A stretch of DNA of 37,039 nucleotides, taken from an uncultured Alphaproteobacteria bacterium. Its GTDB lineage: Bacteria > Pseudomonadota > Alphaproteobacteria > Micavibrionales > Micavibrionaceae. Positions 1 through 37,039 of this stretch are shown here, in pieces; the first letter of the stretch is position 1, and the number at the start of each line of letters is the position of its first letter. The notes beneath the pieces were generated by a model. That model had not been told where the DNA came from, ran no database searches, and was given only the letters and a program-made list of their open reading frames with translations. The stretch is taken from assembly GCA_937934135.1 (NCBI GenBank), contig CALHAW010000028.1, positions 1-37,039 of the forward strand, given 5' to 3'. A program made the position numbers and the translations under genes.

Positions 1-1
1 C

Positions 2-7
2 TATAAT
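2..7 (+). promoter_or_regulatory. -10 promoter box for the first gene
   Basis: TATAAT, a perfect -10 hexamer, lies 35 bases before the GTG start of the first gene. Its -35 partner would be outside the window, so only half of the promoter can be seen. Transcription would start near base 14, leaving a leader of about 29 nt that contains the AGGAG at 33-37. Confidence 0.5.
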
Positions 8-42
8 AGGATTATATAAATTTATCAATAACAGGAGACATC

Positions 43-567
43 GTGAAAAAACTTATTTTACTCGCGCTTGCTACATTTTTTATCACCAGCCCCGCTTATG
101 CGCACATCACAGAAAAACAAGTCCGTGAGGCGCAAACCGCATGGGCGGAAGGCATCGAAAAGATTAGCAAAATATTTCTTGAAGAAGGCGATTACAGAAA
201 AGCCGCCGAAGAACATATAGACACGCTTTATGCTTATGGCGTTTCCGAAGTATTGTTTAAGCCAACCCTTGCCTCCATGGATCAATTTCGTGAAACAAAA
301 GAAGAGGCTCTCTCATACTTTGTTGGTGGAATTATTCCCGAAGATAAAGGATTTGCCATTAAACCATGGAAAAAAGCCCGCTTTGGTGAGCAGCAAATCA
401 TTACCCATAGTGACGGCGCGATCGCCATGGGTAATTATTACTTCACCCCCGTCAACAGCGACGAAGAAACAAAGGTCGAGTTCACTTTTGGCTATATGCT
501 TGATAAGCATGGGAACTTACGCATTAACGCGCATCATTCCTCTTTACCCTTTACGCCTGCCAAATAA
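43..567 (+). CDS. Small secreted protein with an NTF2/SnoaL-like (CaMKII-association-type) fold
   Basis: This 174-aa protein starts with GTG at 43, with AGGAG 5 bases upstream. Residues 1-20 form a clear Sec signal peptide: KK, a hydrophobic stretch, then AYA before cleavage. The mature part is small and acidic. Its C-terminal half carries a pattern that I associate with SnoaL-like / CaMKII-association-domain proteins: a segment around HSDGAIAMGNYYFT (about 122-135), then a strand ending in HHSSLPF near the C-terminus. Members of this group are usually secreted and of unknown function, and some databases mislabel them phosphoribosyl-AMP cyclohydrolase. I see no catalytic residues that would support an enzymatic name. 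A terminator follows, so the gene looks monocistronic. The fold call is from pattern memory and the ligand is unknown. Confidence 0.7.
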   Translation: MKKLILLALATFFITSPAYAHITEKQVREAQTAWAEGIEKISKIFLEEGDYRKAAEEHIDTLYAYGVSEVLFKPTLASMDQFRETKEEALSYFVGGIIPEDKGFAIKPWKKARFGEQQIITHSDGAIAMGNYYFTPVNSDEETKVEFTFGYMLDKHGNLRINAHHSSLPFTPAK

Positions 568-613
568 GGCTACGCTTGACGAAGTAGCGCCGAATACCTA
601 TATTTCAATTAAA

Positions 614-637
614 TCCGCGCTTTAACGCGGGTTTTTT
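614..637 (+). terminator. Intrinsic terminator of the first gene
   Basis: CCGCG at 615-619 pairs with CGCGG at 626-630 around a 6-base loop, followed by GTTTTTT. This is a short GC stem with a U-tract, 47 bases after the stop codon. Confidence 0.75.
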
Positions 638-650
638 ATTTTCCCCGTCA

Positions 651-683
651 CGTCATCCCCGCGCAGGCGGGGATCTGTTTTTT
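651..683. repeat. Intergenic palindromic repeat (ATCCCCGC-loop-GCGGGGAT)
   Basis: ATCCCCGC at 655-662 and GCGGGGAT at 667-674 form a perfect 8-bp inverted repeat around GCAG, flanked by CGTC and by CTGTTTTTT. Elements reading CGTCATCCCCGCG...GCGGGGATC are scattered in intergenic regions of many alphaproteobacteria. The T-run on the right could let it act as a second terminator in front of greA. Confidence 0.65.
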
Positions 684-712
684 AAAGGGGACCGTTAGTT
701 GGAGAATATAAC

Positions 713-1186
713 ATGGATCAGGTTCCTATTACCCCTGATGGCTACAAAGCCATTACAGAAGAGCTACACCAGCGCAAAACCATTCTACGCCCTGAGATCG
801 TGGAGTCGATTGCTGTTGCGCGTGAGCATGGCGACCTGAAAGAAAATGCCGAATATCACGCCGCAAAAGAGCAGCAAAGCTTTAATGAAGGCCGTATTGC
901 AGAGCTGGAAGGCGCGATTGGCGCCGCGCAAATTATTGATCCCTCCACTTTTACAGGCGATACCGTCAAATTTGGCGCAAAAGTGCAGATCGTCGATGAA
1001 GAAACAGATGAAGAAAAAACCGTGGAAATTGTTGGAGAATATGAATCCAATGCCGATGAAGGCAGAATTTCAATCACCGCACCTATTGCGCGCGCGCTTA
1101 TTGGTAAATCTGTCGGTGATTCCGTAAAGGTCACAACACCACGCGGTCAAATTGATTACGAAATTTTAGAAGTCACCTACGGTTAA
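713..1186 (+). CDS. greA: Transcription elongation factor GreA
   Basis: GreA rescues backtracked RNA polymerase by entering the secondary channel and stimulating cleavage of the 3' end of the nascent RNA. The 157-aa length is typical. The N-terminal half (about 1-75) is the antiparallel coiled coil. Its tip carries GDLKENAEY with the conserved acidic pair D41 and E44, which helps coordinate the catalytic Mg2+. The C-terminal half is the FKBP-like domain, ending in [15 protein letters not shown] lies 9 bases before the ATG. The last 4 bases overlap the end of the convergent Lrp-type gene, so no terminator separates them. Confidence 0.97.
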
Positions 1187-1656
1187 ACGTCAATCGGTAC
1201 GCCTGTTAAATCTTTAATAGATCGAAGCAATGGAAGTGTCTTCACAGATTCAATATTTTCTAATGTTGTTAATCGTTCTGACAAAAATTGCTGGTAATTT
1301 TCCCAGTCCACGGCAACAACGCGCAGAATAAAATCAACATCACCAGATAACATATGGACTTCACGCACACGTGCAATCTCTGCGCATTTTTCTTCAAACT
1401 TTTTTAAATCCTCTTCCGCCTGCGATTTCAATTTAATAAGCACAAAGGCTGAAAGCGAATACCCCAAAGATGCATTATCTAATTTCGCATGATAAGACTT
1501 GATCAAGCCATGTTCTTCTAATGCTTTCACACGGCGTAAACAGGGCGGCGCAGAAATTCCTGCATGTTTTGCCAAATTCACATTTGTCATGCGGCCGTTA
1601 TTTTGCAAGTTCTTTAAAATTTTTTTATCAATTTGGTCGAGCTTAATTTTCTTCAT
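1183..1656 (-). CDS. Lrp/AsnC-family transcriptional regulator
   Basis: This is a 157-aa protein, full length for the family. Residues 1-60 form the winged helix-turn-helix, starting [17 protein letters not shown] and continuing with a recognition-helix region around [16 protein letters not shown]. The C-terminal RAM (ligand-binding, oligomerising) domain follows, with [17 protein letters not shown] at about 97-113. Lrp-type regulators sense amino acids and often control their own gene and a neighbour. The divergent ELM1-type gene 89 bp away is the obvious candidate target, but this is inference. I cannot assign the effector from sequence alone. Confidence 0.93.
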
Positions 1657-1721
1657 ATTTTATCGCTCCCTTTGCGATACCCCCTTCAGACCCCTGTTAT
1701 GATAAGATCATTTCTTTTTTG

Positions 1722-1729
1722 TATATACT
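1722..1729 (+). promoter_or_regulatory. Possible -10 box placing the ELM1-type gene on a very short leader
   Basis: TATATACT sits 16 bases before the ATG at 1746, and no recognisable -35 lies at the right spacing. If used, transcription would start around 1736. The mRNA would then have only about 10 nt before the start codon and no Shine-Dalgarno sequence, making it nearly leaderless. Confidence 0.3.
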
Positions 1730-1745
1730 ATATTACAACAAATAG

Positions 1746-2696
1746 ATGAATTTATCGAGCAAAACCGAAAATTTTTCCTGCTGGGTCCTCACCGAAGGAA
1801 TGGTTGGTACTGAAAATCAATGTTTGGGCGTCACTGATGCGCTTGGACTGACCCCGCATATTGTCAAAATAAAACTAAACCAACCGTGGAAATTTCTCAC
1901 CCCATGGATTGGGTTCGAACAGGCCTACACGTTTGAAACACTCCTTAACGCCCCATGGCCAGACCTTCTTATTACAGCAGGACGCAAAGCTATTCCTGCG
2001 GCGCGCTATATCAAAAAGAAATCTGGTGGCAAAACATTTACTGTTCATCTTCAAGATCCTAAATGCTCACCAAAGAATTTTGACCTTGTTGCCGTGCCAC
2101 ACCATGATGCGTTGCGCGGAAAAAATGTGATTGTTACCGATGGGGCGTGCAACAGATTGACGGCTGAAAAACTAGCGCAAGCCAAAAAAGAATTTGCTCC
2201 TTTCGGTATTATGCCTGCGCCCCGTGTTGCTGTTTTAATTGGCGGTAATAGCCGTACACATACTTTAACCGAAGAGAAAACCAGACAGCTCTGCCAGCAA
2301 TTACAAAATTTAAACGCTAGCCTAATGATCACTGCATCACGCCGCACAGGTGACAGTAATATAAAAATCTTAAAACACGAACTGACGGGCGATAATATTT
2401 ATTTCTGGGATGGTGCAGGTGAGAACCCCTATCATAGCATTCTCGCCCATGCTGATTATATCATGGTGACCTCAGATAGTGTTTCGATGATTTCAGATGC
2501 TTGCACCACAGGAAAGCCTGTTTATATTATTGAATTAGACGGGCGCTCTAATCGCTTTGACCGCTTTCACAATCATCTTAAAACCCTTGGTGCAACACGC
2601 TCTTTTGACGGAAAACTTGAGGATTTCAGCTATATTGCGCTTCAAGACGCCAAAAACATAGCCAATGTGGTAAAAACAAGAATGAGAATAACTTAA
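1746..2696 (+). CDS. ELM1 / DUF1022 family protein (mitochondrial-fission-ELM1-like)
   Basis: This 316-aa protein begins with CWVLTEGMVGTENQCLGV, the typical opening of alphaproteobacterial DUF1022 proteins. They are named after plant ELM1, which recruits the fission dynamin in mitochondria. Other family features are LLITAGRKAIPAARYIKK (about 76-93), VHLQDPK, VAVLIGGNSRTH (about 161-172) and a C-terminal stretch, YIMVTSDSVSMISDACTTGKP (split here as YIMVTSDSVSM and ISDACTTGKP). The two-lobed pattern resembles a GT-B glycosyltransferase fold, and the SDSVSMISDA stretch resembles a nucleotide-sugar site of that fold. The bacterial function is not established as far as I know. No Shine-Dalgarno precedes the ATG. 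Confidence 0.88.
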   Translation: MNLSSKTENFSCWVLTEGMVGTENQCLGVTDALGLTPHIVKIKLNQPWKFLTPWIGFEQAYTFETLLNAPWPDLLITAGRKAIPAARYIKKKSGGKTFTVHLQDPKCSPKNFDLVAVPHHDALRGKNVIVTDGACNRLTAEKLAQAKKEFAPFGIMPAPRVAVLIGGNSRTHTLTEEKTRQLCQQLQNLNASLMITASRRTGDSNIKILKHELTGDNIYFWDGAGENPYHSILAHADYIMVTSDSVSMISDACTTGKPVYIIELDGRSNRFDRFHNHLKTLGATRSFDGKLEDFSYIALQDAKNIANVVKTRMRIT

Positions 2697-2730
2697 CGAA
2701 CCCTCTTTACGTACCCCCCTAACCCCCTTA

Positions 2731-2754
2731 AAACAAAGGTAAATATACCTGTTT
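2731..2754. promoter_or_regulatory. Inverted repeat upstream of trxB
   Basis: AGGTA (2737-2741) and TACCT (2746-2750) flank AATA, and the dyad extends outward imperfectly to AAAC and GTTT. It lies about 55 bases before the trxB start, where an operator would be expected. I cannot name the regulator, and the arms are short enough for chance. Confidence 0.3.
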
Positions 2755-2808
2755 CATTTTCTTAATAGTAAACGTAAACAACCGCCTAAACACAAAAGAA
2801 AAATAACA

Positions 2809-3801
2809 ATGACTGACACGATAAAAACAAAAATGCTTATTATTGGTTCTGGCCCTGCTGGCTATACTGCCGCCATCTATGCCGCGCGCGCCAATTTAGA
2901 ACCCGTTCAAGTTTTAGGGATGGAACCAGGCGGGCAGCTCACCATCACAACCGAAGTTGAAAATTACCCCGGCTTTGCCGACTCAATCCAAGGACCATGG
3001 TTGATGGAACAAATGAAGGCACAGGCCGAAAATGTTGGCACAAAAACCATATATGACATGATCACGGAAATTGATTTTTCTTCCCAGCCCTATAAAGCCA
3101 AATCTGACGGTGGTGCAGAATTTATCGCTGACACAGTTGTAATCTGTACGGGCGCCAAAGCCAGATGGCTCGGCCTCGACAGTGAACAAACATTCCGCAA
3201 TATGGGCGTAAGCGCCTGCGCAACATGTGACGGGTTTTTCTTCCGAAACAAACGCGTTGCCGTTGTTGGTGGTGGAAACAGCGCCGTAGAAGAAGCGCTC
3301 TTCCTTTCACAGCTTTGTGAAAAGGTAACACTTATTCATCGCCGTGATGAACTGCGCGCTGAAAAAATTATGCAACAACGCCTGTTTGACAATCCAAAAA
3401 TTGATGTCTTATGGGATAGTGTCGTTGAAGAAATTGAAGGCATCGAAGTGGGCCAAGAAAAAAATGAAGGCGACACACCCGGCGTCACAGGTATCCGTAC
3501 AAAAAACACGAAAACAGGCGAAGAAACGTTAACGGCGCTTGAAGGCGTCTTTATCGCTATCGGTCACGATCCCGCGACAGAACTTTTTAAAGGAAAGCTC
3601 GAAATGGATGATGAAGGATATTTAATCACTGCCCCTGATTCAACCGCAACCTCAATTCCTGGTATTTATGCAGCAGGGGACGTGAAAGACAAAACATATC
3701 GTCAGGCCGTTACTGCCGCAGGTATGGGCTGTATGGCCGCACTTGAGGCCGATAAATACCTCGCCGATCTAGAAGTCAATAATGAGAAAGAAGCCGCATA
3801 A
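2809..3801 (+). CDS. trxB: Thioredoxin-disulfide reductase TrxB
   Basis: TrxB is an FAD flavoenzyme that passes electrons from NADPH to thioredoxin in the cytoplasm. The 330-aa length is normal. The FAD-binding GSGPAG is at 13-18. The redox-active CATC is at 137-140, the standard CxxC of low-molecular-weight reductases. The NADPH-binding GGGNSA is at 154-159 and the second FAD contact, AAGD, is near 288-291. A short acidic insert at about 215-225 does not disturb a motif. The lysR-type gene follows 100 bp downstream in the same orientation. A trxB-lysR order is common in alphaproteobacteria. Confidence 0.97.
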   Translation: MTDTIKTKMLIIGSGPAGYTAAIYAARANLEPVQVLGMEPGGQLTITTEVENYPGFADSIQGPWLMEQMKAQAENVGTKTIYDMITEIDFSSQPYKAKSDGGAEFIADTVVICTGAKARWLGLDSEQTFRNMGVSACATCDGFFFRNKRVAVVGGGNSAVEEALFLSQLCEKVTLIHRRDELRAEKIMQQRLFDNPKIDVLWDSVVEEIEGIEVGQEKNEGDTPGVTGIRTKNTKTGEETLTALEGVFIAIGHDPATELFKGKLEMDDEGYLITAPDSTATSIPGIYAAGDVKDKTYRQAVTAAGMGCMAALEADKYLADLEVNNEKEAA

Positions 3802-3901
3802 CCCCACGCTCCGTTACTTTGTGTGTAACAAATCATAAAAAATAACGAATATTTTGGGAGCGCAACAACGCTATCAAAAAGAAAATAAAAAGGATTTAAA
3901 A

Positions 3902-4795
3902 ATGGATTGGGATAAACTCAGAACTTTCCACATTGTTGCCGAGGCGGGTAGCTTTACCCATGCAGGAGCAGCCCTTGACCTCAGTCAATCTGCGATCAGT
4001 CGCCAAATAAGCGGCCTTGAAGAAAGCCTTGGCGGTGTTAAGCTTTTTCATCGTCACGCACGCGGCCTTGTCCTAACCGAAGCGGGAGAACTGCTTGAAA
4101 AAACCGCCGCTGATATCTTCGGTAAACTTTCTATGGTTGAAGCCCGTCTATCAGATTCCATTTCACAACCCACAGGAACGCTGCGCATTACCGCGCCGGG
4201 GTTCTTAGGGTCAACATGGCTTGTACCTAAATTATCAGACTTGCATGAAAAATATCCTGAGCTGGAAATTCAACTCCTCCTCGATAATCGTATTTTTAAT
4301 CTTGGTATGCGCGAAGCCGATGCCGCCATCCGTCTCTATAAACCAGATCAGAATGACTTACTGCATATTAAGCTTGGTGCTATTAAATTTAAAATTTGCG
4401 GCTCAAAAGATTATTTTAAAAAACATGGTATGCCTAAAAAAGTCACAGATCTTAAAAATCATCTGCTGTTAGGATATCCACCGCATGTACCCGTCCCCTT
4501 TGAAGACCAAAACTGGTTGTTTCGCACCGCAGGCGTTGATGAAGAAAGCAACACCAAGCTTATCCGTATGAACTCCCTACATGCAATATCTCAAGGGACA
4601 CAGCACGGATTGGGTCTTTCTGTCCTACCAGAGTATATTATTAACAATAATGATAGTCTTGAGGGCTGCCTAAATGATGTCGTGCGCCCTCCCGTTGATG
4701 TGTATTTTGTCTATGCCGCAGAACGCAAAGACTCGAACCGTATTAAACTTTTACAAGAATTTCTCACAGATACCGCCCAAAACAGTGATTTTTAA
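3902..4795 (+). CDS. LysR-family transcriptional regulator
   Basis: The start chosen is the ATG at 3902, which follows AAAAAGGA by 7 bases and gives MDWDKLRTFHIVAEAGSF, the standard LysR opening (297 aa). An in-frame TTG at 3854 would add 16 lysine-rich residues that the family lacks. Residues 1-60 are the winged helix-turn-helix (AGAALDLSQSAISRQISGLE), followed by a linker helix. From about 90 onward comes the periplasmic-binding-protein-like effector domain (TGTLRITAPGFLGSTWLVP). The target is unknown. Tandem placement behind trxB hints at redox or housekeeping control but proves nothing. A terminator lies 8 bases after the stop. Confidence 0.95.
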   Translation: MDWDKLRTFHIVAEAGSFTHAGAALDLSQSAISRQISGLEESLGGVKLFHRHARGLVLTEAGELLEKTAADIFGKLSMVEARLSDSISQPTGTLRITAPGFLGSTWLVPKLSDLHEKYPELEIQLLLDNRIFNLGMREADAAIRLYKPDQNDLLHIKLGAIKFKICGSKDYFKKHGMPKKVTDLKNHLLLGYPPHVPVPFEDQNWLFRTAGVDEESNTKLIRMNSLHAISQGTQHGLGLSVLPEYIINNNDSLEGCLNDVVRPPVDVYFVYAAERKDSNRIKLLQEFLTDTAQNSDF

Positions 4796-4803
4796 GAAAA
4801 TCG

Positions 4804-4830
4804 GGGATAAATAGTAAAAATATCCCTTTT
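4804..4830 (+). terminator. Intrinsic terminator of the LysR-type gene
   Basis: GGGATA (4804-4809) pairs with TATCCC (4821-4826) across an A-rich loop, and TTTT follows directly. It isolates the upstream unit from the RNA gene promoter just downstream. Confidence 0.65.
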
Positions 4831-4845
4831 AGTGCCATTTTCCAC

Positions 4846-4874
4846 TTTACAGCATAGATTCACAACGCTATAAC
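4846..4874 (+). promoter_or_regulatory. Promoter of the candidate RNA gene
   Basis: TTTACA (4846-4851) and TATAAC (4869-4874) match 5/6 positions each of the sigma-70 consensus and are exactly 17 bp apart. Predicted transcription start is about 4881. Confidence 0.6.
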
Positions 4875-4880
4875 GCCCCC

Positions 4881-5050
4881 AACCTTACGTGAGTAAGGCG
4901 CGGGTTTTGCGGTCTTGTCCTGAAATCCGATGTTTTTTTCTTTACCCCGCCCCCCTGTTTACAGGCACGGCGATTTAGGAAAAAACGTGAAACCTCCCTG
5001 TTCAACTAAGCACCGGGTTCATCTTGCAAAAGGTGACCCGGTCTTTTTTT
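4881..5050 (+). ncRNA. Candidate structured small RNA of about 170 nt (possibly 6S-like)
   Basis: The stretch has its own promoter, three consecutive stem-loops and a terminator, and no convincing reading frame. Stem 1 is CCTTAC-GTGA-GTAAGG (4883-4898), perfect and capped by a GNRA tetraloop. The central arm pairs TCCTGAAATCCG (4918-4929) with CGATTTAGGA (4971-4980), giving 10 bp with two bulges and enclosing an inner CCTG-TTTA-CAGG hairpin (4954-4965). The last stem is the terminator. The single-stranded part between includes ACCTCCC (4992-4998), complementary to Shine-Dalgarno sequences. The length, and the local order GTCC..TGA..CCGAT..TTT, recall 6S RNA. However, the ends do not pair within the terminated transcript as 6S ends should, and ssrS normally sits by zapA. 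Alternatives are a trans-acting sRNA with an anti-SD loop, or an attenuated leader of the patatin gene: TTTTGC 4905-4910 and CGGG 4901-4904 could pair with 5026-5040 and break the terminator. Confidence 0.5.
5012..5050 (+). terminator. Intrinsic terminator of the candidate RNA gene
   Basis: ACCGGGT (5012-5018) pairs with ACCCGGT (5036-5042), and CA/TG extends the stem past one bulged T. CTTTTTTT follows. It is the strongest terminator-like hairpin in this stretch and lies 80 bases before the start of the patatin gene. Confidence 0.75.
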
Positions 5051-5130
5051 GTCTTTTACAATATGGGCTTTGGGGCGCTTCATGGTACAATATATTTCAA
5101 ACTTATTTTTCCATTCTTTCAATCATCATT

Positions 5131-6357
5131 ATGCAAGATAAATCAGATACAAGAGAACCCGTTATCGCCCTGTTTAATTGTGGCGGTGGTTTACGTGGCT
5201 TAATCCCTGCCCACATCATGACTCGCATCGAAAAGAAAACGGGTTTACGAATGAGCGAGATGGTCGATATTTTTTGCGGCCCATCAACAGGCGCAATTTT
5301 AAATGCTGCCCTCACCCTTCCCCACCCTGATCACCCGCACCGTGCAAAATATTACGCCCGTCATTTGGTACGCTTTTATGAACGTGAAGGCGCAAAAATA
5401 TTCCCCCAAGATCGCTTTCGGGAACTGCGTGGCCTTCTTCATGATTTTAACAATAGATTGACTAAAATCAGTCAATTAGAGAGCGTTTTTAAACATGGAA
5501 ATTATGACCCATCTTATCTCTCAAAGGCCCTACGTGCGCTTTATGGATCAGCCAAATTAACAGACAGCCTCAAAAGTCTTGTTATCCCCTTTTACAGTAT
5601 CGATGGGAATAACATACCTGACGGATATTCTAATGAAACAAACTCTACCGCCGCGCGCCATTATGCGCGCTCTGGCGGTCATGCCGTCTGGCTCAGACAT
5701 ATGAAGCTTCATAATGAAAAGCACCAAAATGGTATAACACCTGACGTGCTTCTTCATGATGCCGTTATGGCCAGTTGCGCCGCACCCACTTATTTTCCCT
5801 GTCATAATTTAGACATTGGCTGGCCTGATCAACGCGGCATCAAAAGCTATTCTGCTATTGATGGTAATATCTTTGATAATCCAGCCGTGTCTTATTACGG
5901 CGCTATTCAAAAGCATTTAGACCCCCATCAAAAGCTCGTTATGATTGGCCTGGGGACGGGATATACAAACCGTACTTTCAAAAAAGAAAAATGGAACAAA
6001 TACGGATCGCTTGGCGTGGTCGATCCTGTGAATGACCTCCCCCTCATTAATATCTTCTTCCACGCATCCGAATCCGCCTTATCCCATAGCCTCCTGCATG
6101 AGCTAGGGGGTGATTTTCACATGTTTAATAAGACATTATTGGATGATGATCCAGATAACCCCAATATCAGTATTGATGATGGATCACCTGAAAATCTCAA
6201 AAAAATGCGTCAATTCGCCGAAGCTTTAATGGAGGAATACGCAGATCAACTGGATGATGTCTGCCATATGCTGGTCAATAACCGTGACCGCAAATTCCAA
6301 AGTGAGAAATCAACAAGCTTCAAAGACAAGCTGTTTTCCTTTATTGGAAAGAAATAA
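5131..6357 (+). CDS. Patatin-like phospholipase / acyl hydrolase
   Basis: Patatins are Ser-Asp dyad lipid acyl hydrolases. The 408-aa product from the ATG at 5131 has the oxyanion-hole loop GGGLRG (18-23), the nucleophile elbow GPSTG with Ser52, and the Asp motif IDGNIFDNP with Asp244 in place of the more usual DGG. No signal peptide is visible from this start. The frame is open back to about 4930, but that part overlaps the terminator hairpin and RNA candidate and has no homology-like features, so I reject the longer start. The ATG has no Shine-Dalgarno, so the start is less certain than the gene. A second predicted hydrolase follows 150 bp downstream. The substrate is unknown. It could act in the cytosol or be exported as an effector. 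Confidence 0.88.
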   Translation: MQDKSDTREPVIALFNCGGGLRGLIPAHIMTRIEKKTGLRMSEMVDIFCGPSTGAILNAALTLPHPDHPHRAKYYARHLVRFYEREGAKIFPQDRFRELRGLLHDFNNRLTKISQLESVFKHGNYDPSYLSKALRALYGSAKLTDSLKSLVIPFYSIDGNNIPDGYSNETNSTAARHYARSGGHAVWLRHMKLHNEKHQNGITPDVLLHDAVMASCAAPTYFPCHNLDIGWPDQRGIKSYSAIDGNIFDNPAVSYYGAIQKHLDPHQKLVMIGLGTGYTNRTFKKEKWNKYGSLGVVDPVNDLPLINIFFHASESALSHSLLHELGGDFHMFNKTLLDDDPDNPNISIDDGSPENLKKMRQFAEALMEEYADQLDDVCHMLVNNRDRKFQSEKSTSFKDKLFSFIGKK

Positions 6358-6423
6358 ACCTCCCACTTATCCACAATATGCATTTTTTGCACTTCTAATA
6401 TGCTGATTCAATTCAAAGAATCT

Positions 6424-6458
6424 GGAACACTTATAAAAAGTAATAATAAGTGCGTTCC
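6424..6458. promoter_or_regulatory. Long imperfect hairpin between two hydrolase genes
   Basis: GGAACACTTAT (6424-6434) pairs with ATAAGTGCGTTCC (6446-6458), giving 11 bp with a 2-base bulge. No long T-tract follows on the right, so a terminator role is weak. It may be an operator or an mRNA structure ahead of the gene at 6508. Confidence 0.4.
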
Positions 6459-6507
6459 TTTCTATGACCTTATCCAGATTTTCTACATTTATACGTAAAG
6501 GTTTTTT

Positions 6508-8823
<2,316 letters not shown>

Positions 8824-9813
8824 CTATAATTTTATCTCAATATTTAAATCAACCTTATGCGCTTCCATAAACTCTTTCAAGGGGGCCATGATCGGGTTTT
8901 GTAAATGCCCTTTAATATACCCCTGAAGGCGCGGAATATGTTTCAAATACTCGTCCATCCCCCGCTCCTGATACAGTTTAATAAACAAACCAATAACGCG
9001 GCAATGAAAATGGGACGATAGATACACGTACCACGCGTCAAAGCTTTCGTGCTGCGCTACGCTCATACCCGCGCAATATTGCGCCTTACAGGCCGCTTTA
9101 ATGTCTTCGGGGACTGTCACCCGCGCATCTTCCAACAAATTTAATAAATCATAGGCTAGCGGCCCCCAAAAGGCATCTTGGAAATCAATAAGGCCATAGC
9201 CACTTACATGGTCAGGCCGCCACATCAAATTTTCCAAATGATAATCCGCATGGCAAAACCCCATTAATGGTTCAGGCAAGGCGTCTTCAATACGCACCAT
9301 CACATCCTGAAATTCCTGATAAAGTGCGGCATTTGGGTTACTATCACTGGCCTGCGCCATATAAAATTCAACAAATTGTTCAAGGCGCTCGCGCACACGG
9401 CTCTCTTTATATTCCCCCAACCTTAAATCATTCTGGGTTAAGGATTGCCGAATATGAAACAACACATCCGTTGCCCCTTTATAAACACCCTGCTTATCTT
9501 CACCTTCCCGTAACGCATCACCAAAGCTGGTAGCGCCAAAATGCTCAATCACCGCAAGCCCCGCATCAAGGCGCACATGGTAAATCTCTGGCGTTTGAAT
9601 ATTGTTTTCCTTAAGGCAGCGACCAATCCGCACAAAGGCATTCAATGATGCTTCATACCCTGATCGACTCATATCCATCAATAATGCTTGCGCACCATCT
9701 GGCTTTTGAAGATGAAAATATTGACGAAAGCCGGCATCACCGCCGATCGCCATGACAGAGGCATCACCCCACCCTGCTTCATTCAAGAAGGTTGAAAAAT
9801 CCGAATCTGTCAT
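8824..9813 (-). CDS. AmgK-like anomeric amino-sugar kinase (phosphotransferase family)
   Basis: This 329-aa aminoglycoside-phosphotransferase-fold kinase resembles AmgK, which phosphorylates the anomeric position of N-acetylmuramate or N-acetylglucosamine in MurU-dependent peptidoglycan recycling. Visible motifs are an N-terminal GGDAGFRQYFHL (24-35), which forms part of the nucleotide pocket, the catalytic loop CHADYHLEN (187-195, Asp190 as base), and the metal-binding LIDFQDA (208-214). The usual partner murU does not follow, so the assignment to this pathway is family-based only. The gene sits 20 bp after the 152-aa gene and 12 bp before aspC. Confidence 0.82.
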   Translation of the reverse strand: MTDSDFSTFLNEAGWGDASVMAIGGDAGFRQYFHLQKPDGAQALLMDMSRSGYEASLNAFVRIGRCLKENNIQTPEIYHVRLDAGLAVIEHFGATSFGDALREGEDKQGVYKGATDVLFHIRQSLTQNDLRLGEYKESRVRERLEQFVEFYMAQASDSNPNAALYQEFQDVMVRIEDALPEPLMGFCHADYHLENLMWRPDHVSGYGLIDFQDAFWGPLAYDLLNLLEDARVTVPEDIKAACKAQYCAGMSVAQHESFDAWYVYLSSHFHCRVIGLFIKLYQERGMDEYLKHIPRLQGYIKGHLQNPIMAPLKEFMEAHKVDLNIEIKL

Positions 9814-9833
9814 GTGTTAAAGGCTTCTTCTTA

Positions 9834-10292
9834 TTACTTCTTGGACTCGCCGCTTTTGATTATTTGGTGAATGGCATCAATATGGCGTTGTGATGCGCCC
9901 TTCTTACCCAACGGGCGCCCATAATTTTCCTGACCAAATTGCGCAGTTTCCCCCGCCGCAATAGTTTTTAGAATATCCATACCAATAGAATCTTTTGAAA
10001 TTTTCTTCTTAACGGTCTTATTATTCCCTGCATTGGGGGTATCTGCTTGATGACCTGCGGCTGGTTTTGCATCACTAACAGTTTGTGGTTTTGTTGTCCC
10101 TTGCGCCACACGGCTTATCGCATGCGCCGTAATACCCGTAATGTGTGGCTTAACCAATGCCAATAATAAATCATGATCGCGCATCGCCCAGCCAATTAAG
10201 ATTTTCTGCGCTTGCGTCGTATTACCGCCCGCCTCCGCTAATGCTTCTTGGATTCTTTTTTCGGCTGTTGCCTGTGACGATGGGGTAGTCAT
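9834..10292 (-). CDS. Uncharacterised 152-aa protein, first gene of the aspC operon
   Basis: I do not recognise this family by name. It has two compact parts joined by a Pro/Ala/Thr-rich low-complexity linker (about 65-100). The N-terminal helical part (about 8-60) has EKRIQEALAEAGGNTTQAQK followed by a WAMRDHDLLLALVKPHITG stretch; similar segments occur in hypothetical alphaproteobacterial proteins. The basic C-terminal part contains YGRPLGKKGASQRHIDAIHQ, which looks like a nucleic-acid or peptide-binding segment. No signal peptide or membrane segment is present. An AAGGAG-type RBS precedes the ATG. A link to cell-wall recycling is suggested only by operon position. Confidence 0.75.
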   Translation of the reverse strand: MTTPSSQATAEKRIQEALAEAGGNTTQAQKILIGWAMRDHDLLLALVKPHITGITAHAISRVAQGTTKPQTVSDAKPAAGHQADTPNAGNNKTVKKKISKDSIGMDILKTIAAGETAQFGQENYGRPLGKKGASQRHIDAIHQIIKSGESKK

Positions 10293-10368
10293 GGCGGTCT
10301 CCTTTATTTTTTAAATATTAATAATAAACATAATTGTTCTAAACAAGCCTTCTTATTTGGAACAATAA

Positions 10369-10402
10369 AGGTTGTAACGACAACCTCGCCTCTTATAAGA
10401 GG
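10369..10402. promoter_or_regulatory. Two adjacent perfect dyads in a divergent intergenic region
   Basis: AGGTTGT-AACG-ACAACCT (10369-10386) is a perfect 7-bp hairpin. Two bases later CCTCTTATAAGAGG (10389-10402) is a perfect 14-bp palindrome. They lie 77-110 bp before the leftward gene at 10292. The palindrome has the symmetry of a dimeric repressor site. Confidence 0.5.
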
Positions 10403-10556
10403 TGGACTTCTTCATTAAGTATAGGGAAAATACGTTAAATTACCAATAAAAGCCGCCCCTCTATCCACCACTCAAAAAAACCTTAAAAATTTATCGTTTA
10501 ATATCAGTTGGTTATCAATTAAATGGCACAAAAGTTAATATTATGTAAATATTTTC

Positions 10557-10585
10557 TTGACTTTATGGGAATAAACACGTAATTT
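10557..10585 (+). promoter_or_regulatory. Possible promoter of the small secreted protein gene
   Basis: TTGACT (10557-10562) matches five of six -35 positions. At 17-bp spacing it is followed by TAATTT, which matches only three of six -10 positions. It leaves a leader of about 45 nt before the ATG at 10640. Confidence 0.35.
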
Positions 10586-10639
10586 AATCATCAGATCAAC
10601 CAAACACGATAATAAACAAAGGAATAAAGGAATAGAGAC

Positions 10640-11050
10640 ATGAATAATTTTTCAAAGACACTAGCGAAAACCGCAATCGTAGGAATAATGGGCACAGGTG
10701 TTTTTGCTTTAGACTCCGTAACAAACGCAAAGGACGCTTTTGCAAATTGCGGTTGCCGTAAAATTTCAGAATCAAAGCTACCTTGGCTTTTAGGCGAACA
10801 GCCAAGAAATTCAAAAATGGGAACTCTGATTTTTGAAAATAAGCCTAATAGAACTTTTCCACAAGCATTTAAAAGCTGTGCCAGAAAAGCAATCAAAATA
10901 CTTGATGAGCAAGACGTTCCAAAAAAAGATCAAGATTTTTTCTGCCCAGTTGAAGGCCATGGAGATTTAGGCGGGAAACATGGTACAACAGTACATCAGA
11001 ATGGTAAATTTATTGGGTCATACGGTAACGTTTCGCCTTACAATAGATAA
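10640..11050 (+). CDS. Small secreted cysteine-containing protein of unknown function
   Basis: The 136-aa product begins with a basic segment, then a hydrophobic core (about 11-24) and likely signal-peptidase sites at TNA (28-30) or AFA (33-35), so export is likely. The mature region has four cysteines (NCGC at 36-39, SCAR, FFCP), enough for two disulfides in the periplasm, and a Gly/His-rich tail with EGHGDLGGKHGT. I recognise no domain. AAAGGA lies 13 bases before the ATG and an intrinsic terminator follows 14 bases after the stop, so it is monocistronic. The signal peptide, promoter and terminator together argue for a real gene. Confidence 0.72.
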   Translation: MNNFSKTLAKTAIVGIMGTGVFALDSVTNAKDAFANCGCRKISESKLPWLLGEQPRNSKMGTLIFENKPNRTFPQAFKSCARKAIKILDEQDVPKKDQDFFCPVEGHGDLGGKHGTTVHQNGKFIGSYGNVSPYNR

Positions 11051-11064
11051 GCACTAATAATTCC

Positions 11065-11097
11065 GAAAAAACGCTCTGCAGGTCAGGGCGTTTTTTT
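11065..11097 (+). terminator. Strong intrinsic terminator, possibly bidirectional
   Basis: AAAAAACGCTCTG pairs with CAGGGCGTTTTTT across a short loop with one G-T wobble, followed by a T7 run on the right and preceded by an A6 run on the left. It ends the secreted-protein gene. Confidence 0.85.
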
Positions 11098-11136
11098 GTA
11101 TCTCGCAATAGGGACAAAGCAAAACCTGTTTGTTAG

Positions 11137-11211
11137 AAAAAAAGCGTAGCAATCTGGAAATGTGACAAATAAAAATAGATTACCGCGTCGCTTGCGCTCC
11201 TCACAATGACG
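11137..11211. repeat. Dispersed intergenic repeat at the end of mfd
   Basis: On the minus strand it reads CGTCATTGTGAGGAGCGCAA, then GCGACGCGGTAATCT, a spacer, AGATTGCTACGC and TTTTTTT. This matches a repeat type that I know from many proteobacterial genomes (GTCATTGCGAGGAGC...GACGCGGCAATC). The AATCT and AGATT arms pair, and the T7 run after them makes it a plausible terminator for mfd, whose stop codon it abuts. Confidence 0.6.
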
Positions 11212-11212
11212 T

Positions 11213-14200
11213 TTAAAGGCTCGTTAATTCCTTCATCAGGGACTGCACACCCTTTACCCGCTCATCGGTGGTTTCCCATTGACGCACGGCGATTAATTTT
11301 TGATCATTCGGTCTAATCTTGATACTGCCGCGTTTTTCTGCCAACCACGCCATAATCTTTTGTGGGTTTTTATGGATGTTGTTATGAAAGCCAATGACTG
11401 CGCCTTTCGGCCCTGCCTCCACATGGCTTACACCCGCTTTACGGCATAATTGTTTGATGGAAACAATATCCAATAAGTTTTCAAATTCTTCTGGGATATC
11501 CCCAAAACGATCAATCATTTCGGCGGCAAAGCGCTCAATATCATCGCGCCCTTCAAGGTCAGCCAAACGCCGATACAGGCTCATACGGATGCTTAAATCC
11601 TCAACATATGTTTCGGGGATCAAAACGGATGTACCCATATTAATTTGCGGTGACCATTGCTCCTCGGCTATATCGTTTGCATCCATATCCACACCGGCCT
11701 TCGCCATCGCCACGGCCTCCTCCAGCATTTGCTGGTACAGTTCCACGCCAATTTCCTTGATGTGGCCTGATTGTTCTTCACCAACCAAATTTCCTGCCCC
11801 GCGGATATCCATGTCATGACTGGCGAGCTGAAAACCTGCACCAAGCGTGTCCAGCGTTTCAATAACCTCAAGACGTTTTTGTCCCTGCGCCGTCAGCTTT
11901 TTCTTCGGATCATGGGTGAGATAAGCATAAGCACGCACTTTGGAGCGCCCAATACGGCCACGAATTTGATATAATTGCGCCAAACCAAACATATCCGCAC
12001 GATGCACAATCATGGTGTTTGCCGTGGGAATATCAATACCGCTTTCGATGATATTGGTCGCCAAAAGTATGTCATATTGACGGTCATAAAACGCAGTCAT
12101 ACGGTCTTCTAAATCACCTGCCGCTAATTGCCCATGCGCAGCGATAAATTTTAATTCAGGGACAAGCTCTTTCAGCTGCTCTTCCACTTCTTTCAAATCC
12201 TTAATGCGCGGCACAACATAAAAACTCTGTCCGCCGCGGTAATGCTCGCGCATCAATGCCTCACGCAATACCATCGGATCATACGGCAACACAAACGTAC
12301 GGATCGCCAAACGGTCAACCGGCGGCGTGGTGATTAGGCTCATCTCCTTTACTCCCGTTAGTGACATTTGTAATGTCCGCGGAATCGGCGTGGCCGTTAA
12401 TGTTAAAACATGAACATCGCTTTTTAATTCTTTCAAGCGTTCTTTTTGTTTCACGCCAAAGCGTTGTTCTTCATCAACAATCACAAGTCCCAAATGCGCA
12501 AAATCAACATCATTGGCAAAAATTGCGTGTGTGCCAATCACAATATTGACAGAGCCATCTTTCAGGCCTGCTTTTGTTTCTGCAATGTCCTTGGCACTGG
12601 CAAGGCGTGAAAGCTGACCAACGCGTAAGCCAAACCCTTCAAAGCGTTTTACAAATCCTGCATAATGTTGCCGCGCCAATAATGTTGTGGGGACAACAAC
12701 GGCAACTTGTGCGCCTGACATGCTCGCAACAAACGCGGCGCGCATCGCCACTTCGGTTTTACCAAACCCAACATCACCACATACAAGCCGATCCATCGGA
12801 TGATCACCGTTCAAATCTTCAATAACCGAATTGATAGAGCGTAATTGATCATCCGTTTCATGGTACGGGAAACGCGCCGCAAACTTATTATAGATATCGG
12901 TATCAACACTCAACTTTTGTCCCTTACGCAGCACACGCGCCGCCGCAATCTTCATCAAATGATCTGCAATTCGCATCAGGTCTTTTTTGACTTTGGCTTT
13001 ACGTGCCTGCCACGATGCCGAACCCAGACGATCCAGCTGCGCCGTACCTTCATCCGATCCATACCGTGAAAGCACTTCGATATTTTCAACGGGGACAAAC
13101 AGGCGGTCATCACCAAAATAAGTGATCTTCAAGCAATCATATTGCCGCCCCAGCGCCGTTAGCGTTTCCAACGCTTCAAACCGCCCTACCCCGTGATCAA
13201 CATGCACTACCAAATCATCAGTATTTAGGGACGAGACTTCCGTTAAAAAATTATCTGCTTTTTTACGTTTCTTTGTTTTACGGGCTAAGCGATCACCAAG
13301 AATGTCTTGCTCACTTAAAACCGCAAGATCTTCGGTTACAAAACCATTCTCAAGCGGTAAAATTGCAATGCCAATTTCGCCTTTACGGATTTTTTGAATA
13401 TCAGACGCATTGTGGCAGTTTTTAATACGATCAATCCCTGCTTCTTTCAGCATAATTTTTAAACGATCACGCGCGCCTTCACTATAACTAGCAATGACTG
13501 CTTTTTTATCTTGGGATTGCAGATAGGCAATATAAGTTTTTACCTCACCCAACAAATCACCATCAGGCAAAGACCGGATATCAGAAAAATCACGACTCTT
13601 TTTTGCTTGTGGTTCCAATTCATCAGGTGATTGAAACGGAGAAAATGTAAGCGCGTTATCAATAAAAGATAAATTACTAATATACAAAGTATGCGGCGGA
13701 AGTGGGTGATAGACAGCGCCCGTCATACTTACATCACTGCCCTTCTTAGATTTTTTAACCGCCGCGCTCGCTTTTTCCAATGTCTTACGTGCCTGATAAA
13801 AATCTTCTATCTGCGCCAAACGTTCATTGGTCGCGTTTTGCACTGCACTATCAAGGATAATTTTTGCTCCTTGCGCATAATCAAAAATAGTTTCGAGCGG
13901 CGTATCATAAAAAAAGGAAAGCCAATGATCCATTCCGTTAAAGCGGCGACCGTCAGATACGGCTTCATAAAGGGGATCATCACCACGCACCGCGCCAAAT
14001 GTTTCACGATAATTTTTACGAAAACGTGAAATAGAGTCTTCATCCAGAAAAAATTCTGTCACGGGTTTAAGTGAGAAGCTTTTGATTTCCTTGTCAGAGC
14101 GTTGTGTAAGCGCGTCAAAATAACGGATCTTTTCCACCTCATCACCGAATAAATCAATCCGTAAAGGTTGCTGCTGTGACGGTGGGAAAAGGTCAATAAT

Positions 14201-14722
14201 ATCCCCCCGAATAGCAAATTCACCGGTTTCGCGCACTGTATCAGTGCGTAAATAACCGTTATTAGATAAAAACTTTTGAAGCGCTTCGCTTTTTAACATT
14301 TTATCTTGTTGAATAATAAAGCTGATTTCTTTTAACGCCGATTGCGGCATTACTTTTTGAAGCGCCGCATTAACGGTCGTCAGAACAATACGCGGTAAAA
14401 ATTTATCATCTGCTTGCCATGATAAAATTTGACTTAAAGCTGCAACACGATTTGCCGAAATATCCGCGCCCGGTGAAACACGGTCATAAGGTAAACAATC
14501 CCATGCGGGCATGATGGTGATGTCAATATCAGGCGCAAAGAACTCTAATAATTCCCTCATTGTTTCAAGGCGCCCATCATCCAGAGCAATATGAATCAAA
14601 ACTGTCTGCGATTTTGCAGCAGCGCGTGCGTGTTCTACCAGAATGCGTGCATCCTGCCCTTCAGGCGCGCCATATAAAATATTGCTCTTCATCGGGGAAT
14701 TATTTGGCTGCGACAAAGTCAT
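11213..14722 (-). CDS. mfd: Transcription-repair coupling factor Mfd
   Basis: Mfd removes stalled RNA polymerase from DNA lesions and recruits UvrA. The 1169-aa product is full length. Its N-terminal third is the UvrB-like damage-recognition region. The RNA-polymerase-interaction domain (about 500-570) contains DLVVHVDHGVGRFE and an FVPVENIEVLSRYG segment. The helicase lobes have Walker A CGDVGFGKTEVA near 645, the DEEQ box in VIVDEEQRFGVKQ near 748, TATPIPRTLQMS, and the translocation motif QLYQIRGRIGRS. The TRCF C-terminal domain follows. The start at 14722 overlaps sdhE by 23 bp. An in-frame ATG at 14692 (MKSNILYGAPEG) would avoid the overlap and begins where the family's conservation begins. 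Neither has a strong RBS, so the exact start is open. Confidence 0.97.
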   Translation of the reverse strand: MTLSQPNNSPMKSNILYGAPEGQDARILVEHARAAAKSQTVLIHIALDDGRLETMRELLEFFAPDIDITIMPAWDCLPYDRVSPGADISANRVAALSQILSWQADDKFLPRIVLTTVNAALQKVMPQSALKEISFIIQQDKMLKSEALQKFLSNNGYLRTDTVRETGEFAIRGDIIDLFPPSQQQPLRIDLFGDEVEKIRYFDALTQRSDKEIKSFSLKPVTEFFLDEDSISRFRKNYRETFGAVRGDDPLYEAVSDGRRFNGMDHWLSFFYDTPLETIFDYAQGAKIILDSAVQNATNERLAQIEDFYQARKTLEKASAAVKKSKKGSDVSMTGAVYHPLPPHTLYISNLSFIDNALTFSPFQSPDELEPQAKKSRDFSDIRSLPDGDLLGEVKTYIAYLQSQDKKAVIASYSEGARDRLKIMLKEAGIDRIKNCHNASDIQKIRKGEIGIAILPLENGFVTEDLAVLSEQDILGDRLARKTKKRKKADNFLTEVSSLNTDDLVVHVDHGVGRFEALETLTALGRQYDCLKITYFGDDRLFVPVENIEVLSRYGSDEGTAQLDRLGSASWQARKAKVKKDLMRIADHLMKIAAARVLRKGQKLSVDTDIYNKFAARFPYHETDDQLRSINSVIEDLNGDHPMDRLVCGDVGFGKTEVAMRAAFVASMSGAQVAVVVPTTLLARQHYAGFVKRFEGFGLRVGQLSRLASAKDIAETKAGLKDGSVNIVIGTHAIFANDVDFAHLGLVIVDEEQRFGVKQKERLKELKSDVHVLTLTATPIPRTLQMSLTGVKEMSLITTPPVDRLAIRTFVLPYDPMVLREALMREHYRGGQSFYVVPRIKDLKEVEEQLKELVPELKFIAAHGQLAAGDLEDRMTAFYDRQYDILLATNIIESGIDIPTANTMIVHRADMFGLAQLYQIRGRIGRSKVRAYAYLTHDPKKKLTAQGQKRLEVIETLDTLGAGFQLASHDMDIRGAGNLVGEEQSGHIKEIGVELYQQMLEEAVAMAKAGVDMDANDIAEEQWSPQINMGTSVLIPETYVEDLSIRMSLYRRLADLEGRDDIERFAAEMIDRFGDIPEEFENLLDIVSIKQLCRKAGVSHVEAGPKGAVIGFHNNIHKNPQKIMAWLAEKRGSIKIRPNDQKLIAVRQWETTDERVKGVQSLMKELTSL

Positions 14723-14984
14723 GTTGAATAAATTTTTCCAAGACCGCGTTCATAATATCCGCAGGCGGCTTTTTACGCCCCGAAACCCAATCATAAAGGT
14801 CAGGGTCTGGCATTTGAAGGACATCATCATACAGCTTAATTTCTTCTTCTGTAAAATGCGCAATATTCTTATCCGCGAAAGACCCCATAATTAAGTCCAT
14901 TTCACGCGTGCCGCGATGCCAAGAACGGAAAATTAGCTGTTTACGTTTATTCTCAATATTTTGATCAAGGATTTCATCTGTCAT
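14700..14984 (-). CDS. sdhE: Succinate dehydrogenase assembly factor SdhE
   Basis: SdhE (SDH5/YgfY family) promotes covalent attachment of FAD to the flavoprotein subunit SdhA. This 94-aa protein has the family signature RSWHRGTREMDL (20-31) with the RGxxE motif (R24, G25, E28), followed by a helical C-terminal half containing DPDLYDWVSGRKKPP. It is cytoplasmic. It is transcribed divergently from recG with 24 bp between start codons, and its 3' end meets mfd; this arrangement is frequent in alphaproteobacteria. Confidence 0.95.
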   Translation of the reverse strand: MTDEILDQNIENKRKQLIFRSWHRGTREMDLIMGSFADKNIAHFTEEEIKLYDDVLQMPDPDLYDWVSGRKKPPADIMNAVLEKFIQHDFVAAK

Positions 14985-15008
14985 AAGATGTGTTATATAG
15001 AAATCACC

Positions 15009-17096
15009 ATGCCGCGTCCATTTGAATTAGACCCGTTATTTCGAAATATCACGACCCTACCCGGGGTTGGACCAAAGAATGCCAAGCTTTTTGATAAATT
15101 AACGGGCGGATCGAAGATTTTAGACATCTTATTTCATAAACCCGTTGATTTTATCGATCGGCGGTTTTCTCCCGTTTTAAAAGATGCCCCCAAAGACCAA
15201 ATCGCCACCATTGAAGTCCGTATCGAAAGAATAAGCCCTGCAGCGCGGCGTGGCCTGCCAACGCGGGTCAAAGCCACTGATAATACAGGGAATATTGATA
15301 TTATTTTTTTTAACGCAAGCAAGGTCTGGATAGAAAAACAATTACCCGTCGGGGAAGTGCGTGTTTTAAGCGGAAAGATTGAACATTATCAGGGACAAAT
15401 CCAAATGGTACACCCCGATGCGATTGCGACATCAGAAGACCGCACCAGCATTGAAACGATTGAACCCGTCTATCCGTTGACAGCAGGGTTAACCAATAAA
15501 ACTTTACGCAAAGCACAAAAAGGCGCGTTAGGAACTTTACCCGCTTTATCTGAATGGTTAGATGATGCGTATAAAGTTAAGAATAAATGGCCTAACTGGC
15601 ATGATGCCATGCAACATTTACACAACCCTGAAGAGGGGGAGGATTTACTGCCTACCCACCCTACACGGATGCGCTTGGCGTACGATGAATTACTGGCTAA
15701 TCAGCTCTCTCTTGCGCTTGTACGGTTACATCAACGGAAACAAAATGGTCGCGCATGGCAGGTGACAGGCATATTACGGCAGAAAATTTTAAATATATTA
15801 CCGTTTGACCTAACGGACGCACAGAAAAATTCTATTGCCGAAATTGATGACGATATGAAAGCACCGCTTAAGATGCTCCGCCTTTTACAGGGTGATGTAG
15901 GAAGCGGAAAAACCATTGTGGCGGCTTGCGCGATGATGAATGTGATTGAAGGCGGCGCCCAAGCGGCGATTATGGCTCCGACGGAGATTTTAGCGCGTCA
16001 GCATGAAGAAAGCTTTGCTCCGTGGCTGGATGCGGCGGGTGTTTCTTACATTACATTAACAGGACGTAATAAAGGAAAAGAACGCACCGCGATTTTAGAA
16101 CAAATTGCATCAGGCGAAGCGCAAGTTGTAATTGGCACGCATGCACTTTTCCAAGATACGATTGAATTTAACAATCTTGGCATTGCAGTTATTGATGAAC
16201 AACATCGTTTTGGTGTGCATCAACGCCTTGCGCTATCACAAAAATCAAAGGGAACAGACGTGTTGGTGATGACTGCCACCCCTATTCCCCGTACGCTAAC
16301 CCTCACCGCTTATGGGGATATGGAAGTGAGTCGTTTAGATGAAAAACCACCGGGGCGCCAGCCGATTGATACGCTTTTATTTCCTAAAGAAAAAGTAGAG
16401 AGTATTATTGATGCCATTAAACGGCAATTAACCACAGGCGCCCGCGCCTATTGGGTTTGCCCATTGGTGGAAGAAAGTGAAAAACTAGATCTAGAAGCAG
16501 CAGAAGCACGTTATGACGTGCTGAAAGATTACTTTGGCAGCGATGTTGGGCTTATTCATGGACGTATGAAACCGCTTGAAAAAGACACCGTCATGGCGGC
16601 ATTTGCCTGCGGTGACATTAAAGTTTTGGTTGCAACAACTGTGATTGAAGTCGGCGTAAATGTCCCTGAGGCCAATATCATGGTGATTGAACAAGCGGAG
16701 CGTTTCGGCCTCGCGCAACTACATCAACTACGCGGGCGTGTTGGGCGTGGCGCGGCGAAATCATTTTGCTTTTTGCTCTATGCCACAGGGTTATCACAAA
16801 CCGCGAAAGAACGATTAATAGTTATGCGTGATACAGAAGACGGATTTGTCATTGCAGAAAAAGATTTAGAATTACGCGGCGGCGGCGAAATTTTAGGCAC
16901 CCGCCAAAGCGGCCTGCCCACATTTAAACTTGCTGACTTAACGGCGCATGGTGAATTATTACAAACGGCGCGGGATGATACAAAATTAATTTTATCCAAA
17001 GATGAAACGTTAGAAACGGAGCGCGGAAAAGCCCTTAAAACCTTGCTCTATCTTTTTGAGCAAGATCAAGCAATTAAACGCCTTGGCGCAGGGTAA
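15009..17096 (+). CDS. recG: ATP-dependent DNA helicase RecG
   Basis: RecG remodels stalled replication forks and Holliday junctions. I start it at the ATG at 15009 (MPRPFELDPLFRNITTLPGV, 695 aa). The frame is open 48 bases further, but that extension reads into sdhE and lacks family features. The N-terminal wedge domain includes TLPGVGPKNAKLF and the OB-fold around VRIERISPAARRG. Helicase motifs are LLQGDVGSGKTIVAA near 295-309, APTEILARQH, DEQHRFGVHQR near 397, TATPIPRTLTLT, and QLHQLRGRVGRG. The C-terminus has the RecG-typical DLELRGGGEILGTRQSG. The end is 2 bp from the convergent DUF502 gene, with no terminator between them. Confidence 0.97.
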   Translation: MPRPFELDPLFRNITTLPGVGPKNAKLFDKLTGGSKILDILFHKPVDFIDRRFSPVLKDAPKDQIATIEVRIERISPAARRGLPTRVKATDNTGNIDIIFFNASKVWIEKQLPVGEVRVLSGKIEHYQGQIQMVHPDAIATSEDRTSIETIEPVYPLTAGLTNKTLRKAQKGALGTLPALSEWLDDAYKVKNKWPNWHDAMQHLHNPEEGEDLLPTHPTRMRLAYDELLANQLSLALVRLHQRKQNGRAWQVTGILRQKILNILPFDLTDAQKNSIAEIDDDMKAPLKMLRLLQGDVGSGKTIVAACAMMNVIEGGAQAAIMAPTEILARQHEESFAPWLDAAGVSYITLTGRNKGKERTAILEQIASGEAQVVIGTHALFQDTIEFNNLGIAVIDEQHRFGVHQRLALSQKSKGTDVLVMTATPIPRTLTLTAYGDMEVSRLDEKPPGRQPIDTLLFPKEKVESIIDAIKRQLTTGARAYWVCPLVEESEKLDLEAAEARYDVLKDYFGSDVGLIHGRMKPLEKDTVMAAFACGDIKVLVATTVIEVGVNVPEANIMVIEQAERFGLAQLHQLRGRVGRGAAKSFCFLLYATGLSQTAKERLIVMRDTEDGFVIAEKDLELRGGGEILGTRQSGLPTFKLADLTAHGELLQTARDDTKLILSKDETLETERGKALKTLLYLFEQDQAIKRLGAG

Positions 17097-17098
17097 AA

Positions 17099-17752
17099 TT
17101 ATATTTTTTCCAGCGGCGTAATAATCCCACCAGAAACAATCATCTTAATCCCCTCTTCCACGGTCATATCCATATATTTCACATCTTTTTTGGGGACAAA
17201 TAAAAGAAAGCCTGATGTTGGATTAGGCGTTGTGGGAAGGAAAATATTAACGGTTTCTGTGTTCGTTAATGACTGCACCTCCCCTTTTGTTTGGCCTGTT
17301 ACAAACCCCATGACCCATATCCCTTTACGGGGATATTCAAACATCACCACTTCTTTGAACGCATCAGATTGTGATGCCATCACCGTTTCAAAGATTTGCT
17401 TCAATGCACCATAAACCGCATTGATTACAGGAACACGCTCCATTATGGCTTCGGACATACGCACAATAAGACGACCAAAGAAATTACGGGTTAACCACCC
17501 AATCACAATAAAAAAGATAATAGCAACGGTGAGGCCCAGACCCGGAATTTCTACGGGCAAGTAATGATTAGGGTTATATTCTGCCGGAATAAACGGCGTG
17601 ATTTTATTATCAAGAAATTTTAAAACGCCCCACGTTACATAAATTGTAATAGAGATAGGCGCAGTCACCAAAATACCCGCTAGAAAATAATTTCTAAGGC
17701 GTCCAAAAAAAGTAGCTTTAGGGATTTCTATTGTTTCTTGATTATCAGTCAT
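17099..17752 (-). CDS. DUF502 family inner-membrane protein
   Basis: This 217-aa protein has two hydrophobic segments near the N-terminus (about 17-42 and 68-90), which include the recognisable family opening RNYFLAGILVTAPISITIYV. A soluble C-terminal domain follows, with NAVYGALKQIFETV, GFVTGQTKGEVQ, NIFLPTTPNPTSGFLLFVP and a final EEGIKMIVSGGIITP, all standard DUF502 blocks. The function is not established. Its start codon overlaps the glycyl-tRNA synthetase stop by one base, so it is probably translationally coupled to that gene. Confidence 0.93.
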   Translation of the reverse strand: MTDNQETIEIPKATFFGRLRNYFLAGILVTAPISITIYVTWGVLKFLDNKITPFIPAEYNPNHYLPVEIPGLGLTVAIIFFIVIGWLTRNFFGRLIVRMSEAIMERVPVINAVYGALKQIFETVMASQSDAFKEVVMFEYPRKGIWVMGFVTGQTKGEVQSLTNTETVNIFLPTTPNPTSGFLLFVPKKDVKYMDMTVEEGIKMIVSGGIITPLEKI

Positions 17753-19281
17753 TATTTCAACTTCTCTCTAAGGTACTCACTTACTTTATCGAGCGGAATA
17801 CGTTCTTGTGCCATGGTGTTACGTTCCCGTGCTGTGACAGTGCCATCGCTTATTGTTTCATCATCAATGGTAAAACAATAAGGTGTGCCAATTTCATCCT
17901 GACGGGCATAACGCTTCCCGATATTTTGTTTAATGTCCAAATCTACTGCAAATTCTTCACGCAGCGCCATATACAGTTTTTCTGCAATCACAGGATGTTC
18001 CCCCTTCGCCATAAGCGGTAAGATCGCGGCTTTTTTCGGTGCCATTTTCGGATCAAAATTTAAATACACCCCGCTTGGCCGGTTAGGATCAGGGGTATAA
18101 GCTTCACAAATTAACGCCAAAACACCACGCGTTAATCCCGCAGCAGGTTCAATAACATGCGGCAGATATTTTTCATTATTACGCTCAGGATCAAGATATT
18201 CCAGCTTAGTTTTTGAATGTTCTTGATGTTGCGTCAGGTCATAATCACCACGGTTAGCAATCCCTTCTAACTCCCCAAAATCAGGGGCGGTAAATGGATA
18301 TTTATATTCAATATCACACGTACCTTTGGAATAAAAAACCAACTCATCCGCGGCATGATCGCGCATCAAGATATTGTCGCTATTCAGGCCAATTTTTTGC
18401 CAGAACTTCTGACGCTCTTCTTTCCAAAACTCAAACCATTTTGGCGCTTCATCAGGATGGCAGAACCATTCCATTTCCATCTGTTCAAATTCACGCGAAC
18501 GGAAAATATAATTACGCGGGTTAACTTCATTACGAAAGGCTTTACCAACTTGTGCAATACCAAATGGCATTTTTACACGCGAGCTATCAAGGACGTTTTT
18601 ATAATTAATGAAAATCCCCTGCGCCGTTTCACCACGTAGATACGCCGTTGTTTTATCTTGTTCAGACGCACCAACACCTGTTTCAAAAAGCAAATTAAAT
18701 TCTTTGGGTTCGGTCAGCGTGCCAACTTCTTTTGCATCAGGCGCCAGTATTTTACCGTAATCAGCCAAATCAACATCCGTTAAATTCACCTGATCAAAAT
18801 CAGTGATTGATTTTCCTTTCGCTGTTTTCTTTAAACGCTTTTCTAGGAACTCTTCATCATCTTCGATAATGGCAATCCATGGGCTACTCTCCTCTTTGGG
18901 TTTCAGGGCGATTAAATGATCCGCGCGATAACGTTTTTGTGTTTCTTTACAATCAACCATCGGGTCAGAAAATCCACCAACATGACCAGAGGCCACCCAG
19001 ACCTCAGGATTTTGGATAATGGCACTATCCAGACCAACAATCTGCACCGGATGCCCATCTGGGCCAACAGGCGGCGTTGTAACCATCGATTTCCACCAAT
19101 AATCACGTAAATTATTCTTCAATTCCGTTCCCAATGGGCCATAATCCCAGAACCCATTAATCCCGCCATAAATATCTGACGCAGGAAAGATAAAGCCACG
19201 GCGCTTACATAGCGACACGATGTCTTTCATATCAATAGGGTTTTCTTCTTGGTTTTGGTCTGTATTTTCAGCCGCTTGCAT
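17752..19281 (-). CDS. glyS: Glycyl-tRNA synthetase, single-chain (alpha2, class II) type
   Basis: The enzyme charges tRNA-Gly with glycine. This 509-aa protein is the homodimeric form found in Gram-positives, archaea and eukaryotes: residues 17-50 contain DIVSLCKRRGF and IYGGINGFWDYGPLG, then GLDSAIIQNPEVWVASGHV. Class II motif 2 is FRNEVNPRNYIFRSREFEQM and motif 3 includes GLTRGVLALICEAY. The C-terminal anticodon-binding domain ends with the YARQDEIGTPYCFTIDD region. AAGGAA lies 6 bases before the ATG. Most alphaproteobacteria have GlyQ and GlyS subunits of a different fold. The symbol here means the single-chain enzyme (also called GlyQS or GRS1). Confidence 0.96.
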   Translation of the reverse strand: MQAAENTDQNQEENPIDMKDIVSLCKRRGFIFPASDIYGGINGFWDYGPLGTELKNNLRDYWWKSMVTTPPVGPDGHPVQIVGLDSAIIQNPEVWVASGHVGGFSDPMVDCKETQKRYRADHLIALKPKEESSPWIAIIEDDEEFLEKRLKKTAKGKSITDFDQVNLTDVDLADYGKILAPDAKEVGTLTEPKEFNLLFETGVGASEQDKTTAYLRGETAQGIFINYKNVLDSSRVKMPFGIAQVGKAFRNEVNPRNYIFRSREFEQMEMEWFCHPDEAPKWFEFWKEERQKFWQKIGLNSDNILMRDHAADELVFYSKGTCDIEYKYPFTAPDFGELEGIANRGDYDLTQHQEHSKTKLEYLDPERNNEKYLPHVIEPAAGLTRGVLALICEAYTPDPNRPSGVYLNFDPKMAPKKAAILPLMAKGEHPVIAEKLYMALREEFAVDLDIKQNIGKRYARQDEIGTPYCFTIDDETISDGTVTARERNTMAQERIPLDKVSEYLREKLK

Positions 19282-19354
19282 TGTTTTTCCTTACTTCATA
19301 AACACCCCTTATGGGACTTATGAACATTAAGGGATTCCCAGAAAATCACAAGAC

Positions 19355-19383
19355 TTGACAATTTAGGAATAATATCCTATATT
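19355..19383 (+). promoter_or_regulatory. Near-consensus sigma-70 promoter of the esterase gene
   Basis: TTGACA (19355-19360, perfect) and TATATT (19378-19383, 5/6) are separated by 17 bp. Transcription would start near 19390, about 40 nt before the ATG, with GGAG at 19421-19424 as RBS. This is the best promoter in the window. Confidence 0.75.
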
Positions 19384-19430
19384 AGATATCAAATCACCAC
19401 AATTCCGTCTATAATTTATGGAGAAACCTT

Positions 19431-21578
19431 ATGCTAACAACCCTTGGTCGTGGCCTGCACAGCGCTGCGCATAAAACAACCCCCCAAATTATTCCAGGCT
19501 TTTTTAAGCTAACAAAAGAACTACCCATCAATACGCTGTTTTCTAGAAACAGTACCGCCACAACCTTAAATAAGGATGGCGCATTGATCCAAGTTGGTAT
19601 TAATCAACCCCGCTTTGCCCATGATGAAAACGGCACGGCGTTGGGATTAAAAATTGAACCTGCCGCAACAAATTTATGCGTAGGCAACAATGTGAACCCC
19701 ACCGATATGACCGGCTTCAACACATCAGGCACAGGCATATTATCTTTAGTCGATGATAGCACCGAATTAGCCGCCGCAAAGCTTCATCTCATTTGTACCA
19801 GCGGTCAGGTTTTTAAAGCGCAAGCGACAAGCGATTCGGCTTTTACCGTGTCAATCCCTGGCGCGGCAAGCAGTGGTTCACCAAAATCAATCAGCCTGTA
19901 TGCACGCGGCGAAGGAATAACCAATCAAACAGCCAGCATATCATTGGGCGGCGCGACATTATCCATCGCCCCCGCGGGAGAGCCATATAAGCGATATTGC
20001 CATGAAAACCTAACCCCTGCCAGCAATGCGCAAACCTTTACTATTACGGTTGAAGGCAATGAAACGCTTTATTTTATTTTATATCAAATGGATAATATTG
20101 GACATTGCACATCGGTTATTCCCGTCAATGGTACGCCCGTTACACGCCCCACAGATCGGGCGCATATGGTTAATATCCATCGACAAGACTGGTTTAATAA
20201 TGATCAGGGATTTTTAATTTGCCGTTACCGCCATGAACGGCTGGTCGATGCAGATTCTTACGTTGCGGTCATTAACAGTGGCGGCGCAGGCAACACGATT
20301 GGGTTACGGATTGCGCAATCAAACAAAAGCCTTCAAGGATATATTCGCGGCGGTAATATAAATCAATTTTCTACTGTTAATAACGACACGCAAATCACAG
20401 ATATCCTACATTCTGCAGGAACACGATGGAATAGCAATGAGGCCGAATTAATATCTGGCGGTTTACGGACCAGCGTTCTTCCAAACACCATGCCCATCAA
20501 TCTCAATAAATTAGAAATAGGGGCGCGAAATAGAGGGATTGCCCCGATGAATGGTTATATCGAATCCGTTTATGTTGGTACACAAGACATTACATCACAA
20601 CAGCTCGCTACATTGATACAAAGGCCACAAGATTTCGCTGTGGCCTGCGGCGGACAATCTTTAATGCGCGGTCATTTTATAAGCCAACAAAGCAACAGCG
20701 ATGGTGGTAAAACAGCGATGCGCCGCACCATTAATCAAGCGCAAAAAAATAGCGCCACAACATTCTTAAATGGCGCAACAGGCGGAAGCGCCGCCAATAA
20801 AACATCTGATCCACTCAGCTATTGGTGGGATTTAGATACAAACACACGCGGCCCTGCCTTTGATGTGTTCTATAATCGTATCAATGATAGTAGAGCGCGC
20901 ATTACACATATTTTATGGGCGCAAGGCGAAGAAGACTCCTTCCAAATAGACACCAACACAACACGCTCACAATATAAGCAAGCCCTCGAAGCCATTTTTG
21001 CAGATATGCGTCAAACATTGGGCGTACCCCCCATTTATATTCAACGAATTGGCAGGCGCCATTCATTTTCAAATGGCGGTGGTATCCAAATTGTGCGTGA
21101 TATTCAGGCGGAATTAATTACCGAACATTCATGGTGCTTCGATGCCGCAGAAATTTATGATTTAGCATTGCGTGATAATGTTCATATCGATGATGACGGG
21201 TATATCACTGCAGGAATACGCAACGGATTGACCTTAATGAATACGCCAGGAAAACGCGGTCCAGTTATTTCAAATATTATACGCAATGACGTGACCCTGT
21301 CTGTTACAATAGAGCATGATATAGGCAATGACTTTATCCCTACCGTGCATATTGATGGGTTCCGTTTCTTTGATGACAATAATGAAATCATCATTACGAA
21401 CGCGGTAAAAACTAATGCGAATACTATATCTCTCACGCTCTCCACCCTACCTCATAGCGCAAATAAAATATTATATTATGCTTATGATGCGATGATAGGC
21501 CTGAACACGGCCAATCTTTTAAAGGATAATAGCTCATACGCCATGCCCCTTCGAAGCGCCAAAATTACTGTAAATTAA
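19431..21578 (+). CDS. SGNH / sialate-O-acetylesterase-type protein with phage-fibre-like N-terminus
   Basis: The 715-aa protein appears to have three parts. Residues 35-85 carry LFSRNSTATTLNKDG, QVGINQPRF and GLKIEPAATNLC, a pattern of phage head-spike/tail-fibre N-termini. A beta-rich, lectin-like region follows to about 390. Residues 400-600 look like an SGNH esterase of the SASA/CE6 type: block I ACGGQSLM with nucleophile Ser410, GATGGSAAN (block II-like), WAQGEED at 496-502 (block III-like), and DNVHID at 582-587 supplying Asp582 and His585. The last 110 residues form a probable beta-sandwich. No signal peptide is visible, so secretion would need another route or a phage context. The likely activity is removal of acetyl groups from glycans. 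It has its own strong promoter. Confidence 0.75.
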   Translation: MLTTLGRGLHSAAHKTTPQIIPGFFKLTKELPINTLFSRNSTATTLNKDGALIQVGINQPRFAHDENGTALGLKIEPAATNLCVGNNVNPTDMTGFNTSGTGILSLVDDSTELAAAKLHLICTSGQVFKAQATSDSAFTVSIPGAASSGSPKSISLYARGEGITNQTASISLGGATLSIAPAGEPYKRYCHENLTPASNAQTFTITVEGNETLYFILYQMDNIGHCTSVIPVNGTPVTRPTDRAHMVNIHRQDWFNNDQGFLICRYRHERLVDADSYVAVINSGGAGNTIGLRIAQSNKSLQGYIRGGNINQFSTVNNDTQITDILHSAGTRWNSNEAELISGGLRTSVLPNTMPINLNKLEIGARNRGIAPMNGYIESVYVGTQDITSQQLATLIQRPQDFAVACGGQSLMRGHFISQQSNSDGGKTAMRRTINQAQKNSATTFLNGATGGSAANKTSDPLSYWWDLDTNTRGPAFDVFYNRINDSRARITHILWAQGEEDSFQIDTNTTRSQYKQALEAIFADMRQTLGVPPIYIQRIGRRHSFSNGGGIQIVRDIQAELITEHSWCFDAAEIYDLALRDNVHIDDDGYITAGIRNGLTLMNTPGKRGPVISNIIRNDVTLSVTIEHDIGNDFIPTVHIDGFRFFDDNNEIIITNAVKTNANTISLTLSTLPHSANKILYYAYDAMIGLNTANLLKDNSSYAMPLRSAKITVN

Positions 21579-21613
21579 GTTTTTAGTTGGTAAAACAACG
21601 CTTTATAGAATAT

Positions 21614-21652
21614 CCTGATAGCAGAATTAAATATTTAAAACTCATTATCAGG
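21614..21652. promoter_or_regulatory. Inverted repeat just before the PilZ gene
   Basis: CCTGATA (21614-21620) and TATCAGG (21646-21652) are perfect 7-bp arms 25 bases apart. The right arm includes the AGG that would be the RBS of the gene at 21660, so a folded leader could hide the ribosome site. This is inference from the pairing alone. Confidence 0.35.
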
Positions 21653-21659
21653 CTTTCCT

Positions 21660-22157
21660 ATGAGCGAAGAAAACAGCGCACCCAATCAAAGTGATGCACA
21701 TGTCGATAAAAAAAGACATCATACGCGCCTTAACCTTCCCGCGCAGATTAAAACAAACGGGCAAATATTTGATATCCGCGATATTTCTGCGGGGGGATTA
21801 GGGATCTATAATGCCAAAGATTATTTTGCCATTGGTAAAACATACAGCGTGTCCCTGCACTTCCCCTTTGAGGCATTTACCCTAACATTAAGCTTGGAAT
21901 CACAAATCGTTCATATTGATCATGATACACAAATTACAGGATGTCGTTTTGTGAATCTAAATGAAAACCAAATTGAAATTCTCACCTACATTATTAATTC
22001 CTTTATGACTGGTGATTTAATTGATGGAAAATCTATTTTGGAAAAACAAGGGGCGCAAAACTTTGTGCATATTCAAAAAATTTCGGAAGAAAAAGAAGAT
22101 GTAAATTCTTCTTCAAAGATAAAAAATATCATGGGATCTTTCTTTAAACGCAAATGA
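21660..22157 (+). CDS. PilZ-domain cyclic-di-GMP receptor
   Basis: This 165-aa protein is essentially one PilZ domain (about 17-115) with a polar C-terminal tail. Both ligand motifs are intact: RxxxR as RHHTR (19-23) and DxSxxG as DISAGG (41-46), so c-di-GMP binding is expected. A GCRFVNLNENQ strand (about 98-108) closes the barrel. No output domain is attached, so it should act by contact with a partner. It sits beside the polysaccharide operon and is convergent with it, which makes control of polymer synthesis or export a reasonable guess. The tail ends in basic FFKRK. Confidence 0.9.
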   Translation: MSEENSAPNQSDAHVDKKRHHTRLNLPAQIKTNGQIFDIRDISAGGLGIYNAKDYFAIGKTYSVSLHFPFEAFTLTLSLESQIVHIDHDTQITGCRFVNLNENQIEILTYIINSFMTGDLIDGKSILEKQGAQNFVHIQKISEEKEDVNSSSKIKNIMGSFFKRK

Positions 22158-22224
22158 ATAAAATAATCCCTGTTATTCTATGTGATCATTTATTCATAAA
22201 AAGAAAAAAAACTACTATAACGTT

Positions 22225-23115
22225 TTAATAATCGCTATTAATAATTTTTCTTATAATACGCTTTATAAGCTTAGCAATACGCATAGGCGCTTGAAAGCTA
22301 GCAATAAGAAAATGTATTAAAGCAGTAAAATACATATTTTGTCTAAAGGCTGTTCCCGCTTTCTCAATTTCTAATCCCGCAAGAAAAATTTTTCTACCTT
22401 TATCACCAAAATGTTTAAAAACATTCATTTCTTGTTTATCTTTTAAATTATCTGCGGATTGCACAACTACTGTATATTTTGGATAACCAGTAACACAAAT
22501 TTCTGCGGTCACTTCTTCGATAATGCCTAATTGATATGCATAAATATACCGCAACAGCCAATCCCAATCTTCAAGACGACGCAAATCTTGCGCGTACAAC
22601 CCTATATCACTTATATCGAACAAAGCTTTTTCGGCCATTAAGGTAGATCCTGGGCTAACGTTACACCCCCCTTGTATTTCCTGCACCCAATCCTTTGATG
22701 TTTTGAGGGTATGGTCCGTCTTATGACCATTCATACGGCGCATAACAAAGCTTGTGCAACATGCACGAATACCCGTATTTTTATTCTTTTCTAGAAAAGA
22801 AATCTGAGTTTTCAGCTTTTCTTCATGCCAAATATCATCTGAATCAAGAAATGCTATATACTCCCCTCGCGCAGACGCAATACCAGTATTACGCGCAGAT
22901 GCCGCTCCTTGATTCATAGCATGCTTAATAACTGTCAAACGCGGGTCTGAAAAAGCCTTTAGTGCTTCATCAATATTATCTTGTGAAGCATCATCAATGA
23001 TTAGTAACTCAATATCTGTATAGCTCTGCGATAAAACACTTTGTATAGAATTGCCAATAGTGTCAGCGGCGTTATAAGCTGGAATAATTACAGTGACGAT
23101 AGGTTGTTCTGACAT
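22225..23115 (-). CDS. GT2-family glycosyltransferase (last gene of the operon)
   Basis: This 296-aa GT-A fold enzyme opens VTVIIPAYNAADTIGNSIQS, with LLIIDDASQDN (about 36-46) and the metal-binding DSDD in YIAFLDSDDIWHEEK (about 88-102). These are classical family 2 motifs for inverting transfer from a nucleotide sugar at the cytoplasmic face. The C-terminal 40 residues are basic with amphipathic helices (RIAKLIKRIIRKI), likely for membrane contact. It starts 6 bp after the previous gene's stop. Donor and acceptor cannot be read from the sequence. Confidence 0.92.
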   Translation of the reverse strand: MSEQPIVTVIIPAYNAADTIGNSIQSVLSQSYTDIELLIIDDASQDNIDEALKAFSDPRLTVIKHAMNQGAASARNTGIASARGEYIAFLDSDDIWHEEKLKTQISFLEKNKNTGIRACCTSFVMRRMNGHKTDHTLKTSKDWVQEIQGGCNVSPGSTLMAEKALFDISDIGLYAQDLRRLEDWDWLLRYIYAYQLGIIEEVTAEICVTGYPKYTVVVQSADNLKDKQEMNVFKHFGDKGRKIFLAGLEIEKAGTAFRQNMYFTALIHFLIASFQAPMRIAKLIKRIIRKIINSDY

Positions 23116-23121
23116 ATTTTT

Positions 23122-24156
23122 TTAATTCATTAACTTATACAATACCATCGACATGGTATGCCTTGGATGAATATACATCGCTTTTAATATAAAAATCATA
23201 GATTTTGCAAAATTATTCGCTTTAAACGCTGCAAACGCTAATTTTATATGCATCCGCGCAGCAAATATCTTGGCCTGTAACGGAAGGGTCTGCGGACATT
23301 GTTGAAGTATTTCTTCAATGGCTTTGGGATCTGGACTAAGCAATAAGCTAGTGCTTAATATATCAAGCATCTCCCATTTTAATATTGCTTGGTTTACAGA
23401 AAAAAGATCCAGTGTGTCTTCAGATAATACGGTAAGCTCACGCGTCGGATCAGGATCAACTTTTGACGCGTGCCGGGCAACTACACTAATAAGAGCTTGG
23501 TCATAAGCATGTTTAACTGATATTTTATTACGATGATGACGGTACATTAATAACACTTCATTTAAATTATCGATGACACCATGTTTGTGCATCCGCAACC
23601 ACAAATCATAATCTTCTGCGTGTTTATAAGCGTCCCTATACCCCCCTAAATCGATGACTGCCTCACGGCGCATCATAACAGCAGGGTGCGCAACGGGGCT
23701 ACCACGTTCATAAATATATTGATCAAGCGCTGGTCCCGTACGTGGATAAGTTATTGTTTTTGATGGTTGTCCCTGCTCATCAATGACCGTCACGGCAGAA
23801 CCTAATAAATCTATGTTTTTATACGAATGCATATAGTTTCGCTGCACCTCTAACCTATGAGGCAAGGCAATATCATCTGCATCCATCCGGGCAATGAGTG
23901 GTGCTTTTGCCTTTTCCAGTCCCGTATTTAAGGCCGTAATTAAACCCTTATTTTCTTGTTCTATAAGGACAATACGCGTGTCTATTGCCGCATATTGTTG
24001 AAGAATTTTTGTTGAACCATCTGTTGATCCATCATTTATAATAATAAATTCATAATTGTGAAAACTTTGATTAAGAATACTATCAACGGCTTCAGATAAA
24101 AACGGCTGTCCATTATAGACTGACATCACAACACTTATTTCAGGCACAATAATCAT
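23122..24156 (-). CDS. GT2-family glycosyltransferase
   Basis: This is a 344-aa GT-A fold enzyme with EISVVMSVYNGQPFLSEAVD (6-25), FIIINDGSTDGS (about 37-48) and the metal-binding DADD in LIARMDADDIALPHR (about 86-100). An RGSPVAHPAVMMRR acceptor-region motif and AEDYDLWLRM, with the probable catalytic Asp/Glu, follow. This layout is frequent in O-antigen and capsule loci. Its ATG overlaps the preceding fucosyltransferase stop by one base, indicating coupled translation. Confidence 0.93.
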   Translation of the reverse strand: MIIVPEISVVMSVYNGQPFLSEAVDSILNQSFHNYEFIIINDGSTDGSTKILQQYAAIDTRIVLIEQENKGLITALNTGLEKAKAPLIARMDADDIALPHRLEVQRNYMHSYKNIDLLGSAVTVIDEQGQPSKTITYPRTGPALDQYIYERGSPVAHPAVMMRREAVIDLGGYRDAYKHAEDYDLWLRMHKHGVIDNLNEVLLMYRHHRNKISVKHAYDQALISVVARHASKVDPDPTRELTVLSEDTLDLFSVNQAILKWEMLDILSTSLLLSPDPKAIEEILQQCPQTLPLQAKIFAARMHIKLAFAAFKANNFAKSMIFILKAMYIHPRHTMSMVLYKLMN

Positions 24157-25010
24157 TATAAGCTTATCCAGCCTTCAGGACACAAATCAATAATACTCTT
24201 TTTAATTAAGGTTTGACGCGCAAACCATAATTTAGGGGCAATCACGGTTTTATCATTGCTCGCATTAAGCCATGCTCCCCACCAGCTAAACGAACTATTC
24301 GCTAAGATATGATGATCACATTTAGACATAAGCGCCATATCTTCATGTGGATGATCGCCGTTTCCTTCCACTGCATACATAACACTATTAGATTTAAAAT
24401 TATTGACCACGTAATCATGATCATCAGAAAAGATAAAAAAAGTAATATTATCTTCCCCATATATTTGCCGCATTAAGTCCATAGCGTTTTGATAGTAAAC
24501 TTCTGATGCTTCCCCATGTATATTCTGCGTTTGTGGATCATTCACATAGTCTCCCCGACGTATATGAAGAGAGATAGCTACATTAGAATTTTGAATTTGC
24601 GTTAGAATATCTTGCGAATTTTTACTAAGTGGTGATTTTAACGTAAAGCTCTCTCTGATAGATTTCTGACTATTTTCAAAGTACTTAGGGGATTGGAAGT
24701 ACCCTTCTAAAATACGCCCATCTTTTAAATCAGTAAAACGACTCTCAAAATAATATTCTTGTTCTTTATATATTTTCGCATTTGGGATAAAGCGCTCAAA
24801 TACTCTCTGCAATGGTGTTTGTACCTTATCTAATATACTTACACGTGGAGAAAGCGTGTAACAATCCAGCATGTAATTCCGCAAGTCGTAATAAGAAAAT
24901 TCAGACAGATCAAGGCTTAACTCAGTATTTCTACTTTTCGCTACAGCCAATCCCGCAGCAAATTGGAACATCTGATTCCCTAATCCACCTGATAGCCGCA
25001 TTGTGATCAT
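24156..25010 (-). CDS. Alpha-1,2-fucosyltransferase (GT11)
   Basis: GT11 enzymes move fucose from GDP-fucose to the 2-hydroxyl of a galactose-type residue. The 284-aa product starts MITMRLSGGLGNQMFQFAAG, an exact family opening. It carries the GDP-fucose motif HIRRGDYV (149-156) and ANSSFSWWGAWLN (237-249). All three family motifs are intact. It overlaps the preceding gene by 4 bp. The donor is supplied by ManC-Gmd-Fcl encoded in the same operon, which strengthens the call. The acceptor is unknown. Confidence 0.95.
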   Translation of the reverse strand: MITMRLSGGLGNQMFQFAAGLAVAKSRNTELSLDLSEFSYYDLRNYMLDCYTLSPRVSILDKVQTPLQRVFERFIPNAKIYKEQEYYFESRFTDLKDGRILEGYFQSPKYFENSQKSIRESFTLKSPLSKNSQDILTQIQNSNVAISLHIRRGDYVNDPQTQNIHGEASEVYYQNAMDLMRQIYGEDNITFFIFSDDHDYVVNNFKSNSVMYAVEGNGDHPHEDMALMSKCDHHILANSSFSWWGAWLNASNDKTVIAPKLWFARQTLIKKSIIDLCPEGWISL

Positions 25011-26752
25011 AAATCAGCGCCTATTCTAGTAAACACATCATCACCAGAAAGCCGTGCGACATGGTTATAACCTTTAGATTTAATATATGTACGCAAGAAT
25101 TGATCTCCCATATGCGTGCGGTCATTTTCAACAACAATTACATCAATTCTTACTTCTTCAAAATTAATGCCCTGAAGCACCTCATATTCATACCCCTCTA
25201 CGTCTAATGACATAAAATCAACATGCGTAACGCCTTGTTCTTTCAAAATATTACCTAACGCACGTTTGGTAAGTCTCATACGTTTAGACGCCACATTTTC
25301 TATATTTTTACCTTCTTCAAGCGCAAACCCCTCAACGCCTGACAGTGCATTTTGCCATTCATTGGTATCATATTCAACAAACGTCACCTCTTCTCCTTCT
25401 GTCGCACCAAGAAGATATTCTAAACAGGGTGTTTTACGTTCTGTTTTCCATTTGTTACGAAAACGTTCTTGAGGCTCAAACGCCAAACCTGTCCAACCCT
25501 GTTCTTCAAAATATAAAGTATTACTCAATTCTTTGGGATCATTTGCACCTATGTCCAGATAAAAACCAGTAGGGCGGCCGTTAAATATTTTTTGATCTAA
25601 AAAATAATCTTGCCCTCTTTGTCCATAATATCCCCTTGTGTGTGCCACTTGGCCCAAATTATCATGGTAGTCTGTAAAAAAATTAATGTTACGATTGGCT
25701 ATTTTAAAATAAATTGGCAAGTGATAATGCATATTTTTGAGGCGATTAATTACTTTAAGACCTCGTTTTAAAATACCACGAACAAATTTTTCCATTAAAT
25801 TATAACGAGGCGTCTGTGGTTCAATCTTTTCCGCGCTGTTTAACATGTAATCTGAGTCTCCTTCATAATTTTCTATAATATTATTAACAACCGCAAAAAG
25901 ATTATAGTCATTTAAAATTAGATTTCTTGCTTTTTCTATAAAACTTTGGCGGCTTTCATAAAAATTTGGTGTATCTAATATGTCTCGAATCTGTTGTAAA
26001 ACTTTTTCTGGCTTTGACAGATCAACTTGAACGAAACTATTTTCAGGAAAATACTCTTTAATATTATCGCAGCCTGAAAAGATTGGAAAAGACCAACCCA
26101 AATAAGCATCTGCAAGCTTTTCAGTCCAAAAATGTGGGACATCGTTGTTTTCACATACAAGGTGGAACGCATAAGGCGCAATACCTTCGGCCTTATCGTC
26201 AATTTCATTATACCCCCGACCTAATAAATGAAATTCATCACCTAATTCTTGCTTAAGAAATTGAGTAGTGTGAATACGTTGTCTATGATGGTTATTCATC
26301 ACTTTTGATGAAATCATTGTTGAAATTTTATTATTTTTTTTAGGAACCTGCATTGAACTCAGGCTGTCATAAGTTTCATATTCACTAAAACGGTGAGAAT
26401 GCGCGACACCATAATGCCATGGCAAGCAAAGTTGCCCAATAATTTGCTTAGTATGGTTATTCAACCCTATGATTTTTTGCGGAGTGCAAACTATACCAAA
26501 TTGCTCTAAATAAGTTTTTTTATATTCTTTAATACTTGGTGGCTCAGAAATAAATAATATACGCCGCTCTTTTGGAATATGCGTTAAAAAAGAACCATCT
26601 GGTTCATCATAAACAACCATAAAATCTGCATCAGTCTTTAAATCATTTAAAAAAAACTGTGTGTTTTTCCACGTCATGCTCTCTGATGGCGTTTGACGTT
26701 TATATGGCCATTTTGCATGCAATGTTAATAGGTGTGTTTTAATCATACGCAT
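25007..26752 (-). CDS. Fusion of a GT10-type fucosyltransferase and an FkbM-type methyltransferase
   Basis: This is a 581-aa two-domain protein. The N-terminal part (about 1-300) shows the GT10 (alpha-1,3/1,4-fucosyltransferase) pattern: ILFISEPPSIKEY (65-77), and the donor-binding FHLVCENNDVPHFWTEKLAD (196-215) followed by GWSFPIFSG, matching the family's F-x-FEN-x-TEK-x-PI-x-G signature with Cys for Phe. After a linker, the C-terminal part (about 375-581) is an FkbM SAM methyltransferase with FYLDIGANDPKE (397-408), GLAFEPQE and FMSLDVEGYEYEVLQG. A product that is fucosylated and O-methylated by one polypeptide would follow. It starts at 26752, overlapping the upstream stop by one base; a second ATG is 6 bases on. 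Confidence 0.88.
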   Translation of the reverse strand: MRMIKTHLLTLHAKWPYKRQTPSESMTWKNTQFFLNDLKTDADFMVVYDEPDGSFLTHIPKERRILFISEPPSIKEYKKTYLEQFGIVCTPQKIIGLNNHTKQIIGQLCLPWHYGVAHSHRFSEYETYDSLSSMQVPKKNNKISTMISSKVMNNHHRQRIHTTQFLKQELGDEFHLLGRGYNEIDDKAEGIAPYAFHLVCENNDVPHFWTEKLADAYLGWSFPIFSGCDNIKEYFPENSFVQVDLSKPEKVLQQIRDILDTPNFYESRQSFIEKARNLILNDYNLFAVVNNIIENYEGDSDYMLNSAEKIEPQTPRYNLMEKFVRGILKRGLKVINRLKNMHYHLPIYFKIANRNINFFTDYHDNLGQVAHTRGYYGQRGQDYFLDQKIFNGRPTGFYLDIGANDPKELSNTLYFEEQGWTGLAFEPQERFRNKWKTERKTPCLEYLLGATEGEEVTFVEYDTNEWQNALSGVEGFALEEGKNIENVASKRMRLTKRALGNILKEQGVTHVDFMSLDVEGYEYEVLQGINFEEVRIDVIVVENDRTHMGDQFLRTYIKSKGYNHVARLSGDDVFTRIGADL

Positions 26753-28260
26753 TACAAATTTATTTTTTTACACAGAAGTTTTATCTTAGTAAAATTTCTA
26801 TCCGAAAGATTAGCGCGTAAAAAACTTACAAACACCTCTCTAACTCCATGATAGAAGCGATAAATTTTATATTTAAATTTATATTTAAATTTCCCCCAAA
26901 CGACATGCCAAACAAAAAAATCTTTAGTCTGCAAATGCTGAATAAGAGACAAATCATATAAATCTTTCGTTGTTTTTCTATACTTTTTTAGCTTAGCAAG
27001 CGTGTTTAATCCTATAAATTTCAACCCATTCATATAAAAATGATGGCGCGGATCAGTTAGTATTTCATCGGATGTCAGACCCAATTCTTCATATTCACCC
27101 TCATGTATTGCTATATCTGAGTTACTTGCAAACAGCGCACTCTCTTTTAAAACTGTTGTAATGTAATCAAGATCATTGACATCCCTTAAGCCATGAAGCG
27201 CTAACACCCCACCTGTATCAATCGCAGTTTTTTTCTGAAGGTTATTATCGATAATAATTTTAGAATATTCTTTAAATAATTTATCAAATTTGGGTGTCTC
27301 AATATTAATTGCGTGATTAAGCCAAAAAAATGCATTCTCATTAAAAAAAACATTTGCCAAATTAACAGTCTCATCATGTGTATCTGTAGTATGAAATGCA
27401 TGCTTATTCGAAACATGGTGTGTTCGCATCTTTTCCTTTACGGGCCTAACTGGCTCTGTTTCTTGAAAAAACACTAATTTAACAAACGCCATATTTTTAA
27501 AACGTGATTCAGTAAACTCATGTGCATTTCGCTCCGACCACCATTCATGATGTCCGTATAACATAGTTTGAAGACGCTTAAGCCCTTCAAAACTTAAAGG
27601 AACATCATGTTCAAAATCAATTTCAAAATTTTGAGCCAAAACATCACGCGCCAAATTGTGCGCATCCACAGAAACCGGAAACATTACGGCGCAGCGTGTT
27701 TGTGGTTTAAGCGCTACATACTCCCTCGCAACATCATGGATCACCTTTAAATCCACTCCAAAGCTTTTTAGGTCATTGAATGTAATCTTTTGGGGCGCAC
27801 CCTTCATTTCAATACACGGAAGTTTTTCTGTGTTCATAGCCAACGCTATCGCTAACCTATGAGCGCCATCAATAATCGTATTTTCACATGTTGGAATAAT
27901 AGACTGATTTTCTTGATAACCTTGATCTTGCATTGATTCAATCAACCGATCAAAGGATTCTAAATATTCAGGCATTGTTGAACGCCCCGGGTCCAATGCA
28001 CCTTTAGTAAAGTTATTAGTTTGATTTATTATAAGCTCTTTATAGATATGCTTCGCCCATTTTATACCCTGACCTGTAAATTGAGCGCGGGCATAAATAT
28101 ATCTTACAACAACATCTAAGCGTTGTGCGTTTAAAAGCTGCATAGGGTTTTTAAACTCTAATTGCTCTCCTTGCGCCAAATCATAATCTTTAAAAGTATT
28201 AGGGTGAATACGTTTTCTCAAGCCCTGTTGATTATTTTTGTTTAGCACCGTCATGGTCAT
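26752..28260 (-). CDS. Large protein with ParB-like and nucleotidyltransferase-like segments, function unknown
   Basis: I cannot name a family for this 502-aa protein. Residues about 95-155 resemble the ParB/sulfiredoxin-like fold: IIPTCENTIIDGAHRLAIAL (121-140) has the DGxHR core. Residues 345-445 resemble a small nucleotidyltransferase: TGGVLALHGLRDVNDLDYI (349-367) matches the hG...DxD pattern (D363, D365), and FIGLNTLAKLKKYR with TKDLYDLSLI resembles the K-x-R...KD-x-DL tail of AbiEii-type proteins. The middle (about 185-300) is uncharacterised, and the C-terminal tail is very basic and aromatic. It is embedded between a methyltransferase-like and a fucosyltransferase gene with one-base and 4-bp overlaps, so it belongs to the polysaccharide operon. 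Roles in glycan modification or regulation are both guesses. Confidence 0.7.
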   Translation of the reverse strand: MTMTVLNKNNQQGLRKRIHPNTFKDYDLAQGEQLEFKNPMQLLNAQRLDVVVRYIYARAQFTGQGIKWAKHIYKELIINQTNNFTKGALDPGRSTMPEYLESFDRLIESMQDQGYQENQSIIPTCENTIIDGAHRLAIALAMNTEKLPCIEMKGAPQKITFNDLKSFGVDLKVIHDVAREYVALKPQTRCAVMFPVSVDAHNLARDVLAQNFEIDFEHDVPLSFEGLKRLQTMLYGHHEWWSERNAHEFTESRFKNMAFVKLVFFQETEPVRPVKEKMRTHHVSNKHAFHTTDTHDETVNLANVFFNENAFFWLNHAINIETPKFDKLFKEYSKIIIDNNLQKKTAIDTGGVLALHGLRDVNDLDYITTVLKESALFASNSDIAIHEGEYEELGLTSDEILTDPRHHFYMNGLKFIGLNTLAKLKKYRKTTKDLYDLSLIQHLQTKDFFVWHVVWGKFKYKFKYKIYRFYHGVREVFVSFLRANLSDRNFTKIKLLCKKINL

Positions 28261-29021
28261 GCACTCTTTTTAAATTCAAAAAGACCACAAGAAAAATTAC
28301 TATTCTTATAATCTGTATGCACTGCCTTATCTATATAATCGCCATCATCATTAACAACAGAGAAGCTTTCAAGAATAAATGTCGGAAATAAATCAATAAT
28401 AGTTTGAACATCAAAAACACGGTGCGCATTAAATGCTAATTTTTGCTTACCAATAGGTACAGAAAGATACAGAGTTCCCCCTTTTTTTATAACGCGCGCC
28501 AATGATTGTGCAAAAACTCTATAGGCATCTGGCTGAATTGGGTCACCATAACGCCCAAGCCCAAAATGCTCCATTGCATGCAAACATGACACAGATTCAA
28601 GTTCCTGATCTTTGAACGTTGCCATTTCTGTGGCATCGTCTTGTATAAATTTCAGATTTTCATAGGGAGAAACAAGAGGACGAATATCAACAACCTCAAC
28701 AGTACGGTGGGAAAGTAAAGAGGTAATAAAACCATCAATACGCGACCCTATATCGACATGACGGTTTGGTTTGGCATCATATATTTTTGTTGCCGCCCAT
28801 AAATCTTGATGAACATAGTGGCCTTTTATTATTCCTGCACTCTCACGATAATCATTTAATACAGGCATAATATTTTTAAATTCTAATGGAAAGCATGCGC
28901 TTTGTTGCCTTTTATAACCACGGTAATTTTTTATAAAACGTGAAATAGAAGAACATCCTTTAATAAACTGAATAGGATTAAGACCGTGCATTTCAAAAAA
29001 ACGCTTAATATTTTTAAGCAT
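28257..29021 (-). CDS. DUF268 methyltransferase-like protein
   Basis: I start it at the ATG at 29021 ([13 protein letters not shown], 254 aa) because CAGG lies 9 bases upstream; a GTG/ATG-type start at 29051 would overlap fcl by 38 bp. The domain resembles class I SAM methyltransferases: [17 protein letters not shown] (a motif I equivalent), [17 protein letters not shown], then [17 protein letters not shown], which is the DUF268 hallmark. DUF268 members are commonly encoded in surface-glycan loci and their reaction is unproven. It overlaps the fcl end by 8 bp and the next gene by 4 bp. Confidence 0.88.
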
Positions 29022-30000
29022 TTTTAACCTGCATTTTCTTTGCACCCACATTTTCTAAGAAGTTTTTCCCTCCGTTAACTAGAATATCATCATACGTCAT
29101 CTTTAATCCTTCTTCCAAAGTATAGCTCGGGCACCAGCCTAGCGCCTTCAGCTTACTAGAATCCATCAACTTGCGCATCGTGCCATCTGGGCGTGTCGTA
29201 TCTATCGTAATTTCTCCCTTATAACCAACCGTCTTTGCCACCAGATTTGCAAAATCTAAAATGGATATTTCCTTTCCTGTACCTATATTAAGAAAAGAAT
29301 GGTCACTATAATTTTCCATCGTGAATATACAAGCATCCGCTAAATCATCCACATACATAAATTCACGAAGCGGCGTACCCGTTCCCCAGATAGCGACAGA
29401 ACTTTTATTCGCTTCTTTAGCTTCATGAAACCGCCGAATAAATGCAGCAGGAACATGTGAATTTTCAAGGTGATAATTGTCACCAGGCCCATAAAGATTG
29501 GTTGGCATGACAGATATGAAATCAGCGCCGTGTTGCTTACGATACGCTTCACACAATTTAATACCTGCAATTTTGGCAATCGCATACCATTCGTTTGTAG
29601 GCTCTAATGCACCAGTGAGTAAGTATTCCTCCCGCATTGGTTGACTGGATTCTTTAGGATAAATGCAAGACGAGCCTAAAAACATTAATTTTTCAATTTT
29701 TTGCTGATACGCCGCGTGGATTATATTTGCTGCAATTTGTATATTATCGTACAAAAACGTTGCGGGGTATGTGCTATTCGCGTAAATACCACCCACCTTT
29801 GCCGCAGACAAAAAAACCGCTTCGGGTTTATTCTGCGCGATCCAATCATTGACTTGTGATTGATTTGTTAAATCAAGTGTGTCACGCCCTACCGTTAAAA
29901 CTTCGTGACCACACTTGGTTAACTTACGCACCAATGCTGATCCGACCATGCCATTGTGACCCGCAACCCAGATACGCTTTTTATGAAGTGAATACGTCAT
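29014..30000 (-). CDS. fcl: GDP-L-fucose synthase
   Basis: Fcl (WcaG) epimerises and reduces GDP-4-keto-6-deoxymannose to GDP-L-fucose using NADPH. The frame opens with a TTG at 30015, but the ATG at 30000 gives [20 protein letters not shown] (328 aa), which fits the family better. The dinucleotide fold GHNGMVG is at 14-20. The catalytic triad appears as GSSCIYP (109-115, Ser110) and Y139-x3-K143 in [23 protein letters not shown] follows. It lies directly after gmd, the conventional order. Confidence 0.96.
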
Positions 30001-30015
30001 TATTATTCTTTTCAA

Positions 30016-31092
30016 TCAAGCTTCTTCATGATGATAATGTTCACTGCTAACACGCGCTAAATCAGAAGCCATCATATCTTGAACAAGTTCTTCAAATTTT
30101 ATTTTTGGTTCCCATCCCAATTTTTCTTTTGCTTTTGTTGCATCACCAAGCAGTAAATCTACTTCCGTGGGCCGGAAATAACGTGGATCGATGGCGACAA
30201 CCGTTTTACCTGTTTCTTCGCTAATACCAATTTCATCTACACCCTGCCCTTCCCATTTAATATTATGACCTATGTGCTTGAAAGAGGCTTCAACAAATTC
30301 CCGGACCGATCGCGTTTCACCTGTGGCCAAAACAAAATCATCTGGTTCATCATGTTGAACTATACGCCACATTCCCTCTACATAATCTTTTGCGTGTCCC
30401 CAATCTCTTTTAGCGTCTATATTTCCAAGGTAAATACATTCTTGTAAGCCTAAATGAATAGATGCTACGGCGCGCGTTATCTTACGCGTTACAAAAGTTT
30501 CACCGCGGATTGGGCTTTCATGATTAAATAAGATACCATTAGAAGCGTGCATCCCATAAGCCTCACGATAATTCACCGTGATCCAATAAGCATAAAGTTT
30601 AGCCGCGGCATAAGGACTCCTTGGATAAAACGGTGTCGTTTCCGTCTGTGGAGTTTCCTGTACTTTTCCATACAGTTCTGATGTTGAAGCTTGATAAAAA
30701 CGCGTTTTCTTTTCCATGCCCAATATTCGAATTGCTTCAAGCATGCGTAACGCACCAACGGCATCTGCATTTGCAGTATATTCAGGTGTATCAAAACTGA
30801 CCTGCACATGACTTTGCGCAGCAAGGTTATAAATTTCATCTGGTTGGGTTAATTGAATAATACGTATTAAGTTCGTAGAGTCTGTCATATCACCATAATG
30901 AAGTTTAAACCGTATATGTTGTTCATGGGGATCTTGATAGATATGATTAATACGCTCAGTATTAAACGAAGATGAGCGACGCTTTATTCCATGCACTATA
31001 TACCCTTTATCCAACAGAAGATCTGCAAGATAAGCACCATCTTGGCCAGTAATACCAGTAATGAGCGCGGTCTTTTGGCTTTTTGTATCCAT
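30016..31092 (-). CDS. gmd: GDP-mannose 4,6-dehydratase
   Basis: Gmd converts GDP-mannose into GDP-4-keto-6-deoxymannose, the common precursor of GDP-fucose and GDP-rhamnose. The 358-aa product has the family's opening [19 protein letters not shown], the NADP fold motif GITGQDG at 13-19, [16 protein letters not shown], and an active site of STSELYG (136-142) plus Y161-x3-K165 in [29 protein letters not shown] is also typical. The start is 20 bp after the manC stop. Confidence 0.97.
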
Positions 31093-31112
31093 AATTTTAA
31101 TACCTTTTTCTT

Positions 31113-32537
31113 TTAATCTTCAAGCCTATTATAATCATCTTCAATACGGAAGATATCATCTTCACCTAAATAATGACCTGTTTGAACTTCAATAATCTCT
31201 AATGGTTGTTCCGCTCTATTTTCAATCCGATGCACGGCACCACATGGAATATAAACAGATTCATTGACGGGAACATCGAAAACATCGTCATTACACGTTA
31301 CTGTGGCAATACCGCTCACAACAACCCAATGCTCACTACGATGTTTATGTTTTTGTAAGGAAAGCCGCGCCCCTGAATCAATAGTAAGTTTTTTAACCTT
31401 AAAACCGTTTTGCTCCTCTAATATCTCATACCCTCCCCATGGACGCATGCTATATAAATTCTCATCAACCTCAACCTGTTGTGCTTCCTTTAAATCATTA
31501 ACTAATTCCTTGATATCTTCCGAACGATTTTTAGGTGCAATAAAAACAGCATCCTTCATCGAAACTGCAACAATATCATCCAGACCTAAAACACCTAAAA
31601 CTGGCCCCTCACTGTGTAAATATGAATTTTTAACATCACAGGCAAAGACTGCTCCCATAGAAACATTATTATTTTTGTCTTTCTCCGAAATACTCCATAA
31701 TGCTTCCCAACATCCTAAATCATTCCATTCTAAATCTAACGGAATAACGGCGGAGGCATCGGTTTTTTCCATCACCGCAGTATCAAAAGCTTCTGATTGA
31801 ATAGCGGCAAATGCATCATGATTAAGCAAAACATCGCCAAGATCATCTGTCGATTTTTCCCAAGCTTTCCGTGCATCCTCCAGAATATAGGGCGCATGCT
31901 TTTCAAGCTCTGCCAAAATCGTACTGGCTTTGCCCATAAAAATACCCGCATTCCAAAAGAAGTTTGAGTCCCTTAAAAAACTTTCAGCCGTTTTTTCATC
32001 AGGTTTTTCATGAAAGCTTTTAACGTTAAACCCCGTATCAATAGGGTGACTACGCTCAATATATCCAAATCCTGTATGAGGCGATGTTGGCTTAATTCCG
32101 AAAACCACTAAATGCCCTTTTTGTGATAAAGACACGCCCTGCGCCATTGCTTTCTCAAATGCCTGATGGTCAGGGATATAATGATCGGAAGGTATTATTA
32201 ACAACACATCATCAATATTTTGGGCAGCAAGCGCCGCTATACATACTGCTGCCGCAGTATTACGCCCACAAGGCTCCATTATAATTTTTGTCTTTTTTGA
32301 TGTGTCCGTACCCAACATTTTTTTAATTAAAAAACGATGTTTTTGTGACGTAATGATGACAGGACTACTGAAATAAGACGAAGATGAACATCGGTCTACT
32401 GTCTGCTCAAACAAACTTTTTTGTGACAACAGTGAAATAAATTGTTTTGGCTGATTAGATCGTGATAAAGGCCATAAACGCGTCCCCGAACCACCAGATA
32501 AAACAACGGGTGTTATAATTTGCTTCGTATTATCCAT
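31113..32537 (-). CDS. manC: Bifunctional mannose-1-phosphate guanylyltransferase / mannose-6-phosphate isomerase
   Basis: I start at the ATG at 32537 ([20 protein letters not shown], 474 aa), the family length. The frame extends 51 bases further into the FkbM gene without homology-like content. The pyrophosphorylase signature is [20 protein letters not shown] (13-32), and GIFMG with WNAG supports the sugar site. The C-terminal cupin from about 345 ([20 protein letters not shown]), with [10 protein letters not shown] and the final [17 protein letters not shown], is the type II phosphomannose isomerase. It produces GDP-mannose for Gmd. The phosphomannomutase needed between the two steps is not in this window. 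Confidence 0.96.
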
Positions 32538-33372
32538 TGTGTTCAATTTCAATCTTATCCTTGAATGTTGCGTACTTCCCTGCAGCAACGATTAAACCAT
32601 CTTCAGAAAAGCTTTCCTCTGGACTATGCTCTACTAGGATTTTATATCCATTCTCTTCTAGTAATGAAATACAAGATTGATGTTTATCATCATGAGAAGA
32701 AATGAATATATAATCGATGCTATTATTTTTTAATGCTTGCTCTCCACCAGTTAACATGGCCATCTCTGCCCCTTGAATATCGGCATGAAGAACATTAACA
32801 CTTTTCAGGTTTTTGATTGTTAAATATTCGTCAATCGTGATTGGTTCAGCTAATTCAATATTTTTTTTATCTACTTCAGCACTTTGCTCTATAGAGCGTT
32901 CTGGATCTTGAATATAAAAAGCATCTGCAGCAATTTCCTTACCATTCAATGAGAAATTTAATTGTCCAATTAAACGTTTCCAATCTACTGGTTCAATTAA
33001 AAAATTTTTTCTTTTCGGTTTTTTATAAGAAAACCAAAGGGAGTAATAAGACCAAAAACTCCCAATTTCAATCATAACTCCATCGTCAGGAATATGTTGA
33101 AGAATATTATAAAATATTTTTTCCTCTTGAGGTTCGTGATGCCCTTTAAGAATTTTAATAATTTTAGTCATAGGCGCGCCATGATAGCATCCCGCGAATA
33201 TTTTCACGCCATTATGCATAATCTGAACAGGCACACCTTTCCAGTTGATGACTTGCCCTGCATTTTCTACCTTAGGTATGTCAAAGCAGTCATTCGCCTT
33301 CCGTGCCAAACGGATACGTTTGCTCCATGTATCTAAGCGTAAAATATGTTTTAATGCCGTTTTATTGATCAT
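32530..33372 (-). CDS. FkbM-family methyltransferase
   Basis: The frame opens far upstream inside wzt. The ATG at 33372, one base past the wzt stop, gives MINKTALKHILRLDTWSKRI (280 aa) and is my choice; an ATG at 33387 overlaps wzt by 14 bases and is the alternative. SAM-binding motif I is VMIEIGSFWSYYSLWF (about 99-114), with FLIEPVDWKR as the second block and VLHADIQGAEMAMLTGG as the DxxGxE block with Gln for Val/Glu. It should O-methylate a glycan, perhaps as a chain cap. Together with the GT10 fusion this operon has two FkbM-type domains. Confidence 0.88.
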   Translation of the reverse strand: MINKTALKHILRLDTWSKRIRLARKANDCFDIPKVENAGQVINWKGVPVQIMHNGVKIFAGCYHGAPMTKIIKILKGHHEPQEEKIFYNILQHIPDDGVMIEIGSFWSYYSLWFSYKKPKRKNFLIEPVDWKRLIGQLNFSLNGKEIAADAFYIQDPERSIEQSAEVDKKNIELAEPITIDEYLTIKNLKSVNVLHADIQGAEMAMLTGGEQALKNNSIDYIFISSHDDKHQSCISLLEENGYKILVEHSPEESFSEDGLIVAAGKYATFKDKIEIEHNG

Positions 33373-33373
33373 T

Positions 33374-34645
33374 TTAATTTTCTTCATTAGCATGCCAATT
33401 AATAACTGGCGCCACGATTGAATGCCTCCTATTTGTCCAAAAATTTGAACGATCTCGATGCCCTTGTATAGAAATAGTAATCCCAATAGGCGAAGTATCT
33501 AACTTATAAATTGGTCTATCGTTTTGAACACCAGCAATCATAACCAAACGATAATCCCCATCATTTAAAAAATTTACTGGCAATTTTGACGATAGCGTAT
33601 TCTTACCTTTAACAATCTGAACTCTCTCCCCACTTGCATCTGTTGTGTATGTCCAGTAAAGCAATGCTCCCATACTGTCAAAAAGAGCATATCCTACGGA
33701 TAAGGCTTTTTCTACTTCCATCATTTCGAAGTTTATATTTACTTCAACATCCTCATCACCAGCAATCGGGCGCTTGATAATTTGAGAATCTATAGAAAGA
33801 TAGAGTTTCTTAGGCTTAAAAATAAAATCTTTTGCATCATAACTATCTTCATCCGCATCCCAATAAGTTCTAGCGTCGCTCTCAATGCTCATATATTCGG
33901 CGACGACTGCATCAATATCATAACTATCTTTATAAATTGTTCCGTCCCTAAGATAAATTCCACGGTTACAAAGCTGACGAATAATATTCATGTTATGCGA
34001 TACAAAAAGGATTGTGCGGCCCGTTTTTGCTACATCTTTAATAGCACCCAAACATTTCTTTTGAAATTCATAATCACCAACCGCTAACACTTCATCAATA
34101 ATAAGGATTTCTGGGTCTAAATGCGCTGCAACAGAAAATGCCAATCTCGCCTTCATACCGCTCGAATAATGCTTAACAGGCGTATCAATAAAATCTCCAA
34201 CCCCTGAAAATTCGATAATGTCATCAAATTTCTTTTGGATCTCCTCACGGCTCATTCCTAAAATAGCACCATTCATAAATACATTTTCACGCCCTGATAA
34301 TTCAGGATGAAAACCTGTTCCCACCTCCAATAATGATCCTACACGTCCGTGCATCGTAACTTCACCAGATGTAGGAAGAGATATTTGAGATAATATTTTT
34401 AACAACGTACTTTTACCCGCGCCGTTACGACCAATCAGGCCAATAATGTCACCTTGATTGACCTCAAATGAAATATCTTTAAGCGCAGAAAAAAATTCTT
34501 GTTCTCGCTTAGGAAGCCTCCCTTTTGTAAATAGGTTTTTTACACCATTGGCTAATCCATCTCTCAATGTCCCATACCGCGCCTCACCAGGTATTTGACG
34601 GCGAAAATCTTTTCTTAAATTACATGCTTCAATAATAACACTCAT
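33374..34645 (-). CDS. wzt: Polysaccharide ABC exporter ATPase, Wzt type with C-terminal extension
   Basis: This is a 423-aa protein. The nucleotide-binding domain (about 1-245) has Walker A GRNGAGKST (72-80), signature YSSGMK (160-165), Walker B LIIDE (181-185) and switch His217. The extra 170 residues form a beta-rich Wzt_C-type domain (DVEVNINFEM, GDYRLVMIAG). In characterised O-antigen systems this domain recognises the finished, capped chain end before export. That fits with the FkbM methyltransferase gene directly downstream, a possible capping enzyme. Its ATG overlaps the wzm stop by 4 bp. Confidence 0.95.
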   Translation of the reverse strand: MSVIIEACNLRKDFRRQIPGEARYGTLRDGLANGVKNLFTKGRLPKREQEFFSALKDISFEVNQGDIIGLIGRNGAGKSTLLKILSQISLPTSGEVTMHGRVGSLLEVGTGFHPELSGRENVFMNGAILGMSREEIQKKFDDIIEFSGVGDFIDTPVKHYSSGMKARLAFSVAAHLDPEILIIDEVLAVGDYEFQKKCLGAIKDVAKTGRTILFVSHNMNIIRQLCNRGIYLRDGTIYKDSYDIDAVVAEYMSIESDARTYWDADEDSYDAKDFIFKPKKLYLSIDSQIIKRPIAGDEDVEVNINFEMMEVEKALSVGYALFDSMGALLYWTYTTDASGERVQIVKGKNTLSSKLPVNFLNDGDYRLVMIAGVQNDRPIYKLDTSPIGITISIQGHRDRSNFWTNRRHSIVAPVINWHANEEN

Positions 34646-35493
34646 ATGCGATCCACCATTTTGGCCTCTAAGTTTCTAAAAACTTTAAAACCAATAATTA
34701 ACAGCCCGAAAGTCACAAAACCATAAATCAGATACGCCGCCATGGGCGGTGGCGCACTGCCCAATACAGCCCACCGCATCGATTCAATGACAGTAGAGAT
34801 AGGATTAAACATAAAAATCCATTGGTGCTTTTCTGGCACTGCTGACACTGGGTAAATGACCGGACTAAGAAACATTAAAATTTGCACCATGAAAGGCAAT
34901 AAAATACCTACATCACGATACAGAGCATTAATGGGCGCTAAAATTAAAGAGATTCCAAATGCTAACAATCCAGCCATTAACATAAATACAGGAAGTAACA
35001 TTATAGTTAGGCTTAAATCTACACCACTAATCGCTATAAAAACAACAAGCACGAAACCCGCAAACAAGAAATCTAAACCAGCACTAAAACAAATACTGAG
35101 AGGGAGCAACATACGCGGAAAATATATTTTAGTAATAACCGATGCTTGCTCGACCAATATCAAACTACCCTCCGTCACGCAACGGTTGAAATATTGCCAC
35201 ATGATTAATCCCGACATCACGAATATGGGATAGGGTATTTCTGTCGGAATGCGGGCGACAAAGCTGAACACAAAGCTAAATATTGCTGTCATAACAATGG
35301 GTTGAAGTATAACCCATAAAAAGCCAATGGTTGCCTGTTTGTACCTCACAGATACATCACGTTGCACGAACATTAAAAGCAATTCTCGGTTGCTCCAAAT
35401 ATCCTTAATTTCATCAAGCAATTTACGCGCCCGCACAGGCTTTATCACAAGCTTATAATTTTCAACGGTTTCGTCAGATATATTTGATTGCAT
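34642..35493 (-). CDS. wzm: Polysaccharide ABC exporter permease, Wzm type
   Basis: The 283-aa membrane protein is an ABC-2 permease with about six hydrophobic segments. The N-terminal cytoplasmic part has DIWSNRELLLMFVQRDVSVR followed by YKQATIGFLWVILQPIVM, the family's amphipathic coupling region and first span. The MLSPVIYPVSAVP-like loop before the last spans (here FLSPVIYPVSAVPEKHQW) is typical. It forms the channel through which Wzt drives the undecaprenyl-linked polymer across the inner membrane. It is the first gene of the 12-gene leftward operon. Confidence 0.95.
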   Translation of the reverse strand: MQSNISDETVENYKLVIKPVRARKLLDEIKDIWSNRELLLMFVQRDVSVRYKQATIGFLWVILQPIVMTAIFSFVFSFVARIPTEIPYPIFVMSGLIMWQYFNRCVTEGSLILVEQASVITKIYFPRMLLPLSICFSAGLDFLFAGFVLVVFIAISGVDLSLTIMLLPVFMLMAGLLAFGISLILAPINALYRDVGILLPFMVQILMFLSPVIYPVSAVPEKHQWIFMFNPISTVIESMRWAVLGSAPPPMAAYLIYGFVTFGLLIIGFKVFRNLEAKMVDRI

Positions 35494-35618
35494 TTTTGCT
35501 TAAGGTATCTATTTTGTACAAAGCATACTCTATATAGGGGCTATAGAAAATTACAATGTTTTTTGCTCCCCTTGGAAAAACCATTCTAGCATTATTTAAA
35601 ACAATATCTTGAAATATT

Positions 35619-36629
35619 ATGAAAAAAAATAAGAATATTATTGTATTAGGCGGTGCTGGCTATATTGGCAGCCACACCGCACAGGCGCTTCACTTATCTG
35701 GATATACACCAATCATCGTAGATAACTTATCACGCGGCCACCGTCTGTTATGCGGAGATTTCACACTCGAACAGGCTGATATTTTAGATACCAACGCGCT
35801 GATTACCATATTTGAAAGCTACACCCCATTGGCCATTATGCATTTTGCCGCATTTACAGATGTTGCAGAATCCGTTAGCAACCCCGATATCTACCATAAT
35901 AATAATGTTAAGGGTACGGCTTCGGTTTTGAAAGCCATGGCAGTCGCTAACATTCCTTACATTATATTCTCAAGCACTGCAGCAGTGTATGGACAGCCTA
36001 AAAATTCTAATCCATTATTAGAGACAGATGATCTGCTACCTATCAATCCTTACGGAGAAACGAAAAAAAAGGCAGAAACTCTTATCCAAAATTCTCCTGA
36101 CATTAAATCTATATGTTTACGTTATTTTAACGCCGCAGGCGCTCATGACTCAAACAATATAGGTGAATCTCATTTTCCTGAAACACACCTCATCCCTCTC
36201 ATTATACAAGCAGCATTAAAATTGCGCAGCGATATTTCTATATTTGGGAATAACTACAACACCAAGGATGGAACATGTGTTCGAGATTATATACATGTTA
36301 TGGATTTAGCAGATGCCCACATGAAAGCGTTAGAATATTTATTAATCAGTCAGGAAAATAATATTTTTAATTTAGGAAATGGCAGCGGGTATAGCGTACA
36401 AGAAGTGATTAATATGGTTAGCCACGTTACCAATAAATCCATAGGCGTTAAGAACGCTAAACCTCGAAAAGGTGACCCAGCAACACTTATTGCCAACGCC
36501 ACTAAAGCAAATGAAATTTTAGAATGGGTCCCTAAGATAACATTACAAAATATTGTAAAAAGCGCTTACCAATGGCATCAATCAGATACATATCAAGCAC
36601 TCTTAAAAAACGCCCAACGTTACTCCTAA
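35619..36629 (+). CDS. galE: UDP-glucose 4-epimerase
   Basis: GalE interconverts UDP-glucose and UDP-galactose (some members also the N-acetyl forms). The 336-aa product has IIVLGGAGYIGSHTAQAL (7-24), FAAFTDVAESVSNPDIYH, SSTAAVYG (118-125), and the catalytic Y145-x3-K149 in NPYGETKKKAE. LRYFNAAGA and GTCVRDYIHVMDLADAH complete the family pattern. It is transcribed divergently from wzm over a 125-bp gap and probably supplies a galactose-type sugar for the same polymer, which would provide an acceptor for the alpha-1,2-fucosyltransferase. No strong RBS is visible. Confidence 0.95.
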   Translation: MKKNKNIIVLGGAGYIGSHTAQALHLSGYTPIIVDNLSRGHRLLCGDFTLEQADILDTNALITIFESYTPLAIMHFAAFTDVAESVSNPDIYHNNNVKGTASVLKAMAVANIPYIIFSSTAAVYGQPKNSNPLLETDDLLPINPYGETKKKAETLIQNSPDIKSICLRYFNAAGAHDSNNIGESHFPETHLIPLIIQAALKLRSDISIFGNNYNTKDGTCVRDYIHVMDLADAHMKALEYLLISQENNIFNLGNGSGYSVQEVINMVSHVTNKSIGVKNAKPRKGDPATLIANATKANEILEWVPKITLQNIVKSAYQWHQSDTYQALLKNAQRYS

Positions 36630-36749
36630 ATCTTGCGACTCTAGGTAAACGCTGAAGAACTAAAGAAAATTATAACATCCCCTCAAACCATTACGAATCA
36701 ATGGATTGCGAGCTTAAATGAACTATAACGAACGATGAAAGGGGGATAA

Positions 36750-37039
36750 ATGGTGAAACGTCTTGGTCTATCAGGCCAACCACATGTGATTATCTTTCAC
36801 GAAAAACACGCACGTAGACACGCGCATCTCGTTGTTTCTCGTATTAATGCCAAGACCTTGAAAGCAATCAATTTGGTACTACGCAGTTAGCACGGATCAT
36901 CAAGCATGTTCATGAACAAAAGGCCAAGCTTGTTTTAGTTGGCGATCCTGACCAATTACAACCAATACAAGCTGGTACACCATTCAGGGATATTGCCAAG
37001 CAATCTGGTCATGCCGTACTATCAGAAATACGTCGTCAA
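36750..37039 (+). pseudogene. Decayed conjugation gene: relaxase fragment joined to a TraA-type helicase fragment
   Basis: From the ATG at 36750 to a TAG at 36888-36890 one frame reads 46 residues, including GQPHVIIFHEKHARRHAHLV and SRINAKTLKAINL. This is the HxH-containing segment of MobA/VirD2-like relaxases. In a different frame, from about 36872 to the window end, the sequence reads GTTQLARIIKHVHEQKAKLV, LVGDPDQLQPIQAGTPFRDI and AVLSEIRRQ, the SF1 helicase motif III region of Ti-type TraA. The relaxase N-terminus and the helicase Walker A and DEAG motifs are missing. An internal deletion plus frame change has therefore joined distant parts. It may continue past the window edge. Confidence 0.8.

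Follow-up and report, generated by a model that had tools for sequence, protein, structure and literature searches.

A likely anti-Shine-Dalgarno small RNA gene behind a trxB-linked LysR gene in Micavibrionaceae, with relatives over much of the Alphaproteobacteria

The described systems closest to the locus reported here are SorX/SorY, AbcR1/AbcR2 and MmgR/SisA. SorX of Rhodobacter sphaeroides is cut from the 3' UTR of the mRNA of an OmpR gene, RSP_0847; another enzyme makes the first cut, and RNase E then frees the mature RNA (PMC6238624). The gene order in Agrobacterium is trxB-vtlR-abcR1-abcR2 and VtlR activates abcR1, according to the accessible text of PMC7486931, and in Sinorhizobium LsrB activates AbcR1, whose anti-Shine-Dalgarno motifs repress transport mRNAs (accessible portion of PMC8844928). 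MmgR/SisA-D (alpha-r8) is wide in Alphaproteobacteria; SisA/alphaR8 acts through UUUCCUCCCU, and its published neighbour, in the part of the paper that is accessible, is an FGase gene (PMC12559287). Among titles and abstracts under open licence we found no description of an sRNA with the present sequence behind trxB-lysR outside the AbcR literature, and the accessible portions of an Azospirillum sRNA paper (PMC7685610) and of PMC3927594 name no sRNA at this place.

The window is the whole stretch of DNA that was analyzed, 37,039 nucleotides from an uncultured member of the Micavibrionaceae (GCA_937934135.1, contig CALHAW010000028.1; order Micavibrionales, class Alphaproteobacteria). Between a LysR-type regulator gene and a patatin-like phospholipase gene it carries what we consider likely to be a free-standing gene whose product, some 168 nt long, is a small regulatory RNA acting in trans (Table 1). 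This RNA is best read as probably an Hfq-dependent anti-Shine-Dalgarno sRNA that is related to SorX/SorY and lies in the AbcR1 position. The thioredoxin-reductase-like gene farther upstream is one that we take to be trxB, from the layout and from general background. Upstream of it, 1746-2696 encodes a Mito_fiss_Elm1 family protein, relatives of which are likewise placed at three other loci (L017, L018 and L032), and behind the patatin gene lies a 413-aa ORF (6508-7749) that matched no Pfam family at E <= 0.001.

Table 1. Features of the sRNA locus and its flanking genes (positions in the window)
Feature	Positions	Strand	Basis
Thioredoxin-reductase-like gene (trxB)	2809-3801	+	Pfam Pyr_redox_2
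LysR-type regulator gene, upstream (LsrB/VtlR position)	3902-4795	+	Pfam HTH_1, LysR_substrate
-35-like hexamer TTTACA	4846-4851	+	direct reading; 17 bp to -10
-10-like hexamer TATAAC	4869-4874	+	direct reading; RNA would start near 4881
SL1, perfect 6-bp stem CCTTAC/GTAAGG, GUGA loop	4883-4898	+	fold
Bulged hairpin between SL1 and SL2	4901-4929	+	fold; short hairpin here in several relatives
SL2, 12-bp stem (4930-4941 with 4977-4988), directly 5' of seed	4930-4988	+	folds, covariation
Exposed seed GAAACCUCCCUGUUCAACU, anti-Shine-Dalgarno core CCUCCC	4989-5007	+	BLAST block 4985-5007; unpaired in best fold
Intrinsic terminator, stem 5008-5045, T-run 5044-5050 (seven T)	5008-5050	+	fold, covariation
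Patatin-like phospholipase gene, downstream	5131-6357	+	Pfam PF01734

A first-pass annotation of this DNA had described a promoter with exact 17-bp spacing, a GNRA-capped perfect stem, a bulged arm, an exposed ACCTCCC and a terminator, and its observation as a whole is confirmed: both hexamers were read directly, the stem with its GUGA loop, the bulged arm and the terminator with its T-run all appear in the fold, and ACCTCCC (4992-4998) lies within the stretch 4989-5007, which is unpaired in the best fold, one pairing proposed at the same time being the exception that is taken up below. The two hexamers agree with the consensus at 10 of 12 positions, and TATA-like hexamers occur at a similar place in many relatives, in some of which the pattern used misses them. 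A consensus promoter scan did not list TTTACA-17-TATAAC (4846-4874), because it demands a T at the last position of the -10 hexamer, and its terminator rule likewise missed the terminator; within 3500-7000 that scan found promoter-like or terminator-like sites no commoner than in shuffles. The predicted transcript would run from about 4881 to 5048-5050 and measure about 168-170 nt. Compared with 200 dinucleotide shuffles, the segment 4880-5050 had a better fold than 199 of them (z -4.28), and the reverse strand of 4860-5055 was unremarkable against shuffles (z -1.36). Mean unpaired probability was 0.79 for 4990-5006. Directly 3' of lysR, at 4804-4826, an inverted repeat GGGATA...TATCCC is followed by a T-rich tail and is possibly a weak lysR terminator. 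The flank 4807-4864 has 78% identity to one place in a genome of the same genus (G004).

BLAST with 4796-5135 gave matches in 31 of 58 genomes, one of them that of the window, and the block 4985-5007 was covered in 29 of the 30 other matching genomes; the match in G004 was to the upstream flank only. A covariance model, R1, was built from 28 aligned relatives that excluded the window and had been picked by an exact 16-mer of the seed, so that the invariance of the seed among these 28 is partly a product of selection. Up to an E value of 10, the sole R1 match in the 37-kb window was this RNA (43.4 bits, E = 5.5e-9), one of the most diverged copies, with the fifth lowest score of 83. At E <= 0.01 the model matched 76 of 114 order genomes, counting the window and most of the model sources, and 124 of 289 class genomes, counting the window and two of the sources; chance alone would give about 3 in the 289. 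In a sample of 299 genomes from the phylum, class members included, 11 genomes matched and all of them fell within the class. Some of the weak R1 matches may be other families; one of them (G154) coincides with an MmgR match. A search with the seed pattern returned at least 119 stretches, and the 80 listed include Azospirillum, Magnetospirillum, Kiloniella, Reyranella, Inquilinus, Roseomonas and Micavibrio, along with many records labelled Rhodospirillales or Alphaproteobacteria. By the seed pattern used for the stem, box and neighbourhood counts, three order loci (L215, L228 and L230) have no seed, and the plasmid records searched gave no match.

The hairpin directly 5' of the seed, SL2, was absent from the first-pass annotation and proved by covariation to be a conserved helix. 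In most aligned relatives it reads ACGUCU-CCC-AGACGU, and in the window its loop is long and encloses a nested hairpin, the arms there being AUGUUUUUUUCU and AGGAAAAAACGU. G004 and G005, both of the same genus as the window, have the long loop too, which suggests that the odd middle part of the window copy is an enlarged SL2 loop. Single sequences show compensated versions of the helix, in which ACGUCU/AGACGU becomes GCGUCU/AGACGC or UUGUACC/GGUACAA, and in further relatives the arms are replaced by UUUCAUGCCC/GGGUAUGAAA or UACGUUUUAA/UUAAAAUGUA. The best fold of one relative (L013) lacks the consensus SL2, and in L010, L031 and L224 the automated choice of stem took another one. At the place of SL1 the sequence varies widely among relatives and a hairpin is mostly kept.

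Covariation was measured on 81 distinct sequences for the two modelled helices, SL2 and the terminator, with an alignment that was fitted to the structure, which favours the covariation measures. Paired cells made up 96.6% of these helices as against 23-44% when the helices were slid as controls, double-sided changes occurred in 12 of the 13 pairs, 94 cells with double changes were observed against 16.5 in shuffles, and none of 500 shuffles scored as high on any of the five measures. RNAalifold on a MAFFT alignment of the 28 model sequences gave only two short helices with almost no covariation, because SL1 is too divergent to be aligned and SL2 is nearly invariant in those 28; the evidence of covariation comes from the larger set of 81. 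The first-pass annotation had proposed covariation analysis as a check and had held that an RNA gene would be refuted by a lack of conservation or of compensatory changes in related genomes together with the absence of a transcript; the RNA is conserved, both modelled helices covary, and the pattern suggests an RNA structure under selection.

Searched at gathering scores, Rfam gave no family in the window, and no family reached its cut-off in the window RNA or in the 38 related loci scanned (18 from the order and 20 from the class). This search too had been recommended at the outset, and it gave no 6S match and left the alphaproteobacterial sRNA families below cut-off. The best own-strand Rfam match in the window by E value was SorX (RF02784), at 15.1 bits and E 0.48. 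The same model matched 17 of the 18 order loci (20.1-38.9 bits) and 19 of the 20 class loci (up to 42 bits), and its cut-off of 46.6 was reached neither in the window nor in any of the 38 loci. What the window RNA has in common with SorX and SorY (RF02784, RF02651) is a hairpin, a single-stranded ACCUCCCUGUU, a short linker and a terminator of the GCCGGGC type; its seed continues as UGUUCAACU, whereas that of SorX continues as UGUUGGAC. From these comparisons the RNA appears to belong to a family that has no Rfam entry of its own, extends over much of the class, and has SorX and SorY as its nearest named relatives.

With AbcR1/AbcR2 (alpha-r15, RF02345), as far as the accessible descriptions go, the RNA shares its position downstream of trxB-vtlR and the possession of anti-Shine-Dalgarno motifs. 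The order trxB-lysR-RNA is present in the window and in many relatives, and the likeness is one of layout; the AbcR motifs in the accessible published text, CUCCUCCC and UUCCCCUC, differ from the AAACCUCCCUGUU of the window RNA. The RF02345 model found nothing in the window up to an E value of 10, nothing over its cut-off in 38 genomes (best 26 bits of 40, with no listed place coinciding with that of R1), and nothing in the 289 class genomes, in a search run without a working positive control. The resemblance to MmgR/SisA-D (alpha-r8, RF00519), again from the accessible descriptions, consists of a weak hairpin, a CCUCCCU core and a terminator, the core being UUUCCUCCCU there and AAACCUCCCU here. 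RF00519 matched in 158 of 289 class genomes; in the window it found nothing at E <= 10, and it gave at most 21.6 bits in the order loci and stayed below its 41-bit cut-off at all 20 of the R1 class loci scanned, 14 of whose genomes had a match over the cut-off at another place. In design alpha-r8 (MmgR, SisA) is a sibling of the present RNA, located elsewhere.

Directly upstream of the RNA, a LysR relative on the same strand is present at 41 of the 50 order loci that could be evaluated, and the corresponding counts are 19 of 27 for the class and 53 of 64 for the named loci. Relatives of trxB farther upstream were seen in 38/51, 11/28 and 41/78 of the order, class and named loci, counts in which many loci may end before trxB, while a patatin relative follows downstream in 34 of 51 order loci, in none of the 28 class loci outside the order and in 6 of 78 named loci. 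The named set includes members of the order, so that these two sets overlap in part, and loci whose flank was too short are left out of all flank-based counts. The RNA therefore goes with LysR rather than with patatin. Two whole-genome searches, with R1 and for LysR, were compared as well. Among the 150 R1 class matches listed, 85 have a same-strand LysR gene no more than 1 kb upstream of them, 37 do not adjoin a listed LysR gene and 28 are in genomes for which no LysR match was listed; the LysR search had matched 168 genomes, and the 150 LysR matches listed were used for this comparison. The distance from LysR to the RNA had a median of 222 nt (first 83 adjoining matches).

The VtlR box is given as GCAT-N3-TG-N3-T in the accessible text of PMC7486931, and it was sought 45-190 nt upstream of the seed, with 200 shuffles that took no account of kinship among loci. 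Among the 51 order loci 13 have the box, each at -98 to -123 (shuffle mean 0.7 and maximum 4), and among the 75 named loci 12 have it (shuffle mean 1.3 and maximum 7); in the class it was present in 4 of 28 loci against a shuffle mean of 0.8 and a maximum of 5, where the enrichment is not clear. The exact box is absent from 38 of the 51 order loci, the window copy among them, so that expression of the RNA in that species could be constitutive or under some other control. Elsewhere in the window, at 6377-6404, the sequence ATATGCATTTTTTGCAC... is the sole match to ATGCRT-N4-TGCA. It resembles the LysR-type box that lies upstream of the sRNA in relatives and is missing at the window's own sRNA, and it is followed, after some 43-56 nt, by a TATAAA (6432-6437) that in turn precedes the ORF 6508-7749; no box of this kind was seen behind patatin in G003 or G004.

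The first-pass annotation had offered a diverged 6S RNA, an anti-Shine-Dalgarno trans-acting sRNA and a terminator-controlled leader as readings of the locus, and among these the trans-acting sRNA proved right in kind, as judged by seed conservation, helix covariation and conserved position. In the leader reading the RNA would act as an attenuator or riboswitch-like element of the patatin gene, pairing of 4901-4910 with 5026-5040 breaking the terminator and allowing read-through. The two segments are indeed complementary, with a bulge, and a same-strand patatin gene follows at 34 of the 51 order loci, but no fold with the pairing is better than -43.9 kcal/mol, against -59.7 for the best fold overall, a loss of 15.8 kcal/mol. 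Moreover, all 28 class loci that lie outside the order have the RNA and no patatin relative. Of the longest ORFs downstream, 17 of 26 at class loci and 37 of 69 at named loci run on the opposite strand, as raw stop-to-stop frames of which some may be spurious. We regard a patatin leader as very unlikely. A related idea is that the stretch simply encodes protein, since the frame 4930-6357 is open and translation from 4930 would add 67 residues to patatin; a protein expressed from that frame had been named beforehand as a possible refutation of the RNA. In L029, as in the window, the patatin frame stays open across the RNA, but in most of the relatives listed it opens only behind the terminator, patatin similarity begins there as well, and conservation of the stretch takes the form of RNA helices, with indels, which together make a coding extension scarcely credible. 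For 6S RNA only the size and the free-standing place speak. The shape of 6S RNA is one long bulged rod, whereas here a chain of hairpins is joined to a conserved single-stranded seed, and no 6S model matched at the gathering score or at E values up to 10; its probability is likewise close to nil. All three of these explanations were rejected.

More weight attaches to the thought that the RNA has no promoter of its own and is cut, as SorX is, from the 3' end of a trxB-lysR mRNA. The position close behind a same-strand lysR in most loci with an evaluable flank would fit, and SorX, released by RNase E after the cut of another enzyme, provides a precedent in the accessible part of PMC6238624. The promoter-like TTTACA-17-TATAAC stands at the right distance, however, TATA-like hexamers recur in many relatives, a VtlR-type box lies upstream in part of the order, and the weak inverted repeat at 4804-4826 could end the lysR mRNA ahead of the sRNA. 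An origin in the 3' UTR is thus rather improbable, yet it is the least improbable of the alternatives to a free-standing sRNA gene.

As a free-standing trans-acting sRNA, the locus can be put into a working model. Comparison of the relatives shows that the conserved SL2 presents the strongly conserved single-stranded AAACCUCCCUGUUCAACU, that a strong terminator closes the RNA, and that the gene lies most often directly downstream of a trxB-linked LysR gene. Transcription would start from its own promoter and, in part of the order, would be controlled by the neighbouring LysR of the LsrB/VtlR type. Together with Hfq, the CCUCCC core and its flanks would pair with the Shine-Dalgarno regions of target mRNAs, and this pairing would block their translation. 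A conserved single-stranded seed followed by a Rho-independent terminator, the design of Hfq-dependent sRNAs, is found here, and an hfq gene is present in the window genome. Since UGUUCAACU is conserved beyond the anti-Shine-Dalgarno core, pairing may be more specific than a plain covering of Shine-Dalgarno sequences, and since the mRNAs repressed by similarly built sRNAs in the literature are those of transporters, transporters would be the likeliest targets. The target pattern AACAGGGAGGV-N1-10-ATG matched 17 times in 58 genomes as against 5 times for the reversed control, and a shorter pattern matched twice in the window genome against once for its control. No clear recurring gene emerged from the pattern search; the only two matches that were alike came from one genus, in which no R1 match is among those listed. 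The model is testable, and it concerns an sRNA with matches in 124 of the 289 class genomes and in 76 of the 114 from the order.

The region downstream of this LysR gene was also looked at in class genomes without an adjacent R1 match, 20 being taken from the 69 listed. With the filters off, R1 matched in 6 of the 20 regions at E <= 0.01, and at least one of several C-rich motifs sought, with a downstream T-run, was present in 11 of the 20, by a loose criterion that had no control. One region (L250) gave SorX at 51.6 bits, above the cut-off of 46.6, and another (L249) gave SorY at 62.1 bits and E 1.9e-10 (cut-off 111) along with SorX at 41.5; we infer from these SorX/SorY matches that both genomes are from Rhodobacterales. 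These findings suggest that the place behind this LysR often holds an sRNA of the anti-Shine-Dalgarno type, its occupants being the present family, RNAs resembling SorX/SorY and, from the literature, AbcR1. It is conceivable, though we lean slightly against it, that the trxB-LysR locus is an ancient redox-linked slot for anti-Shine-Dalgarno sRNAs, in which the present family would be the widespread form and SorX/SorY (Rhodobacterales) and AbcR1 (Rhizobiales) diverged forms, the LysR-sRNA unit being older than the main orders of the class. The shared gene place would join two systems that have been studied apart, the oxidative-stress sRNAs SorX/SorY and the LsrB/VtlR-AbcR circuit. If LysR controls the sRNA, a redox-linked regulator and an sRNA would have travelled together over much of the class, Micavibrionaceae included.

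Some genomes have more than one match or copy. Second, weaker R1 matches of 38-41 bits, which are possible paralogues, occur in three genomes of the order (G022:C8:628243, G023:C113:6845 and G100:C106:2492). Tandem copies in some class genomes resemble the tandem abcR1-abcR2 arrangement: three copies lie within G285:C1:3175647-3176244, two at L061 (1133-1204 and 1501-1571) and two within G381:C3:270671-270935.
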